The notes under the pieces were generated by a model, which saw nothing but the letters and a program-made list of their open reading frames with translations, did no database searches and had not been told where the DNA came from. The translations under genes were made by a program, and so were the position numbers. From Nitrospinota bacterium (GTDB taxonomy: Bacteria > Nitrospinota_A > UBA7883 > JACRGQ01), in NCBI GenBank assembly GCA_029881495.1, contig JAOUMJ010000001.1, positions 1-64,000 of the forward strand: DNA of 64,000 nt, given 5' to 3'. Below are positions 1 through 64,000 of this stretch, in pieces (position 1 is the first letter of the stretch; every line of letters starts with the position of its first letter).

Positions 1-189
1 AAAAGCTGGCGTTACGTAGCCGAGAAGATAGACGAAATCCATAAGCGAGATCTCGCTGTCCAGAATCAGTTCCGATAGAAAGTGTATCTTTTCCAGGAAG
101 AGGATCGACATCACGATGGTGATGCCAACCAGGAAAACATAAAATACTTCCTTGAAAATATACCTGTCCAATATGTTGATTCGCACCAT
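1..189 (-). CDS. LptF/LptG-family LPS export permease, N-terminal fragment
   Basis: This is the 5' end of a gene that runs off the left edge of the window. Read on the minus strand from an ATG at 189, it opens with MVRINILDRYIFKEVF and then a hydrophobic helix. An ILDRYI(F/L)KE start followed at once by a membrane segment is typical of LptF/LptG permeases, the transmembrane subunits of the Lpt transporter that extracts LPS from the inner membrane. Sixty-three codons are visible and the frame stays open to position 1. No strong ribosome binding site precedes the ATG. The gene is divergent from htpX. I cannot tell LptF from LptG with so little sequence. Confidence 0.7.
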   Translation of the reverse strand, partial: MVRINILDRYIFKEVFYVFLVGITIVMSILFLEKIHFLSELILDSEISLMDFVYLLGYVTPAF

Positions 190-314
190 AAGTTGCGATT
201 TTACAATACATTTACGCGGCATGACATTTTTAAATAGGGGGGCGCTTGACTTATCCCCCGGCGGTTTTATTTATTCATATAGAAACAACAACTTTTGGAG
301 GAAGAAGAGCATCG

Positions 315-1148
315 ATGAATACGATTAAAACGACGCTGTTGCTAGGCGGGTTGACGCTACTGCTGGTTTATGGAGGCGCCGCTCTTGGCGGAGAGCAGGG
401 GATGATTTTCGCATTTATCTTCGCCGTAGCGATGAATTTCGGCGCCTACTTCTTCAGCGACAAGATAGTTTTGAAAATGTACGGCGCGCGTGAAGTGAGC
501 GAAAGGGAGTATCCGCGTCTCGTTCAGACAGTACGGGAGATAGTAAGGAGGGCAAACCTTCCGATGCCGAAGGTCTACCTTGTCCCATCCTCCCAGCCGA
601 ACGCTTTTGCCACCGGCAGGAACCCGGAACATGCCGCCATTGCCGTGACTGAAGGGATACTTTCACTCCTTGACGAGGAAGAAATGGCGGGCGTGCTGGC
701 GCACGAACTGGCGCATGTAAACAACCGGGATATTCTTATTGGCACCGTAGCCGCGACAATCGCCGGAGCCGTCAGCATGCTGGCAAACATGGCGCAGTGG
801 GCGCTCATCTTCGGTGGAGGGAGGAGCAATGAGCGGAGCGGACACCCCGCAGTTATGATAGTAATGATGATAGTCGCGCCGATAGCGGCGATGCTGATAC
901 AGATGGCGATTTCAAGGACAAGGGAGTACCAGGCGGACGCGACAGCCGCCGCGCTGATAGGGAGCGGCCTTCCGCTGGCGCGCGCTCTTTCGAAACTCCA
1001 GAAGGGGGCGGAAAGAATTCCTATGGACGCCGAGCCCGCAACCGCCCATATGTTTATAGTCAATCCGCTGAGCGGCAGTGGGATGATGTCCCTCTTTAGC
1101 ACCCACCCGCCGATAGAAGATCGAATTGCCAGATTGACCGGCCGGTAG
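315..1148 (+). CDS. htpX: HtpX-like M48 zinc metalloprotease
   Basis: Membrane-bound zinc endopeptidase of the inner membrane, expected to degrade misfolded membrane proteins. The start at 315 was chosen because a strong GGAGGAAGAAGAG ribosome binding site lies just upstream and the protein then begins [12 protein letters not shown], as HtpX proteins do; the upstream ATG at 246 has no such site. The 277-aa product has two N-terminal hydrophobic segments, the zinc motif HELAH at residues 130-134, two further hydrophobic segments, and the downstream glutamate in SRTREYQAD as third zinc ligand. Length and order match the family. It stands alone between a divergent LPS permease gene and the receiver-TPR pair. 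Confidence 0.95.
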
Positions 1149-1305
1149 ACGGCGGATATTTCCGGCGCTCAACACACTCCCGCCAGAGGGGTGATATTCT
1201 TCGTGCCGGGGAGAGTCACGACGGTAAATATCGCCTATTTAGTTTCCGGTTTGGTAGAGTAATACTGTATCGGCATTCTGGAAATATTTGGGGAAGGGTT
1301 GTCCG

Positions 1306-2799
1306 TTGGCTGGTGAAAAAGAGAATCCGAAGGATAAAGAGAAGGTAGTAATTGTCGTTGAATATAATCCCCAGGCAAAGATCATACTTCGCAGGGCTCT
1401 TGGAAACCTTACCGGCAATTCGGACAGCATACGTTTTCTGAAAAATATCTTCGACGCCATCGAGGAGATGAAGGCGGTTTCCGCGTCCGGAAAAGTCCCG
1501 GATCTCCTTGTCACCGACATTTTCTTTTCCGAGGAGATAAATATCTTCCGCCTGATACGCGAAATGGAAGAGACTCCGGTTTTATGGAACACCCCGGTGC
1601 TTGTGTTTACGAACGAGGCGGATGAAAGGATGTTCAACCGCATACGGAAGGACGCCGTCCATATTCCATTGCGCATCGCGCCGAAGACAAATGACAGCGC
1701 CGCAATTGCGAAGATATGCAGAGGGCTTCTGGACTTCAAGGAGGAGAACAGGTATTTCCTTGAGGTCGAAGCGAGCATCAATTCGTATGTAGAGCAGGGG
1801 CGGGTTTCGCTTGTTGACGCCGCGATAAAAAAAATCGACAAGTACGCGAATAAATATACTCTTGCCTTTCCCCCAGCCAAGGTGAACCTCCTTAAAGGGG
1901 AGGTATGCTTCGGCATGTGGAAAAAAAAGAGAGATGAGTACGACTCCCTCGCGGAAGAAATGGAAAAAAATCCGAACTCTTCAGGCGGAAAGGGGTGGGA
2001 GAAGAAGCTGGAGGAGGTAGCGGCTGATATGGAACGGCTGATATCGGATGCGGAAAAGTATTTCCTCGAAGCTCACGGGGCCTATCCCCGGTTCTGGGCC
2101 GTTACATATTCGCTCTACACGCTATACATGGAGCAGAGAAAGATAAAGCAGGCGAAGGGATATCTTGTCGAACTTATAGAGATATTTCCGGAACAGACCG
2201 AGTATTACCACCGCATGGGCAAACTCAACGAGCTTGAGGGGGACTATACGAGCGCGGTGAAGAATTATCTCGCGGCGGCGCGCAACGCGTGGGAGGAGGG
2301 GATCGCCGGATACGATCTCGGGGAGATAATGGACATTGTGAACCGCTCGATCGATTCGACGAAGAAGATGCTGAAAAAAATGGGGCTCGCGAAAATTTCG
2401 ATGAAAGAGCATGAGGTTGGCTCGGAGGAGTTCCTCATCATGAACGTGCTGAAGAAGAATAACGCGCAGATTAGGGGTGCGCTGGTGCAGATGACAAAAA
2501 AGATACCCGATGACGCGGAGCTGTTCAACAAGATAGGGATAACATACCGCAGAACGGGGAACGGAAACCTCGCGGCCGAGATGTACAAGAAAGCGGTTCT
2601 GCTCGCGCCTGAAAACCACCGCATAAGGATCAATTACTCCGCGGCGCTGGCGCTCTGCGGCTCCTGGGGGCTTGCCAAAAAGGAGGCAGAGACCGCGAAA
2701 GGGCTCGACAAGGAGAGAGAGGATGACGCCTCGATAGATGCCCTGCTGGATGTGATCTCAAGCGAAGACATGGATGCTCTCGAAAAGATCCTCGTGTAG
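1306..2799 (+). CDS. Degenerate receiver domain plus TPR-like repeats (paralogue 1)
   Basis: Predicted cytoplasmic regulatory protein of about 497 aa. Residues ~12-130 look like a CheY-type receiver: a possible phospho-acceptor Asp71 (LLVTDIF) and the conserved Thr102 (VFTNE) are present. The acidic pair after strand 1 is reduced to a glutamate (VVEYN), and the invariant Lys near the end is replaced in HIPLRI. The remainder is helical with TPR-like repeats, clearest near the C-terminus (LFNKIGITYRR...GNLAAEMYKKAVLLAPEN). I chose TTG 1306 because GGGGAAGGG lies 7 nt upstream; TTG 1288 is also possible. It is followed 65 bp later by a full-length paralogue. No output domain that binds DNA is visible. 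Its partner is unknown; the loss of key residues suggests phosphorylation-independent or protein-protein signalling. Confidence 0.8.
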   Translation: MAGEKENPKDKEKVVIVVEYNPQAKIILRRALGNLTGNSDSIRFLKNIFDAIEEMKAVSASGKVPDLLVTDIFFSEEINIFRLIREMEETPVLWNTPVLVFTNEADERMFNRIRKDAVHIPLRIAPKTNDSAAIAKICRGLLDFKEENRYFLEVEASINSYVEQGRVSLVDAAIKKIDKYANKYTLAFPPAKVNLLKGEVCFGMWKKKRDEYDSLAEEMEKNPNSSGGKGWEKKLEEVAADMERLISDAEKYFLEAHGAYPRFWAVTYSLYTLYMEQRKIKQAKGYLVELIEIFPEQTEYYHRMGKLNELEGDYTSAVKNYLAAARNAWEEGIAGYDLGEIMDIVNRSIDSTKKMLKKMGLAKISMKEHEVGSEEFLIMNVLKKNNAQIRGALVQMTKKIPDDAELFNKIGITYRRTGNGNLAAEMYKKAVLLAPENHRIRINYSAALALCGSWGLAKKEAETAKGLDKEREDDASIDALLDVISSEDMDALEKILV

Positions 2800-2864
2800 G
2801 GCGCGAGCGGGGCGCAATGGCGTATAAATAGCCGGCGTTGAGCCGGTGTTGCGGCGGGAAACCG

Positions 2865-4271
2865 ATGGGAAAAATTGTCAGCAGTCCGATAATCGTTATT
2901 GAATGGCTCCCGCAGTCCCGGGTTATCATCGGGCGCGCGGCTGACCGTCTCGCCAGGGGTGCGGGGCAGATGATCGTATATCCGAAAATAAAACCTGCTT
3001 TGGAGGATCTAAAAAAAATCGTTTCATCCGGCGGCGACATTGCGCTGGTAATCTCGGATCTTTATCTGAATGACAGCGTTAACATCTTTTCGCTTATCCG
3101 GGAGATGGAGGCGGATCCAGTGTTTTGGAACATTCCGCTCCTCGCTTACACAAACCTTGCCAGCCTGAATATCTTCAACTGGGTGAGAAAGGATATTATC
3201 CACCTCCCTTTTCGGATGATCCCTAAAACGATAGATGAGGGGAGCATCGTGCGTGCATGCACGAGCCTTATGCAGTTCAAATCGGAACATCTTAGCTATC
3301 TTGAACTGGAGAAGAGAATCGACGCGATGGTGGAAAAGGGGGATGTCGCCCTGGCTCCAGAGATCATCGGGATGCTTGAAAAGGGGGCGATGGAGTATCC
3401 GAATGTTCTGCACAGGGCCAAGGCTGAATATCTGAAAGGGATGTCGTTGTACGGGATTTGGAAAAGGCGCGTTGAAGCGGGCGAAGGGGCAGGGAGCGCC
3501 GAAGCTGAAATTCGCAAAAAGGCGCTCGCGTATTTCCTCTCGGCCCATAAGCTCTACCCAAAACACTGGAAACTTCTCTTTGCGCTTTATAGCTGGTATC
3601 TGGATGATAAAAATCCCGATGCCGCAAGGGTATATCTGGAGGAACTGGTAAAACTATTTCCGGAGCATAGCGAGTATCGCCTCCTTCTTGGGCAACTTCA
3701 GGAAGGGAAGGGGGAGTTAACGGAAGCGAACAGGAGTTACTATCTTGCCGGAAAGAATATAGAAAACGAAGGGATTGGGAATTTCGATGAAAAATTCGTG
3801 ATGAGTGTCGTAGATGCCTCTCTGAACTTGGCGAAAAGAACCCTTTCGGGCCTGAACCGCACGAAGATAGATTCAAGGGGTTTTGGAAAGGAGACGGCTG
3901 AGTATGAGAGCATGAAGATACTGCAGAAGAATAACGCCCTTGTAAGGGGGGCACTGTTGCGCATGGCGGAGATCAATGACAAGGATCCGGAACTTTTCAA
4001 CAAGATAGGGATCACATACAGGAGGATAGGCCAGTACAGGCTTGCGCTTGAGATGTACCGCAGAGCGCTTAACAGGGAGAGTGGAAACAGCAGGATCAGG
4101 ATCAATTACGCGGCGGCTCTTGCGCTCACCGGCGAGTGGCAAAGGGCGGAGGAGGAGATCAGGATTGCCGGCGAGAAGGATGAAACCGGCGAAGATGCGG
4201 AAACTGTCAGGATGCTGTCTGAAATCATAGCCTCAAGGGAAGGGGAAAAGCTGGAGAAGATACTGGTTTGA
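2865..4271 (+). CDS. Degenerate receiver domain plus TPR-like repeats (paralogue 2)
   Basis: A 468-aa paralogue of the preceding gene, colinear over its whole length. Shared landmarks include NIF(R/S)LIREME, RIRINY(S/A)AALAL at the C-terminus, and the identical last five residues EKILV. The receiver part keeps Asp65 (VISDLYL) and the Thr in AYTN, but the acidic pair reads VIEW and the lysine position reads HLPFR, the same losses as in paralogue 1. The start ATG 2865 follows GGCGGGAA, and the protein then begins directly with the strand-1 region. The two genes are probably co-transcribed and derive from a tandem duplication. Function is unknown; a scaffold or sensor role in a signalling complex is a guess. 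Confidence 0.8.
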   Translation: MGKIVSSPIIVIEWLPQSRVIIGRAADRLARGAGQMIVYPKIKPALEDLKKIVSSGGDIALVISDLYLNDSVNIFSLIREMEADPVFWNIPLLAYTNLASLNIFNWVRKDIIHLPFRMIPKTIDEGSIVRACTSLMQFKSEHLSYLELEKRIDAMVEKGDVALAPEIIGMLEKGAMEYPNVLHRAKAEYLKGMSLYGIWKRRVEAGEGAGSAEAEIRKKALAYFLSAHKLYPKHWKLLFALYSWYLDDKNPDAARVYLEELVKLFPEHSEYRLLLGQLQEGKGELTEANRSYYLAGKNIENEGIGNFDEKFVMSVVDASLNLAKRTLSGLNRTKIDSRGFGKETAEYESMKILQKNNALVRGALLRMAEINDKDPELFNKIGITYRRIGQYRLALEMYRRALNRESGNSRIRINYAAALALTGEWQRAEEEIRIAGEKDETGEDAETVRMLSEIIASREGEKLEKILV

Positions 4272-4280
4272 TTTTTCGGC

Positions 4281-5102
4281 TTATCCGCCGAAATCATACT
4301 TCAGTGCCAGCTTAATTGTGTCGTCAGATATCTCGTACACTTCGTAGGTATAAACGTCAAATCCTCTATCGAGTAAAAGCATGTATTCCTTCTCCTCAAA
4401 TGTGAATACGTCCCACAATTTTTTTGAATAGAGTCCGTATTTCGGATCTATTGATTCTATTTTATCTGCAGGGGAATATACCTTCCCGTCTCTTACTATC
4501 CCGAACCCGTAGAAAAACTTTCTCGGCCCCTTTCTGTCCTCGACGAGAAATTCGCCCGATTTTTTTTCTATCTTGTTGTAGAAATAAAATAGAAAAACCC
4601 CTCTTTTTGTGGTGCAGACACTGTTCAGGAAAATCTGCTTTGAAACATCTTTAAACGCATCGTTTGCGGCCTTTGCCTTGAATTCAACCAGTGTCTGCAT
4701 ATCCCTGTTCGTGACATTGGTATATTTTTCGAGAGAAAATTTCATTTGGGCCATTAATTTGAATAGGAATATCCCGTCATTAAAAGCGACATATTCATGA
4801 GCTATTACAGGCCATATATCGCTCATCATCAGGAAATCGTTGCACTCCGTTTTCCCCAGTTCCTTGAATTGATGTTCCGGCAGGTTGTCATATAGATCAT
4901 GTTTTTCAAGATAGTTTTTGGAGATATAATCCTTCAGCCCTTTGGCCTGGCAAACATCCAGCTGAAAAGCCGATATCGTCAGGAGAAAAAGGAAGATTTT
5001 AGGAACGAGATTAGAGCGGTTTCGCCGAAAAGATTGAAAAGCAGTGGGTGGACATGATTGCTTTAATATAAACTGAACACTATTCACAAAGTAATCCCTC
5101 AA
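4281..5102 (-). CDS. Predicted secreted protein of unknown function
   Basis: A 273-aa protein with no family I recognise. A hydrophobic segment around residues 35-52 (VPKIFLFLLTISAFQL) followed by DVCQAKG looks like a signal peptide with cleavage after QA, preceded by an unusually long basic N-region. The mature part is rich in aromatic and acidic residues with no visible catalytic motif. The assigned start is TTG 5102 with a poor ribosome binding site, so the true start is uncertain; no other credible start precedes the hydrophobic segment. The gene is visibly more AT-rich than its neighbours and lies convergent with the receiver-TPR pair, which suggests recent acquisition. Probably exported to the periplasm. 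Confidence 0.6.
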   Translation of the reverse strand: MRDYFVNSVQFILKQSCPPTAFQSFRRNRSNLVPKIFLFLLTISAFQLDVCQAKGLKDYISKNYLEKHDLYDNLPEHQFKELGKTECNDFLMMSDIWPVIAHEYVAFNDGIFLFKLMAQMKFSLEKYTNVTNRDMQTLVEFKAKAANDAFKDVSKQIFLNSVCTTKRGVFLFYFYNKIEKKSGEFLVEDRKGPRKFFYGFGIVRDGKVYSPADKIESIDPKYGLYSKKLWDVFTFEEKEYMLLLDRGFDVYTYEVYEISDDTIKLALKYDFGG

Positions 5103-5121
5103 ATAAATAAAATTCTCGAAT

Positions 5122-5292
5122 TTAAAAGCCGAATATTTCCGGTTTTATTAAGCTTGATACGATATCCATCGTGTGGGGAGTTATATCATGTTCAACATTA
5201 TGGACATGTAGAGGCAAGTACAATGATGATTCACCGGAAAATCCTAATCCTATTACATCTGTAAGGTTAAATAGGGCATCGTTGTGTAACAT
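5122..5292 (-). pseudogene. Possible 3' remnant of a gene, or small ORF
   Basis: On the minus strand the frame is open from a stop at about 5343 to the TAA at 5122-5124. From the internal ATG at 5292 it would encode 56 residues with a protein-like composition, ending SSLIKPEIFGF. No ribosome binding site precedes the ATG, and the reading upstream is blocked by a TGA. The stretch is AT-rich like the adjacent secreted-protein gene. It may be the decayed 3' end of a second gene in the same islet, or chance. Confidence 0.22.
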
Positions 5293-5366
5293 AATATAAC
5301 TATCATAGCTTAAGATTCCAAAAAAAGGAAATTTTACCGATTTTCAGGTCAATATTTGGCGGAACG

Positions 5367-6842
5367 TTATTTTGAAAATCTGAGGTCCGGTTCGCGGGCG
5401 GCTTTGGTTTCGTCCAGCCGTGTGACTTTCGGCAGTCTAGGGGAGTTTTTCAGTGAATCGGGGTTCGTTTTCGCAGTTTCGGCGATATCGATCATCGCGG
5501 ATATGAAGGCATCAAGCGTTTCTCTTGATTCGCTTTCGGTCGGTTCTATCATCATCGCTCCTTTGACAATCAGCGGAAAGTAGATAGTCGGCGGATGGTA
5601 CCCGCGGTCAATCAACGCCTTGGCGATATCAAGCGTTGTGACGCCGTATTCATTTTGCAGGGTGTCGGATAATACCGATTCGTGCATGCACTTCGTATCG
5701 TACGGGATGTGGTAATGGTTTTTCAGTTTGGCGCGGACGTAATTGGCGTTCAGTACCGCCGCCTCGGATATCTCTTTTAAACCTTCGGCTCCCATGGTGA
5801 GGATGTATGTGTATGTCTTTACCAGCACGCCGAAATTTCCGAAGAACGAATGGAGCGCGCCAACCGATTTCGGGGATTTCCAATCCAGCGAATAGGCATC
5901 TTTTTTCTTCACGACGCGTGGCGACGGAAGATATGGAGCGAGATTTTTTTTCACAAGGCATGGCCCGGAGCCCGGCCCGCCGCCGCCGTGAGGCGTTCCG
6001 AATGTTTTATGGAGGTTGACGTGGCATACGTCTATTCCCATATCGCCGAACCTTGCCTGCCCAAGGATAGCGTTCAGATTCGCGCCATCGGAGTATACAA
6101 GCCCCCCTTTCGAATGAACTATCTGGCAAATCTCCTGAATGTTCTTTTCGAAGAGGCCGAGCGTGTTGGGATTGGTCAGCATTATCGCGGCGACATCTTC
6201 ATCCATAAGTTTTTTCAGGTCGTTTACGTCTATCAGCCCATCCGGTCCGGAATGGAGAAGAACCGGCTCGTAATCGCAAAGTGCGGCGCTTGCCGGGTTG
6301 GTGCCGTGGGATGAATCGGGGAGTATCACCTTCTTCCTGGGGTTTCCTCTCTCTTCGTGATAGGCGCGAATTGTAAGGAGACCGCAGAGTTCCCCCTGGG
6401 CACCGGCGGCAGGCTGCAGCGTTGCGGCATCCATACCGGTGATCTCGCAGAGCATCTTTTCCAGTTCATATGCAAGCTGAAGCGCGCCCTGCGTCGTTCG
6501 GTCATCCTGCAGGGGATGCAGGCCGCGGAAGCCGTCGAGTGAAGCGGTAGCCTCATTCAGTTTTGGATTATATTTCATGGTGCATGAGCCTAGCGGATAG
6601 AAGCCGCTGTCGATGCCGAAGTTCCATTGGGACAGCCGCGTGAAATGCCTTACAACCTCCGGCTCGGAGCACTCCGGCATTCCGTCAATTTCGCCTCGAA
6701 GGAGTTTTGCGCCGATAAGTTTTTCGGCGTCGGCGTCCTTGAAACCGTGGTCGGGTATGTCGCAGCCTATTCTCCCCGGTTTCCCCTTTTCGAAGATCAG
6801 CGGTTCGTCGAAGATCAGGCCCGAGATACCTTCGCGTTTCAT
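5367..6842 (-). CDS. gcvPB: Glycine dehydrogenase (decarboxylating) subunit 2
   Basis: PLP-dependent C-terminal half of the split P-protein of the glycine cleavage system; with GcvPA it decarboxylates glycine and passes the aminomethyl group to lipoyl-GcvH. At 491 aa it has the usual subunit length. The PLP lysine is Lys279 in HVNLHKTFGTPHGGGGPG, and SSHGTNPASA, TNPNTLG and YSDGANLNAI are family signatures. It starts with ATG one nucleotide after the gcvPA stop, so the two subunits are translationally coupled. It is last in the operon gcvT-gcvH-gcvPA-gcvPB. The split P-protein is normal in many non-enterobacterial lineages and is not a broken gene. Confidence 0.97.
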   Translation of the reverse strand: MKREGISGLIFDEPLIFEKGKPGRIGCDIPDHGFKDADAEKLIGAKLLRGEIDGMPECSEPEVVRHFTRLSQWNFGIDSGFYPLGSCTMKYNPKLNEATASLDGFRGLHPLQDDRTTQGALQLAYELEKMLCEITGMDAATLQPAAGAQGELCGLLTIRAYHEERGNPRKKVILPDSSHGTNPASAALCDYEPVLLHSGPDGLIDVNDLKKLMDEDVAAIMLTNPNTLGLFEKNIQEICQIVHSKGGLVYSDGANLNAILGQARFGDMGIDVCHVNLHKTFGTPHGGGGPGSGPCLVKKNLAPYLPSPRVVKKKDAYSLDWKSPKSVGALHSFFGNFGVLVKTYTYILTMGAEGLKEISEAAVLNANYVRAKLKNHYHIPYDTKCMHESVLSDTLQNEYGVTTLDIAKALIDRGYHPPTIYFPLIVKGAMMIEPTESESRETLDAFISAMIDIAETAKTNPDSLKNSPRLPKVTRLDETKAAREPDLRFSK

Positions 6843-6843
6843 C

Positions 6844-8184
6844 CTAGCCCTCCAGCCCTTTTACAAGATTGGCTATCTGTTCCTTCGTTGTCAGTTCCGT
6901 TACTGCCAGGAGCATCATCTTTTTGGAGACAGGATAAAAGCGGGAAAGATCAAGGCCGCCGGTTATCCCTTTTTTGGCAAGCTTTTCGTTTACCTTGTCC
7001 GCGTCCCTTTTCAGCTCAACTACCACCTCGTTAAAAAATGGATGTTTAAACGGCATCTTTATCTTCTTTGATTTTGAGAGAACCCTTTCGAACTCCGCTC
7101 CGGCGTTGAAGTTCGCCTTTGCCATGTCGGCAAATCCTCTCTTGCCAAGAAGCGAGAGGTAGATGGTACTCCTTAGCGCGCAGAGAGCCTGGTTCGTGCA
7201 GATGTTGGACGTCGCTTTTTCGCGGCGTATATGCTGTTCCCTTGCCGCCAGGGTAAGGACGAAACCGCTCCGCCCCTCCGCGTCGGTCGTCCTTCCGCAG
7301 AGCCGCCCCGGCATCTGTCTCATGTATTTCTGTTTTGTCGCAAAGAGACCGAGGTATGGCCCGCCGAACGATTGGGGAAGGCCGAGCGACTGCCCTTCGC
7401 CTACCACTATGTCGGCGCCGAATTCGCCGGGTGATTTAAGGAGGCCGAGCGACATCGCTTCCGCCACCCCCACGATGAACATAATATTTTTTTCGCGGCA
7501 GACCTTTCCGATCGATTCCAGGTCTTCAATACAGCCGAAAAAGTTCGGCGACTGCACAATAACCGCCGCGGTATCGCTTGAAACGGCTTCAAGTATTCTT
7601 TTTGGGTCGACCCTTCCGTACGCATCGTCTTTCATCTCTTTCAGGCTTATATCCCGATTTTTCGTAAAGGTGGCGGTGATTTCACGCCAGCGGGGGTGGA
7701 TGAGGTTTGAAAGTATTATCTCGTTTTTCTTTGTGATCCTAGTCGCCATCAGAGCGGCTTCCGCGAGGGCGCTTCCGCCATCGTACATTGAGGCGTTGGC
7801 TATCTCCATGCCGAGAAGGTTGCAGACGTACGATTGGAATTCGTAGATCGCCTGGAGCGTTCCCTGGCTGATCTCGGGCTGATACGGCGTGTATGCCGAG
7901 TACCATTCCGAGCGGGAGGTGAGGTGGTCGACCGCGCTCGGGATAAAGTGGTTGTATGAACCTGCGCCGAGAAACGTCCCTCCAGCCGATGCCGGGATGT
8001 TCATGGCGGCCAGATCCTTTAGCTGGTTCAAGGTTTTTTCTTCGGAAGAGCCTCCCGGTATTTTCAGGCGGTTTTTGCTTCTTACTGCGGGAGGGATCGT
8101 GCTGAAAAGGTCGTCGATCGATTTAGCGCCGACGGCGCCGAGCATTTCCTCCCTGTCTTCGGATGTAAGGGGTATGTATCTCAT
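6844..8184 (-). CDS. gcvPA: Glycine dehydrogenase (decarboxylating) subunit 1
   Basis: N-terminal-type subunit of the two-subunit glycine decarboxylase, 446 aa, pairing with GcvPB encoded next to it. It carries the family features FLGAGSYNHFIPSAVD, SEWYSAYTPYQPEISQGTLQ and ANASMYDGGSALAEA, and the GEGQSLGLPQSFGGPYLG segment. This subunit has the aminotransferase fold but lacks the PLP lysine, as expected. I start it at ATG 8184; the TTG just before it would add one residue. It lies 70 bp after gcvH and is separated from gcvPB by a single base. Cytoplasmic, in the glycine/one-carbon pathway. Confidence 0.96.
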   Translation of the reverse strand: MRYIPLTSEDREEMLGAVGAKSIDDLFSTIPPAVRSKNRLKIPGGSSEEKTLNQLKDLAAMNIPASAGGTFLGAGSYNHFIPSAVDHLTSRSEWYSAYTPYQPEISQGTLQAIYEFQSYVCNLLGMEIANASMYDGGSALAEAALMATRITKKNEIILSNLIHPRWREITATFTKNRDISLKEMKDDAYGRVDPKRILEAVSSDTAAVIVQSPNFFGCIEDLESIGKVCREKNIMFIVGVAEAMSLGLLKSPGEFGADIVVGEGQSLGLPQSFGGPYLGLFATKQKYMRQMPGRLCGRTTDAEGRSGFVLTLAAREQHIRREKATSNICTNQALCALRSTIYLSLLGKRGFADMAKANFNAGAEFERVLSKSKKIKMPFKHPFFNEVVVELKRDADKVNEKLAKKGITGGLDLSRFYPVSKKMMLLAVTELTTKEQIANLVKGLEG

Positions 8185-8254
8185 CAAGGTTTAAACGGGA
8201 AGGCAGCCAGCCTGAATTACTTGGATGTTTTTCCGCCCCCGACGGTAATTCCGT

Positions 8255-8638
8255 TTAAAGGGATTTGACATACTCTTCGTAATCGCTTGAGGAGAGGAGG
8301 TCGTCAAGTTCGCTTTCGTCGTAAACCTCTATCTTGATCATCCATCCTTCATCGAATGGAGAGTTGTTCACCAGTTCCGGTTCGTCTTCTAGGCCGTTAT
8401 TTATCTCTACTACCTTGCCGGTTATAGGGGCATAGAGGTCCGAAACAGATTTGACCGATTCAACCACGCCGAACGGTTCGCCGGCCTTCACCTCGCTACC
8501 CACTTCAGGGAGTTCGACAAAGACAACGTCGCCAAGAGCGTCCTGGGCATAATCAGTGATGCCGACGATTACCATCCCTTCGCTCTCTATTACCCATTCA
8601 TGTTCTTTTGTGTATTTTAGATTATCTGGATATTCCAT
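8255..8638 (-). CDS. gcvH: Glycine cleavage system H protein
   Basis: Small lipoyl carrier protein (127 aa) that shuttles the aminomethyl intermediate between the P, T and L proteins. The lipoylation lysine is Lys63 in VVESVKSVSDLYAP, in the standard hairpin context. The N-terminus KYTKEHEWV, the middle DYAQDALGDVVFVELPEVG and the C-terminal NNSPFDEGWMIKI are all diagnostic. Length is normal. The gene is 9 bp after gcvT and 70 bp before gcvPA in the minus-strand operon, so the four parts should be made together. No lipoate ligase or L-protein gene is present in the window. Confidence 0.97.
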   Translation of the reverse strand: MEYPDNLKYTKEHEWVIESEGMVIVGITDYAQDALGDVVFVELPEVGSEVKAGEPFGVVESVKSVSDLYAPITGKVVEINNGLEDEPELVNNSPFDEGWMIKIEVYDESELDDLLSSSDYEEYVKSL

Positions 8639-8647
8639 AGCTGACTC

Positions 8648-9739
8648 CTATTGCCTATAAACTCCGGTATTAATAAACGGCATCTTCACTATTTTGGCGG
8701 GAACCTTTTTTCCTCTTATCTCAACGGCTATGCTGTCGCCCGAAGAGAGAAACTCCTTCCCTTGCCTCGAAATATATCCTATCCCAATCGGTTTTTGCAA
8801 AGAAGGGGAAAATGTACCGCTTGTGACGATACCAGCGCTCTCTTCCCCGATGTAGATGGGGAATCCTTCCCTCGGGACGGCTCTCCCCTCGATCTCGAAG
8901 CCTATTCTCTTCTTTTCCCGCTTTTTATCACTAATCGAAGATTTTCCAACAAACTCGGTTTCCCCCTTTTTTACCGCCCACTTTAACCCGGCGGTTACCG
9001 GGTCGATATCGTCGGACAGTTCATGTCCATATAGCGGGTATCCCGCCTCAATTCGGAGGAGGTCCCTCACAGCCAGGCCGCAAGGAGCGATCCCCTCTTC
9101 TTTTCCAGCTTCCAAAAGAGCGTCCCAAAGGGCTTCAACCTTGTCGGGGATCAATATCTCGAAACCGTCTTCACCGGTATAGCCTGTTCGTGAAATTGTC
9201 ACGGGAACACCTTCAAAGATGCCTCCGGTGAAGCCGTAGTATTTCAGCTTTTCGTCGAAGGGGATCACTCTTTGCAATATTTCAGCCGACTTCGGCCCCT
9301 GCAAGGCGAGTAGCGAGTAGCTGTCAGAGATGTTTTCCACGGTTACTTCCTCTTCGGAAGAGAGGCTTTTTATCCATTCAAAATCTTTATCGGAGTTGGA
9401 GGCGTTGACTATTAAAAGAAACTCTTCTTCATTGACACAGCAGACAAGGAGGTCGTCGATGGTACCGCCATCCTCGTTCAGCAACAGGGAGTAGATCACA
9501 TCTCCCGGTTTTATGGATGACAGGTCGTTTGTCAGTATCCAGTTCAGGAATTCCCGCGCGTCCTCCCCCTTCACGGAGATCTCCCCCATGTGCGATACAT
9601 CGAAGAGGCCGGCATGTTCCCGCACCGAAGCATGTTCCTTTATTACGCCAGCGTACTGGAGCGGCATCTGCCATCCGGCAAACTCGACCATTTTGGCCCC
9701 TGCCTGAACATGCTTTTCAAATAGCGCTGTCTTTTTCAT
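8648..9739 (-). CDS. gcvT: Aminomethyltransferase (T protein)
   Basis: Tetrahydrofolate-dependent T protein of glycine cleavage: it releases ammonia from the aminomethyl-lipoyl arm of GcvH and forms methylene-THF. The start ATG 9739 was chosen over a longer frame to 9844 because CCGGAGAAAG precedes it and the protein then begins MKKTALFEKHVQAG as usual. At 363 aa the length is typical. Folate-site features include MVEFAGWQMPLQY, DVSHMGEI, TGYTGEDGFEI and LRIEAGYPLYGHEL. It is the first gene of the minus-strand operon. I looked in the 220-bp leader for a glycine riboswitch and did not find its conserved core. Confidence 0.96.
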   Translation of the reverse strand: MKKTALFEKHVQAGAKMVEFAGWQMPLQYAGVIKEHASVREHAGLFDVSHMGEISVKGEDAREFLNWILTNDLSSIKPGDVIYSLLLNEDGGTIDDLLVCCVNEEEFLLIVNASNSDKDFEWIKSLSSEEEVTVENISDSYSLLALQGPKSAEILQRVIPFDEKLKYYGFTGGIFEGVPVTISRTGYTGEDGFEILIPDKVEALWDALLEAGKEEGIAPCGLAVRDLLRIEAGYPLYGHELSDDIDPVTAGLKWAVKKGETEFVGKSSISDKKREKKRIGFEIEGRAVPREGFPIYIGEESAGIVTSGTFSPSLQKPIGIGYISRQGKEFLSSGDSIAVEIRGKKVPAKIVKMPFINTGVYRQ

Positions 9740-9957
9740 CTTTCTCCGGTTGGTTAATTCGAGGTGATACTCTAAAAGGAAGAGTAGTCTAAGGCAAGCA
9801 CGTAATGAATAATATTTTCCCTGCCTCTCTAGCTGTCCATTCAAATGGCAAACGGTTATAATGATGGCATGAAGTGAAGCGGCTCCTGCCGGTTTTTCCG
9901 CTTTGATCTCCGGTGTCTCGGTAAGAATTTATATAAATACTGAAGGAGGCAAAATTC

Positions 9958-10542
9958 GTGAATGCGCAAATCAACGCGATCTATCAGAAAATGAAAAATC
10001 TTGAAGAAGAGCTTGAGGGCGAATTGATTCAGGCGAGGGAGAAGCTGAATTACAGGATCGAAGGGAAAAGAATACTTTTTGAAAATAGCGTAGCCGCCTA
10101 CCATCGAAGTCTTCGAAAAACGGCTTACAGGTATTTCAGGGACGCGCACCTCGGGCATTTATTTACGGCGCCCGTGATCTATTCGATGATCTTTCCGATA
10201 GCACTGATCGATCTGACAGCAACTCTCTACCAATCCATCTGTTTCCCGGTCTACGGAATAGGAAAGGTGCCGAGGTCGGAGTACATGGTTATAGACCGCC
10301 ATAAACTCCTATACCTGAATATATTTGAAAAGCTCAACTGCGTTTATTGCGGGTACGCCAATGGCGTATTCGGTTATGTCCTGGAGATAGGCGGAGCCAC
10401 TGAGAGCTACTGGTGCCCTATAAAGCATGCCCGTAGAGTAAAAAGACCGCACCCCTTCTATCACCGTTTTATAGATTATGGAGACGCGGAAGGTTTCCGC
10501 GAAAGGATGTCGAGACTGCGGAGAGGTATTTTCGATTTCTAG
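9958..10542 (+). CDS. Conserved hypothetical protein with cysteine pair
   Basis: A 194-aa protein starting with GTG behind a clear AAGGAGG site. The first ~45 residues form a charged helix, likely a coiled coil. The middle (HLFTAPVIYSMIFPIALIDLTATLYQSICF) is hydrophobic and may be a membrane-associated hairpin. The C-terminal half holds LNCVYCGYANG with a CxxC pair, then SYWCPIKHARR with a third cysteine. The set of cysteines and a histidine could bind a metal. The overall pattern matches a family of uncharacterised proteobacterial proteins I have seen before, but no function is known to me. It is divergent from the gcv operon and faces yjbQ convergently. Confidence 0.75.
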   Translation: MNAQINAIYQKMKNLEEELEGELIQAREKLNYRIEGKRILFENSVAAYHRSLRKTAYRYFRDAHLGHLFTAPVIYSMIFPIALIDLTATLYQSICFPVYGIGKVPRSEYMVIDRHKLLYLNIFEKLNCVYCGYANGVFGYVLEIGGATESYWCPIKHARRVKRPHPFYHRFIDYGDAEGFRERMSRLRRGIFDF

Positions 10543-10566
10543 TTGCTGTCAGTTACCTGCGGTTTT

Positions 10567-10980
10567 CTATTCCCCCATGACCTTTATGATCACCCTCTTT
10601 TTGCGCTGGCCGTCGAACTCGGCGTAATAGACCCTCTGCCACGGTCCGAAGTCAAGTTTGCCGTCTGTAACGGGGAGGATCACCTGGTGATGCACCAACA
10701 GGGATTTCAGGTGCGCGTCGCCGTTCGTCTCGCCAGTCCTGTGGTGCATGTAATTGCTTTTGAATGGGGCAAGATCTTCCAGCCATTCGTCGATATCCTG
10801 CAACAGGCCCGATTCGTGGTCGTTTACCCATACCCCGGCGGTAATGTGCATGGCGGATACCAGTATCATCCCTTCCGTTATTCCGCTTTTTTTAAGGAGA
10901 GATTCAACCTTGTCCGTAATGTCGATATATTCCCTTTTCTTGGAGGTGTTGAACCAGATATGCTCTGTTTGAAATTTCAT
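10567..10980 (-). CDS. YjbQ/UPF0047 family protein
   Basis: A 137-aa single-domain protein of the UPF0047 (YjbQ) family; some members have thiamine-phosphate-synthase-like activity in vitro, but the physiological role is unsettled. Family motifs visible are the mid-protein [16 protein letters not shown] and [21 protein letters not shown], with the histidines thought to bind a ligand or metal, and the C-terminal [20 protein letters not shown]. The start ATG 10980 has AAGGACGGGGAA upstream; the frame reaches further to 11031, but those residues are unlike the family. Convergent with the preceding hypothetical gene. Confidence 0.9.
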
Positions 10981-11201
10981 ATTTCCCCGTCCTTTCGCTA
11001 TGTTTTTTTCGATTATATGGTTTTCCGGCAATCGCTACAATTTATTGATTTCACCCGGTGGATATTGATGGTGCCCGCAATTTCCAGTCTCTTCGGATCG
11101 TGGTAATAAAGGAGGGAGCGGATTGGGCAAATTCATTGCTTGGGCCTCCCGTAAATGTTCTAATAATAGAAGGAGTTGTGGATCAATGTTGGAGGCTAAT
11201 T

Positions 11202-11501
11202 ATGATTCCGCTTAAGGATATTCTCGTGAGCGCCTTGAAATCGGTCAATCTTGAAACTGTCGGCGAATTTGCGCAGATAGAATCGGGATGGAACGAGATA
11301 GTAGGGGAGAACCTTTCCAAGGTGGCGCGCCCGGGCAGCCTTAATGATAGAATATTAACAGTGGATGTTTTCGACCCTGCTTTTATGGAGCCGATGGAAT
11401 ATTCAAGGCTAAGGATTCTGCAAAGGATCTCCGAAAAGGGAGGGAGCAGGATAGTCAAGGACATCAGGCTGAGATACAAGGATCGAAAGGATGATAAATG
11501 A
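11202..11501 (+). CDS. DUF721 / DciA-like protein
   Basis: A 99-aa DUF721-family protein. DciA, a member of this family, helps load the replicative helicase in bacteria that lack DnaC. The sequence fits the small form: an N-terminal helical part, then W-N-E-I-VGENLSKVARPGSL and LTVDVFDPAFMEPMEYSRLRILQRI. The start ATG 11202 follows TTGGAGG with good spacing; a longer frame from 11058 lacks support. Its stop overlaps an ATG of the downstream lipoprotein frame (ATGA), suggesting coupling. Whether it has the helicase-loading role here is inference. Confidence 0.75.
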   Translation: MIPLKDILVSALKSVNLETVGEFAQIESGWNEIVGENLSKVARPGSLNDRILTVDVFDPAFMEPMEYSRLRILQRISEKGGSRIVKDIRLRYKDRKDDK

Positions 11502-11524
11502 GAACGGGAATTGGAGAAGAAGGG

Positions 11525-13285
11525 ATGAAGCGTAAAATACCCATGAGATTATTGCTGTCTCTGGCTATTGTTGCCGCTGCTCTCTTTTCACCAGCCTGCG
11601 CCAGCACAGGCAAGGTGCAAGAAGCCAAAAAAATTCCGATGAACAGGGAGATCACCCCTGAATTTACCCGGATGACCGCGAGGGCTAATTACCATTTCCT
11701 AAAGGCTGAGATGGAACTGCGCGAAAACAAGATCAAGGAAGCGCTTGAAGATTACAGGAAAGTCCTGAATTTCGACAAGGATGCTCTGCCGGTATACCTT
11801 GAGATAAGCAGGATACTCCTCCGGATGGGGGATTATAAGGAAGCAACCGAAATGGCCCAGAAGGGGCTGGAGCATGACCCCGAATACCTCCCTCTGCACG
11901 CGGTACTGGGGGGGATCTATTCCAGCGCGCAGGATTACGACAGGGCGCTGATCCACTTCCGCAAGGTTGTCGATATGGATCCGGAGAGAACAGACATCAG
12001 GCTTTACCTCGCGATTAATTTCATGGAGACAAAGGATTTCAAGAAGGCCGAAAAGGAGCTTCTCGCCCTTTTGAAATATGAACCGGAGAACAGTCTGGGG
12101 GTATTCTACCTTGCAAGGGTTTATGTCTCGATGGAGCGGTTCGACAAGGCGGAAGGTTATCTGAAGGATTCGATACGCAGGTATCCCGATTTCATGAAAT
12201 CGTACGAAACGCTAGGGTGGGTTTATCTAATCCAGAAGAAATACGACCTCGCCTCCGAAATTTACGAAAAATATCTCGATATAAATCCGGGTGACGAAGA
12301 GATAAGGGAGAAGCTGGCGAATATCTACCTTTTGAAGAAGTCATACGGTCAGGCGCTCGACATGTACGAACAGCTTGAGGAAAACACGCCGGGTACGGTC
12401 GACCTTGCCCTCAAAATGGGAATCCTCCATTTCCAGCAGAAGGAGTATGACAAGGCGCTCGAAAAATTCCAGCTAATTAAACTGAAAGATCCCGCAAACG
12501 AAGTTGCGCCATACTATATTGCAAGGATCTATGAAGAGATGGAGATGTATGAAACCTCCATTGAGGAGTGGGAGAAGCTTGCCACTACCGCCGGGGAGAA
12601 GGATAGCGTCGACATATTCGTTCACATAGGTTCCATTTATGAAAAGATGGGGGATCTTGCGAAAACCGAGACGATGCTCCTAAAGGCTATTGCGCTGAAG
12701 AAGGAGGATCCCGACCTCTACTACATGCTTGGTGTGATCCAGGTGAAAAAGGAGGAGTACGCGGACGCGATAGGAAACATCAAGAAGGCGGTCGAGCTGG
12801 AGCCGGACAGGGACGATTTTGTTTTTTACCTCGGTGCGACTTATGAAAAGGTGAAGGATTTCCAGAAAAGCATCGAGGCGATGAAGAAGACGATAGAAAT
12901 AAATCCGCAACATAGCGACGCTCTGAATTACATAGGTTATCTGTACGCAGAACATGACATGGATCTGGACGAGGCGCTCGGCTACCTGAGGCGGGCGCTG
13001 AAACTGGAGCCAAACAACGGCTACTATCTCGACAGCCTCGGCTGGATCTATTACAAGCAGGGTAAGTACAGTAAGGCGCTGAAGGTCCTTTTGCAGGCCG
13101 CTGGTACAGTGGAGAAGGGGGACGCCACCATTTTGGAACATCTCGGCGACACGCACTTTGCCATGAAGCAGTACAAGGAGGCGGCTGAGGCGTATGAAGG
13201 CTCGCTGAAGGTGAAGGACGATCCCTCCGTGAAAAAGAAACAGCAGAAGGTTCTTGGGTTTATCAAGGGGGGCGGCGGTAAATAG
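11525..13285 (+). CDS. TPR-repeat lipoprotein
   Basis: A 586-aa lipoprotein made almost entirely of tetratricopeptide repeats (roughly 15 or more units from residue ~50 to the end, for example AEGYLKDSIRRYPDFMKSYE and ALNYIGYLYAEHD). The signal peptide ends in a lipobox with Cys25 (FSPAC). Start ATG 11525 is preceded by GGAGAAGAAGGG; an in-frame ATG at 11498 overlaps the previous stop and is an alternative. Large TPR lipoproteins of this type often scaffold envelope assembly or secretion complexes. It is followed by a LolB-like lipoprotein, a pairing I associate with deltaproteobacterial genomes. The specific role is unknown. Confidence 0.85.
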   Translation: MKRKIPMRLLLSLAIVAAALFSPACASTGKVQEAKKIPMNREITPEFTRMTARANYHFLKAEMELRENKIKEALEDYRKVLNFDKDALPVYLEISRILLRMGDYKEATEMAQKGLEHDPEYLPLHAVLGGIYSSAQDYDRALIHFRKVVDMDPERTDIRLYLAINFMETKDFKKAEKELLALLKYEPENSLGVFYLARVYVSMERFDKAEGYLKDSIRRYPDFMKSYETLGWVYLIQKKYDLASEIYEKYLDINPGDEEIREKLANIYLLKKSYGQALDMYEQLEENTPGTVDLALKMGILHFQQKEYDKALEKFQLIKLKDPANEVAPYYIARIYEEMEMYETSIEEWEKLATTAGEKDSVDIFVHIGSIYEKMGDLAKTETMLLKAIALKKEDPDLYYMLGVIQVKKEEYADAIGNIKKAVELEPDRDDFVFYLGATYEKVKDFQKSIEAMKKTIEINPQHSDALNYIGYLYAEHDMDLDEALGYLRRALKLEPNNGYYLDSLGWIYYKQGKYSKALKVLLQAAGTVEKGDATILEHLGDTHFAMKQYKEAAEAYEGSLKVKDDPSVKKKQQKVLGFIKGGGGK

Positions 13286-13361
13286 CCTGCAATCGCTTGC
13301 CACAGTTCCAGGTTTCACCCCTTCCAATTTCTGAAATCAATTAATTGACGAGCAACAACCA

Positions 13362-14117
13362 ATGAAAACTTTCGCGCCATCTACCGGACTTCTGATGAAC
13401 CGGGCAGAGACCATCTGCCGCATTTCTTCCTTTCTCCTCTTAATAATGCTGGCGGTTTCTTCATGTGCTACTTCTCCTGCGAAGGATCAGGCGCCCGAAG
13501 GATCGGCAATGACGGTATTGCTTGAGAAGAATCGATATGTACAATCCGTAAAGATGTCCGGCAGTGTCTCTCTTAAGAACATGAATCTTCCGGTAGATTC
13601 CCGCGCGACTATTCTCTTTAAAAGGCCCAATTCATTTCGCGTAACTTTTTTCGATCCGATAGGTACCGCCTGGTTCCTGGCGGTGTCGAACAGTGAAGAG
13701 TTAGGACTGTTCATCCCGTCCGAAGGGAGAAAGGAGATCTGGCCGAGCGGGTCCGAAAAGGGATTGGTGAAGATAGGCCCTCTGAAGATATCCAAGGCCG
13801 ATTTTCTAAGGTTCATATACCCCGGTCTGGAAGAGCGATGGCTCTGGCAAGGGGGCTCGGCAATGAGGGGGGAGATCCTTTGGGTAAATTTTCCGGAGGC
13901 TGAATATAAACTCCGGTTCGACGCTGAGAAGCGGCTGTCAAGAGTGGAGATTACCAGGGAGGGCTCGGCAGACATCTCGGTCTCATATACCTATCGTCCT
14001 GATGGCGGCCTTTCGGTCGAGCTTGGAAGTCTTGTGAAATTCGAGTTTGAAAAGATTGAGATCGTTGAAGATATTCCGGCGAATCTGTTCAAAATACCCT
14101 CTGCCGCCGCGGGATAA
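13362..14117 (+). CDS. LolB/DUF4292-like outer-membrane lipoprotein
   Basis: A 251-aa predicted lipoprotein with lipobox Cys35 (MLAVSSC). The mature part has alternating beta-strand segments such as VQSVKMSGSVSLKN, ATILFKRPNSFRVTFFDPIG and YKLRFDAEKRLSRVEITREG. This is the pattern of the LolA/LolB fold, which accepts or carries lipoproteins. The match is by pattern, not by a decisive motif, so DUF4292 or another LolB-like family is equally possible. Starts at 13362 and 13395 are both feasible and neither has a good ribosome binding site. It sits 76 bp after the TPR lipoprotein and is probably co-transcribed with it. Confidence 0.6.
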   Translation: MKTFAPSTGLLMNRAETICRISSFLLLIMLAVSSCATSPAKDQAPEGSAMTVLLEKNRYVQSVKMSGSVSLKNMNLPVDSRATILFKRPNSFRVTFFDPIGTAWFLAVSNSEELGLFIPSEGRKEIWPSGSEKGLVKIGPLKISKADFLRFIYPGLEERWLWQGGSAMRGEILWVNFPEAEYKLRFDAEKRLSRVEITREGSADISVSYTYRPDGGLSVELGSLVKFEFEKIEIVEDIPANLFKIPSAAAG

Positions 14118-14162
14118 CGGCACCACCGGTTTTTGGATGGGTATACGCCGCCATCATTTAAC

Positions 14163-14191
14163 TTGACAATAATTGCGGGTTTTAATACTAT
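14163..14191 (+). promoter_or_regulatory. Sigma-70 promoter of the cytochrome c gene
   Basis: A perfect TTGACA (14163-14168), a 17-bp spacer and TACTAT (14186-14191). It would start transcription near 14198, about 43 nt before the cytochrome c ATG. Confidence 0.7.
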
Positions 14192-14240
14192 CCATTCCGC
14201 GTATTGTCTTAACAATATTTTTTTGAGGAGGTTAGTTTTT

Positions 14241-14606
14241 ATGATGTTTAGGGGAATTTTTGTGGCAGTTGTAGCCGCTATATTTGTTACTTTCCTTGCT
14301 GGCGCGGCATCGGCCGATGCAGGCGCGGGCGAAAAGGTGTTCCAGGCAAAATGCAAAGCTTGCCACGCCATAACAGACAAGAAAGTGCTTGGACCGGGGC
14401 TTGCCGGCACAATGAAAATGCACTCGGAAGAGTGGATGAAAGCTTGGCTTGCCGACCCGCAGAAGACCTGGGAAGACGGCAGCGCTGAAACCAAGGAGCT
14501 TATCGACAGGGTAAAGGGAAAGAAAAAGACCAAGATGAAGATCAAGGGTGGCGGACTTAAAGGCGCCGAACTCACAGACGTTATTGATTATATGAAGACC
14601 CTTTAA
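14241..14606 (+). CDS. Small periplasmic cytochrome c (class I)
   Basis: A 121-aa monohaem cytochrome c with a signal peptide (cleavage after ASADA likely). The haem motif is CKACH at residues 38-42. A GPGL segment follows, as in class I cytochromes, and a methionine near the C-terminus (KKTKMKIKGG) is the probable axial ligand. Start ATG 14241 is backed by GAGGAGGTTA and by the promoter upstream. It is a paralogue of the lipoprotein cytochrome 75 bp downstream: both contain LGPGL or VGPGL, the W(L/V)xDPxKxWE pattern, and end in (D/E)YM(K/M)TL. Probably an electron carrier of the respiratory chain. Confidence 0.9.
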   Translation: MMFRGIFVAVVAAIFVTFLAGAASADAGAGEKVFQAKCKACHAITDKKVLGPGLAGTMKMHSEEWMKAWLADPQKTWEDGSAETKELIDRVKGKKKTKMKIKGGGLKGAELTDVIDYMKTL

Positions 14607-14625
14607 TTTTTCAAAAGTCAGAACG

Positions 14626-14660
14626 GGGAGATGCGGCTTGCCGCGTCTCCCTTTTTTTTT
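14626..14660 (+). terminator. Rho-independent terminator
   Basis: A 12-bp stem (14626-14637 with 14640-14651, one G-T pair), a TT loop, and a run of nine T at 14652-14660. It lies just after the cytochrome c stop, so the two cytochrome genes are probably separate units. Confidence 0.85.
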
Positions 14661-14680
14661 AGTTGCGAGGAGCTCATGCC

Positions 14681-15073
14681 ATGAGGTGGTGGATCGTTTT
14701 TCTGTTTGTTGCCGGATCGGCCTTCGGCTGTTCGGGAGAATCGATTACCGCCAGCACCGGCTCCGGGATAGGCCCCAGCGGCAAATCTCTCTTCTTCAGC
14801 CGCACCAAGGGGGGATGTTCGGTCTGTCACAAGGTAGCCGATAAAAAACTTGTCGGTCCCGGTCTTGAGCATGTTTCCAAACTCCACAGCAGGGAGTGGC
14901 TTGTTCAATGGGTAACCGATCCCGCCAAAGTCTGGGAGGAGAACAGCATGGAAACCGTCGGCATGAAAAAGAGGCTCAACAAAAACAGCCAGGCCGTTAC
15001 CGCGATGAAAATCATGAATCCGCTTACCAAAGAAGAGATCGAGGCTATCGTCGACTACCTGATGACCCTCTGA
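14681..15073 (+). CDS. Cytochrome c lipoprotein
   Basis: A 130-aa monohaem cytochrome c anchored as a lipoprotein: the signal peptide ends at lipobox Cys17 (SAFGC). The haem site is CSVCH at residues 46-50, followed by VGPGL; the axial methionine is likely in AMKIMNPLT. Start ATG 14681 has GAGGAG 8 nt upstream. It shares the WVTDPAKVWEEN and DYLMTL patterns with the upstream soluble cytochrome, so the pair arose by duplication and one copy gained a lipid anchor. The pair could relay electrons between a membrane complex and a soluble periplasmic acceptor, which is inference. No oxidase genes are nearby. Confidence 0.88.
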   Translation: MRWWIVFLFVAGSAFGCSGESITASTGSGIGPSGKSLFFSRTKGGCSVCHKVADKKLVGPGLEHVSKLHSREWLVQWVTDPAKVWEENSMETVGMKKRLNKNSQAVTAMKIMNPLTKEEIEAIVDYLMTL

Positions 15074-15094
15074 CAGGCGAAACTGAGCAAGCAT

Positions 15095-15589
15095 ATGAAG
15101 GTCGGCGTAATCTCCGATTCCCACGACAACGTGCCGGCCGTAAATGCCGCTGTAGATATTCTCAACAGGGAAAAGGTAGATGCGGTGATCCACTGCGGAG
15201 ATTTCGTGGCCCCCTTCTCGCTCCTTCCGTTTCGAAACCTTGAATGCGGTCTTTTCTATGCCGTTTTCGGCAATAACGACGGGGAAAAAACCGGGTTGAT
15301 GAAAGTCGCATCGGATAACGGCTGGCAACTCTCACAAGGGCCTTTTGAATTCGAACTGGGGGGTAGGAAAGTTGCCGTCATGCACGAGCCTTTTCATCTG
15401 AATGATGTATTAACCCGGAATCCCGATATCGCGCTGTTCGGACATACCCACAGATATGAGAGCAGGAGGGAGGCCGGAACGCTCCTGTTGAATCCGGGGG
15501 AGTCGGGGGGATGGCTTACAGGCCGGCAGACCTGCGCGATCCTCGATACCGGCCTGCTGGAAGCCAGGGTAATTGAAATTAACGGGTAA
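15095..15589 (+). CDS. YfcE/MJ0936-family metallophosphoesterase
   Basis: A 164-aa single-domain calcineurin-like phosphodiesterase. All the metal-binding motifs are present: ISDSHDN near the N-terminus, HCGDF, VFGNNDGE and, near the end, LFGHTHRYE. This matches the YfcE/MJ0936 family of small, two-metal phosphodiesterases whose physiological substrate is uncertain. It starts with ATG 21 bp after the cytochrome lipoprotein stop, with only a weak ribosome binding site, and is probably read through from that gene. Cytoplasmic. Confidence 0.92.
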   Translation: MKVGVISDSHDNVPAVNAAVDILNREKVDAVIHCGDFVAPFSLLPFRNLECGLFYAVFGNNDGEKTGLMKVASDNGWQLSQGPFEFELGGRKVAVMHEPFHLNDVLTRNPDIALFGHTHRYESRREAGTLLLNPGESGGWLTGRQTCAILDTGLLEARVIEING

Positions 15590-15595
15590 GATTAT

Positions 15596-15618
15596 CCGGC
15601 AGAGTCTGCCTCTGCCGG
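15596..15618. terminator. Perfect hairpin between convergent genes
   Basis: A perfect 9-bp stem CCGGCAGAG/CTCTGCCGG with a 5-nt loop, just after the phosphodiesterase stop and before the 3' end of the convergent cytochrome c' gene. There is no long T run on either side, so it may work as a weak bidirectional terminator or as an mRNA end-protecting structure. Confidence 0.5.
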
Positions 15619-15655
15619 AATGATGTTTGAAAATCTGCCGTTTTGAACCGGGATA

Positions 15656-16123
15656 TCAATCCCTGAAGACGTCATGGCATCCTACACAGCCTCTAAGGAT
15701 TTTAGCTGTTTTGGTCTGCAATTCCTTCATTGTCGCCGTTGTGGCGCTGTTTGCCACCTCAAGCGCCGTGTCATGCACCTGTTTGTCCATCTCTGGAGCT
15801 ACTTTCTTCACGATGTCCGCGTTCTTCTTGATATATGGATCAAGACCCCCTTTAGGGTTGGGGTGATGCGCAATGCCGTGCGCCCCTTCCATTATCATCA
15901 GCCGGTTGTTTGTAAGGATTCCGGAATTTATCCTGTCTATGCTGGCAGCGAGATCCTGCATCACTTCTTTTAGCGTGAACTCCACGGCTTTTTGATTTTT
16001 ATCGGGGGCGTTGTGCATATGGTTTGCCGAATCGTGCGAATGTTCAGCGGCGCCTGCCGAAATTCCCGTTATAGCAATGGTGAGAAAAATTGAATAAACT
16101 GTCAATATCCTTTTTGGTCCCAT
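15656..16123 (-). CDS. Cytochrome c'-like protein with C-terminal haem site
   Basis: A 155-aa exported protein (signal peptide with probable cleavage after AGA). The haem motif CVGCH is at residues 146-150, only five residues from the end, which is characteristic of class II (cytochrome c') four-helix-bundle proteins. The stretch after the signal peptide is rich in histidines (EHSHDSANHMH), which could bind metal. Members of this group are electron carriers or bind NO or CO. It lies on the opposite strand to the phosphodiesterase and is transcribed alone. Confidence 0.8.
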   Translation of the reverse strand: MGPKRILTVYSIFLTIAITGISAGAAEHSHDSANHMHNAPDKNQKAVEFTLKEVMQDLAASIDRINSGILTNNRLMIMEGAHGIAHHPNPKGGLDPYIKKNADIVKKVAPEMDKQVHDTALEVANSATTATMKELQTKTAKILRGCVGCHDVFRD

Positions 16124-16322
16124 CTTAGTCTCCTGTAAAGTTTGTTTTTTCGCGATGATGCAATCGATACATTTTCCATCACCGGGGGAAGTTCGGCAAT
16201 GATAAAAATCATATGATCTGTATATCCTTTGATTGGCATCGTATCCGGGTTTAATATTGCCAGAAAACGCAACGGATATGATAATAGTTTTCTATTCGGC
16301 TTTTGCCGGAACAGGAATAAGT

Positions 16323-16328
16323 TATAAT
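16323..16328 (+). promoter_or_regulatory. -10 box directly in front of a start codon
   Basis: A perfect TATAAT whose last base is six bases before the ATG at 16335. The expected transcription start falls on or next to the ATG, so the message may be leaderless. The -35 region is weak. Confidence 0.45.
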
Positions 16329-16334
16329 GCGCGG

Positions 16335-17594
16335 ATGTACTATTTGATCAAACATACGCTGATTTTTTTCGTTTTGACCGCTTTTGCAAGTCCCGCATTT
16401 GCTGTGGACGAGGCACCCGATCCGGGTCAGCTTGTATCCGTATACGGCCAGGGTGAAGTGGAAGTGCAAGGTGAGAACCTTATAAAGGCCAGGAAGAACG
16501 CGGAAGAGAAAGCCTTAAAGATAGCGATAATAAATATCGTTCGTATGCTTGTTCCTCCGGAGTCTTTCCCGGAATCGGCCATAAACGATCTAATCGAAGG
16601 GACGGCCGACGAGCCGCAGGTAGATACTGCCGGCGTGGTTTACAGTGATGTTTTTGCCGATGTTGATGAAAACCGCCTGAGAGTTAAAAATTTTCTGCAT
16701 GAATTTCTGCCCAAGGGGAAAGACTACGTTCAGAGCTTTAAATACATTAACGAAGGGGTGAGCAAGGGGAAACACCAGGAGATTGACCTGCCGGTTGAGG
16801 GGAGTAGTGAGGAGCAAGAAAGCGGGGAGTTGGACGACATGGAAAACATGGATGAGGCCGAATCCAGCAAAGCACCAGATAATGCCACTAAATTCGGTTC
16901 AGATGTTGTTGGTGATAATCCGGATGAAACCAACGATATAAATAAAATAGACTCCCTTCTCCATTCACTCAGTGTGGAAGACGATGAGTATCTTGATTTG
17001 GAAGATGATTCAGGGAGGGAGTATTACTACCTGAATATGGAGTTCACCTTTTTTTTAACATTTGTCGCGAAGGAACTGGCTGACTATGGCATCAAGGTTG
17101 AGGGTGGTACGGGCCCAAGGGTGGTGGTTCTCATTGATGAATCGACTATTAGTCCGGTCAAGGTGCCGATCTTTTTGATCCTTCCTTCGATTACCGAGGA
17201 AAAACTAAGAGAGGCGCTGGAGGGTATGGGGTATTCACTTATTTCCAGGGAAGAAGTCCGGGCGCTGGAAGACGATGACCGGGTGATGGATGCGATGAAT
17301 GGAAACAACTCGGCTGTTGAATGGCTCGCATCGTTGTTAAAGGCGGACTATCTGGTGCTTGGGAAGGCGGTATCGAAAAGTTTCCCCAAGGATGGGAATA
17401 AGCCTCCATATGTTTACGGGGAAATTAATGCAAAAGTATATGACGGCAGGAACTCGCAGGTAATATGGGAGGACAGGATAGTCAAAAGGCTCGATGGCCG
17501 CGTGGGGACGGCTACTCTCCAGTCTGTAAGGATGGCCTCGGATATTTTCAGGGTTGAAATTGTGAAGTTTCTCGAAAACCAGTCGGGGCAGTGA
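16335..17594 (+). CDS. Periplasmic protein of unknown function with acidic linker
   Basis: A 419-aa exported protein. The start ATG 16335 gives a clean signal peptide (LIKHTLIFFVLTAFASPAFA); a longer frame from 16233 would bury it. Residues ~25-75 (SVYGQGEVEVQGENLIKARKNAEEKAL) resemble the small N-terminal domain of FlgT/CsgG-type proteins. A long Asp/Glu-rich, low-complexity linker follows (residues ~150-220). The C-terminal third (REALEGMGYSLISREEV, ADYLVLGKAVSK) looks like the substrate- or peptidoglycan-side domain of CsgG/FlgT-like proteins. The fold assignment is tentative. The gene has no ribosome binding site and probably a leaderless message. It overlaps the following perM-like gene. 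Confidence 0.6.
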   Translation: MYYLIKHTLIFFVLTAFASPAFAVDEAPDPGQLVSVYGQGEVEVQGENLIKARKNAEEKALKIAIINIVRMLVPPESFPESAINDLIEGTADEPQVDTAGVVYSDVFADVDENRLRVKNFLHEFLPKGKDYVQSFKYINEGVSKGKHQEIDLPVEGSSEEQESGELDDMENMDEAESSKAPDNATKFGSDVVGDNPDETNDINKIDSLLHSLSVEDDEYLDLEDDSGREYYYLNMEFTFFLTFVAKELADYGIKVEGGTGPRVVVLIDESTISPVKVPIFLILPSITEEKLREALEGMGYSLISREEVRALEDDDRVMDAMNGNNSAVEWLASLLKADYLVLGKAVSKSFPKDGNKPPYVYGEINAKVYDGRNSQVIWEDRIVKRLDGRVGTATLQSVRMASDIFRVEIVKFLENQSGQ

Positions 17595-18688
17595 TGGATC
17601 TACCGGAAGAAAAAAGCAGGGACACCGCGCGAAACAACCAGTTCTTTTTTCTTTTTGTTTTCCTTTCGATCCTGGCTTTAATGTTTTTACTGCGCGACGC
17701 TCTTTTCCCTTTTCTGGCGGCATTCTTTATCGCTTATCTTCTGGATCCGACGCTGGACAAGATGGAGGAGAGAAATATCCCAAGGACAGCGGGGGTGCTT
17801 GCGCTTCTTGCAGCGTTCTTTCTGTTTCTGTTTCTCGCGGGATTTTTTATCTACCCGGTTCTTGAAAACCAGATTACTACCGGCGTCCGCCATCTGCCTG
17901 AGTATGCGGCTCAGGTTCAGGAAAAACTTGCGCCGCTTTTGGAAAGGCTGGGTGAAAACAACAGCGAAAGGATCAAAGTCCTTCTCAAGGAGGGGATGGA
18001 GAAAGTCGGAAGCATACCAATGCTTCTCCTTTCGTACTTTTATGATTTCATGATTTCGGCGCTATCCTCGTTTGGAGGATTTGTGTCGGCGCTTTTCGAC
18101 CTGGTTGTTATACCGGTCGCGGCTTTTTATTTTATGCGTGATATTGATAACATGAAGGAGAAAATGACAGAAATGATTCCTGAAAGACACAGAGAAAAGG
18201 TGAGATCGGTATTTGCCGAGATCAACTCGACACTATCAGCATTTGTTCGCGGACAGTTTACCGTTTCTCTGGTCATGGCGTTTTTCTATTCGGTCGGCCT
18301 TTATTTTATCGGCACACCAATGGGTCTGTTTATTGGGCTTCTTGCGGGGTTTGCGAACGTGGTTCCATACCTTCCTTTGGTTGCGGGACTGCTCCCGGCG
18401 TTGATACTCACATATTTCCATTTCGATCTGGATTGGCACCTCGTTGCCGTACTGGGGCTTTTCGCGTCGGTACAGGCCCTGGAAGGCTTTTATCTTACGC
18501 CAAAGGTGATGGGAAAAGCGGTTGGGCTTCATCCCCTTATGATCATGGCGGCGCTTCTTATCGGAGGGGTTGCGTTAGGTTTTGTGGGGGTGATCATAGC
18601 GGTGCCAGCCGCGGCAGTCATCATGGTGTTCTGGCGTCATTTCAACAAGTATTACAAAGAATCGGAATTTTACGGACGTAAGGAGTAG
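17594..18688 (+). CDS. AI-2E/PerM-family membrane transporter
   Basis: A 364-aa polytopic membrane protein of the AI-2E exporter superfamily (PerM, YdiK, TqsA). About seven or eight hydrophobic segments are visible: two near the N-terminus, one after the soluble central region, and a dense C-terminal cluster. The family features FVRGQFTVSLVMAFFYSVGL, ANVVPYLPLVAG and GFYLTPKVMGKAVGLHP are present. Members export signals or other small molecules, or exchange Na+/H+; the substrate cannot be told from sequence. The ATG overlaps the upstream stop (TGATG), so the two genes are coupled. Confidence 0.9.
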   Translation: MDLPEEKSRDTARNNQFFFLFVFLSILALMFLLRDALFPFLAAFFIAYLLDPTLDKMEERNIPRTAGVLALLAAFFLFLFLAGFFIYPVLENQITTGVRHLPEYAAQVQEKLAPLLERLGENNSERIKVLLKEGMEKVGSIPMLLLSYFYDFMISALSSFGGFVSALFDLVVIPVAAFYFMRDIDNMKEKMTEMIPERHREKVRSVFAEINSTLSAFVRGQFTVSLVMAFFYSVGLYFIGTPMGLFIGLLAGFANVVPYLPLVAGLLPALILTYFHFDLDWHLVAVLGLFASVQALEGFYLTPKVMGKAVGLHPLMIMAALLIGGVALGFVGVIIAVPAAAVIMVFWRHFNKYYKESEFYGRKE

Positions 18689-18694
18689 GGCTTT

Positions 18695-20926
18695 TTAATC
18701 CGCGTCGTCTATTGTTATTTCCTCCGTCTCCTTAACCTCTTCCATGATCCGTTTTACGAATTTCACCCCTTCAACCCTCTTTACGGCCTTGATAACCTTT
18801 TCTAGATGAGTAAGATCCTCTATCTCGACCGTTAGATCGAGCTGTCCCCCTTTGTAGTCGGACGGCGTTATGATGGCGTTCGATATATTTGCTTTACATT
18901 CAGCGATGGCAGTAGATACGGATGCCAGTATTCCGGGTTTGTTTACCGAGTAGGCAAGTATGCGGACAGGGCGGACATGCTTCTTCTGGCTGATCTCCCA
19001 TTGCGCCTCTATGAATCTGTCGGGATCTGGCTCGAGCCTTTTCAGGATGGGGCAGGAGCGGTTATGGATCACCAGTCCCTGCCCGCTTGAGACATACCCG
19101 AGTATCGAATCGCCAGGCACGGGGTTACAGCATCCGGCAAACCTGATAAGCATATTGTTGAAATCGCCGACGCGCACTCCGAAATTCTCCGCAGATTTTC
19201 TCCCGATGAATTTGCTGAATATCCCTCTTAAAGAACGGCGCCTCGTCGATTCCACCTTTTGCCATGCACTATCCGGCAGAAGTTTCTGCATGAACCCGTA
19301 AATCGGCACTTTGGAAAATCCGATCCTCTGTAAAAGGATTTCCTTTGAGCTGTATCCAAGCGCTTTGGTGGTTTTATCCAATGCCGCTTCCGTGAGGTAC
19401 TTTTTCGGGTCGAGTCCGTATTTCTTCAGCTCCGTTACAATAATATCTTCGCCGAGCTTCGCAGAATCAACCTTCTCCTTGCTCCTTATATGCGAAAGAA
19501 GCTTTGCTTTTGCCTGTGACGATTTGACGTATTTAAGCCATGACCTTGGCGGGCTCTGATCCGCAGAGGTAATGATCTCCACTTTATCACCGTTCTCAAG
19601 TTGGTAATTTATCGGCACCGGCCTGTTATTTACCAGCGCTTTTTTATAGGTGTGTCCCACCTGGGTGTGTACTGCATAGGCAAAGTCGAGCGTGGTCGCG
19701 CCGCTTGGAAGCGCTATAACATCCTGACGGGGCGTAAATACATACACCTCGTCTGGGAAGAGATCCATCTTCACGTTTTCGAGGAACTCCTTTGGATTAT
19801 CGATGCTCATTCCCAGTTCCAGAAGTCTCCTTACCCACACAAGATTGTCATTGCCGCCGGCATCCGATTTGTTTCCTTCCTTGTACCGCCAGTGCGCGGC
19901 AATGCCGTCTTCGCTTATGTTGTGCATCATCTGTGTCCGTATCTGGAATTCGACGCGGCTGCCGAATTGTGTAAGGACTGTCGTGTGGATGGATTGATAC
20001 ATGTTCTCCTTTGGCATTGCCAGGTAGTCCTTGAATTTGCCCGGCACCGGTTTCCATGTCGCATGTATTAGCCCGAGTATCTTGTAGCAGTCCAGATATG
20101 AGTTTGTGATTATCCGCACACCGATTATGTCGTGCACTTCCTCGAATTCGAGGTTTTGTTCCCTCATTTTGTTGAAAAGGCTGTAGAGGCCCTTGGTGCG
20201 TCCGGATACTTCACCAATTATCCGTTCTTTTTTCAGCAGTTCATGCGCCTGATTGCAGGTGGCGAGAATGATTTTGTTGAAGTCCTCCCGCTTCCCTTCC
20301 ATCAGTTTTTTCAGGTGGGAGTATTCGTTTGGATAAACGTACAAGAATGAAAGGTCTTCCAGCTCCGCCTTCAGCCAGGCGATGCCGAGCCTGTTTGCCA
20401 GTGGGGCGTATATATCAAGCGTCTCTTCCGAGATCGCCCTTTGGCGCTCAGGGGTTAGATACTCCAGCGTCCGCATGTTATGGAGTCTGTCGACAAGTTT
20501 TATGATGACTATCCTGATGTCGTGGGACATCGCCAGGATCATCTTCCTTACGTTTTCAGCCTGCCTCTGTTCATGGCTCTGGAAACGGAGCTTTCCCAGT
20601 TTTGTCAGGCCGTCAACCATCAAGGCGATCTCTTTTCCGAACAGCGACTCTATCTCTTCGAGTGTCGCGTTTGTATCTTCCACGGTATCATGCAGAAGCG
20701 CGGTGGCTATGGCATTCGGCTCCATTTTCAGCCTGGTAAGCAACAGCGCGACTTCCATAGGATGATTCATGTACGGCTGGCCGGAGAGCCTCGTTTGCCC
20801 TCCGTGGGCCTTGGAAGCATACGCGTAGGCTGAAAGAATATTTTCCACCTTGGCGTCGGGGAGGTATTCCCGCAGTTTTTCTATTATGTCCTCAAGGTGG
20901 ATACCCTTCGTTCTTGCCGCTCTCAT
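18695..20926 (-). CDS. Bifunctional (p)ppGpp synthetase/hydrolase
   Basis: RelA/SpoT homologue of 743 aa, the usual Rel length. Order of domains: HD hydrolase (residues ~35-180, with AHGGQTR, YMNHP and LLHDTVEDT intact), RelA_SpoT synthetase (~240-350, with HDIIGVRII, KDYLAMPKENMYQSIH and VEFQIRT), TGS (~390-450), a helical/zinc-finger-like region with AGCCNPVPGD, and a C-terminal ACT domain. Both catalytic domains keep their key residues, so it should make and degrade the alarmone. It is the only such gene in the window and divergent from secA. Confidence 0.96.
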   Translation of the reverse strand: MRAARTKGIHLEDIIEKLREYLPDAKVENILSAYAYASKAHGGQTRLSGQPYMNHPMEVALLLTRLKMEPNAIATALLHDTVEDTNATLEEIESLFGKEIALMVDGLTKLGKLRFQSHEQRQAENVRKMILAMSHDIRIVIIKLVDRLHNMRTLEYLTPERQRAISEETLDIYAPLANRLGIAWLKAELEDLSFLYVYPNEYSHLKKLMEGKREDFNKIILATCNQAHELLKKERIIGEVSGRTKGLYSLFNKMREQNLEFEEVHDIIGVRIITNSYLDCYKILGLIHATWKPVPGKFKDYLAMPKENMYQSIHTTVLTQFGSRVEFQIRTQMMHNISEDGIAAHWRYKEGNKSDAGGNDNLVWVRRLLELGMSIDNPKEFLENVKMDLFPDEVYVFTPRQDVIALPSGATTLDFAYAVHTQVGHTYKKALVNNRPVPINYQLENGDKVEIITSADQSPPRSWLKYVKSSQAKAKLLSHIRSKEKVDSAKLGEDIIVTELKKYGLDPKKYLTEAALDKTTKALGYSSKEILLQRIGFSKVPIYGFMQKLLPDSAWQKVESTRRRSLRGIFSKFIGRKSAENFGVRVGDFNNMLIRFAGCCNPVPGDSILGYVSSGQGLVIHNRSCPILKRLEPDPDRFIEAQWEISQKKHVRPVRILAYSVNKPGILASVSTAIAECKANISNAIITPSDYKGGQLDLTVEIEDLTHLEKVIKAVKRVEGVKFVKRIMEEVKETEEITIDDAD

Positions 20927-21237
20927 TCGTTTACCCCGAAAGACTTTTCTTTAATAGGGCTGACAAGCAAAAAAAGAGAAACTGCGGTGTTGAGCCCTGC
21001 AGGTGCCTGTATCCCTTTTGCTTTGAAAAAATGTTTATTTTCCATTCCCCAGTATTGCGGTTTTTTTCTCCTATTTCCATGTTTATGAACGACATATTTG
21101 CGTGGAATGGAAATGTAGCTGTTTCTCGCCGGAAATCGCTCAATTTCCGGCTTATCGGTATAACTTTTCCCTTCATTGGACAAATTCCCGTTATTTTTCA
21201 TAATCTAAACTGCATCAATACCTTATAATAACGCCTT
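20927..21237. other. Divergent intergenic region between rel and secA
   Basis: No credible gene here. It contains a perfect 9-bp hairpin GCCGGAAAT/ATTTCCGGC at 21128-21151, a 10-bp inverted repeat TTTCCATTCC (around 21040) and GGAATGGAAA (around 21104), and the TATAAT in front of secA. The inverted repeat could be a regulator site or an mRNA structure. Confidence 0.4.
21224..21229 (+). promoter_or_regulatory. -10 box directly in front of secA
   Basis: A perfect TATAAT ending eight bases before the secA ATG, with no ribosome binding site between. This suggests a leaderless or very short leader transcript. The -35 region is poor. Confidence 0.45.
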
Positions 21238-23904
21238 ATGTTAAGCTCGATTTTAAATAAAATGTTCGGTAGCCGCAACGAGCGGGAGTTGAAGAGGATA
21301 GGCGAGATTGTAAATATCGTGAACTCTTTGGAGCCTCGGATCTCGGCGCTGGATGATACCGCCCTCAAGGAAAAAACCTTTGAATTCAGGAAAAGGCTTC
21401 AGGATGGGGAAACGATGGATTCCATCCTCCCGGAAGCATTCGCTGTCTGCCGCGAAGCTGGCAAAAGGGTCCTAAAGATGCGCCATTTCGACTCCCAGAT
21501 AATAGGCGGTGTCGTACTGAATGACGGAAAAATTGCCGAAATGAAAACCGGTGAAGGTAAAACGCTGGTTGCCACCCTCCCGGCATATCTCAACAGTCTC
21601 ACAGGAAAAGGGGTGCACCTCGTTACGGTGAACGACTACCTGGCGAAACGCGATTCCGAATGGATGGGGAAAATATACAGGTTCCTAGGGCTGACCGTCG
21701 GCACGGTACAGCACAACATAACCGAGAGCGCCAGGATTGAGGCATACAGGTCGGACATAACATACGGAACGAATAACGAGTTCGGTTTCGATTATCTCCG
21801 CGATAACATGAAATTCGATATCAAGCAGTGCGTTCAAAGGGAGCTGAATTTCGCCATAGTGGACGAGGTCGATTCGATCCTGATAGACGAAGCGAGGACC
21901 CCGCTGATCATATCCGGCCCGGCGGAGGAATCGACCGACAAGTACATGAAGATAGACCGGATAATGCCTCAGTTATTGAAGAAGGATAAATTCTACACGA
22001 CTGATGAAAAGGCGCGCTCCGCCATGCTCACGGAGGATGGCGTGGCGAAGGCCGAAGAGCTTCTCGATCTTGAAAACCTTTACGACCCGCGGAACGTTGA
22101 AATCCTTCATCACGTCAATCAGGCGTTGAAGGCGCACACTCTTTTCAAGATAGACGTCGATTACGTGGTCAAGGATGATCAGGTGCTGATAGTGGATGAG
22201 TTTACCGGAAGGCTCATGGAAGGGCGCCGATACTCCGACGGATTGCACCAGGCGCTTGAGGCAAAGGAGCGCGTCAAGATCGAAAATGAAAATCAGACGC
22301 TGGCGACGATTACTTTCCAGAACTATTTCAGGCTTTATAAAAAACTTTCCGGCATGACCGGAACCGCCGACACGGAAGCGACGGAGTTCCATAACATCTA
22401 CAAGCTGGAAGTAATAGTTTTGCCGACGAACAGGCCGATGATAAGGGCCGATATGGGGGATCTCATATACAGGACCAAGGGGGAAAAGTACAAGGCGATA
22501 GTGGAGCACATTGCCGAAACGCACAAGACGGGACAGCCGGTGCTTGTAGGTACCATTTCCATCGAAAAGTCAGAGCATATCTCCAACATGCTGAAGAGGA
22601 AAGGGATCAAGCACAATGTCCTAAACGCGAAACAGCATGAGAAAGAGGCCGAGATAGTCGCGCAGGCGGGGCGAAAGGGCGCCGTAACGATAGCAACGAA
22701 CATGGCAGGCCGAGGTACCGATATTGTTCTTGGTGGAAATGTGGAGAAACTGGTAGAGCAGGAAGGCCTCAGTGTCGAGGAAGACAGGGAAGCCTACGAG
22801 GCTAGACAGAAAGAGATAGAGGCGAGATGCGCAGTGGAGAAGGAGGAAGTGCTCAAAGCCGGCGGTCTGATGATCATCGGAACAGAAAGGCACGAATCTA
22901 GGCGAATAGACAACCAGCTCCGTGGCCGTTCGGGACGCCAGGGTGATCCGGGCGTGACGAGATTTTATCTTTCGCTTGAAGACGACCTCATGCGGATATT
23001 CGGTTCAGACAGGATCTCCGGCCTGATGGAGAAGCTCGGCATGGAAGAGGATGTCCCCATCGAGCACAAGATGGTCTCAAGGGCGATAGAGAACGCGCAA
23101 AAGAGGGTGGAAGGGCACAACTTCGATTCCCGAAAGCATATTCTCGAATACGACGACGTGATGAACAAGCAGCGCGAAGTCATCTATGGGCAGCGGAAAC
23201 TTATTCTTGAAGGGGCCGATCTGCGCGAAGAGGTTATCGAATTTGCCAAGATAAGCGCCGACAGGCTTGTAATGGAGCATGTGCCGGAAAAGGCCCACCC
23301 GGACGAGTGGGATTTTGATGGATTGAAGAAAGGCCTTCAGGGGCAGTTCGGCATTGAGGCTTCCGCGGACGAAAAGAAGAATCTTATGATAGGCGGGCAA
23401 CAGCTTTCGTATGAAACAATGTTGCAGGACGATGTGTTCGATGCGATAGACAAGGCGATCGAAGCGGCCTATGAAAGGCAGGAAGAGGCTATCGGCAAGC
23501 CGCGGCTCAGGGATTTCGAGCGCTACATCATGCTCAATGTTCTTGATAACCAGTGGAAAGAGCACCTCCTGATGATGGATCACCTGAAGGAAGGGATAGG
23601 ATTCAGGGGATACGCGCAGAAGAACCCGCTGAACGAATACAAGAGAGAAGGGCACGACCTTTTTCACGAGATGATAGAGCGTTTCAAAACCGAGGTAGCA
23701 TCCATCCTCTTCCGCGTAAAGGTGGAAGAGAACGCGGAAGTCCCCCTGGTTCAGCAGAGAAAACCGCGGCAGGTTGTTGAGAGCAGGGGGGATATCGATC
23801 CTTCCGAGCCGAGAACAGTCAAGCGGGAGGGGGAGAAAGTGGGGAGGAACGATCCCTGTCCTTGCGGATCGGGGAAGAAATACAAAAAGTGCCACGGCGC
23901 TTAA
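21238..23904 (+). CDS. secA: Preprotein translocase ATPase SecA
   Basis: Motor ATPase of the Sec pathway, 888 aa. The Walker A motif MKTGEGKT is at residues 102-109, Walker B is in [13 protein letters not shown], and the preprotein cross-linking, NBD2 ([29 protein letters not shown]) and helical scaffold regions follow. The C-terminal SEC-C zinc motif ([14 protein letters not shown]) is intact. The gene is complete and of normal length. The message may be leaderless. It is divergent from the Rel gene and followed by tRNA genes under their own promoter. Confidence 0.98.
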
Positions 23905-23948
23905 AAAGGAGCCGAAAACAGCCCGGGAGTTTATGAGCGGGTTCAGGC

Positions 23949-23977
23949 TTGACAAGATTGGCATTGAAGGTTATTCT
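23949..23977 (+). promoter_or_regulatory. Promoter of the tRNA-Lys/tRNA-Glu unit
   Basis: A perfect TTGACA (23949-23954), 17-bp spacer and TATTCT (23972-23977), followed by a GC-rich discriminator (ACGCCC) typical of stringently controlled stable-RNA promoters. The predicted start is about 5 nt before tRNA-Lys. Confidence 0.75.
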
Positions 23978-23988
23978 TACGCCCTTGC

Positions 23989-24064
23989 GAGCCGCTAGCT
24001 CAGTCGGTAGAGCAACGCCCTTTTAAGGCGTGGGTCGATGGTTCGAATCCATCGCGGCTCACCA
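23989..24064 (+). tRNA. tRNA-Lys (anticodon TTT)
   Basis: Complete cloverleaf: acceptor stem GAGCCGC/GCGGCTC, discriminator A and encoded CCA at the end. The anticodon stem ACGCC/GGCGT closes the loop CTTTTAA, giving anticodon TTT. The T arm is GATGG-TTCGAAT-CCATC. First of a two-tRNA unit. Confidence 0.97.
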
Positions 24065-24073
24065 TTTTTAGAT

Positions 24074-24151
24074 GTCCCCATCGTCTAGTCAGGTCCAGGA
24101 CACCGCCCTTTCACGGCGGCAACAGGGGTTCAAATCCCCTTGGGGACGCCA
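24074..24151 (+). tRNA. tRNA-Glu (anticodon TTC)
   Basis: Acceptor stem GTCCCCA/TGGGGAC, discriminator G and encoded CCA. The anticodon stem CCGCC/GGCGG closes the loop CTTTCAC, giving TTC. It lies 9 nt after tRNA-Lys and shares its promoter. A 13-bp segment of its 3' part recurs inverted at 24213-24225. Confidence 0.97.
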
Positions 24152-24220
24152 TTACTGCGTCTCTACAGACCAGAGCTTCCTTACTTTCCCACAGCAAACA
24201 TCCGATAATATTCCCAAGGG

Positions 24221-24252
24221 GATTTTGAAGCGTAACAGCGGCCCGACCGGAT
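24221..24252 (+). repeat. Dispersed repeat A, copy 1
   Basis: About 32 bp (GATTTTGAAGCGTAACAGCG then GCCCGACCGGATA) that recurs nearly unchanged at 24660-24691 on the far side of the 99-bp array. It also forms the left arm of a long-range stem around the hairpin at 24262-24282. Confidence 0.7.
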
Positions 24253-24340
24253 AGGGAGGGCAAAATGACAGGATGTCATTTTAGCTGTGGAGTCGGGGCC
24301 GATGGAGCGGCAACAGGACGTTGCCGCGAGAGTGGCCAAA
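24239..24340 (+). ncRNA. Candidate structured RNA with CsrA-type GGA hairpins
   Basis: Two strong hairpins lie close together. The first (24262-24282) has a perfect 9-bp stem and loop GGA in the context ACAGGATGT. The second (24307-24327) has a perfect 8-bp stem with loop AGGAC in the context ACAGGACGT. CAGGA(U/A/C)G in a hairpin loop is the repeated motif of CsrB/RsmZ-type RNAs that titrate CsrA. An outer pairing GGCCCGAC/GTCGGGGCC encloses the first hairpin and GGCC/GGCC encloses the second. The block follows the tRNA unit and might be transcribed from its promoter. Only two sites are present, far fewer than in CsrB, so it may instead be a REP-like genomic repeat whose stems happen to match. 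Confidence 0.3.
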
Positions 24341-24364
24341 TCATCCTATTTCATTGCAAGGGGA

Positions 24365-24661
24365 TTTAGCTAACGCCATTGATTGAAAGTGGTTGTGAAA
24401 GGCGCGCAGAAACCCGCCTAGCTCTGCCGTTGCGGATTTATCTGATTCTCCTGAACGGCGAGTTTTAGCTAACGCCATTGATTGAAAGTGGTTGTGGAAG
24501 GCGCGCAGAAACCCGCCTAGCTCTGCCGTTGCGGATTTATCTGATTCTCCTGAACGGCGAGTTTTAGCTAACGCCATTGATTGAAAGTGGTTGTGAAAGG
24601 CGCGCAGAAACCCGCCTAGCTCTGCCGTTGCGGATTTATCTGATTCTCCTGAACGGCGGGA
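24365..24661. repeat. Tandem array of three 99-bp units
   Basis: Three head-to-tail copies begin with TTTAGCTAACG at 24365, 24464 and 24563. Copies 1 and 2 differ at one internal base (GTGAAAGG versus GTGGAAGG). Each unit holds a GCCGTT/AACGGC inverted pair about 20 bases apart and an AGGCG/CGCCT pair. Because 99 is a multiple of three, the minus strand shows a 33-residue repeated reading frame, which I regard as an artefact. Flanked by repeat A on both sides. Confidence 0.95.
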
Positions 24662-24691
24662 TTTGAAGCGTAACAGCGGCCCGATCGGGTA
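24660..24691 (+). repeat. Dispersed repeat A, copy 2
   Basis: Nearly identical to the copy at 24221-24252, with one T fewer and CCGATCGGG in place of CCGACCGG. It is joined directly to the third 99-bp unit. The hairpins that follow copy 1 do not follow this copy, so it is a partial copy. Confidence 0.7.
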
Positions 24692-24803
24692 AACACTTCA
24701 GGTGGAATTAAAAATGTGTCTTATTGGCGTGACAGGGTTTTATCGGTTCAATATTATTTATCGGCCTGTTGGTGTAACAGTACGAAAGCACATTTCCTGG
24801 TAG

Positions 24804-24839
24804 CGCGGACTTTAGTCTGCGATTGCTCCGAAGGAGCAA
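24804..24839. repeat. Pair of REP-like hairpins
   Basis: Two adjacent imperfect palindromes: CGCGGACT-TT-AGTCTGCG (24804-24821) and TTGCTCC-GAA-GGAGCAA (24823-24839). Paired GC-rich hairpins of this type are common extragenic repeats. They lie about 105 bp beyond the 3' end of the PEPCK-like gene and could also limit its transcript. Confidence 0.55.
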
Positions 24840-24944
24840 ACTCGAAAAAAGGATAGTCCTCCTCGATTTATATAAAGAAACTCCTGCGGGAATAACAAAT
24901 CCGGATGCCCGCTTGCTAATGAATGACAGGCGACAAACTGCCGC

Positions 24945-26738
24945 TTACTTCTTTAAGCCTTTTATGACTTCAAAAAGATCCTTTGATGCCATCTCGGGGC
25001 CTTTCTGTTCGTATCCGTCCAGCCCGAGGCGTGTGCGTATCTGTCCCACCTTCACCCCCTTGGCGAACATGGCTTTAAAGAACGTTTCGGCGATCTTTTC
25101 GTGGGCTTCCCTCTCCTGGGGCGCACCGAACGGATTGGCGAAGTATGTATGCACCAGCCCTTTTTCGTCGGTCGTCCCTTTCGCCATACGCGCTCCGTAG
25201 CGGAACACCTCGATAGCTTCCGATTTCTCCTTGAAAAACTCAATGGCCGAGACCCCTTCAGGGACCAGGTCGTAGTTGTTCGCGTAGAGGAAGATATCTA
25301 CCTTGTGCCCGCGCATGATTGTTTCGTATGAAGTCACCGGTATTACAATCCTTGCGTTTTTCAGGTGGGGATTCATGAAGATACTTCGCCCGACCTGCTC
25401 ATACGCGTAGGCTGGGCTGAGGTCGTCGATCCTTACGAAGGCGCCGGTCTCGGTTCCGTATCCGATCACGTCCCCCTTGTCATCGAGGCGGAGCGAGCCC
25501 ATATCGTCGAAGATGATCTTCATCTCCTTGATGTTGTCCTCGGCAAGGAGGCGGAGCGCTTCTAGTGTTTCGGACTTCCCGGCGCCACTGTCGCCAATGA
25601 TTACCACGTTGGCTGTCGAGCCGTCCTTCAGCTCCACGGCAACCATCGCGCCGTGAATAGGAAGATTTTTCTTCTTTATCATCCTCAGGTTGTGGAGTGT
25701 GAGTGTCATCTTCTTGAAGTAGCCGAAGTAATCTACTTCGTTTATGTTGCTCACCATGCCTATGAGGGTGGAGGTCTCCTCATGGTAGTGGTAGCCGGTT
25801 TTCATCGGGAATTTTTCCGGCGCGATACCGAAGAAGATCATCAGATCGGGTTTTCCCCCTTTTAGCTCAGCTTTGCTCGCCAGTTCAAAGAGGTTGCTCA
25901 TGGAAAGGGCGAGCGTGCAGAAATCGCGATGGAAGTAGATGAAGGCGAGGAGGTCCCCAACCTTTGCCGGGAAACAGAACCACTCATCCTGCTTGATGTC
26001 GAACAGGCCGTCAGGGAGTTTTTTTGTCTCCTCGAAACTCCCTTTGCGGGTGTTCGCCTTCGGGTAGAGGATGAGCGGTGGGAAAATAAGGCATACCCTG
26101 ACGAACGGAATTTCATTGATCTGGCCGAACTGTTCGGGGCAGTCCCATTCTATCTTTCTGACCAGCATCGCCATATTTGCCCATGCCGGAAGCTGTCTTA
26201 AAACGCGCGGATTCTGGACTATTAGATTTTCGCCTATCCTCCTGTAAGTTAGAAGTATGAGGTTTTTCAACTCCTCGTTCGTAGTGACGAACTGAGCGTA
26301 ATGGAGGTCGTTTTCAATATCGGTTTGCCTCTTGGGTACGTTCATGTAGGTTACCCTCTCCATCCGCACCCAGAAGTTGTAAATCTGATCCTTTAATTCG
26401 AAAAGGATATCCGGTCTTGCCAGAGCCATCCGGTGCTCATCGCTCAATTTGCCGATCTCGTCCACGCTATGCGTCGCGAGAAGGCGAAAGAGGCTGACGA
26501 GGGAATTGAGTATCTCTTCGTTCCCTATCCCAGAGAAAGAGTTTTTAAGGTATTCGTGGATGTGGCTCCCCCTTTTTTCGAGCTGGATAAGATACCTCCT
26601 TAATATCTCCCTGAAGAGGTCGCTTTTGAGAAGGGCCGCGGTGGAATCGCAATAGATGGATGAGTAGTCCAGCAAGACCTTGTTGCCGGAAAAGGAGTAC
26701 GGTTTTCTCAAACTGTCCATTGCGATAGTATGCGTCAT
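24945..26738 (-). CDS. PEP-carboxykinase/HPr-kinase-like P-loop protein
   Basis: A 597-aa protein. The N-terminal ~350 residues are not a domain I recognise. At residues ~376-386 is a P-loop VIIGDSGAGKSETLEAL, close to the kinase-1a motif of ATP-dependent PEP carboxykinase (GxSGTGKTT) and of HPr kinase (GxSGxGKSE). After it come IIFDDMG (a kinase-2-like DD) and GTETGAFVRIDDL, which parallels the EGGCYAK segment of PEPCK. I therefore place it in the PEPCK-ATP/HprK fold group. The full set of PEPCK substrate residues is not evident, so it could be a kinase or a divergent carboxykinase. It stands alone on the minus strand, with its 3' end facing the repeat block. Confidence 0.6.
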   Translation of the reverse strand: MTHTIAMDSLRKPYSFSGNKVLLDYSSIYCDSTAALLKSDLFREILRRYLIQLEKRGSHIHEYLKNSFSGIGNEEILNSLVSLFRLLATHSVDEIGKLSDEHRMALARPDILFELKDQIYNFWVRMERVTYMNVPKRQTDIENDLHYAQFVTTNEELKNLILLTYRRIGENLIVQNPRVLRQLPAWANMAMLVRKIEWDCPEQFGQINEIPFVRVCLIFPPLILYPKANTRKGSFEETKKLPDGLFDIKQDEWFCFPAKVGDLLAFIYFHRDFCTLALSMSNLFELASKAELKGGKPDLMIFFGIAPEKFPMKTGYHYHEETSTLIGMVSNINEVDYFGYFKKMTLTLHNLRMIKKKNLPIHGAMVAVELKDGSTANVVIIGDSGAGKSETLEALRLLAEDNIKEMKIIFDDMGSLRLDDKGDVIGYGTETGAFVRIDDLSPAYAYEQVGRSIFMNPHLKNARIVIPVTSYETIMRGHKVDIFLYANNYDLVPEGVSAIEFFKEKSEAIEVFRYGARMAKGTTDEKGLVHTYFANPFGAPQEREAHEKIAETFFKAMFAKGVKVGQIRTRLGLDGYEQKGPEMASKDLFEVIKGLKK

Positions 26739-27008
26739 CCTGGCCGAAAAAAAAAGGGTATCCGCTTCCGGCGAGGTTTATATCAGTGGAGAGAAGGGAA
26801 TAGTCGTTTGCGGTCGGTTCGGCAATTTTTTACGGATATCTTTACATATTATAACCGAAACCTTCCAGTTTTTGAAGACTGTTTAAAGTGTGGGGCTGTT
26901 GATAAGATAATATCGGGTTGGTAGATGAGTTTGGCTCTGTTCAAATATCAACCGTCGAACTTGGCTTTTTGATTGATATTTAAACAATTGGAAAGGAAGG
27001 TGAGAGAA

Positions 27009-27218
27009 ATGATGCAACACTTTGTTGAAGGGCAGGAACCCGGCACAGATCTGATCTCGAGGAACGAGAAGAGCTGGCTATTTATGGTTCATCCGGTATT
27101 CGTCATGATCACGGTTCCGATTATCGGTCTAGCTTATGTGCTACTGCTTCCGATTACCGTTACGGTTACCATTATCGGGCTTGGCTTGACGAGGATCATC
27201 GGCGACATGTTCACATAG
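27009..27218 (+). CDS. Small membrane protein
   Basis: A 69-aa protein starting at ATG 27009 (or the adjacent ATG 27012) behind GGAAGGTGAGAG. The first ~25 residues are soluble and acidic (EGQEPGTDLISRNEKSW). The rest is one long or two short hydrophobic segments (MVHPVFVMITVPIIGLAYVLLLPITVTV), ending in GLTRIIGDMFT. No known family comes to mind. It lies between the PEPCK-like gene (divergent) and the PAS-GGDEF-EAL gene. Confidence 0.65.
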   Translation: MMQHFVEGQEPGTDLISRNEKSWLFMVHPVFVMITVPIIGLAYVLLLPITVTVTIIGLGLTRIIGDMFT

Positions 27219-27576
27219 AAAAGGTAGTTTGGTACAGGGGAAACCGTTAGTTGCGCTTTGCGTTTTTGGGATTATTGCTTAGGCGCGTAAAAGGTAGGTT
27301 TCCCCTTCAACTTGAGGAATCTGATATTCCACTGGGATAATCCTCTCCAGTATTATTGTAATATCTCACCTCCTGTCCCGCTTCTTTACATATTTTTGTG
27401 CTAGTCATCCAGGAACAGTTTGTGATATTTCGATGCGGAATAATCCCTTGCTGGTTCTTATTACAGCATGAAATCAGGTATACTTTAGTAAGCAGTTAGC
27501 AGCCATGGATTATATGCATGATATTAATAAACAAGTTCATTCAGTTTCGCGTCATATGTTGGAGTAACGTATAGGA
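27219..27576. other. Intergenic leader of the PAS-GGDEF-EAL gene
   Basis: No gene is visible. A TATACT box at 27479-27484 is a plausible -10 element, with a weak TTCTTA -35 at 27455-27460, giving a leader of about 85 nt. The stretch just after the small membrane gene contains AGGGGAAACC (27236-27245) and GGTTTCCCCTT (27297-27307), which can pair (GGGGAAACC with GGTTTCCCC) as a long-range stem and may end the upstream transcript. Confidence 0.35.
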
Positions 27577-30500
27577 ATGGGCATATTTTCGTCGATAGGC
27601 CAAATTTTCAAGGTTTTCCGCTCCGGTCTTTTAACCTTTCTGGCGACCCTGTTGATCACAATTTCGCTCGCTGTCTATACGCAGTTGCAGGTGAAGAAGT
27701 CGGTGGAGGATACCGTTGCAAACAGGTTGACGTCGCTATTGGCATCAGCCGAAACCGGTTACCAAATCTGGGCCGAGGACCAGAAATCGCGAGCATATCT
27801 CTGGGCCAACACGGCTGAGATAGCATCCGAGATAGAAGAGCTTGTAAGGATAGCCTCACTGCCGGATATAGCGAAAGAAAAGCTTTTAAATTCTATTGTA
27901 ACTCACGATCTGAGGCATAGATTGGCTCCGATAGTGAAAAAATTGGACTATTTCGGTTTTGTAGTAACGGACAGGAACAAGCGGAATATCGCCGCCAGGC
28001 TGGATGAGCCAGTTTTAGTGCAATTCGACGATCTGGATGACAGTTTTTTCAATCGCGCGATGGCCGGAGAAGTTGTTATCTCCCACCCAAAAATTTCTTC
28101 AATAGCGCTTCCCGATGAAAACGGAGTTTTTCAAAAGGGGGTGCCGACGATGTTCGCAAGTTCGCCGGTCTTTAACGCCCGGAATGAGGTGATCGCCATA
28201 TTGTCTTTTCGGATAAGACCGGTAGCCGATTTTTCAAAAATATTCCATGCGGTCAGGGTAGGGGATTCAGGTGAGACATACGCGTTTGACCGCAACGGCC
28301 TGATGCTTACGGAAAGCAGATTCGCCGAAAGTCTAAGGGAGTTCGGGATAATAAAAAAGAGAAGCATGCTTGAGGTCGAGTTGCGCGATCCCGGGGTGAA
28401 CTTGATGGAAGGGGAGAGGCCCTCCATTCCGAGAGAGGAATGGCCATTTACGGTCATGGCCCGGAGCGCTCTGGGCGGCGGATCAGGTGTAAATGTTGCG
28501 GGATATCCTGATTACCGCGGGGTTGATGTTGTCGGCGCCTGGAAATGGCTGGAAAAATACGATATCGGAATTGCGAGCGAACTTGATAAGGAAGAGGCCT
28601 TTGCCACATTAAATGTTCTGGAAGAGCTGATTTTCGCTCTCTCCGTCCTTGTTGTCGTTTTATCCGTTGCGATCATTGCGATACGGCGTTATGCGCGGGA
28701 GACGGCGCTAAAAGATGCCGCTTTCAGGGGTGTTATCAGTTCCACCAACGAAGGATATTGGGAGATAGATTCCGGGAGAAAAACAACAGTTGTGAATAAG
28801 GCGCTATGCGAAATTCTTGGGTACGAGGCCGAGGAACTGGTTGGGCGTTCGCCTCTCGATTTCATGCACGAATCTTCAAAAACCGAATTTCTGAAAAAGA
28901 TCGCAACGGTTTCACAAACTGATCATAGGCTATACGAGGAACTTATCTTTATTCGGAAAAACGGCGAGATGGTTTATCTTCGTTTGAGCGCCACGACAAA
29001 AAGGGACAGCGCAGGCAACGCGATAGGTTCATTCGCTTTTGTCACAGATTTTACCGATATCAAGAAAGCGGAAGACGCCTTGAAGCGGAGCGAAGATGCT
29101 CTTTTAAAGGGGCAGAAGGTCGCGAAAATGGGGAGCTGGGACTGGAATATCATCACGAACGAACTTGTCTGGTCGGACGAGATATACCGCATCTTCGGCC
29201 TGGAGCCGCAGGAGTTTGGTGCGACATACGATGCTTTTCTGGGGTCGATCCATCCCGACGACAGGGAGTTGGTTGTTCAGGCGGTGAACGACGCTGTGGC
29301 AGGAAAGAAAGATTACAAGGTTGAGCATCGAGTAGTAAGGCCGAACGGCGTGATAAGGATCGTTGAGGAGATAGGGGAAGTGACATTCGACCTGTCCTGG
29401 AAACCTCAAAGGATGATAGGGATAGTTCACGACATAACAGAGCGGAAAAAGGCTGAGGAGGATCTTCGCAGGAGCGAGGAATCGCTGAACAAGGCGCAGG
29501 AGATATCCAATACGGGGAACTGGGGCTGGAACCTGTTCACCAACGAGATGGAGTGGTCAGATGAGCTGTACAGAATTTTCGGGTATGAACCGCGAAGCGT
29601 AAAACCTTCCTACGATCTATTCATAAATGCAGTGCATTCGCATGACAGGGATATGGTGGCCTTGAAGCTGAAGGAAGCGGTGAAAGACCGGACGGGATAT
29701 AAAATTGAACACAGGGTGGAATGGCTGGACGGCATGGAGAGGATAGTTCATATGCAGGGTGAGCTTGTTCTGGATAGACGCGGAAATCCTGTAAGGATGA
29801 TAGGTATCGCGCATGATATTACCGAGCGGGTAAAAGCCACAGCAGAACTTACCCTCGCCTACAACGTTTTTGAAAATGTTGAAGAAGCGATAATGGTAAC
29901 GGATGTACTAGGCGTTTTAACCTACGTCAATCCCGCATTTTTGAATATAACCGGATTCACGCCGGAACAGGCGTTAGGATGTACTCCTGCGATGCTTCGG
30001 TCACAAAAACATGACAAGGCGTTCTATGAGGCTATGTGGAAGGAGCTTCTCGAGACAGGGCGATGGCAGGGGGAAATATGGAACAGGAGAAAGGATGGCG
30101 AGGTTTATCCGGCCTGGCTCTCCATCTCTTCCATCAGCAACGAGGCTGGACAAAGGACACAGTATATAGGGGTTCTGAAGGATATTACCGACATAAAGAG
30201 GAGCCAGGAAGAGATCAAGTACCAGGCGTATCACGATCCGCTTACAGGGCTGCCGAACAGGATACTGTTTAAGGACAGGTTAAAGCAGTCGCTGATACAC
30301 GCGGGGCGTGAGAAACGTCAGATTGCCGTTATGTTTCTGGATGTAGACAACTTCAAAAATATCAATGACAGCCTTGGACACCCGGTCGGGGACAGGCTTT
30401 TGCAGGGCGTCGGCGCGCGCATAGTCGGCACACTCAGGGAGATGGATACGGTTTCGAGAGTGGGTGGCGACGAGTTTACCGTCATCCTCGAGGATATTCG

Positions 30501-31542
30501 CAGTCCGCAGGACGCCATACAGGCGGCCAGGAAAATAGTGGAGGCGATCTCCCATCCATTCGTGGAGAAAGGGAATAATCTCTTTGTTACCACAAGTATC
30601 GGGATAACCGTTTTCCCGACCGACAGCGAAGATCTCAATACCCTGCTCCAGAACGCGGACCTCGCCATGTACCGCGCGAAAAAGCTGGGGAAGAATAATT
30701 ACCAGCTGTTTACCACCGAGATGAACACGAACGCCCTTGAGCGCCTCGAGATTGAAAACGATTTGCGGTTGGCCATTGACCGTCAGGAGTTCTCTCTTGT
30801 CTATCAGCCGAAGGTAAGCCTGGGAAGCGGCGAGATCATGGGAGTCGAGGTGCTTGTGAGGTGGGGGCATCCGACGAAGGGTATGGTATTGCCATCGAAG
30901 TTCATCCCCGTGGCGGAGGAGAGCGGGCTTATCCTGAATATCGGGAAGTGGGTTCTGTTCGAGGCTTGCAGACAGACAAAAGCGTGGCTCGACGCCGGTC
31001 TTCCGTCGATTATAGTTTCGGTCAATATATCTGCCGTGCAGTTCAAGAGGGGGGATCTTGTCGAATTGGTTGAGGAGGCTCTGGGCAAAACCGGCCTCCC
31101 GGCGGAAAATCTCGACCTTGAAATTACCGAGAGCCTAATTATGACCGATGTAAATTCGGCCATAGAAACGATGAAACGCCTTAACGATATGGGGGTGGAA
31201 TTGTCGATCGACGATTTTGGAACCGGTTATTCTTCTCTTGTGTATCTGAAAAAGTTCCCCATAGACACGCTGAAGATAGATCAGGCGTTTGTTCGCAATC
31301 TCACGACGGATGCAAACGACGCCGCTATCACCGATGCCGTCATCTCAATGGGGCACTCCCTCAATCTGAAGGTCGTTGCCGAAGGTGTTGAAACTGCCGC
31401 GCATCTTGAATACCTCCACAGGCAGGGCTGTGACATAATTCAGGGATACTACTTCTCGAAGCCTGTTGATGCTTCAACCTTTGAGGAGTATCTGAGAAGC
31501 GGAAAAAATCTTGAGATGGCAAGTATCGGCCGGGGTAAATAA
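27577..31542 (+). CDS. Membrane sensor with four PAS domains, GGDEF and EAL
   Basis: A 1321-aa inner-membrane protein for c-di-GMP turnover. TM1 is at residues ~12-33, followed by a ~310-residue periplasmic sensor (Cache-like by length and position), and TM2 is at ~348-367. Four PAS/PAC units follow (~380-500, ~505-625, ~630-755, ~760-880), each ending in a (V/A)TD(F/I)TDIK- or HDITER-type PAC tail. The GGDEF domain keeps GGDEF at residues 963-967. The EAL domain reads EVL at 1091-1093 and keeps downstream signatures (DDFGTGYSSL, KIDQAFV, AEGVET), so it could be active. PAS2 and PAS3 are near-duplicates of each other. Start ATG 27577 has GGAG and AGGA upstream. Net activity cannot be predicted. 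Confidence 0.93.
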   Translation: MGIFSSIGQIFKVFRSGLLTFLATLLITISLAVYTQLQVKKSVEDTVANRLTSLLASAETGYQIWAEDQKSRAYLWANTAEIASEIEELVRIASLPDIAKEKLLNSIVTHDLRHRLAPIVKKLDYFGFVVTDRNKRNIAARLDEPVLVQFDDLDDSFFNRAMAGEVVISHPKISSIALPDENGVFQKGVPTMFASSPVFNARNEVIAILSFRIRPVADFSKIFHAVRVGDSGETYAFDRNGLMLTESRFAESLREFGIIKKRSMLEVELRDPGVNLMEGERPSIPREEWPFTVMARSALGGGSGVNVAGYPDYRGVDVVGAWKWLEKYDIGIASELDKEEAFATLNVLEELIFALSVLVVVLSVAIIAIRRYARETALKDAAFRGVISSTNEGYWEIDSGRKTTVVNKALCEILGYEAEELVGRSPLDFMHESSKTEFLKKIATVSQTDHRLYEELIFIRKNGEMVYLRLSATTKRDSAGNAIGSFAFVTDFTDIKKAEDALKRSEDALLKGQKVAKMGSWDWNIITNELVWSDEIYRIFGLEPQEFGATYDAFLGSIHPDDRELVVQAVNDAVAGKKDYKVEHRVVRPNGVIRIVEEIGEVTFDLSWKPQRMIGIVHDITERKKAEEDLRRSEESLNKAQEISNTGNWGWNLFTNEMEWSDELYRIFGYEPRSVKPSYDLFINAVHSHDRDMVALKLKEAVKDRTGYKIEHRVEWLDGMERIVHMQGELVLDRRGNPVRMIGIAHDITERVKATAELTLAYNVFENVEEAIMVTDVLGVLTYVNPAFLNITGFTPEQALGCTPAMLRSQKHDKAFYEAMWKELLETGRWQGEIWNRRKDGEVYPAWLSISSISNEAGQRTQYIGVLKDITDIKRSQEEIKYQAYHDPLTGLPNRILFKDRLKQSLIHAGREKRQIAVMFLDVDNFKNINDSLGHPVGDRLLQGVGARIVGTLREMDTVSRVGGDEFTVILEDIRSPQDAIQAARKIVEAISHPFVEKGNNLFVTTSIGITVFPTDSEDLNTLLQNADLAMYRAKKLGKNNYQLFTTEMNTNALERLEIENDLRLAIDRQEFSLVYQPKVSLGSGEIMGVEVLVRWGHPTKGMVLPSKFIPVAEESGLILNIGKWVLFEACRQTKAWLDAGLPSIIVSVNISAVQFKRGDLVELVEEALGKTGLPAENLDLEITESLIMTDVNSAIETMKRLNDMGVELSIDDFGTGYSSLVYLKKFPIDTLKIDQAFVRNLTTDANDAAITDAVISMGHSLNLKVVAEGVETAAHLEYLHRQGCDIIQGYYFSKPVDASTFEEYLRSGKNLEMASIGRGK

Positions 31543-31577
31543 GCAAGAGTTTGCCAGCAGAGGCTCTCACGGGGAGA

Positions 31578-32285
31578 TCATTTCCCCTTCCGGTAAACGG
31601 AGAGCACGGCGACAGCCCCTTTTTTCCCTTCATCAGGTGAAGCTCTGTAAAGTTCCAGCAGTTCACGCTCATCCGGGGTAATCGGCTGTCCATACCCTTT
31701 TTTTCTCTCCGCGACGAGCGCGTACTCTTCCGCCGAAATTTTTCCCTGCTTGAAAAGTTTATCAGCCTCTTCGGAAGTACGCGGCCCTTCGCCGGTCATA
31801 ATCCAGTCGGAAAAGGTGTCGCCATACCCGGAGGCCCAGTAGAGGTAGCGGGGGTCGGGAGGTTTGATCCCTTTTTCAGCGTCGCGAATCCCTTGAATGG
31901 AGGTTGCCGACTCAACGGAAGCATTTTTCAGTGTCAGGTCGCCCCTTATCTGCCGAAGGCGTTTTCCTACGGCGACCAGATCCACCTCTACATCACCCCA
32001 GAATAAATTTTTGTCGAGGCTTTTCCCTCCGCTCTTAGCCGCCTGCAGAACGGCGGAAGGGAGATACCTGGCTCCTTCGCCGAGCAGAAGCCAGTTGATA
32101 TTCACGCCGAGTTTTTCCTTGATATTAATAAGGTGTTCGGAAGATGGATAGTTCTCCCGTTTTTTCCATTTGTTGATTATTCCGGGGTGTACGCCAAGAA
32201 TTTCTGCCAGCCTGTTCTCTTTTCCATCTGCGAGTTCCTCCACCAGCAGTTTGAGCCTCGACAAAAAGCCCCTTACATCACCCAC
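31578..32285 (-). CDS. Regulator with two tandem CI-type HTH domains
   Basis: A 235-aa protein starting with GTG 32285. Residues ~5-70 form a first helix-turn-helix of the phage CI/XRE kind (NRLAEILGVHPGIINKWKKRENYPSS), ending in the signature VNINWLLLGEG. Residues ~95-170 form a second, more diverged copy (SVESATSIQGIRDAEKG) ending in FSDWIMTGEG. The C-terminal ~60 residues are charged and helical with no peptidase domain, so there is no LexA-type self-cleavage. It is divergent from another CI-type gene across a 374-bp region full of operator-like repeats, and its 3' end faces the GGDEF-EAL gene. It is probably a DNA-binding repressor acting in that region. Confidence 0.8.
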   Translation of the reverse strand: MGDVRGFLSRLKLLVEELADGKENRLAEILGVHPGIINKWKKRENYPSSEHLINIKEKLGVNINWLLLGEGARYLPSAVLQAAKSGGKSLDKNLFWGDVEVDLVAVGKRLRQIRGDLTLKNASVESATSIQGIRDAEKGIKPPDPRYLYWASGYGDTFSDWIMTGEGPRTSEEADKLFKQGKISAEEYALVAERKKGYGQPITPDERELLELYRASPDEGKKGAVAVLSVYRKGK

Positions 32286-32317
32286 TTTTGCTAAATCCCC
32301 CTGCCGTCAAATTTGTT

Positions 32318-32346
32318 TTGACATATCACCATAAGGTGATTAATAT
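32318..32346 (+). promoter_or_regulatory. Strong sigma-70 promoter toward the rightward regulator
   Basis: Perfect TTGACA (32318-32323), exactly 17 bp, then TAATAT (32341-32346). It would start a ~305-nt leader in front of the 127-aa regulator. An inverted repeat occupies the spacer. Confidence 0.7.
32325..32340. promoter_or_regulatory. Operator-like inverted repeat in the promoter spacer
   Basis: ATCACC-ATAA-GGTGAT, a perfect 6-bp inverted repeat lying wholly between the -35 and -10 boxes. A dimeric repressor bound here would block RNA polymerase. The nearby CI-type regulators are the obvious candidates. Confidence 0.6.
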
Positions 32347-32361
32347 ATCGGTAATGATATA
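32344..32361. promoter_or_regulatory. Second operator-like inverted repeat
   Basis: TATATC-GGTAAT-GATATA, a perfect 6-bp inverted repeat overlapping the -10 box and the expected start site. Its half-site differs from that of the first repeat, so the two could bind different regulators. Confidence 0.45.
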
Positions 32362-32389
32362 CATGACGATAAATATATATACCGCCCGC

Positions 32390-32500
32390 GAAGCTGGTCC
32401 GCAAAAATGCCCATCCAGTATCGCCTTCGGATACGGGAAGGCGCAAAGCATGTCCGTAGCAATCATTTGGGCAATTCAATGATGTCGACCGGCTGTGCAG
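32390..32500 (+). promoter_or_regulatory. Structured leader resembling a c-di-GMP-I (GEMM) aptamer
   Basis: The exact core CGCAAAGC (32442-32449) sits where GEMM riboswitches have it. ATGC (32407-32410) can pair with GCAT (32448-32451), replacing the usual GGC/GCC pairing of the first stem by covariation. Inside is a hairpin GTATC/GATAC (32418-32422 with 32430-32434) flanked by CC and GG. A second stem ATCATT/AATGAT (32462-32467 with 32478-32483) follows, then ACCGGCTG. The usual GNRA loop and the canonical GGCAAACC are not present, so this would be a diverged member or a look-alike. It is only ~40 nt from the predicted start site and its nearest left-hand gene but one is a GGDEF-EAL protein. 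Confidence 0.3.
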
Positions 32501-32584
32501 TTGCGAATAATAGTCATGTAGTCAATTACTTGCAGGTCATAGATTACCATTTTCCGATTTATCACTCAATTATTGATATATGTC

Positions 32585-32614
32585 GATTTTCGCCGTTGCC
32601 GAAAATCACCGGCG
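32585..32614 (+). promoter_or_regulatory. Alternative hairpins in the leader
   Basis: GATTTTCG/CGAAAATC (32585-32592 with 32600-32607) is a perfect 8-bp stem. CGCCG/CGGCG (32591-32595 with 32610-32614) uses some of the same bases, so the two exclude each other. A CTTTTGTATTTT tract follows. The arrangement could serve as an expression platform for the upstream element. Confidence 0.35.
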
Positions 32615-32659
32615 AGGCGCGGGGCTTTTGTATTTTATCGGGCAGAAGAAGGGGGGAGT

Positions 32660-33043
32660 ATGGAGCAGACTTTTAAGGAGAGGCTGAGAATTTTAATGTC
32701 GCTTGAAGGTGAAGAGCGTCCGTACAGGTGGGCAAAAAAAGTGGGGATACAAAGAGGGCTTTTTCAGTACTACTGGCAAAAGGGGAAGATGCCTACATAC
32801 GAAAACCTTATAAAGATACAAAATCATTCCGGCTGTTCCATAGACTGGCTACTAACCGGGAAAACGGTAGCGTCAGATATTACAAGCCTGAAATTTGAGA
32901 AAACCGGAAAGAGCGGGGACGCCGGTAAAAGCGATTTTCTTGAAGATGTTGAGATGCTGAAAAAGATCTACAGGGAGAAGGGACGAGGCAAGAGCTATTC
33001 GATACACGACATCATTATGAAGCTTGCAGGAAATATTAAATGA
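32660..33043 (+). CDS. CI-type HTH regulator
   Basis: A 127-aa DNA-binding protein. The start ATG 32660 follows GGGGGGAG. Residues ~5-65 are a phage-CI-like helix-turn-helix (RYWAKKVGIQ-type helices: RWAKKVGIQRGLFQYYWQKGKMPT) ending in CSIDWLLTGK, the same signature as in both halves of the divergent 235-aa regulator. The C-terminal part is charged (EDVEMLKKIYREKGRGKSYS) and has no peptidase domain. It has a ~300-nt structured leader, which is unusual for a small repressor gene. The NERD-helicase gene lies convergent 50 bp downstream. Confidence 0.8.
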   Translation: MEQTFKERLRILMSLEGEERPYRWAKKVGIQRGLFQYYWQKGKMPTYENLIKIQNHSGCSIDWLLTGKTVASDITSLKFEKTGKSGDAGKSDFLEDVEMLKKIYREKGRGKSYSIHDIIMKLAGNIK

Positions 33044-33093
33044 GGAGTATCTGTTCGTGCCGCTACTCTGAGTTGTCGTAAAACAAATTCTAT

Positions 33094-34743
33094 TTATACA
33101 GACGCCTTATCCGATGCGGGGAGGAGCCGCTCAAAATCTTTCCTGTTTATATCAGACGCGAAGAGCGTAAGTTTATGCAGGGCGCGTGAGGCGCCGATAT
33201 AAAGGAGATTGCGCAAATCTGCGTCGAGAGGTACGTCGATGTCTGTAAGGATAACGGCCCTTTTTTCCAGCCCCTTGAAATCCCATATCGAACAGTAACC
33301 TGTTTTCCCTTCCTCGGTTGAGTTCGAAATCTGCTGGATAAAAACTGATTTCCATTTCTCCTCCCGGCTTAAGGCGAAAGGGGCGGAATCTTTCACCTTT
33401 TTGGCGGAGAGGATAATGATATCTTCCGGCGGCACTCCGCTGTTCAAAAGATTTTCCATGTACTCCTTCAGTTTAATTATCTCTGCTTCCTTGTCGGGGT
33501 AGAAGATTATTTCAGGCTTGGCGTCGGAATTTTTCCTTTTGATCTCGCTGTATAGCGTATGTCCGCTTTTCATTGATGCCGCGAAAGAGGCAATCTCGGA
33601 GGAATTACGGCAGTTAGTCTTTAAGGCATATCTTGTGTAATTGTTGGTGTACCGGTTCAACTCCCCTATCTTCGCCTCATTGCCGAAATCGCCCGATGCC
33701 GTATCGATAAACACTCTCCATCTCCCTTCCTTTATCCCACCATTCAGATTCGAATCAATGTACTCCAGCGCATCCAAATGGTTGAATACATCCTGGGCCT
33801 CGTCGATGATCACCAGGTCATATTTTGAATCGGAGTTGTTCCTGACGTTTATCTCCCTAAAAGCCCCCGCGGTAACCCATGGTGCGAGCATGCGGGTTTC
33901 ATTTTCGAGCATTTCCCCAAGGAGACGGCTATGGCAAACGAGAAGCATTCTTACCCCCTTCGCGGCCGCGCGCCTGGCTATCTCTATCGCAAGGAGAGTT
34001 TTACCTGTGCCGCTTGCGCCGTCGAAAAGGACCCTGTCGTTGTATTCCAGCGCATCTAGCGCGGCGAACTGCTCTTCCGTGTAGTTTTTTACCTCCTCAT
34101 CGGAGATCTTCATCTCCTCCTTGGGGCTGAGGAAAAATTCGAATCTTGGCCTTAGAGTGTTTGCTACGTCTATGCACTCCTGTTCATTTGGGAGCCTGCA
34201 CCATTCGCTGTCCTTTTTCCTTTTGAAATGCCCCCACGCCTTTTGAAGCACATTCTCGAGCAGTTTTGTTAACGGTTCACGCAGGTACATCGTTTTGTCG
34301 ATGACTTCCCACTCGTTCCACTCCGGCGAATTTTTGTTCCTGAAAATGGCGAAAGGAAATATTACGGCGTGCCAGATGAAAAGGTTCGCCAGATCCGGCC
34401 TGCTACTTTTCTGAAGCCAGTGAAGGAGGGAAAATTTCGCTTCCTTCGACTGCGCGAAGGGGCTCCGCGTGCTCCAGTGGCGGTCGGCGCCGAACTTCCA
34501 CCTGCCGTCCCTTACGATGAAGCGGTTGAATCCCTTTACTTCAAGGCAGAGTATCCCCCTGTTGGGTATTATGATAACGAAGTCCATCTCCCCCGTCCCC
34601 ATTTTTACATGCTGGGCAAGGTCGAGAGAATGAAGGACGATCCAGTTGTCAGAGTGTTTGTCCTTTTTCAGTTTTCTGAAAATTTCAATTTCGCCGTTGC
34701 TGGTCGTATCGTGGTCTATCGTGGGGGGGATCATCCTGGCCAT
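33094..34743 (-). CDS. NERD-domain and UvrD-like helicase protein
   Basis: A 549-aa protein. Residues ~10-120 are a NERD (nuclease-related) domain: GEIEIFRKL, then GEMDFVIIIPNRGILCLEVKGF, with the catalytic-type D...ExK pattern intact. From ~225 on is a superfamily-1 helicase core: the P-loop FDGASGTGKTLLAI at ~241-250, Walker B VIIDEAQD at ~311-318, an ALKTNCRNS motif (motif IV-like), and WDFKGLEKRAVILTD with GASRALHKL (motifs V/VI). It is shorter than UvrD because the accessory domains are reduced. NERD-helicase proteins occur on plasmids and in defence-related settings; here it is next to phage-type regulators. The target and function are unknown. Confidence 0.85.
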   Translation of the reverse strand: MARMIPPTIDHDTTSNGEIEIFRKLKKDKHSDNWIVLHSLDLAQHVKMGTGEMDFVIIIPNRGILCLEVKGFNRFIVRDGRWKFGADRHWSTRSPFAQSKEAKFSLLHWLQKSSRPDLANLFIWHAVIFPFAIFRNKNSPEWNEWEVIDKTMYLREPLTKLLENVLQKAWGHFKRKKDSEWCRLPNEQECIDVANTLRPRFEFFLSPKEEMKISDEEVKNYTEEQFAALDALEYNDRVLFDGASGTGKTLLAIEIARRAAAKGVRMLLVCHSRLLGEMLENETRMLAPWVTAGAFREINVRNNSDSKYDLVIIDEAQDVFNHLDALEYIDSNLNGGIKEGRWRVFIDTASGDFGNEAKIGELNRYTNNYTRYALKTNCRNSSEIASFAASMKSGHTLYSEIKRKNSDAKPEIIFYPDKEAEIIKLKEYMENLLNSGVPPEDIIILSAKKVKDSAPFALSREEKWKSVFIQQISNSTEEGKTGYCSIWDFKGLEKRAVILTDIDVPLDADLRNLLYIGASRALHKLTLFASDINRKDFERLLPASDKASV

Positions 34744-34841
34744 AACTATAATTTTAGAATATTTATGGAGCGATTGCCCTGAAAAGGGTGGATGGCAAGT
34801 GAATCGAAAAGGAAGGTTTTGCGGTTAACCGCGTTTTCAGT

Positions 34842-35765
34842 TCAGTATCCCGTCCAGAGGAAATGGAGCCCGGGGCGCGTCGCGGCAGGTTTCTTCAGTT
34901 CTCCAAGGAAGCCGAGCTCCTCCGATAAGAGTTCCTTTAGGAAGGTGAGGTCTTCCTCTTCCTTCACGATTACAGGGTCGCCCTTTATGTTTGCCATTTC
35001 GGATAGAATCTTTACCGCGTCCCGAAATGTGCCAAGCTCGTCCACCATTCCATTTTCCTTTGCCATGCGGCCGGAATAGATCCTTCCGTCGGACAGTTTT
35101 CGTACCTCTTCCATATCCATGGAACGTCCAACAGCGATGGCTTCCATGAACTGCTCGAATACGTCGTCGATGACTTCCTGCATGACTTTTCTATCCTCTT
35201 CGCTGAATCCTCTTCCAGGGGTTCCGATATCCTTGAACTTGCCGGATTTAACCGTGATGGTGTCGAGTCCCAGTTTTTCCATCAGGCCCCCTGGGTCCAT
35301 GAAGCCCATAATTACGCCGATCGACCCGGTAATTGTTCCTGGATTCGAAACTATCCTGTCGGTGGCAACCGCGATGTAATAGCCGCCGGAGGCCGCGACA
35401 GACGCCATGCTGGATACGACAGGTTTCTTTTTTCTCGCCTTGATTATCGCCTCATAGATCTCCTGGGAAGGCGCGACCCCACCGCCGGGCGTATCTATGT
35501 GTATGAGGATCCCCTTGATGGAATCCTCCTTGGCGTATTTTTCTATCTGTTTGGTGAGTTCGTCGGATTCGATTATTGGGCCGAAGACTTCAACAACGGC
35601 TATCTTGTCACGTCCAAGCGTGATCCCGTCCGTATCTGGAGTAATAAAAGGGATTACGGCTACGAGGAGGAAGAATCCGGCAACAAGGAGGAAGAGAACC
35701 GCGCACCCGCCGAATATTCTGCGGGTGCGGTTTCCTTTTTCAGCGAGGCCGTTATTCTCGCCCAT
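34842..35765 (-). CDS. sppA: Signal peptide peptidase SppA
   Basis: A 307-aa inner-membrane serine protease that degrades cleaved signal peptides, of the short (single-domain) SppA36 type. It has an N-terminal anchor at residues ~17-40 (IFGGCAVLFLLVAGFFLLVAV). The nucleophile is Ser126 (SVAASGGYYIA) and the general base is Lys178 (SGKFKDIGTP), 52 residues apart as in Bacillus SppA. DTPGGGVAPSQEIYEAI is the oxyanion region. It is last in the minus-strand cluster tyrA-cmk-rpsA-sppA, 10 bp after rpsA. Confidence 0.95.
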   Translation of the reverse strand: MGENNGLAEKGNRTRRIFGGCAVLFLLVAGFFLLVAVIPFITPDTDGITLGRDKIAVVEVFGPIIESDELTKQIEKYAKEDSIKGILIHIDTPGGGVAPSQEIYEAIIKARKKKPVVSSMASVAASGGYYIAVATDRIVSNPGTITGSIGVIMGFMDPGGLMEKLGLDTITVKSGKFKDIGTPGRGFSEEDRKVMQEVIDDVFEQFMEAIAVGRSMDMEEVRKLSDGRIYSGRMAKENGMVDELGTFRDAVKILSEMANIKGDPVIVKEEEDLTFLKELLSEELGFLGELKKPAATRPGLHFLWTGY

Positions 35766-35775
35766 TTAATTCTTG

Positions 35776-37452
35776 TTATTCTTCCTCAGGAAAATCTTCA
35801 GTTTCAAAATCTGTTTCGTCGCCCGCCCTATCGTCAATAGGACCGTCTTTCATGCTAAGCCCGATCTTCTTGCTTTCAGCGTCTACCTTGATTACCTTCA
35901 CGTCGCACTTGTTTCCCACGGTCAGCTCTTTTCTCGCGTCCGTAGCGCCGCCGGATATCTGTGAGACATGGATAAGTCCTTCAATTCCGGGTTCAATCTC
36001 GGCGAATGCTCCGAAATTGGTTACCTTCACGATGGTTGCGCTGATTTCCTGACCGATTTTATATTTATCGGCAACGCTTTCCCATGGATCCGGCTCCAGC
36101 TGTTTCAGCCCAAGCGATATCCTTTCGCCATCCTTGTCGATTTTCAGGACTTTCGCCTTAACGCGATCCTTTTTCTTCACAACCTCAGAAGGGTGCTTCA
36201 CTTTTGCGGTCCAGGACATGTCGGAGATGTGTATCAATCCGTCAACGCCATCCTCTATCTCGACAAACGCACCGAAATCGGTAAGGTTCCTGACGGTACC
36301 TTCGATAATCGTGTCGACAGGGTATCTCTCTTCGATATTTTCCCATGGGTTTGAAGAGACCTGCTTCATGCCAAGCGATATCCTTTTTCGCTCCTTGTCG
36401 ATATTAAGGACTTCCGCTTCCACGTCATCGCCGGGATTTACTATCCGGCTGGGGTGGCGTACATGTTTGCTCCATGTCATTTCAGATATATGAACGAGTC
36501 CTTCAACGCCGTTCTCAAGTTCCAGGAACGCGCCGTAATCTGTGATGGATACGACTTTACCCTTGACGTTTGTGCCTATTGAGTATTTTTCCTCAATATT
36601 TTTCCATGGATCCTCGGACTGCTGTTTCAGGCCGAGCGAAACCCTTTCCGATTCAGTGTCGAATTTAAGGACAATGACCTTAGCGCTCTGACCTACGGAG
36701 AGTATTTCAGATGGATGGTTGATCCTCCCCCACGACATATCGGTGATATGAAGAAGGCCGTCCACCCCGCCAAGGTCGATGAACGCGCCGTAATCGGTTA
36801 TGTTCTTTACGATGCCGGTGACTATCGCGCCTTCTTCGAGATTTGAGAGGGTTTCCGCCTTGGAGGCTTTTCTCTCTTCTTCGATGATCGCGCGCCTGGA
36901 GAGGACAATGTTCCCCCTCCGCTTGTTCATCTTGATTATTTTGTATTCATACTCCCGCCCCAGATATTCATCCATGTTTTTCGGCGGTCGGAGGTCGATT
37001 TGAGAACCGGGAAGAAATGCTCTAAGGCCGATATCCACGGTAAGGCCGCCCTTGATCTTCCCAATGACCTTTCCTTTTATGGTATTCCCTGCTTCGTAGA
37101 CCTTGTTGATAGCGTCCCACTTCCTTAGCCGGGCCGCTTTTTCAACGGAGAGGATCATGACCCCGTCCTGATTCTCCGTCTGGTCGATAAACACTTCAAC
37201 TGTATCGCCGATATTTACGCTATCGGCTCCGCCTGGAAATTCGAATGCCGAGATGATTCCCTCGGATTTAAAACCTACGTCAACTACAACCTTGTCGTTG
37301 GAGATGGCGATAACCGTTCCGCTGGTAACCTCCCCCTCCTTGAACAGTTTCATGCTGTTTTCATACAGCTCCTCCATCTGTTCAACGGTAAGATTTTCCT
37401 CCTCTATACCACCCGATTTTTCGGCTATAGCGCTATTGCTCTCTTTGGACAT
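35776..37452 (-). CDS. rpsA: 30S ribosomal protein S1
   Basis: A 558-aa protein with six S1 RNA-binding domains, the full proteobacterial number. Repeats 3-6 are most alike, each starting near G(A/T)VKNITDYGAF, G.V.SITDYGAFLE, GTVRNLTDFGAFVE or ATIVKVTNFGAFAE. It binds mRNA on the 30S subunit and helps initiate translation. The start ATG has a strong AGGAGG upstream. The C-terminus is acidic (DDRAGDETDFETEDFPEEE). Between cmk and sppA in one operon, as in many deltaproteobacteria. Confidence 0.97.
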   Translation of the reverse strand: MSKESNSAIAEKSGGIEEENLTVEQMEELYENSMKLFKEGEVTSGTVIAISNDKVVVDVGFKSEGIISAFEFPGGADSVNIGDTVEVFIDQTENQDGVMILSVEKAARLRKWDAINKVYEAGNTIKGKVIGKIKGGLTVDIGLRAFLPGSQIDLRPPKNMDEYLGREYEYKIIKMNKRRGNIVLSRRAIIEEERKASKAETLSNLEEGAIVTGIVKNITDYGAFIDLGGVDGLLHITDMSWGRINHPSEILSVGQSAKVIVLKFDTESERVSLGLKQQSEDPWKNIEEKYSIGTNVKGKVVSITDYGAFLELENGVEGLVHISEMTWSKHVRHPSRIVNPGDDVEAEVLNIDKERKRISLGMKQVSSNPWENIEERYPVDTIIEGTVRNLTDFGAFVEIEDGVDGLIHISDMSWTAKVKHPSEVVKKKDRVKAKVLKIDKDGERISLGLKQLEPDPWESVADKYKIGQEISATIVKVTNFGAFAEIEPGIEGLIHVSQISGGATDARKELTVGNKCDVKVIKVDAESKKIGLSMKDGPIDDRAGDETDFETEDFPEEE

Positions 37453-37498
37453 GTATTAATAAACCTCCTGTAAATTTGGATTCCGGCCAAGTGCCCGG

Positions 37499-38143
37499 TT
37501 AAGCGATTAATTCTAGTAATTTTTGGAGCGTTGCGTCAATAGATAAGTCGGAATTATCGATAATATACGCACCTTCGGGGACTATTAGAGGTGATTCGGC
37601 CCGGCTGGAGTCGAGAAGGTCCCTTTTTTTGATTTCTTCAATTTTCCTGTCATCCAGCGTTTCTCCCCGTTCCAAGGCGCGCCTTTGAGCCCTCTTTACA
37701 GGATCGGCATTTATGAAAAACTTGAACTCCGCGTCGGGAAAGACCACGCTTCCAAGGTCCCGCCCCTCTCCAACAACGATTTTGGATGATTTTGCGATTC
37801 TCCTTTGGATCGAGACCATCGAGTCCCTCACGGATTTATGGGCCGAAACGGCGGATACGTTCTCGTCAACCTTCCGTGACCTGATATCTTCGCTCCTGTC
37901 CCTGCCTGCGATAAACGTTCTTTGTCCACGGATCGGGTCTTCCCTGAATTCAATCGAAATGTTCCGGGCAATTTCTCCAAGTTGGGACGCGTCGTCCATA
38001 CTTTCGGCGGTTTCGAGCGCCATAAGGGTCACGCTTCTGTACATCGCGCCGGTATCGAGGAAAGTGGCGTTCAATTTTTTTGCCAGGAGTTTGGCGGTAG
38101 TCGATTTGCCTGAACCTGCCGGGCCGTCGATGGTTATTATCAA
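37499..38143 (-). CDS. cmk: Cytidylate kinase
   Basis: A 214-aa CMP/dCMP kinase. It opens with ITIDGPAGSGKSTTAKLLAKKL (P-loop) and has FLDTGAMYRSVTLMAL, the GRD-containing VVGEGRDLGSVVFPDA, and RAQRRALERGE. Length and motifs are normal. Its ATG overlaps the stop of tyrA by four bases, so the two are coupled. It is 46 bp before rpsA. Confidence 0.96.
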   Translation of the reverse strand: MIITIDGPAGSGKSTTAKLLAKKLNATFLDTGAMYRSVTLMALETAESMDDASQLGEIARNISIEFREDPIRGQRTFIAGRDRSEDIRSRKVDENVSAVSAHKSVRDSMVSIQRRIAKSSKIVVGEGRDLGSVVFPDAEFKFFINADPVKRAQRRALERGETLDDRKIEEIKKRDLLDSSRAESPLIVPEGAYIIDNSDLSIDATLQKLLELIA

Positions 38144-39003
38144 GGGAGCTTCTTTCTGAAGGAACTCGATTTGCCGAAAATCTCAAGCAGTATTTCCTTG
38201 TCATTCTCCCGGATCGCTTCCCTGATTATCTGGAGATGTTCGATCATCATCTCCATTTGCTCCCCCATGACCGAGGCGTTCTCAAGCGCTATATCCGCCC
38301 ACATTTCCGGGGGGCTGGAGGCAATACGGGTGAAATCCTTAAAGCCTCCTGCGGCAAATTTTATCAGGTCGGATTCCTTGTCCAGGTCGGATACGGTGTT
38401 TACCAGGGCGTAGACGACGAAATGGGGGAGGTGTGATACAGCACCAAGGATCTTGTCGTGTCTTTCAGGCGTCATGATCACTATTTCCATTCCAGCTTTT
38501 TTCCAGACATTTTTCAGCAGTTCCAACTCCTTTTCCGGGGTATCGGAATCGGGGGTCAATATGCATTTGTGATTGTCGAAAAGGGTTTCGAAGCTCGCAT
38601 CGGCGCCAGATTTTTCGGTTCCGGCTATTGGGTGGGAGCCGATAAAAGTGAATTTGCCTCCTGCGATTATTTTCGCACCGTCGACGATGCTCTTTTTGGT
38701 AGAGCCTGCATCGCTGACTATCGCCCCTTTTTTTATATTCGGGGCAATTTTCTCCAAGGTTGGCAAAATCGATTTTACAGGCCCACAGAGGAATACGAGG
38801 TCGGCATCCTTCACGGCCTCTTCGGCGGGGAGCGATTCGTCGATAATGCCGAGTGTTACAGCTTTTTCCATATTCTCACGGCTTCTGCCGGAGCCGGTGA
38901 CCTTTTCGGCGATACCCCTATTCTTGAAAACGCGCGCAAGGGAGCCCCCGATAAGCCCCACGCCGATAATTGCCGCTTTCCCGAACATGAAGTTTTTTCC
39001 CAT
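38140..39003 (-). CDS. tyrA: Prephenate/arogenate dehydrogenase
   Basis: A 287-aa NAD(P)-dependent dehydrogenase of tyrosine biosynthesis. The Rossmann motif AIIGVGLIGGSLARVF is at the N-terminus, and SDAGSTKKSI, FIGSHPIAGTEKSGADAS and LGAVSHLPHFVVYALV are TyrA signatures. There is no chorismate mutase or ACT domain, so it is the single-domain type; substrate preference cannot be read. The start at 39003 or the ATG five codons later are both possible. First gene of the tyrA-cmk-rpsA-sppA cluster. Confidence 0.93.
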   Translation of the reverse strand: MGKNFMFGKAAIIGVGLIGGSLARVFKNRGIAEKVTGSGRSRENMEKAVTLGIIDESLPAEEAVKDADLVFLCGPVKSILPTLEKIAPNIKKGAIVSDAGSTKKSIVDGAKIIAGGKFTFIGSHPIAGTEKSGADASFETLFDNHKCILTPDSDTPEKELELLKNVWKKAGMEIVIMTPERHDKILGAVSHLPHFVVYALVNTVSDLDKESDLIKFAAGGFKDFTRIASSPPEMWADIALENASVMGEQMEMMIEHLQIIREAIRENDKEILLEIFGKSSSFRKKLP

Positions 39004-39022
39004 AGGGGACTACTTTACTTTT

Positions 39023-39151
39023 ATGGCATTACAAACGCAAAAGGAAGTTAAACGGATATTTTTCGGCAAAATCGAAAATTTTGAAAAAGTGAGCGTTGAG
39101 AATGGCTTGCCGGAAGAGGTAGAATACTACGAGTGTGTCTTTCGAGACTGA
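39023..39151 (+). CDS. Possible 42-aa protein
   Basis: An ATG-initiated frame of 42 codons between tyrA and trxB, ending EEVEYYECVFRD. Codon choice and composition look protein-like, and it lies in its own space, overlapping no other gene. There is no ribosome binding site and no known homologue comes to mind. It may be chance. Confidence 0.2.
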   Translation: MALQTQKEVKRIFFGKIENFEKVSVENGLPEEVEYYECVFRD

Positions 39152-39220
39152 CGGAGTATTGGGATGCTTTGGCGGAAAGCATTATTTTAATTTCCTTGTA
39201 GGTTTTATTTGAGGTATTCG

Positions 39221-40159
39221 ATGGAAACATATGACCTTATTATTATCGGCGGCGGTCCCGGAGGCATCACAGCGGCAATTTACGGCCTGCGCTCAAGAAT
39301 GAAACTGGTAATGGTTGAAAAAGCAGGAATCGGCGGTCAGATCGCCCTCTCGGACATCATAGAAAATTATCCCGGTTTTCCCTCTCTGTCGGGAATGGAG
39401 CTGATGGGGAAATTCGAAGAGCATGCCAAGGCAAACGGTCTTGAGGTCAAGTACGGAACAGTAAAAAGCATTAAGAAGGAGAACGATCTTTTCAGCATCG
39501 CTCTCGGTGAAGAGACCTTGAGCGCGAAATCGGTAATTATCGCTACAGGCGCGGAACCGTCCAAGCTCGGCGTTCCGGGAGAGACGGAGTTTATCGGCAA
39601 GGGCGTTTCTACCTGCGCGACATGCGACGGGCCGTTTTATCGCGGCAAAGAGGTCGCCGTGGTTGGCGGCGGAGACACGGCCGTAAAGGAATCGATATAC
39701 CTGAGCAAGCTGGCAAGCAAGGTTCATATCATTCACAGGCGCGACCAGTTCAGGGCCGAAAAGGTATTGCAGGAGCGGTTGGGTGAAAAAAAGAACATTG
39801 AGTACCATTTTTTCAGCCGCCTGACCGAGGTAAAGGGTGACAAGTCCGGTGTGACAGGTGTCGAAATTGAAAGCGTAAAGGATGGCGCGAAAAAGGAATT
39901 GAAACTCGATGGCGTTTTTATGTTTGTAGGGATAATCCCGTCGACAAGTTTTGTGGAGTGCGAAAAGGATGCCGCCGGATTTATCAAGACGGATGAAAAC
40001 ATGATGACGTCGCAAAAAGGGCTTTTTGCGATAGGCGATTGCAGGATTACGCCGTTACGCCAGGTTGCGACAGCCGTTGGAGACGGGGCGATCGCAGCGA
40101 TGAAGGCTGAGGAGTATGTCTCGGAGATGGAAGGGCGTTTATACGCCGGCAAGAAATAA
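39221..40159 (+). CDS. trxB: Thioredoxin reductase
   Basis: A 312-aa NADPH-dependent flavoenzyme that reduces thioredoxin. The FAD motif IIIGGGPGGITAAIYGLRS is at the N-terminus, the redox-active CATC at residues 132-135, and the NADPH motif VAVVGGGDTAVKESIYL follows. The C-terminal FAD motif GLFAIGDCR is present. The start ATG 39221 has GAGG 6 nt upstream; the longer frame from 39209 is unlikely. It is divergent from tyrA and about 110 bp before the adenylate cyclase. Confidence 0.95.
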   Translation: METYDLIIIGGGPGGITAAIYGLRSRMKLVMVEKAGIGGQIALSDIIENYPGFPSLSGMELMGKFEEHAKANGLEVKYGTVKSIKKENDLFSIALGEETLSAKSVIIATGAEPSKLGVPGETEFIGKGVSTCATCDGPFYRGKEVAVVGGGDTAVKESIYLSKLASKVHIIHRRDQFRAEKVLQERLGEKKNIEYHFFSRLTEVKGDKSGVTGVEIESVKDGAKKELKLDGVFMFVGIIPSTSFVECEKDAAGFIKTDENMMTSQKGLFAIGDCRITPLRQVATAVGDGAIAAMKAEEYVSEMEGRLYAGKK

Positions 40160-40268
40160 AATATATTTTTGGCATCGGAGTCAGGAGAGGTGGAGAGTAC
40201 GCGTATTAGTGCGCGAAATGTACCACGCTGAGTGGCAGTTCCATATTAGCAAATAACGAAAGCATTAT

Positions 40269-42296
40269 ATGATTAGAGAAGTTGACCTTGTGGCGAATTT
40301 AAAGGCCTTCGAGAAGTACAACGCGGATCGGACAGCGAAGGCTTTTCAAATAGCCGAGGTGCCTACGAAGATCGCCGTACAGGTCGTCCCTTTTCTCCTT
40401 GAGAATAACCATCCCTCCCTTCCCGGCTACCAGGAGGGAATGGAGACGAGCAAGGTTGTCCCCTTTTATAAATTGACCGCTGAGCACAGGAAGGCTGTTC
40501 TGTCGGTATTCAAGAATTTCCACCTGCCGGAAAAAAAACAGTCCCCTTACGAAGGGAACGGTTATGCCGGAAACGCCAGGGAAAAAACGCTGATAGAATC
40601 TCTCATGCTTATGGGGAGCGTAGGCACGGTCGCACAGAATGAAAAATCCGATTTTGATTACTGGGTAGTTTTGGATGAATCGAAGCTTTCCGGCGCCGAG
40701 CTTTCCTATTTGCGCACAAAACTTACTGCCATCGAGGAGTGGGGGGACAAGATGGGGGTTGAGCTCCATTTCTTTCTTACCGATGTTACGCGGGTGCTCG
40801 AAAACAAGTTCGGAGGCGCGGACAAGGAGAGCGCCGGTTCCTCCCAGGCCGCGCTGTTAAAGGAGGAGTTTTATCGGACAGCTCTCCATGTGGCTGGCAA
40901 ATATCCTGTCTGGTGGCTCACATCCCCCGGCACGACGGATGAGGTATACAAGGAGGTGCTGGAAACCATTCCCAAGTGCTACTCCATACATCCCGACAAA
41001 TTCGTAGATCTCGGCAACCTGTTCGTAATCCCCGAGAAAGAGCTTTTTGGCGCGGCATTATGGCAGATAAACAAGGCTATTGATTCTCCCTTCAAGTCTG
41101 TGTTGAAGATGGCGATGCTGGAAAGCTTTACCGATGATGATTGGGAGGGACTTTTCCTTTGCGATGAGCTCAAAAAAAACCTGTACAGCGAAAAAAGAGA
41201 AAGGCCTGTCGATCCCTACCTTCTCCTGATAGACGGTCTTTTGAAGTTTTACACTCATAAGGAGAGGCCGGATATTGTCGACCTGCTGAGGAAATGTTTT
41301 TACAACAAGGTCCACATAAAGATCCAGCCTGATTCGTTCCCCCGCGATAATCCCGGCTACAAGGAGTCGGTCATGCTCTCCTATGTGAAAGAGTGGGCTT
41401 GGGACGATAAAGTGCTGACAGACATGAATAACTACGACAACTGGAATTTTGAAAGGATGTCGAAGCTCGGGAGCCAGTTGCACGGATTTCTGCTGGAGAC
41501 ATACAAGCGGCTTACGGATAATTTAAAGAAGAAGGAACAGAATGAAACAATGATCTCCGAAGGGGATCTTACCATTCTTGGGCGGAAGCTCTTCTCTTTC
41601 TATGGCAAAAAGACCGGCAAGGTCGAACTTATTAAAAAGGCGTCCGACGATGCGCTAAGGCTGGAGTCGGTTACTTTCAATCCAACGATCATCAGGGGGA
41701 AGCCTCCCATCTGGAACGTCATGAGAGGGAACGTGACAACCCTTCTTGCGCGCGGGATAAACATGGATGACGCCATCGTAAAGAAAGGGAAGATACTGCC
41801 GGAGGTTGTTTTCTGGCTGGTTGTAAACAATATCGTGGACGTGAGAACATTTTTCCATCTTGTTTCAAGCCCCTTGTCGGTATCACTGAACGAAATCCAA
41901 AGCCTTGTCCGGCTCATTTCGGAATTCATGCCCAATGTCCAGATCTCATCGATCGACAATTCATACCTGATTCACAGGGCAAAAGTTACGAAACTTCTTG
42001 TAGTGGCCAATTTCCATTCAAAGGATTGGACGAAAAATATTGATGAAGTCACCATCATGTTCCGCAATACCTACGGAGAATCGTTCGTAAGCACGTTCCC
42101 CGGCGAAGAAGGGATGAACAGGGCGGCCGCCATCTACGCCAACGCTCAACAGCTCGGCATTGAAAACCCTACGCAGTTTTTTATGACGTTCATCCCGGAC
42201 CTGGAAAATTCACAAAAGCTGGAAAAGTTGCTGAATAACACGATCCTCAGCCGGATGAAGCAGTTCCTGCGCTCCAAAAGCTCGATTGAGTCCTGA
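40269..42296 (+). CDS. Class I adenylate cyclase
   Basis: A 675-aa homologue of enterobacterial CyaA: it makes cAMP from ATP. The match runs along the catalytic half: NNHPSLPGYQEG near residue 50, MGSVGTVAQNEKSDFDYW at 115-132 with the nucleotidyltransferase GS...DxD (Ser117, Asp128, Asp130), ELHFFLTD, LLKEEFYRTALHVAGK, FGAALWQINKAIDSPFKSVLK and DLLRKCFYNKVHIK. It is shorter than E. coli CyaA (about 850 aa), lacking most of the C-terminal regulatory part. Class I cyclases are best known in gammaproteobacteria, so this is notable in the present lineage. No strong ribosome binding site. A cNMP-binding protein is encoded at 54.2 kb. Confidence 0.92.
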   Translation: MIREVDLVANLKAFEKYNADRTAKAFQIAEVPTKIAVQVVPFLLENNHPSLPGYQEGMETSKVVPFYKLTAEHRKAVLSVFKNFHLPEKKQSPYEGNGYAGNAREKTLIESLMLMGSVGTVAQNEKSDFDYWVVLDESKLSGAELSYLRTKLTAIEEWGDKMGVELHFFLTDVTRVLENKFGGADKESAGSSQAALLKEEFYRTALHVAGKYPVWWLTSPGTTDEVYKEVLETIPKCYSIHPDKFVDLGNLFVIPEKELFGAALWQINKAIDSPFKSVLKMAMLESFTDDDWEGLFLCDELKKNLYSEKRERPVDPYLLLIDGLLKFYTHKERPDIVDLLRKCFYNKVHIKIQPDSFPRDNPGYKESVMLSYVKEWAWDDKVLTDMNNYDNWNFERMSKLGSQLHGFLLETYKRLTDNLKKKEQNETMISEGDLTILGRKLFSFYGKKTGKVELIKKASDDALRLESVTFNPTIIRGKPPIWNVMRGNVTTLLARGINMDDAIVKKGKILPEVVFWLVVNNIVDVRTFFHLVSSPLSVSLNEIQSLVRLISEFMPNVQISSIDNSYLIHRAKVTKLLVVANFHSKDWTKNIDEVTIMFRNTYGESFVSTFPGEEGMNRAAAIYANAQQLGIENPTQFFMTFIPDLENSQKLEKLLNNTILSRMKQFLRSKSSIES

Positions 42297-42963
42297 TACT
42301 GTTTCGGTAATCATCCCCGCCCGAGGCGAAAGCGAATCCCTGAGATCGCTCTTGGAAAAACTGGAAGGGGAGAGCGGGATCGAGGTCATAGTCACAGTCC
42401 CTCAAGGCGATGAAATATCGATTGCCGCCGCAAGAGGTTTCAAGGCTGTCATCGTTGAAGGAACTCCTGGAAGAGGGAACCAGCTGGCCGCCGGAGCCGG
42501 GATTGCGAAGGGGGGAGTATTTCTTTTTTGTCATGCCGACACGATGCTCCCGGAAGGGTGGAAAGAACTTGTTAAAAAAACGCTGGCCGAAGATAGCGTG
42601 GCTGGGGGGGCGTTCAAACTCCGTTTTGATTCACCGAAGTTCCGGTTTCGGTTCATTGCCTTTTTTGCGAACCTGAGGGGGAGTTTGTTAAATCTTGTAT
42701 ACGGCGATCAGTCGTTCTTCATGAAAAGAGATGTCTATTTTGCGGTTGGCGGTTTCAAGCCGCTCCCCCTGATGGAAGATGTCGAGTTCATCCGCCGTCT
42801 TCGGCATGTCGGGAATATTAGGATAGTCGCAAAACCTGTTGTTACCTCCGCAAGACGCTATGAAAAGTCGGGGGTAATTTTCGGAGTAACGAGGAATATA
42901 TTAATGCTGGTTCTCTATTTCGCGGGGGTTTCTCCCGAAAAGCTCGTCCGATGGTACCGATAG
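42286..42963 (+). CDS. Family 2 glycosyltransferase (TIGR04283-like)
   Basis: A 225-aa glycosyltransferase. It begins with VSVIIPARGESESLRSLLEKLEG, as family 2 enzymes do, and has GRGNQLAAGAGIAKGGVFLFCHADTMLPEGW, YGDQSFFMKRDVYFAVGG and PLMEDVEFIRRLRHVG. These are features of the TIGR04283 subgroup, often linked to arsenosugar or lipid-linked sugars; the substrate is unknown. The only start in range is TTG 42286, which overlaps the cyclase stop by 11 bases, so it is coupled to it. No other sugar genes are nearby except hldE 1 kb on. Confidence 0.8.
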   Translation: MSPDTVSVIIPARGESESLRSLLEKLEGESGIEVIVTVPQGDEISIAAARGFKAVIVEGTPGRGNQLAAGAGIAKGGVFLFCHADTMLPEGWKELVKKTLAEDSVAGGAFKLRFDSPKFRFRFIAFFANLRGSLLNLVYGDQSFFMKRDVYFAVGGFKPLPLMEDVEFIRRLRHVGNIRIVAKPVVTSARRYEKSGVIFGVTRNILMLVLYFAGVSPEKLVRWYR

Positions 42964-43010
42964 CAGGGGTGGCGCGCAGTTAAACGCCTCATTGTGATAA
43001 ACTTTTCAGC

Positions 43011-43712
43011 GTGAAAAGATATCCCAGACAGCCGATGAAGGAGTGGCCGGAAAACGAGCGGCCGAGGGAGAGGCTCAAGCGATACGGTCCGGAGAGCTTG
43101 AGCGAGGCCCAGCTGTTGTCGATAATAGTCGGCACCAGCACATCGTCGTCACGCAAGACCTCAATGGATATTTCCACGAATCTGCTAAAGGCATTCGGGA
43201 ACCTGCAGGGGATAGAAGCGGCGTCGGTGACCGAACTGGTGGCGCTCGACGGCATTACAGAGAGCAAGGCGTTGCAGCTGAAAGGAGCGCTGGAACTGGG
43301 GAAGCGAGTGATAGCTGAGAAGCACTCCCTGTACGGAAAGAATTTTTCCACGAGCGAGGATGTATCTAAATATTTCCAGCCTCTCATGTGCAACCTCTCC
43401 AAAGAGGTTTTCAAGATAGTGCTTCTCAACAGCCAGAACAGGATGATGAAGGATGTTACGATATCGGAAGGCTCGCTGACCGCGAGTGTAGTGCATCCCA
43501 GGGAGGTTTTTAAGCCGGCGATAAGGGAATCGGCGGCATCGATAATTCTGGTGCATAATCATCCAAGCGGGGACGTGGAGCCAAGCAGGAACGACAAGGA
43601 GATAACAAAAAAACTGGTGAGCGCCGGAGAAATTATCGGAATAGGGGTTCTGGACCATATAATTATCGGGAAGAGCGCGTATTTCAGTTTTTGCGATTCA
43701 AACCTTATTTAG
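43011..43712 (+). CDS. radC: RadC-family JAB-domain protein
   Basis: A 233-aa protein. The N-terminal helix-hairpin-helix region starts EWPENERPRERLKRYGPESLSEAQLL. The C-terminal JAB/MPN metallo-domain holds the motif VHNHPSGDVEPSRND preceded by the AIRESAASIIL strand. RadC was once assigned to DNA repair, but its role is unknown. GTG 43011 and the in-frame ATG at 43035 are both possible starts. It is followed by hldE with little space. Confidence 0.93.
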   Translation: MKRYPRQPMKEWPENERPRERLKRYGPESLSEAQLLSIIVGTSTSSSRKTSMDISTNLLKAFGNLQGIEAASVTELVALDGITESKALQLKGALELGKRVIAEKHSLYGKNFSTSEDVSKYFQPLMCNLSKEVFKIVLLNSQNRMMKDVTISEGSLTASVVHPREVFKPAIRESAASIILVHNHPSGDVEPSRNDKEITKKLVSAGEIIGIGVLDHIIIGKSAYFSFCDSNLI

Positions 43713-43723
43713 CGGAGAAAAAA

Positions 43724-45187
43724 TTGTTCGAACGAAATCTTTACCTGATGCTGAGGGATGTAAAACCGGTTGCTGTCGCCGTGATAGGTGACGTAATTCT
43801 CGACCACTATTTAAGCGGAGATATTTCCCGCATTAGCCCTGAAGCCCCGGTCGGGATTCTCGACTGCAACAGCGACAGATACGCGCTTGGCGGAGCGGCA
43901 AACGTAGCGAATAATCTTGCCAAGCTGGGGGCGAAGGTCTCGCTTATCGGGATGACCGGCAAGGACCAGGCGGCTGGTGTGCTGAAGAAAATTCTAAAAC
44001 GGGAAGGGATAAGCTCAAAGTGGCTGGTCGCTTCCGGCGACAGGCCGACCATCCAAAAAACGAGGCTGATGGCGAACGGACAACAGCTTATGAGGGTCGA
44101 CAGGGAAAAGCGGGTACCTCTGCCGCAAAAAGTGGAGAAAACGATCATCGGATATCTCGAAAAAAATATCGGAAGCATCGGGGGGATAATAGTCTCCGAC
44201 TACAACAAGGGGCTCCTTTCCAATTCTCTTCTAAAAAATATCATTTCGCTTGCCGGGAAAAACAGAAAGCCGGTTATTGTCGATCCCAAGGGGAACTCGT
44301 TTGCAAAGTACCGCGGGGCCGATGTGATCACTCCAAACAGGCTGGAGCTTGAAAAAGCGACAGGGATGGAATGTGTGGATGAGAAGTCGGTGGAAAAGGC
44401 GTCGATAAGCCTCATCCGCGCACATTCGATCAAGTCGGTGCTTGCCACTCGCGGCCCGGACGGGATGGCGCTTTTCAAATATGGCAAGGCGGGAAAGTTT
44501 TTCAGATCGGAAGCGAAAGAGGTTTTCGACGTCACCGGCGCGGGGGATACTGTCGTGGCTGTATTCACGTGGGCCATGGTCGGCGGATTAAGCATGGAAG
44601 ATGCGGCAATGCTTTCGAATTACGCCGCGGGGCTGCAGGTGGCCCATCTGGGTGCGGTAAGTATCGGTATAGACGAGCTTGAAAAAAGCCTGGCGGTCAA
44701 ATCCGGGACGTTCGGCTCAAAGGTACACACGATAGACGAGGCGGCGAAATTTGCCGCCATACTTAAAAACGACGGTAAAAAGGTTGTGTTCACAAACGGA
44801 TGCTTCGACCTTGTTCATTACGGACATATAAAATATCTTCAGGAAGCAAGGAAGCTGGGAGACGCGCTTGTGCTCGGGCTGAATTCCGACTCTTCCGTGA
44901 GGGCGCTTAAAGGGAAAGGGAGGCCTGTGCTTAATGAAAGCGACCGCGCGCATGTGCTTGCCGCTCTCGACTGCATAGATTCCGTGATTATTTTCAGCGA
45001 GAAAACCCCGCTGAAGCTGATCCGTGCGGTAAAACCCGATATCCTCGTGAAGGGTGGGGATTACAGCGTGAAACAGATAGTCGGTTATAAGGACGTCAGG
45101 AAATGGGGGGGGAAGGTTATGACAGTCAAATATGTCGAAGGGAATTCTACCACCGGCATAATAGAGAAAATAAAGCGGGGCCCGTGA
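43724..45187 (+). CDS. hldE: Bifunctional heptose kinase/adenylyltransferase HldE
   Basis: A 487-aa two-domain enzyme of ADP-heptose synthesis for LPS core. Residues ~1-320 are a ribokinase-fold kinase (VIGDVILDHYLSGD, LGGAANVANNLAKLGAKV, VFDVTGAGDTVVAVF). Residues ~345-487 are a cytidylyltransferase-fold domain (FTNGCFDLVHYGHIKYLQEA, with HYGH; then VKGGDYSV and STTGIIEKI). The start is TTG 43724 with CGGAGAA 6 nt upstream; the longer frame would start inside radC. It implies heptose-containing LPS. Confidence 0.95.
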   Translation: MFERNLYLMLRDVKPVAVAVIGDVILDHYLSGDISRISPEAPVGILDCNSDRYALGGAANVANNLAKLGAKVSLIGMTGKDQAAGVLKKILKREGISSKWLVASGDRPTIQKTRLMANGQQLMRVDREKRVPLPQKVEKTIIGYLEKNIGSIGGIIVSDYNKGLLSNSLLKNIISLAGKNRKPVIVDPKGNSFAKYRGADVITPNRLELEKATGMECVDEKSVEKASISLIRAHSIKSVLATRGPDGMALFKYGKAGKFFRSEAKEVFDVTGAGDTVVAVFTWAMVGGLSMEDAAMLSNYAAGLQVAHLGAVSIGIDELEKSLAVKSGTFGSKVHTIDEAAKFAAILKNDGKKVVFTNGCFDLVHYGHIKYLQEARKLGDALVLGLNSDSSVRALKGKGRPVLNESDRAHVLAALDCIDSVIIFSEKTPLKLIRAVKPDILVKGGDYSVKQIVGYKDVRKWGGKVMTVKYVEGNSTTGIIEKIKRGP

Positions 45188-45234
45188 TAGCCCTTCCATA
45201 TATTAAATGCCTACCATTGAGGCTTGAGTTGTAA

Positions 45235-45240
45235 TAAAAT
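45235..45240 (+). promoter_or_regulatory. -10-like box directly in front of the HIT gene
   Basis: TAAAAT ending six bases before the ATG at 45247, with no ribosome binding site between. This is the same layout as at 16335 and at secA. Confidence 0.3.
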
Positions 45241-45246
45241 CTAGCC

Positions 45247-45591
45247 ATGGATAACTGTCTGTTTTGTAAAATCATTGAAGGGGAACTCCCTTCGGAAAAG
45301 GTTTTTGACAGTTACAACGTGATCGCCTTCAAGGATGTTGTTCCCCAGGCTCCGACACACATCCTCGTTGTCCCCAAAAAACATATCCCGAACATGACCT
45401 CACTCTCGGAGCTCGACAGGGAGACCGTTGCCGAGATGTTCAATGCCGTCAAGGTCCTGGTTGGGGAGAATGATATTGAAGAGAGCGGATTCAGGGTTGT
45501 GATCAATCAGGGGAGCGACGGCGGACAGACCGTGGACCACCTGCATATGCATATTCTCGGCGGTCGTGAGATGGAGTGGCCCCCCGGTTAG
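45247..45591 (+). CDS. HIT-family nucleotide hydrolase (HinT-like)
   Basis: A 114-aa histidine-triad protein. The triad motif HLHMHILGG is at the C-terminal end, and the N-terminus (NCLFCKIIEGELPSEKVFD) with FKDVVPQAPTHILVVPKKHI is typical of HinT/PKCI purine nucleoside phosphoramidases. The two cysteines near the N-terminus may bind zinc. Length normal. Confidence 0.95.
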   Translation: MDNCLFCKIIEGELPSEKVFDSYNVIAFKDVVPQAPTHILVVPKKHIPNMTSLSELDRETVAEMFNAVKVLVGENDIEESGFRVVINQGSDGGQTVDHLHMHILGGREMEWPPG

Positions 45592-45640
45592 CGGAAAGGC
45601 TTTTCCATTATTCAACCGATAATTTCCCCGGCTCCGCATC

Positions 45641-46969
45641 ATGTCTGAAAAAGCCAGATCGGTTGATAAGGTGCGCGAGATCGCGCTTGACCTTCTTTTA
45701 AAAACTCACGGGGGAAAGGTTTTCTCGAACCAGCTTTTCGAAACGGCTGTAAGCGAAAAAGGGCTTGGGGAAAGGGACACAGGCTTTTTAAAGGCTCTTT
45801 ATTTCGGCGTGCTTCGGCAATCCATCTTCCTCGATCATTTCCTTTCGGAGAGGTGCACCACACCGCTTCAGAAGTTGCCACTGAAAATAGCGATGATACT
45901 CAGATTAGGGCTCTACCAGATCTTTTTCATGGACAGGGTTCCGCTTCACGCCTCGATAGGGGAATCCGTTAATCTAGCCCGCAGATACGGGCATAAAGGG
46001 ACGGCCGGTCTTGTAAACGCGGTATTGCGGAGGCTCTCGGAAAACAGGCCGGGGGTTGAGGATCTTGAGATCGTGGACGAAGACGACACGGCTGAAATTT
46101 CGTGGAAGTGCTCCCATCCCGAATGGATAGTAAAGAAATATATTGCCGATTTCGGATTCGCGAAGGCTATCGAAATATTCGAAGCAAATAACAAACTCCC
46201 TTCACTGAATTTCAGGGCATTGTTGCCTGACAAGCTCGCTTCTTCGGGTGTTTCAGTGCGTAAAAACAGCTTTAATGATCTGGGGGTCGAGATTGATAAC
46301 GCCTCGGTTCAGGATATTAGAAAACTGATGGAGGGGGGAGTGATCGCTCCGCAGGACCAATCGTCTCTCATCGCGGTCTCTCTCCTTTCGGGGAGGGGGG
46401 GGGATGTTCTAGAGCTCTGCTCCGGCAGGGGTAACAAGACATCGGCCCTGTTGAAAGTTTTGGATAAGGGGACGCGCATTATTTCAGCCGACATTTCCTT
46501 CAATAAACTTGCGGTAGCGGGGAAGGGCCCGGATGCCGCCAGCTTGAGCGTATGCGCGGACGCTTCAAAACCTCTGCCGCTCAAAAGCGGCTTTGAAAAT
46601 ATTTTCATCGATCTCCCTTGCTCGAACATGGGGGTCATAAGAAGGCACCCCGAGATCAAGCATAACCGCGCACTGGAAGAGATACCAAGAGCGGCGGAGC
46701 TTCAGCAGACGATCCTTAAAAACTCTGCCGGGCATGTCGTCAAAGGAGGGGTGCTGGTTTACGCTGTCTGTTCCATAGAGAAGGAAGAGACTGTTGAAGT
46801 AGTGGAAAGGTTTTTATCTGAGGATAATACTTTTGAGGCGATAAATATCTCCGCGCTCCGCCCCGACCTTGAAGCGGAAGGACTTACAGCCGGGAACTGG
46901 TTTAGGGTATTTCCGGGACAGCATGGAATGGACGGCATGTTCGCCGCGATGCTGAGAAAGAGGAAGTAG
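45641..46969 (+). CDS. rsmB: 16S rRNA m5C967 methyltransferase RsmB
   Basis: A 442-aa protein with an N-terminal NusB-like RNA-binding domain (residues ~5-140) and a C-terminal SAM-dependent m5C methyltransferase. The SAM motif is VLELCSGRGNKTSALL. The two catalytic cysteines are in DLPCSNMGVIRRHPEIK and YAVCSIEKEE. The DLPCSN variant replaces the common DAPCSG, but the key Cys is kept. Length typical of Sun/RsmB. Confidence 0.94.
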   Translation: MSEKARSVDKVREIALDLLLKTHGGKVFSNQLFETAVSEKGLGERDTGFLKALYFGVLRQSIFLDHFLSERCTTPLQKLPLKIAMILRLGLYQIFFMDRVPLHASIGESVNLARRYGHKGTAGLVNAVLRRLSENRPGVEDLEIVDEDDTAEISWKCSHPEWIVKKYIADFGFAKAIEIFEANNKLPSLNFRALLPDKLASSGVSVRKNSFNDLGVEIDNASVQDIRKLMEGGVIAPQDQSSLIAVSLLSGRGGDVLELCSGRGNKTSALLKVLDKGTRIISADISFNKLAVAGKGPDAASLSVCADASKPLPLKSGFENIFIDLPCSNMGVIRRHPEIKHNRALEEIPRAAELQQTILKNSAGHVVKGGVLVYAVCSIEKEETVEVVERFLSEDNTFEAINISALRPDLEAEGLTAGNWFRVFPGQHGMDGMFAAMLRKRK

Positions 46970-47192
46970 TTTTTTTACTCCCGGTTTATATTCCTCCCAA
47001 ACAGGGATCACTCTCAACTGGGTATGTAATGAATATCATTTCTGTGCGGTTTTAAAAAGAGTTACATCATGGTTGTACTACTAGTGGCATAAAAAGTATC
47101 AATAGTGAACTTAAAAGGCACATCTCTGTAAATATTTTATACAGTATCTGCTTTTTAGTCTTATATGTTTATATTAATCAAAGCGTTATGAT

Positions 47193-47208
47193 TGGCACAC
47201 GAGTTGCT
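47193..47208 (+). promoter_or_regulatory. Consensus sigma-54 promoter
   Basis: TGGCAC-ACGAG-TTGCT, an exact match to the -24/-12 consensus TGGCAC-N5-TTGC(A/T). Transcription would start near 47219, about 15 nt before the ATG at 47235. Upstream, CTGTA/TACAG inverted around 47128-47146 could be an enhancer-binding-protein site. Confidence 0.7.
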
Positions 47209-47234
47209 ATTAATAAGTGCGAGGTTAGTTAATT

Positions 47235-47378
47235 ATGGTGTTTTTAATGGAAATCGAATACGGACTGTTTGCATTGCGAAAAGAGTTTATCAAGCGTGAT
47301 CATCTTTTGGAGAAGCTGAAAAAGCTGTTTGTGTTAACGGTATTCTTATCGTTCACTCTCTTGATGATTGTCTGGTAG
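47235..47378 (+). CDS. Small tail-anchored membrane protein (47 aa)
   Basis: An ATG frame of 47 codons. The N-terminal half is charged and amphipathic (IEYGLFALRKEFIKRDHLLEKLKK) and the C-terminal half is one membrane helix (LFVLTVFLSFTLLMIVW) ending right at the stop, the layout of a tail-anchored small protein. GAGG lies 10 nt upstream of the ATG, and a consensus sigma-54 promoter lies just before that. It was too short for ordinary gene calling. No homologue is recalled. Confidence 0.55.
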   Translation: MVFLMEIEYGLFALRKEFIKRDHLLEKLKKLFVLTVFLSFTLLMIVW

Positions 47379-47435
47379 AGAAGCTTGTAGACCGGTTATA
47401 CAATCACGATTCTTTTTCGAATCCATTTTATTGAA

Positions 47436-47525
<90 letters not shown>

Positions 47526-47592
47526 TGACAAGCAATTTGAACGGTAATATTAGCACACATGCGCCCGGCGTACAGCCAATATTGCCGGACAT

Positions 47593-48468
47593 TTAATCCC
47601 TGACTTTTATGCTCCTCTTCCCGACATAACGGCAGTATCCGCCCACTTCTACACGCATCCCCTTCTCCACTCCACCGCGGACGATGGCTCTCAGCAGGGA
47701 CGGCCCACCCTTCCCGATACCTTGAAGAATATCCACTTCCAGGGCTCCGCGCGCCTTCGCTTCCAACAGCCGATTCTCCACCGCATAGCATGCCAAAGGG
47801 CCGGCGGCGCTCCCGGTTGCCGGATCTTCAGGAATCCCGAGCAGAGGGCCAAGCATCCTGCACCTTATCTCCCCCTTGTAAACCGCGAAGGGCAAAACCC
47901 CTTCCGCGCCGGTAGCTTTCGCCGCTTCCCTGTTCACACCTATATTCACCTTCGCCTTTTTCAGCGCAGTGAAAGACGAAAGGGGAATTATGATATACGG
48001 CAGACCGGTGGAGACCGCAGTGGCAGGCCCCGCAATATCGCTCTCCTTCAACGTCAACAGCGACGCGCTCATCCCCCCGCCTATGCTCTCGCCAAACTTC
48101 GGCTCCCCCTGATCCATGCTGATGAATCCGTCATCGAAAAGTTTCAACGGGATATACCTGTCGTGCACCTGCTGAATGTAGGTCTTCTTTTTTTTCAGAT
48201 GTCCCGCGCGCAACAAAGTAAACAGCGAGCCTATCGTGGGATGCCCGGCAAACGGAAGCTCCTTCTCCGGCGTGAAGATCCTTATAGCGTAGTCTGCCCC
48301 ATCCTTCACCTCTACCCTGAAAACCGTTTCGGACAGCCCGATGCGCCGCGCAAGCTCCTGCATTTGCGGAGTTTCAAGATGCGTCGGCTCATCAAACACC
48401 GCGAGAGGGTTTCCACCCTTCCCATTGCGGGTGAATACATTCACAAGCTCATAGCTGAAAATTTTCAA
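47593..48468 (-). CDS. PhzF-family isomerase
   Basis: A 291-aa protein of the PhzF/diaminopimelate-epimerase fold. Near the N-terminus are FTRNGKGGNPLAVF, LARRIGLSETVF (the conserved Glu) and FTPEKELPFAGHPTIGS. In the second half is IPEDPATGSAAGPLACY. Substrates of chromosomal PhzF homologues are mostly unknown; nothing nearby suggests phenazine synthesis. AGGAGCC precedes the ATG. It lies next to tRNA-Ser. Confidence 0.92.
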   Translation of the reverse strand: MKIFSYELVNVFTRNGKGGNPLAVFDEPTHLETPQMQELARRIGLSETVFRVEVKDGADYAIRIFTPEKELPFAGHPTIGSLFTLLRAGHLKKKKTYIQQVHDRYIPLKLFDDGFISMDQGEPKFGESIGGGMSASLLTLKESDIAGPATAVSTGLPYIIIPLSSFTALKKAKVNIGVNREAAKATGAEGVLPFAVYKGEIRCRMLGPLLGIPEDPATGSAAGPLACYAVENRLLEAKARGALEVDILQGIGKGGPSLLRAIVRGGVEKGMRVEVGGYCRYVGKRSIKVRD

Positions 48469-48662
48469 ATCATGGCTCCTCGATATCCCTGGACATTCAA
48501 TAAAACTATCCGCTCACCAGTAATTGGCCGATAGGAGCGGGGACAGGATAATAGTAACCGCTTTATTCTGGAAATACATGAGTAATGAAAATACCGGAAA
48601 AGACCGAAGCCTGCCGGAGTTCTCCCGGCGCTCGGCTTTTAATGGATACGGCAAGCCGTGGC

Positions 48663-48693
48663 CCCGGAAAAAAGGGTCTTCACCCTTTCCGGG
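48663..48693 (-). terminator. Hairpin after the porin gene
   Basis: CCCGGAAA pairs with TTTCCGGG (8 bp), with GGG/CCC closing an inner stem around TCTTCA. It lies 37 bp beyond the porin stop. No strong T run on the minus strand, so it is a probable but not classical terminator. Confidence 0.5.
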
Positions 48694-48729
48694 CTTTAAC
48701 TGAGAGCAGTTCCGCTATTGTCGCGGAGA

Positions 48730-50043
48730 TCAGAAATCAAACTGTCCGCGCAATCCGAATACGGTAATACTCGCAGCGTCGGCCCTCGGCATATTGCTTA
48801 TCATCTGGATATCGGGGGTAATCCCGATCTTTTCCTTGACCTGCCAGTGGTAGAAAATTTCGATGGCTGTCTGACCGGTATATGGCTCTCCGGTGGCGTC
48901 CAGCATCACGCTACCGTTCGTTTTATCGTTGCTGGTTAGCGAACCGTAGGCGAAGCCGAATGAATCGTCATCCATCCCCCAGATGCCACCTTCGACAAGA
49001 ATGCCGAACGTCATAGCGCTTACCGCGCCGTTTTGATCAATCGCCTTGTCCTGCGAGCCGTAGCGTATGGAGAGGCCGACACCTTCCATGATGTACTGGT
49101 CGATGCTCACGCCGAAACCGGTATTTACAGCCCTGCTTCCATCGGCGGTTTTTGTTGCAGGGAGAAGCATATCAATAGTTGCGGCCGGATCGCCTGGATC
49201 AACAACGGTCTGCGTTCGTAGCGTGTCGTCCATTATGTAGTAGACGCGGTAGTTCCCCTCCTTGCCGAAGAGGTTCGGCTTCAGGTTCAGCTGTACGACC
49301 TGGAAAAGGTTTGACCCGAAATCTTCCCACTTGGAGTTACCAAGCACATACGAAACTTCAAGGAGATCAACCGGCGCGAAGAAGAACCTCATCCCGGGCG
49401 AATAGTACCACTCAAGCTCCGGGTAGAGGGTGCCGGTGAGCCTGCAAAATATTCCGTTCATGAACTGCGCCGTTTCGTCCCCGGCAAAATTGTTCTCGTC
49501 ATACAGCGAGTGGAGATCCATTTTGCCCAGATCGAAAACGAATTTGCCGTCAAAGAACGAGCCTTCGTAGAACGCCTGCGCAACGGTGACAACCTGAGCG
49601 CCATCCATATTTGAATTTGCAGGGTCGTAATTAGGGCCCAAAGCGCCGTCCGGGAGCGCCGCGCCGATTCCTTCACCTTCGCCCGATTCAAGCGCTACGG
49701 AAACGGTATGCCCCGGCTCAAGCTCTGCATCAATACCGATGTCGAGAGAGAAAGAGTAATTGGTGCCATCGCTCGTTCCGGTGACCGTGTCGCTGTTTCC
49801 AGATGTTCCCTGCATGCCTGATGTGATCCCGCCCGAAAGTTCAATCGTATCGAACCATGAACCTTCGCTTTTATTAAGGACCTTCAATTCTTCGTTTGAG
49901 ACGATCCCCTTTTTGTTTAGTATCTCCAAGAGTGTGGAAGAACTTTCTTCGCCCCCCTCATCATCGGCGGAATAAGTCAAGCCGGGAAATATGAGTGAAA
50001 AAGCGATCAAACAGGAAAGTATTAATAAAGATTTTCTATTCAT
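48730..50043 (-). CDS. Outer-membrane porin-like beta-barrel protein
   Basis: A 437-aa exported protein; the start ATG 50043 has GGAG upstream. Signal peptide to about residue 26 (FPGLTYSA). An N-terminal helical/SLH-type stretch (LLEILNKKGIVSNEELKVL) precedes the barrel, which shows alternating strands rich in Gly and aromatics (WYYSPGMRFFFAPVDLLEVSY, TAIEIFYHWQVKEKIGITPD) and ends in phenylalanine (FGLRGQFDF), the signal for BAM insertion. It resembles carbohydrate-selective OprB-type porins. Substrate unknown. Confidence 0.82.
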   Translation of the reverse strand: MNRKSLLILSCLIAFSLIFPGLTYSADDEGGEESSSTLLEILNKKGIVSNEELKVLNKSEGSWFDTIELSGGITSGMQGTSGNSDTVTGTSDGTNYSFSLDIGIDAELEPGHTVSVALESGEGEGIGAALPDGALGPNYDPANSNMDGAQVVTVAQAFYEGSFFDGKFVFDLGKMDLHSLYDENNFAGDETAQFMNGIFCRLTGTLYPELEWYYSPGMRFFFAPVDLLEVSYVLGNSKWEDFGSNLFQVVQLNLKPNLFGKEGNYRVYYIMDDTLRTQTVVDPGDPAATIDMLLPATKTADGSRAVNTGFGVSIDQYIMEGVGLSIRYGSQDKAIDQNGAVSAMTFGILVEGGIWGMDDDSFGFAYGSLTSNDKTNGSVMLDATGEPYTGQTAIEIFYHWQVKEKIGITPDIQMISNMPRADAASITVFGLRGQFDF

Positions 50044-50416
50044 TCCAATCTCCAAATTTACAAAGAATAAAGGCCCCCATGCCGCTCACCTCACGAAGCA
50101 TCTTTATGACCCTACGCCAAATGAGCGATATCCACTACCTCGAGTATCGTACCAGATTAAGAAATAGATGCAAATTCCGATGAGTATATACAGGACATAG
50201 TGGAAAACGGATGTACCCCCCGGCTTTTGTGTCGAATCGTGGCTGTTTTTTCATTATATTACAGGCTATGGACAATTAATTCATATAGATAACGAAGGGA
50301 GCTCGATTAGACATGAAGCTGGATGTATGTCATGGTAGAATTAAATTCGGTTTCCCCAAGGACCGGGGGGGCATAGTGGAAACAGGAAAACCGCCATCCC
50401 AAAATAGGAGGAGCTG
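50044..50416. other. Intergenic region before a lipoprotein gene
   Basis: No gene is seen. Toward the right is a leader with a hairpin CCCC-AAGGACC-GGGG (50354-50368), a long-range CGGTTT/AAACCG pairing around it, and an AGGAGGAG ribosome binding site (50406-50413). GGA triplets lie in the hairpin loop, in AACAGGA (50381-50387) and in the ribosome binding site, a CsrA-like arrangement. Confidence 0.35.
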
Positions 50417-51331
50417 ATGATTAAACCATGCCGAAGGCATATCCATATCTTATGCGCTATTCCACTTATCTTTGCCTTATCAGCCTGCAGCAACGATGAA
50501 CTAAAAAAGGAATTTAATTCAAAAATAAATTCCGTCGACAGAAAAGCTGACAGCAATGAAAAAACCATGAAAGAGATGCAGAGAACCATAGAATCCCTTC
50601 AGGCGGAGATAAGAACCGCGAACGCCAAGATCAAGGATCTCGAAGGGGAAATTGAAAACATCGACTCAAAGATAGCCAACAAGTCCGACGCACCGGCACC
50701 GACATACGGTGAAAATGACAATTCCATAAGCAGCCTGAAAAACCGGGTCGATGCGATAGACTCAAACGTGATCGCCATGCAGGCCGATGTAGCATCGACG
50801 AAAGAGAGTGTTGCTTCCGCGAATGACAACGTAATCCAGGTAACGGAAAGCATACTTGCGCTGAAAACGGAAATTTCCGGCACATCCGGCACTATCAGCC
50901 AGCTTCAAAATGATATGAAAACCGCAAGGGCCAATGACAGGAGAATGGGGAGGACGCTCGAGGCTATAAAGCAAAACAGCGTACTCGAACTGGATGGCAA
51001 ACTGAAACTGGCCACCGTGAACGGTTATCCGACTGCGCTGTTCAACGGATTGAACGTGCAGATAATAAACGGCAAGAACCAGACGACCGTAAACGGTCTT
51101 GGCAACCTGATAATCGGATACAATGAAGCGAGAACCAGCGGGAATCCGGTCTGCTCCGACGGCAACTACAACAAAAAGGAGTGTGTAGCCAAAGGTGGGA
51201 AATGGGGGCTCAACCATAAAAACGGATCACACAACCTTGTAGGCGGGAACCATAACAGCTACTCGCAGTACGGAGGGGCTCTCTTCCGTACTCAGAATTA
51301 TTCCAACCTCCCTTACCTGAACGGTTTTTAA
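50417..51331 (+). CDS. Coiled-coil lipoprotein with beta-roll-like C-terminus
   Basis: A 304-aa lipoprotein with lipobox Cys24 (FALSAC). Residues ~28-190 are a long coiled coil with heptad-like repeats (VDRKADSNEKTMKEMQRTIE, SISSLKNRVDAIDSNVIAMQ). The C-terminal ~100 residues (GLNVQIINGKNQTTVNGLGN, LVGGNHNSYSQYGG) have short Asn/Gly repeats like those of beta-roll or trimeric-adhesin stalk heads. This resembles surface fibres anchored in the outer membrane. It is convergent with another large lipoprotein across a shared terminator. Confidence 0.75.
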   Translation: MIKPCRRHIHILCAIPLIFALSACSNDELKKEFNSKINSVDRKADSNEKTMKEMQRTIESLQAEIRTANAKIKDLEGEIENIDSKIANKSDAPAPTYGENDNSISSLKNRVDAIDSNVIAMQADVASTKESVASANDNVIQVTESILALKTEISGTSGTISQLQNDMKTARANDRRMGRTLEAIKQNSVLELDGKLKLATVNGYPTALFNGLNVQIINGKNQTTVNGLGNLIIGYNEARTSGNPVCSDGNYNKKECVAKGGKWGLNHKNGSHNLVGGNHNSYSQYGGALFRTQNYSNLPYLNGF

Positions 51332-51350
51332 AAAGTTTAATTTAAAAACA

Positions 51351-51386
51351 AAAAGCCCGGCCGATACAGATCGGCCGGGCTTTTTT
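51351..51386. terminator. Bidirectional terminator between convergent lipoprotein genes
   Basis: A 15-bp perfect stem: AAAAGCCCGGCCGAT with ATCGGCCGGGCTTTT, loop ACAG, with a T run on the right (and A run on the left for the minus strand). Very strong in both directions. Confidence 0.92.
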
Positions 51387-51422
51387 ATTTTATTGCCTAA
51401 ACAGAGCCTGTTACTTCCGCTC

Positions 51423-53300
51423 CTATTGCGGAGGGGGCGAATTGAACTGGCACCCGCCCGAAGTTGTAGCAACATACAGCTTGATCGCCGCGTTGGATTG
51501 CTCCTTCTGCGCCGCGATATCGAAATCCCAACAGCCAACAGTCACCGGTGTACCGCCAGAAGTAAGCGATTCGTCAAGAACATCTCCCGGTATTACGATA
51601 GTGTAGTAGTTATCGACAATAGCTTTTGATGTAGTGCTTTTCGTCGATGTGCTTACATGGTCAAGCAGAATGGAGAAGTCTGAATTTTGCACCTCCCATG
51701 CAAACGCGCCATTCTTCCAGTTACCATCGGTAACAGGGCTCCCATCATGCTTCAGGAAAATGTTCTGCTGAAAATTCTTGCCGGGTACGGTTGTCGCATC
51801 TATCGGATCCGGCCCCTGTGCGATGGTGACCGTGCCCGAGATGTTCCAGCTTGAAGCATCCGCTTGGTGTACCTGCTGGAAGGTCGATGCGTCATGCGGA
51901 AATACTTCGAACTTGAAATGATTGATAGCATCCTCCCAAAGGAAGTCGCCGTTTTCATCGGCAGGGGGTGAATATTTCAGCCAGAGGTCGTTGCCTGTGG
52001 CGTGGATGATAGGTTTATCTATCGTTCCGTTTTCAGTTCCGCTAACAATGTCCACTAACGTGTAATCTGTTTTGCTCGTTGGAGTACCGTCCTTGAAGGC
52101 GACCAGTTTCGGAATATCCTTGAACCCGAAAGATACGCTCCATACCACGGTCTCGGTGGTGCCGTCGCTGTATGTAATATCGAAGAAGAGCGTGTCGCCA
52201 GTTGAGATAGGCTCACCCGGCCAGAGATTGAGACTGCAACCGGTTCCTGAGCAATTCAACCCGTACGAACCCCCTGCCGTGCTCGACCAGAGATCCGCGT
52301 TGGCATAATTCTCCTGTGGCTTTGTGACCTTCGCTGTCGTTCTCCAGCTTGCGCCTGCGGAGCATACGGCGGAAGATATCGTCTTCCCGGAAACTGGCAT
52401 CATGGTCAATCCGATAACAAGCGCCGAGCCAATGGTTGCGCTCTTCTCCGCGACGGTCCCGTTATACATTTTCACAACGTCCTGCGTATTCCCGATCTTC
52501 AGATTCACGATCGTCCCGATCCCCTGAACACCGCTCGATGAAGGTACCCCTTCGCTACCGCGGTCCTTTTCCGTGCTGTCAAGATCGTCCGGTGTGCCGG
52601 AGCCGTTGTTGTCAGCATCGAAAATATTCGGAACGCCATCATGGTCAATATCAAGAGAGCCGGTATCTTTGCTTCCGCTAAGTATCGCATCCGCACCCTT
52701 CCCCCCTGCCAGCTGCCCTACAGGCGCGCCTGAAGTGTTTGCCCTGGCGTATTCGGTTGCGTCGACTACTACATCGGTCGCATCGGTAACGATCGCCCCG
52801 GCAGTCATATCGGCGGGGATAGAGATGGTTCCAAGCCCCTGCCCGGCGGAAGTCAGACCGGTTGAAATTTTTCCGCCTGATGCTGAAGATGTCGTAAGCG
52901 GTCCGAGATACTTGCCGCTGTTATCAAGTATCTGCAACGTGTAGTCGGCTGATGAGGAGGGGAGGCCGCTTATCGTAAAAGAGCCGTCAGCGCCTGTCGT
53001 CGCCTTGTAAACCTGATTCGTACTGCTGTTTACAGCCGCGACAATATAGTTGGATGCGGCGCTGAAAGCAGCCATGCGCGCTGAACCGCCATCTTCGCCC
53101 GGCTTCGTCAATCCATCGCCGACGGATAACGATTCCGCCTTTACCGTGCCGGAAAATGACCCAACTGAATTTGTGCCCGACGGCAAATCGGTGTTCACTG
53201 TCCCGGTAGTTTCGGTTTTTCCGCTTCCACATCCAGGCGAAAAGGAAAGCGCCGCGACGGCAATAAATAAAATCGAAAATAAGATCAGCTGTTTCTTCAT
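51423..53300 (-). CDS. Large lipoprotein with carboxypeptidase-regulatory-like domain
   Basis: A 625-aa lipoprotein (Cys24 in SFSPGC). Residues ~45-160 resemble a carboxypeptidase-regulatory/Cna-B-like beta-sandwich (YIVAAVNSSTNQVYKATTG, DGSFTISGLPSSSADYTLQI). Residues ~225-250 contain a calcium-binding thrombospondin type 3-like stretch (DIDHDGVPNIFDADNNGSG). The rest is extracellular in composition with no catalytic motif. GGAGG precedes the ATG. A surface or periplasm-facing structural role is likely; the exact function is unknown. Confidence 0.72.
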   Translation of the reverse strand: MKKQLILFSILFIAVAALSFSPGCGSGKTETTGTVNTDLPSGTNSVGSFSGTVKAESLSVGDGLTKPGEDGGSARMAAFSAASNYIVAAVNSSTNQVYKATTGADGSFTISGLPSSSADYTLQILDNSGKYLGPLTTSSASGGKISTGLTSAGQGLGTISIPADMTAGAIVTDATDVVVDATEYARANTSGAPVGQLAGGKGADAILSGSKDTGSLDIDHDGVPNIFDADNNGSGTPDDLDSTEKDRGSEGVPSSSGVQGIGTIVNLKIGNTQDVVKMYNGTVAEKSATIGSALVIGLTMMPVSGKTISSAVCSAGASWRTTAKVTKPQENYANADLWSSTAGGSYGLNCSGTGCSLNLWPGEPISTGDTLFFDITYSDGTTETVVWSVSFGFKDIPKLVAFKDGTPTSKTDYTLVDIVSGTENGTIDKPIIHATGNDLWLKYSPPADENGDFLWEDAINHFKFEVFPHDASTFQQVHQADASSWNISGTVTIAQGPDPIDATTVPGKNFQQNIFLKHDGSPVTDGNWKNGAFAWEVQNSDFSILLDHVSTSTKSTTSKAIVDNYYTIVIPGDVLDESLTSGGTPVTVGCWDFDIAAQKEQSNAAIKLYVATTSGGCQFNSPPPQ

Positions 53301-53373
53301 TTTTCCTCCAGAATATATCTGTCGTTAAAAAAGTGCGCATAGCGCGAATTTTTTCTGCCTAGATTCTTGTTAA

Positions 53374-53379
53374 ATTATA
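53374..53379 (-). promoter_or_regulatory. -10 box of the large lipoprotein gene
   Basis: A perfect TATAAT on the minus strand, about 75 bp before the start codon. The -35 region is weak. Confidence 0.4.
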
Positions 53380-53489
53380 AAACAATATTTTCGTAAGGAT
53401 GACCCGCAATCTATATTCCATTAAATATATTTTAGTAGCCGGTTTTCGGTGGAATAAATCGTGACTTCTTTTGCCTCGACATGATTCAA

Positions 53490-53511
53490 ACCGCGCATAT
53501 ATTTACGCGGT
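53490..53511 (-). terminator. Probable terminator after purQ
   Basis: ACCGCG/CGCGGT 6-bp stem with a 10-nt AT-rich loop, about 40 bp beyond the purQ stop. There is only a short T-rich tail, so it is weak. Confidence 0.4.
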
Positions 53512-53548
53512 CAAAGGGTGAACAGAATGAAAATTTGTAAAGGTCTAT

Positions 53549-54264
53549 CTAGGAAACGCGGGAAAGAGAATCGAAAATGACCTTGCCATCATGGTTCCCA
53601 AGTATCGATTCCGAGCATCTTTCTGGATGCGGCATGAGGCCGAAGATGTTCCCCTCCTTGTTGCAAATTCCGGCGATGTTAGCGACTGATCCGTTCGGAT
53701 TCGACTCCGGGGTCACCACCCCTTCGGAATTGCAGTACCGCAAAACTACCTGCCTGTTGGACTCCAGCCTTTCAAGTTCTGCCTCATCGCAGAAATAGTT
53801 GCCGTCATGGTGGGCTATCGGAATTTTCAGAACGGATCCTTTTTTCACGCCGGAGAGGGCCGGTATCCCATCCCTTTCGACCCTTACATAAACATCCTTG
53901 CAGATGAATTTCAGGGAGCTGTTGCATATGAGAGCGCCGGCAAAAGACCGCTTTCGACAAGAACCTGAAAACCGTTGCATATTCCAAGGACCATTCCACC
54001 TTTTCGGGCAAAATCGGTAACCGATTTCATGATAGGAGAAAATCTCGCAATTGAACCGCACCGGAGATAATCCCCATAGGAGAATCCTCCCGGCAGAACG
54101 ACAACATCCACACCCTCCAGCGAAGACTCCTTGTGCCATATCTCCCTTACAGGAGCCTTTACAACATTTTTCAGAACATGAACCGTGTCCTGCTCACAGT
54201 TGGAGCCGGGAAAGACTATAACACCGAAACTCTTTTTGGCCTTTGTCTCAAGAGCGGCGGTCAT
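53549..54264 (-). pseudogene. purQ: Phosphoribosylformylglycinamidine synthase, glutaminase subunit, frameshifted
   Basis: PurQ is the amidotransferase subunit that supplies ammonia to PurL in purine synthesis. The frame from ATG 54264 gives [28 protein letters not shown] and the catalytic-Cys motif [11 protein letters not shown], then breaks at SGLLP. A second frame, open from upstream to 53549, resumes with [21 protein letters not shown] and ends with the HPER triad (GLMPHPERCSE). One missing base near 53937 (CGCCGG for CGCCCGG on the plus strand) restores a full-length PurQ of about 238 aa. All catalytic residues are intact on the two sides. It is either a real frameshift or, more likely for an essential-pathway gene, a sequencing error in a short G run. 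The start overlaps the cNMP gene by 17 bases. Confidence 0.9.
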
Positions 54265-54790
54265 GTTTTATCTTGTCCTTCATATCAGGGGGTATCTCGT
54301 GTCGCCCCTCATTGGTTAATTTTGTGATCGCGGTGAGGTCTGCCACTTTTCCGCTCGCATCCTTGAGCCGTAAGCTGAGGTGGAGGGCGATGTTCCGCAT
54401 CATCTGTATGCCGATCTCCGGGTGGTTCCTGAGTATTTCCTCGAAGTTCTGCCGGGAGAGCTGAAGGAGTTCGGTATCCTCCACGGCAACGATAGTGGCT
54501 GAGCGAACCGCATCGGGTTCCAGTAGCGACATCTCGCCGATGGTAACCCCTTTTCGGTAAACAGAGAGCACCGATTTTTTGCCGCCTGCTCCCCTTTTCT
54601 GTATTTCCACCCGTCCGCTGATGATGTAGTAGAGGCTTCCCCCTTTATCCCCTTCCTTGAACAGCGCTTTCCCCTGTCCGCAAAAGGCGTAATTTATGAA
54701 TTCGGCCAGTGTTTCACGCTGGGTGCCTGTCAACTGGTCAAACACGGGAACTTCGTTCATCAGGATCTTTAGTGATTCTCTGTCTAACAA
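54248..54790 (-). CDS. Cyclic-nucleotide-binding protein without HTH
   Basis: A 180-aa protein made of one cNMP-binding beta-barrel (residues ~15-125) plus a C-terminal helix pair. The phosphate-binding cassette is [18 protein letters not shown] at residues 85-102, with Arg96 and the RSA motif that contacts cAMP, so it probably binds cAMP. There is no DNA-binding helix-turn-helix. It sits between purS and purQ in a purine cluster. A class I adenylate cyclase is encoded 12 kb away. Its effector role is unknown; ligand identity is inferred from the cassette. Confidence 0.85.
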
Positions 54791-54804
54791 AACGACCTGC
54801 TCAC

Positions 54805-55044
54805 CTATATGACTTTGACATCAAAATTTTCAGTAACCGGATTGCTGAGCAGTTTTTCACACATCTCCTCAACCGATTTTTTTGCCGACTCGGAATCTTT
54901 GGCATCAAGCTCAAGCTCGATATATTTTCCAACCCTGACGTTCTTTATGGAACTAAAACCGAGTGAAGCGAGCGAATGCTCAACCGCTTTTCCCTGCGGA
55001 TCCAGTATGCCGCCCCTTAACGTAACCCTTACCTGAGCCTTCAT
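54805..55044 (-). CDS. purS: Phosphoribosylformylglycinamidine synthase subunit PurS
   Basis: A 79-aa small subunit that bridges PurQ and PurL in the FGAM synthase complex. AQVRVTLRGGILDPQGKAVEHSL and SIKNVRVGKYIELELDA are family signatures. Its ATG overlaps the purC stop by four bases. The presence of purS implies the three-subunit form, so a small-type purL should lie elsewhere. Confidence 0.96.
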   Translation of the reverse strand: MKAQVRVTLRGGILDPQGKAVEHSLASLGFSSIKNVRVGKYIELELDAKDSESAKKSVEEMCEKLLSNPVTENFDVKVI

Positions 55045-55763
55045 TCTTCCATTACCTTTCCGAGAACTTCCCTGTACGATTCCTCGACATCACCGAGGTC
55101 GAACCTGAAGCGGTCCTTATCGAGCTTCTTTCCGGTTTTGCTGTCCCACAGGCGGCATGTATCGGGCGATATCTCATCTGCCAGTATCACTTCGTTATGA
55201 TACCTGCCGAACTCCAGCTTGAAATCGATAAGGTCCAATCCGTGATCTTTGAAAAAATTTATCAGAAGTGAATTTATCTTTCTAGCCTCGGCGCTGATGA
55301 TATCTATCTCCTTCTCATCCCCCAGGCCGAAAGCGGTAACATAATCAGTGTTTATCATCGGGTCGTCCAGCGCGTCATCCTTGTAATAGAACTCAAGTAT
55401 CGGGTGTTTCAGCTCGGTTCCTTCAGGCTTTCCCATCTTTTTAGCCAGTGACCCGGCGACCCGGTTGCGCATCACCACTTCGACCGGGATTATGGTGACC
55501 TTCTTTACGAGTTGTTCCCTATCGGAGAGCTTCTTCACGAGATGGGTTTTTACTCCATTGCTGGCGAGAAACTCGAATATTCTGGAAGAGAGGGTGTTGT
55601 TTATTACCCCTTTATCGGCGATGCTCCCCTTTTTTTTCGCGTTGAAAGCGGAGGCATCATCCTTGAAATATTGAATGTACAGGTCGGAATCGGAAGTCGC
55701 GTAGATTATCTTTGCCTTACCTTCGTAAAGCGCTTCGCCTTTTTCGGGAATTGAAATACTCAT
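55041..55763 (-). CDS. purC: SAICAR synthase
   Basis: A 240-aa phosphoribosylaminoimidazole-succinocarboxamide synthase. Motifs: YEGKAKIIYATSDSDLYIQYFKDDATAF-type N-terminus, VVMRNRVAGSLAKKMG, DLIDFKLEFGRYHNEVILADEISPDTCRLWD. Normal length. AGGAAAA precedes the ATG. Coupled to purS downstream. Confidence 0.97.
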   Translation of the reverse strand: MSISIPEKGEALYEGKAKIIYATSDSDLYIQYFKDDASAFNAKKKGSIADKGVINNTLSSRIFEFLASNGVKTHLVKKLSDREQLVKKVTIIPVEVVMRNRVAGSLAKKMGKPEGTELKHPILEFYYKDDALDDPMINTDYVTAFGLGDEKEIDIISAEARKINSLLINFFKDHGLDLIDFKLEFGRYHNEVILADEISPDTCRLWDSKTGKKLDKDRFRFDLGDVEESYREVLGKVMEE

Positions 55764-55802
55764 AATTTTATTTTTCCTAATGTTTATATTATCAGCATAT
55801 GG

Positions 55803-57098
55803 TCAGTTGGAAAAAACCCTTCGAAAAATATCGTCAACCTTCCTCAAATAGTAATTCAGGTCGAACAGTTCTTCAATCTTTTCCTTTTCAAGCCTCATGG
55901 AAATCGCTTTGTCGGCAATAACCAGGTCGCGGAAAGGCTTTTCCTCTTCCCATGCCCGCATCGCCTGTTTTTGAACCATCGCGTACGCCTCCTCGCGCGT
56001 TATCCCGGTTTCGATCAGCGCCAAAAGGAGCCTTTGCGAGTAGAAAAGGCCGAATGAACGCCCGATATTCCTCATCATCCTTTCGGGATAGACGAGGAGG
56101 TTTTCCATTATCCGTGCGGTTTTATCGAGCATATAATCGACCAGCATCGTTGAATCGGGAATTATCACCCTCTCCACCGATGAATGGCTGATATCCCTTT
56201 CGTGCCACAAAGCCACGTTTTCCAGCCCCGCCTGCGCGTTCCCCCTTACTACCCTGGCAAGGCCGCAGATCTGTTCGCAGTTAACCGGGTTTCTCTTGTG
56301 CGGCATGGCAGAGGAGCCTTTCTGCCCCTTGGCGAAAAACTCTTCGGCTTCCAGCACTTCCGTCCTCTGAAGATGCCGTATCTCGAGGGCGATATTGTCC
56401 ATGCTTGAAGCTATGATGGCCATAGTCGCCAGGTACTCCGCGTGGCGGTCGCGCTGAATTATCTGCGTCGATATCTCCGCCGGTTTCAGCCCCATCTTTT
56501 CGCAGACATACTTCTCTATGTCCTGGCTGAGGTGGGCATGGGTGCCTACCGCGCCGGAGATGAGGCCCACCGAGATATTCTCGATAGCGGCCGCAAGCCT
56601 CTTCCTGTTCCTCTTCATCTCCTGGTAGAAAAGGGCCATCTTCAGGCCGAAAGTTGTCGGTTCCGCGTGTACCCCGTGTGTCCGCCCCATGCATGGAACA
56701 TCCTTATACTCGTATGCCTTCGCCTTGAGAACATCCATAAGCCTGTCGATCTTTTTAATTATTATCTCCCCGGCCTCCTTGCACAGGTAGCAAAGCGCCG
56801 TGTCTACAACATCGGATGAGGTCAGCCCCATATGGATAAACCTTGAATCGGGGCCTACATATTCGGCCACACTCGTAAGAAAGGCTATTACGTCGTGCCG
56901 TGTCTCCTTTTCTATCTCGTCAATACGGGCAATATCAAAATTCGATCTTTCCTGTATAACTTTCAGCGACTCTTTTGGGATATTCCCCAGATCCGCGTGC
57001 GCCTCGCAGGCGAGAACCTCTATTTTCAGCCATACCCTGAACTTGTTTTCCAAAGACCAGAGCTCTCTCATCTCCTTTAGCGAATATCTTTCTATCAT
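55803..57098 (-). CDS. purB: Adenylosuccinate lyase
   Basis: A 431-aa fumarase-superfamily enzyme with two steps in purine synthesis. The superfamily signature GSSAMPHKRNP is present, as are THGVHAEPTTFGLKMA (catalytic His) and HMGLTSSDVVDTA. Length normal. It begins 3 bp after the stop of the upstream MBL hydrolase gene and is followed by purC. Confidence 0.97.
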   Translation of the reverse strand: MIERYSLKEMRELWSLENKFRVWLKIEVLACEAHADLGNIPKESLKVIQERSNFDIARIDEIEKETRHDVIAFLTSVAEYVGPDSRFIHMGLTSSDVVDTALCYLCKEAGEIIIKKIDRLMDVLKAKAYEYKDVPCMGRTHGVHAEPTTFGLKMALFYQEMKRNRKRLAAAIENISVGLISGAVGTHAHLSQDIEKYVCEKMGLKPAEISTQIIQRDRHAEYLATMAIIASSMDNIALEIRHLQRTEVLEAEEFFAKGQKGSSAMPHKRNPVNCEQICGLARVVRGNAQAGLENVALWHERDISHSSVERVIIPDSTMLVDYMLDKTARIMENLLVYPERMMRNIGRSFGLFYSQRLLLALIETGITREEAYAMVQKQAMRAWEEEKPFRDLVIADKAISMRLEKEKIEELFDLNYYLRKVDDIFRRVFSN

Positions 57099-57101
57099 CC
57101 C

Positions 57102-57866
57102 TTAAACCTCAAAAACCGTTCCTGGTATATCCTGCGACGCAAGCTCGTACTTTACATCAGTTCCGGCAAAGATGCCCCTGGCGATTTCCTCCACATGCTC
57201 AGGCTGATTATTCGTCCTGCTGATGTGGGCGAATATCACAGACGAAAGTCCGTTCCCCATCGCATGCCCCAGAAGTTCCGCGCACTGCTCGTTCGAAAGA
57301 TGCCCTTCGTTGCCGGCTATCCTTCTTTTCAGAAACGCCGGATACGGCCCGTTGGCCAGCATCGCCGGGTTATGGTTCGCTTCGACTACCGCCAGGTTCG
57401 CCTTCCTCAGTTTTTCCACCACGCGCGTCGTGACGCATCCGATATCTGTCACATTCACCGCGCTTCTGCCGTTCGATTCCAGGAGAAAGCCGACAGGCTC
57501 GGCAACATCGTGAGGGATTGGGAACGGATTCACCTCTATATCGCCGACGGAAAAGTTCACTTCCGGCCTGAAGGTCTTGATCCTTCCGCACCTTTTAAAC
57601 CGCGCCGATACATTGTTCGCGGTCCCTGCTGTCATATAGACCGGTATCGAATATTTTTTTGAGAGTATCTCCGCGCCCCGCATGTGATCCGAATGCTCGT
57701 GGGTTATCAGGAAAGCGTCGAGACGTGACGGGTCGAAACCGATTGCGTCAAAGCGCTTCTCCATCGTGCGGGCGACGAATCCGACGTCCACAAGCAGGGC
57801 CGTCGTGTCCGTATAGACCAGCGTCGCGTTCCCTTCGCTGCCGCTCCCAAGCACGCATAATTTCAT
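57102..57866 (-). CDS. MBL-fold hydrolase (YycJ/WalJ-like)
   Basis: A 254-aa metallo-beta-lactamase-fold protein. The motif THEHSDHMRG binds two metals, and the opening VLGSGSEGNATLVYTDTTALLVDVG is characteristic of the YycJ/WalJ group. Further ligands lie in NPFPIPHDVAEPVGF and in FAHISRTNN. The start ATG 57866 has GGGGAGCGGA upstream; GTG 57881, overlapping the previous stop, is an alternative. Related proteins act as 5'-exonucleases or in cell-wall signalling; the substrate here is unknown. Coupled with the DHS-like gene and purB. Confidence 0.88.
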   Translation of the reverse strand: MKLCVLGSGSEGNATLVYTDTTALLVDVGFVARTMEKRFDAIGFDPSRLDAFLITHEHSDHMRGAEILSKKYSIPVYMTAGTANNVSARFKRCGRIKTFRPEVNFSVGDIEVNPFPIPHDVAEPVGFLLESNGRSAVNVTDIGCVTTRVVEKLRKANLAVVEANHNPAMLANGPYPAFLKRRIAGNEGHLSNEQCAELLGHAMGNGLSSVIFAHISRTNNQPEHVEEIARGIFAGTDVKYELASQDIPGTVFEV

Positions 57867-57877
57867 TCCGCTCCCCG

Positions 57878-58813
57878 TCACCCTGCATGTTCCATCAGGT
57901 GGTAAAGGAGCGGGATCATTATTTCATGATGTCCGGTGATGTTGTAACCCTTCCCGCCGTTCTGCACAGGGCGATGAACCACGTTTACCGCCGGGCGGTA
58001 GTGGGAGGTCATATCCATGTTCACCGAGTAGAAATTCTCCACGCAGTCGCCGAGGTTGCGCGCCGCACTAAGCGCCTTTATGAAAACCTCCGGCAGGATA
58101 ACGGCCGAGCCGATATTGAAATATATCCCGCCGTCATTAAGCGTCTTCAGCTGTGCCGTGAATATCTTGAAATCCTCGAAACTCTTTTCCCCTATCAGCG
58201 CGCCGTCCGATTCCGGATGTATATGCGTGATCTCGCACCCTATCGCGGCGTGAACCGTCGCCGGTATGCCGAGCCTCGCGGCGTTGGCGAGTATCGATTC
58301 ATCCGCCCAATCCATTTCACTGTCGAGTATCCACTGGCCTATGGACTGACCGAAGCCGTAGCCGGGATATTTTTTAAGGGCTTTCATCGTTTCGGAGGCG
58401 GTCTCCTCTACCATGCCGAAGCGGCCGGACTTTACCTCCTCCTCGACATCTTCGGAAGTCTCGCCGATCATCGCGATCTCGAGATCGTGCACCGGCCCGG
58501 CGCCGTTCATCGCTATCCCGGTGATCCGCCCCTGCTTCATCCAGTCGATGATTATCGGTGAACATCCGGTTTTGATGACATGCGCCCCCATGGCGACTAT
58601 CACGCCGCGCCCCTTCTCGCGCGCTTCGTGGAACCGAAGCGCTATCTCTTTCAGGTCTATCGCCTTGAGCTGTGCCGGAAGGAGGTCGAGGATGTTTTTG
58701 GAGCTTTTGTATTTATCTACGAGAGCGAATTCATTCACGGAGACCTTGTTTGTCCGCTCGCTTATCGGGTAGTTCTTTATCTTGCTGAAATCAGCTCTCT
58801 CAAAATCCGCCAT
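57878..58813 (-). CDS. Deoxyhypusine-synthase-like protein
   Basis: A 311-aa protein with the NAD-dependent deoxyhypusine synthase fold. GVIVAMGAHVIKTGCSPIIIDWMKQG, AMNGAGPVHDLEIAMIGETSEDV and IYFNIGSAVILPEVFIKAL match that family. Bacterial members are not eIF5A modifiers; some make homospermidine or similar polyamines, others are uncharacterised. The catalytic-lysine motif of true DHS (SWGKI region) is not present; the corresponding region reads NITGHHEIMIP. Activity is therefore uncertain. The first gene of a run leading into purB. Confidence 0.82.
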   Translation of the reverse strand: MADFERADFSKIKNYPISERTNKVSVNEFALVDKYKSSKNILDLLPAQLKAIDLKEIALRFHEAREKGRGVIVAMGAHVIKTGCSPIIIDWMKQGRITGIAMNGAGPVHDLEIAMIGETSEDVEEEVKSGRFGMVEETASETMKALKKYPGYGFGQSIGQWILDSEMDWADESILANAARLGIPATVHAAIGCEITHIHPESDGALIGEKSFEDFKIFTAQLKTLNDGGIYFNIGSAVILPEVFIKALSAARNLGDCVENFYSVNMDMTSHYRPAVNVVHRPVQNGGKGYNITGHHEIMIPLLYHLMEHAG

Positions 58814-58891
58814 CTATCCCTCTCATGCCTCCAGTTTATCAGGATAGAAATATCAGATGGAACGCCTTTAAGCAACGTGATTAAATTCCTG

Positions 58892-59713
58892 CTAGGCTGT
58901 GTTGAGGACTTTTTCGAGCTGGGCGAGATGCTGTTTTATTACCTCCTCGCCGGGGAAGAGTTTTGCCGCCTCGGTGAGACGTTTGTGCGCCTCTTTCAGC
59001 TTTTTCAGATTAAGAAGGAAATCCACAACGACATACTCGCTCATGATATCCGGGGGGAGGTCCTCTATCCTGTTCACCATAAATTCAATGGCGGCCTCCC
59101 CTTTGCCGTCAGCATACATCGCCTCGGCGACCTCTCTGGCGCGGGCATGAATAAATTCGTTCCGGCGTATCAGGAATGTTCCGTACTGCCCGATCTTCGG
59201 AAAATTAAGGAGCTCTTTCGCTATCGAGTAGTGCTCCAGTTCCTCCAGTTTCCAGAAAGATTTATGCTCTTCGTGCGGATTGCCGTAGATGGGGGGCTGT
59301 GTCCAGTTCTCGCCGAGCGGAACCGAGACTATCATGTAGGCTGAAGAGTGATCGGCCATCTTGTCGAGCATCATCCACCCATCCTCCTTTTCAAAATGCT
59401 CAAGAACGTCGCCGATGTAGACCATATCGTACTTGCCAAGACCATCTATCACTTCCAGCGCATTGCCGATATATATGTCGTTGTAGATCGCTTTTTGGTG
59501 TTCCTGGATGTAATCGGGGAATATCTCTATCCCGTCGATCTTCACTTTCCAATCTTTTCTGTGATACTTCTCGCCGAGCATTACATCGAGGAGGTCGCGC
59601 GCGATGAATCCTATCTTGCCGTTCCCGAGCCCGACGTCCAAAAACGATTTCGGCCTCGCCTCCTGAAGATACGCGCAGACGGTGTTTATATGTGAATAAG
59701 TGCTTGTAGGCAT
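58892..59713 (-). CDS. SAM-dependent methyltransferase with helical C-terminus
   Basis: A 273-aa protein. The SAM-binding motif FLDVGLGNGKIGFIARDLL is at residues ~24-42, and DMVYIGDVLEHFEKEDG follows as the post-II region. The C-terminal ~80 residues are TPR-like helices (EAAIEFMVNRIEDLPPDIMSE, LKEAHKRLTEAAKLFPGEE). The substrate cannot be told. It is transcribed separately, 78 bp upstream of the DHS-like gene. Confidence 0.8.
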   Translation of the reverse strand: MPTSTYSHINTVCAYLQEARPKSFLDVGLGNGKIGFIARDLLDVMLGEKYHRKDWKVKIDGIEIFPDYIQEHQKAIYNDIYIGNALEVIDGLGKYDMVYIGDVLEHFEKEDGWMMLDKMADHSSAYMIVSVPLGENWTQPPIYGNPHEEHKSFWKLEELEHYSIAKELLNFPKIGQYGTFLIRRNEFIHARAREVAEAMYADGKGEAAIEFMVNRIEDLPPDIMSEYVVVDFLLNLKKLKEAHKRLTEAAKLFPGEEVIKQHLAQLEKVLNTA

Positions 59714-59785
59714 TCGTCTCCTTTAATAATTATTGGTACAGCCATTGTATTGCGGGGGAAATGGCAACACAACATCGAGCGAAGA

Positions 59786-60268
59786 TTATTTTTTCATCTC
59801 GCGCGTAAGCCAGAGTTCCTCCATGCGGTACATGTGGACATGGTCGTGCAACAGAACATGCCTCACCATGATGAGGAGCGTGTATTCGAGGTATTCCGGA
59901 TGCTCCGCTTTTTTCTTCCACGCCTTCGCGGGGGCGCTCCTTATCACATCTATAAACTCCTTGCGCAATGCCGAAAACTTTTCGAGCGTTTCCGCAAGAT
60001 CCATTTTCAGAAGCTCGTCCGGCGGGGTGCTTTTCCCCGGAAAGTAGGGGACGAATTTCGGAGCCTCCTCCTCGATGAATTTCCTCGCTCTTTCGGTAAG
60101 CATCGGCTGAACCTTCACAATGTGGCAGGCATGCTCGTGTATCGACCACTTCCCCTCGATCCTCCTCTCGGTAAGCCGCCATGACGGCTCCCTGGGGATT
60201 GAATCTATCATCTCCCTTAAAATGACCGGCGTCTTTTCCAGACAGGACAACAGCTCATCGACAATCAT
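59786..60268 (-). CDS. DinB-family protein
   Basis: A 160-aa four-helix-bundle protein of the DinB/YfiT superfamily. The metal-binding histidines are in WSIHEHACHIVKVQP and in RHVLLHDHVHMYRMEEL. These proteins are predicted metal-dependent transferases of thiol cofactors; the specific activity is unknown. It lies in the same direction as, and next to, the AlkD-like gene. Confidence 0.85.
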   Translation of the reverse strand: MIVDELLSCLEKTPVILREMIDSIPREPSWRLTERRIEGKWSIHEHACHIVKVQPMLTERARKFIEEEAPKFVPYFPGKSTPPDELLKMDLAETLEKFSALRKEFIDVIRSAPAKAWKKKAEHPEYLEYTLLIMVRHVLLHDHVHMYRMEELWLTREMKK

Positions 60269-60290
60269 CTTTTGCTCCTTATGAATCGGA

Positions 60291-60968
60291 CTATTTTTTC
60301 AATCTGCCTATTGTTTTTTCGTCTGTCAGCTCCCTCATCGCATCGGCGACTATCCACCTGGCGGAGGGGGAATCTATCTCCCGAAGTTCCCTGCAAAAGG
60401 CGACCGTCCTTTTGTTCAGGGCCCTGTTTCTCTTCCCTATCTGACGGATGGCCCAGTTCACCGCCTTCTTAACAAAGTTGCGTTCATCCGTCACCCCTTT
60501 TTTTATAAAGGGAAAAAACCTGATAAAGACCGCATCGTCCGCTTTTTTATCGCATACCGCAAGCCGCGCCATGAGGACGTATCCCGCCCGCTTTACGAAC
60601 TCCTCATCGCGCTTGTGCCATTCGACAGCTTTCTTGTAGGCAAAAGGGGTCTTCTCGAAAAGGTTCAATATCACCTGATCGCAGAGGTCCCACGAGTTAA
60701 ACTCGACCACCCACTCTTCCATCTGCCGTTCGGTAACGCTCTTCGGATCGTCCACCATCCCGGCAAGTATCCTTGCTTCATGATAGCCAGATCTCCATAG
60801 CCTGTCCGCAAGGGCTCTGTCCTTCCCTATCTCTTTCGCCAGTGCCCTCATGACAGGTATCCGTACTCCGAACGCCTTTTCAGCATTGATGCCGAAACGG
60901 GCCATCCCCTGCCGGTCCTTTTCGGAGCCGCTCTTTTCGAGACGAGCCAGAACTTCGTTTAAATCCAA
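60291..60968 (-). CDS. AlkD-like DNA alkylation repair protein
   Basis: A protein of about 225 aa with HEAT-like helical repeats of the DNA alkylation repair (AlkD/AlkC) family. Family features: GVRIPVMRALAKEIGKDRALADRLWRSGYHEARILAGM, FNSWDLCDQVILNLFEKTPF and FVKKAVNWAIRQIGKRN. AlkD removes bulky or cationic alkylated bases. The start is uncertain: TTG 60968, with GGGGTG close upstream, gives a family-like length, while the frame extends to 61082. Probably co-transcribed with the DinB-like gene, whose ATG is 22 bp before this gene's stop region. Confidence 0.88.
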   Translation of the reverse strand: MDLNEVLARLEKSGSEKDRQGMARFGINAEKAFGVRIPVMRALAKEIGKDRALADRLWRSGYHEARILAGMVDDPKSVTERQMEEWVVEFNSWDLCDQVILNLFEKTPFAYKKAVEWHKRDEEFVKRAGYVLMARLAVCDKKADDAVFIRFFPFIKKGVTDERNFVKKAVNWAIRQIGKRNRALNKRTVAFCRELREIDSPSARWIVADAMRELTDEKTIGRLKK

Positions 60969-61156
60969 TACGCACCCCAATCGATCAATTGCACGCAACC
61001 TGCTCACAATTATATTCTCAAACTGCAGATAACAGAAAAAAGCAGACCGCAGCCGTATCGACTGTATTAATACGCATACCATACTGTATAATGCAAGCCG
61101 GTGGACGCAATAGGGTCATGCAATATTTCAATAAATAACATCGGCAGGGGGACGAC

Positions 61157-61738
61157 GTGATAAATGGGGTAAAGATATTTTTCCAGTGGGTGATTGCCCT
61201 CGCCATACTTGGCGCCATCTCATGGGGACTCTACCTGGCGGCGCTCCGCGGGGCCGACATCTACAACCGGCTCGACATTACCCTTTCGCACGATACGACA
61301 GCTATAATCGCAACGACGCTTTCCGCTCTGATGATGCTTCTTCTCTCCAAAAGGAGGGGCCTGAGGATAATTTCAAAAAACAGAACCCTTAAACAAAAAT
61401 CACGCGCCTACGAAGAACTGATAGAAAAACTTTCAGCATCGGTTGTTCATACGGAAGAAGGGGTGCAGATATCCGGAGAGAATATTGAAAACGCCATCGG
61501 CTCGCTCTCCGGTAAAATGATAGCCCTTGCGTCCAGGGATGTTATCGCCGCCCTGCATGAACTGACATACTCGCTGGGTGAAAAAAATGAAACAACTACC
61601 GAAGTCTCATCCCTGTTTGAAAATCTTTTTCACGCCATCAGGAAGGATCTGGGCCATTCAGGATTTCCGGCTGACGGAGAAAAACTCCTCTCCCTTTTCC
61701 TGCTAGGCGCAAGAACCGATTCGCAACCTCTCCCTTAG
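61157..61738 (+). CDS. Membrane protein of unknown function
   Basis: A 193-aa protein starting with GTG 61157 behind CAGGGGGA. Two membrane helices are near the N-terminus (FFQWVIALAILGAISWGLYLAAL and TTAIIATTLSALMMLLLSKRR), with a long cytoplasmic helical tail (IISKNRTLKQKSRAYEELIEKL). No known family comes to mind. It faces mfd convergently with only 12 bp between stops. Confidence 0.7.
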   Translation: MINGVKIFFQWVIALAILGAISWGLYLAALRGADIYNRLDITLSHDTTAIIATTLSALMMLLLSKRRGLRIISKNRTLKQKSRAYEELIEKLSASVVHTEEGVQISGENIENAIGSLSGKMIALASRDVIAALHELTYSLGEKNETTTEVSSLFENLFHAIRKDLGHSGFPADGEKLLSLFLLGARTDSQPLP

Positions 61739-61750
61739 CGCAGAACCTTT

Positions 61751-64000
61751 TCATACTTGCGCTCCGACAGGCTCTCCCCCGGTCTTTTCCTGAACCGGAA
61801 TACGAAACAGGAACTCCTGCACCCCTTTCACCTTACCCGAGGCAAGAAGCGATGATACATCTATCGACAGCGAGCTGTTGCCGACTGGTCTCGTTTTACC
61901 CGGAAACTTTTTAACCGCCGCCTCAGCAACATCGGAAGCCGAAGCGGACGAGCCTGGAAATGCCAGAGTGAGCGCGCTCCCTTTTAGCGAGAGTTTTGAA
62001 ATGCCGAGCCTTGAACCTGCAATTCGAAGGAGCATCGCATCGAAAAGTTTTTGCGCCTTTTCCGGCGGTTGTCCATACCTGTCGGTTATCTCGCCTGTTA
62101 TCTGCTCCAGCTCTTCCGGGCTTTCGCACCGGTATAGCCTGTTGTAAAAATCCATCCTCTGATCAAGCGCAGGGATGTAGCTCTCCTCTATCTTTCCGGC
62201 AAATTCAAGATCAAGCTCCGTTTCAACTTTGGAGGAGGCCTTGCCGGTTCTTATCTCCTCGACCGCTTCGGAGAGCATCCGGCAGTATGTCTCGAACCCG
62301 ACAGCCGACACCTGCCCCGACTGCTGTGAACCAAGAAGATTACCTGTCCCCCTTATCTCCATATCGCGCGACGCGAGCTTGAATCCCGATCCGAGTTCGG
62401 AGAGCTCTTCAATCGCTTTTATCCTTTTCCTCGCGATAGGGGTTAGGGAATCGGGAACCAACAGATAAGCGTAGGCGCGATGCTTGTCCCTCCCGACCCT
62501 TCCGCGTAGCTGATATAGCTGAGCCAGTCCGAACTTGTCGGCCCTGTTCACGATTATGGTGTTCGCGTTTGGAATATCGAGTCCCGATTCGATAATCGTC
62601 GTGCAGAGGAGGATATCCACCCTGTGATGGACAAAAGCCTCCATCGCCTTTTCCAGGTCCGCGCTGTTCATCTGCCCGTGCGCCACCATTATCCGAGCGT
62701 TAGGGACAATGCTTTTCAGATGACTCCCCGCGCCATGGATGGTCTCTACGGAGTTATGGACGAAGAATATCTGCCCCCCCCTGCTTAGCTCCCTGTTAAC
62801 CGCTTCCTTTATGACCTCGTCCCCTTTACGCCTAATCAATGTTTTTATCGACAGCCTGTTCGGAGGCGGGGTGTTGATGATGCTTATGTCCCTTATCCCC
62901 GAAATGGACATATGAAGTGTGCGCGGGATCGGCGTTGCGGTAAGGGTAAGGACGTCGACTGTCGCGCGGAGTTTTTTCAGCTTCTCCTTGTGCGCCACGC
63001 CGAACCTCTGCTCCTCGTCGATGATTATCAGCCCGAGGTCGCCGAATACTATATCTTTCTGCAAAATCCTGTGGGTGCCGATAACGACGTCAACCTTGCC
63101 GTTCCGTATCTTCTCTATCGTCTCTTTCTGCTGTTGCGGCGTCACGTACCGGCTCAGCATTTCTACCGTGATCCCGAACTTCGACATCCTCCGGGAAAAA
63201 TTTTCCCAATGCTGCCTAGCCAGAAGTGTCGTTGGAGCGAGTATCGCCGTCTGTTTGCCGTCCAGCGAAGCGGCGAACGCCGCGCGCATCGCAATTTCCG
63301 TTTTACCGTAGCCGACATCGCCGCATACCAGCCTGTCCATCGGCTTGTCCGATGCCATGTCTCGCAAAACATCGTCGATAGCCGACGCCTGGTCGTCCGT
63401 TTCGCTGTACTCGAACGAATCGGCAAATTCGCTGTTCAGGACGTTGTCGGTAGAGAATCTGTATCCGGTACCGGTCTGACGCTTGGCGTATATTTCGAGG
63501 AGCTCCCCCGCCATTTCGAATATTCCTTTTCTTACCTTCTCGCGGGTCTTCTGCCAGGTCTTCCCCCCCATGCGGTCGAGCGCTGGCCTTGCTCCGCCGC
63601 CGCCTGAATATTTCTCCACAAGATACACGGAAGAGAGCGGGAGGAAGAGGAGCTGGCTCTCCGCGTACTCCAGCTCAAGATACTCGTCGCTCTCATCTTT
63701 CGCCCCGACGCTAACATTGCGGATACCGTTATAGACCCCTATCCCGTGGTCTCGATGGACAACGTAATCCCCCGGCGCGATATCCGAAAAGGCTGAAGAG
63801 AAAACCGCTTCCCGCCTCTGCGCGCGTTTTTTACCGGCAAGCCGGCTTCGCCCGAAAATCTCCTCTTCGGTCGTAAGCGAAAGTTTCAGCCTTTCGGAAA
63901 CAAACCCGGAAGAGAACCGGCCGTCTACAGTAACCATTATTCGCGGCGCGTTATCGCCCCCTGAAAGAGACGTAGAGACCAGCCCGTCAATATCGCCTGC
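61751..64000 (-). CDS. mfd: Transcription-repair coupling factor, C-terminal part
   Basis: The 3' part of mfd; the frame is open through position 64000, so the N-terminal UvrB-like half lies outside the window. Visible parts: the RNA-polymerase-interacting domain (APGDYVVHRDHGIGVYNGI), the SF2 translocase with Walker A GDVGYGKTEIAMRAAF, DEEQ motif IIIDEEQRFGVAHKEKL, motifs TLTATPIPRTLHMSISG and QLRGRVGRDKHRAYAYLL, and the C-terminal D7 TRCF domain (YGQPPEKAQKLFDAMLLR). It recognises stalled polymerase at lesions and recruits UvrA. An ATG at 63937 is internal, not the start. Confidence 0.97.
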   Translation of the reverse strand, partial: AGDIDGLVSTSLSGGDNAPRIMVTVDGRFSSGFVSERLKLSLTTEEEIFGRSRLAGKKRAQRREAVFSSAFSDIAPGDYVVHRDHGIGVYNGIRNVSVGAKDESDEYLELEYAESQLLFLPLSSVYLVEKYSGGGGARPALDRMGGKTWQKTREKVRKGIFEMAGELLEIYAKRQTGTGYRFSTDNVLNSEFADSFEYSETDDQASAIDDVLRDMASDKPMDRLVCGDVGYGKTEIAMRAAFAASLDGKQTAILAPTTLLARQHWENFSRRMSKFGITVEMLSRYVTPQQQKETIEKIRNGKVDVVIGTHRILQKDIVFGDLGLIIIDEEQRFGVAHKEKLKKLRATVDVLTLTATPIPRTLHMSISGIRDISIINTPPPNRLSIKTLIRRKGDEVIKEAVNRELSRGGQIFFVHNSVETIHGAGSHLKSIVPNARIMVAHGQMNSADLEKAMEAFVHHRVDILLCTTIIESGLDIPNANTIIVNRADKFGLAQLYQLRGRVGRDKHRAYAYLLVPDSLTPIARKRIKAIEELSELGSGFKLASRDMEIRGTGNLLGSQQSGQVSAVGFETYCRMLSEAVEEIRTGKASSKVETELDLEFAGKIEESYIPALDQRMDFYNRLYRCESPEELEQITGEITDRYGQPPEKAQKLFDAMLLRIAGSRLGISKLSLKGSALTLAFPGSSASASDVAEAAVKKFPGKTRPVGNSSLSIDVSSLLASGKVKGVQEFLFRIPVQEKTGGEPVGAQV

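Follow-up and report, generated by a model that had tools for sequence, protein, structure and literature searches.

The question raised by this locus is whether two phage-type regulators and the NERD-helicase lying next to them make up one regulated module or merely adjoin on the chromosome. In the window, i.e., the whole stretch of 64,000 nucleotides analysed here, the R1 regulator gene (31578-32285, minus strand, GTG start, 235 aa) and the R2 regulator gene (32660-33043, plus strand, ATG at 32660, 127 aa, a single HTH) diverge from a gap of 374 bp (32286-32659), and a stand-alone gene for a NERD nuclease plus SF1 helicase (33094-34743, minus strand) converges on R2, with 50 bp between the two gene ends. 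Since no terminator was found in those 50 bp, transcriptional interference between the two genes is possible. The three-gene block sits between a GGDEF-EAL gene and sppA (34842-35765, minus strand), the last gene of the core run tyrA-cmk-rpsA-sppA. A preliminary description of this DNA had the coordinates, the strands, the gap, the two divergent CI/Cro-type regulators and the convergent helicase right, and, as it also claimed, no phage structural, integrase or transposase gene stands out among the window ORFs on reading. Its view that both flanks are core loci holds for sppA, which occurs in all 11 genomes of the family and mostly beside rpsA, and is conjectural for the GGDEF-EAL gene. The region downstream of sppA differs among genomes, and a search of 31000-36000 against Rfam gave no match.

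In our reading, two independent things probably adjoin here: a self-contained regulator pair, with R1 as the likely repressor, and, unrelated to it, an orphan member of a helicase family associated with DISARM. The preliminary description had instead proposed a three-gene neighbourhood, and the search for it came out otherwise, the divergent pair being present in 8/11 family genomes versus 1/11 for the helicase (no match in the other ten), with the regulators in 0/19 helicase neighbourhoods elsewhere. Full-length R1 is encoded in three family genomes, namely this one, G003 (51% identity) and G007 (49%), and single-HTH versions in five (G001, G005, G008, G009 and G010); each of these eight genomes has an R2 gene diverging from R1. 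By ORF reading, the neighbours of the pair in the relatives are ordinary chromosomal genes, with no phage genes apparent. They vary between genera, so that no conserved target gene is apparent beside the pair. Judged from these sequences, the pair is apparently chromosomal and inherited within one Nitrospinota family. In G003 (L034:2585-3720), R1 overlaps a same-strand hemerythrin-like gene, a possible operon.

R1 matches the Pfam family Phage_CI_repr at residues 23-72 (3.7e-08). A second HTH at about residues 103-164 was missed by Pfam and is visible in an AlphaFold model, built on only eight sequences (mean pLDDT 75.5, pTM 0.46), which displays two five-helix HTH units (helices 4-68, then 103-164) and a helical C-terminal tail. 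This second half can be regarded as a separate domain, because in G001 and genus g6 there are homologues of half the length that consist of it alone. At the domain level, the first HTH resembles those of P22 c2 and 434 Cro (TM about 0.75-0.8 when scored by the target, with weak E-values), and a PDB sequence search with R1 returned nothing below E 0.04. No S24/LexA peptidase match was found in R1 or R2, in agreement with the earlier claim that neither regulator has a self-cleavage domain. The (N/D)W(L/I)(L/M)xG endings said to be shared by the three HTH units are indeed present, but they do not connect these units specifically, because other regulators of the same HTH type have similar ones, including S24-type regulators (L041-L043) and a viral contig. 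The proteins at L041, L042 and L043, from three family genomes, combine an HTH like the second one of R1 with an apparent S24-type protease domain, as read by eye.

R2 itself matches Phage_CI_repr weakly (0.0039, under the curated cut-off). R2-like genes occur in 22 of the 23 genomes of the class, at one to four copies per genome, and a search of 17 genomes outside the class found none. A scan of 84,980 species yielded 34 loci, 33 of them ascribed to class genomes already covered (records mostly labelled Nitrospinota, Nitrospinales or Nitrospinaceae, some Nitrospirae and two just bacterium) and one in Thermodesulfatator. The family thus appears nearly restricted to Nitrospinota, multi-copy and chromosomal, and its HTH, including the recognition region, is nearly invariant. 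In the paralogue tree, which has long branches, the copies associated with R1 form one clade (support 95/82, 94% of bootstraps). R2 paralogues also stand beside cheA in several class genomes (L104, L105, L108 and L109, with L080, L081 and L083 listed among the cheA/glnA cases), and another lies near glnA in G000, G006 and G001.

The gap between R1 and R2 contains a sigma-70-like promoter toward R2 (TTGACA-17-TAATAT, 32318-32346, plus strand, 10/12 matches), whose spacer holds an operator-like palindrome, ATCACCATAAGGTGAT (32325-32340). A weak promoter-like site toward R1 (32342-32369, minus strand, 9/12 matches) has its -10 element abutting the palindrome. As a class, promoter-like sites are not above chance in this control region, with 3 found versus 3.7 expected. 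A promoter-like site stands at the corresponding place in the pairs of the relatives. G003 has TTGACA-AAAGACCATATGGTCTT-TAAAAT, and a second palindrome copy lies about 31 bp off, as a second site does in G001; in genus g6, the corresponding spacer carries ACGCATATATGCGT or a close form, imperfect in G010. A palindrome within a promoter spacer, which may correspond to the lambda-type overlap of operator and promoter, is seen in the window and its relatives. It is clear in G003 and genus g6 but degenerate in G007 and G001, and each genus has its own version of the sequence. When sequences were shuffled 300 times, a promoter with a spacer palindrome as good as the observed one arose 16 times for the window, 0 for G003, 1 for G005, 0 for G009 and 43 for G010. 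G001 and G007 were not unusual in this test, and neither was G008, whose palindrome was missed because the -10 rule chose another spacing. From the window alone, the significance of the palindrome is modest (16/300). No such promoter-embedded motif was found upstream of 30 other R2-family genes; matches to ACCN4-5GGT upstream of R2 paralogues numbered two, both at one gene and outside any promoter spacer. The strict core TCACCN4GGTGA has 2 sites in the 2.82-Mb genome versus 2.7 expected by chance, so the palindrome appears local and no regulon is visible with the strict pattern. The predicted leader of the R2 transcript, about 300 nt, is longer than a simple regulator would lead one to expect, and a promoter nearer to R2 may exist.

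The best reading of these data is that the pair is autoregulated and self-contained. An R1 dimer would bind the palindrome at 32325-32340. Since this palindrome takes up the spacer of the rightward promoter and borders on the possible leftward one, R1 would silence transcription toward R2 and tune its own expression. That R1 is the repressor binding there is likely, since the palindrome accompanies the pairs that contain R1 and changes from genus to genus, while the HTH of R2 hardly varies. R2 would in turn regulate the pair itself or targets that it has in common with its paralogues. We consider it unlikely that the palindrome is bound by R2 instead, or serves an unrelated factor. R2, with its conserved HTH, should be capable of binding DNA, yet its recognition region is nearly invariant against a palindrome that varies between genera, and the absence of the motif at its paralogues makes R1 the better candidate. 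More speculatively, and with considerable doubt, R1 and R2 could form a true bistable switch, free of phage and kept by a bacterial family, that feeds a network of R2 paralogues extending across Nitrospinota and recognising a common DNA target.

This anatomy recalls the lambdoid immunity region (lambda cI/cro, P22 c2 and 434), in which divergent HTH regulators likewise surround a shared control region, with operator-like palindromes of 14-16 bp that overlap a promoter, and the P22 c2/434 Cro-type HTH fold. Unlike that region, R1 and R2 are without apparent phage genes and without a matched cleavable C-terminal domain, R1 is a two-HTH protein, the sites found number one or two rather than three, and the genes are chromosomal and apparently vertically inherited. 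The idea of a lambda-type switch kept as a stand-alone module survives in part, in its divergent regulators and its operator-like palindrome within a promoter spacer, without phage genes, but not in its tie to the helicase. Could the pair be what a prophage immunity region recently left behind in this genome after the loss of its other genes? Phage-like domain families and layout would suit such an origin, as would matches to PHROG phage regulator families (R1 at 1.6e-14, R2 at 1.9e-07) and the distant tandem-HTH relatives in viral contigs. The pair, however, has long been part of the family, with R2 copies that fall into a single clade and chromosomal neighbours that differ, and the R2 family is near-universal across the class but rare among viral contigs (only 3 hits, all weak); a recent remnant is therefore quite improbable, and R1 and R2 may have come from phage in the distant past. 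Phage-type control regions are usually taken as prophage remains, and here one is apparently an inherited chromosomal unit. Regulation in Nitrospinota has been little studied, and a limited literature search combining Nitrospinota with helix-turn-helix returned nothing on it. The parts are of known kinds, and the combination is a variant: in this small search, we found no description of a phage-free pair inherited within a family, with a tandem-HTH partner and a phylum-restricted family.

A three-gene defence module, in which R1 and R2 switch the NERD-helicase effector on and off, is the least probable of the readings and in our opinion very improbable. The three genes are adjacent here, the helicase family is tied to defence loci, and regulators that adjoin and control defence genes are known, as in BrxR and CapW (PMC9122601, PMC9122588). 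A 10-bp direct repeat, GATGGCAAGT, at 31515-31524 and 34791-34800, also brackets all three genes and would fit their joint insertion, although about 2.5% of random segment pairs share 10 bp. Against this, the pair is without the helicase in 7/8 pair-bearing genomes, and the helicase without the pair in 19/19 neighbourhoods elsewhere, some truncated by contig ends; the preliminary description had itself named helicases without the regulators as evidence against its view of the helicase as switch effector. These 19 comprise 16 genomes and three plasmids, a 17th genome (L153) having been left out as its helicase ORF was not recovered. Neither R1 nor R2 was found by blastp among the ORFs around the 16 helicases (at most four on each side), and none was apparent in the plasmid annotations. 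Furthermore, no copy of the palindrome is present at the helicase start, and R2 stands between R1 and the helicase, which converges on it. R1 and R2 do share with the controller (C) proteins of restriction-modification systems, e.g., C.AhdI, and with BrxR/CapW that they are small DNA-binding regulators by a possible defence gene and likely autoregulated; BrxR and CapW, however, are WYL-domain proteins, and R1/R2 have no defence gene as a conserved neighbour.

As a separate element, the helicase would be transcribed either from a start in the region upstream of it or through read-through from sppA. It retains intact NERD, Walker A, Walker B and UvrD C-terminal motifs (conserved residues E52, D54, E68 and K70 plus the Walker motifs), with matches to NERD at 1.4e-13 and to PADLOC RTasNERD-Hel at 2.9e-50. 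The PDB search gave nothing with the sequence alone and matches to HelD, UvrD/PcrA, SLFN and GajB with a profile; the same profile found no relative in viral contigs, though tblastn aligned the helicase with two phage records at 23-25%. With RTasNERD-Hel and the DISARM-like NERD-helicases, which lie by DrmA, DrmB and a DrmE-family gene, it shares full-length homology and the NERD plus SF1 helicase architecture. Unlike them, it is an orphan in a genome (97% complete) with no match to reverse transcriptase (PF00078) or MZB/DUF1998 (PF09369, the DrmB-type domain), and no drmA or drmB is recognisable beside it in the ORF list; the locus is therefore neither DRT nor DISARM, as far as tested. It is probably a sporadic, separate newcomer related to defence, from a family whose other members occur either singly or within DISARM-like loci. 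It groups with L152, L155 and L196 (99/98) and is 35% identical to L152. While the defence-module reading is corrected, NERD-helicases emerge as neighbours of DISARM core genes, for in 4/19 neighbourhoods (L150, L152, Rhodococcus pROB02 and Deinococcus P4) DrmA and DrmB lie directly downstream, and the gene before the L152 helicase resembles the DrmE family (73.8 bits, cut-off 80). In such loci the NERD-helicase seems to serve as an accessory to class-2-like DISARM, and the PADLOC label RTasNERD-Hel seems too narrow. The arrangement of a NERD-helicase directly upstream of DrmA-DrmB was observed at L150, L152, L196 and L197, and cytosine methyltransferases lie near two such loci, L150 and L197.
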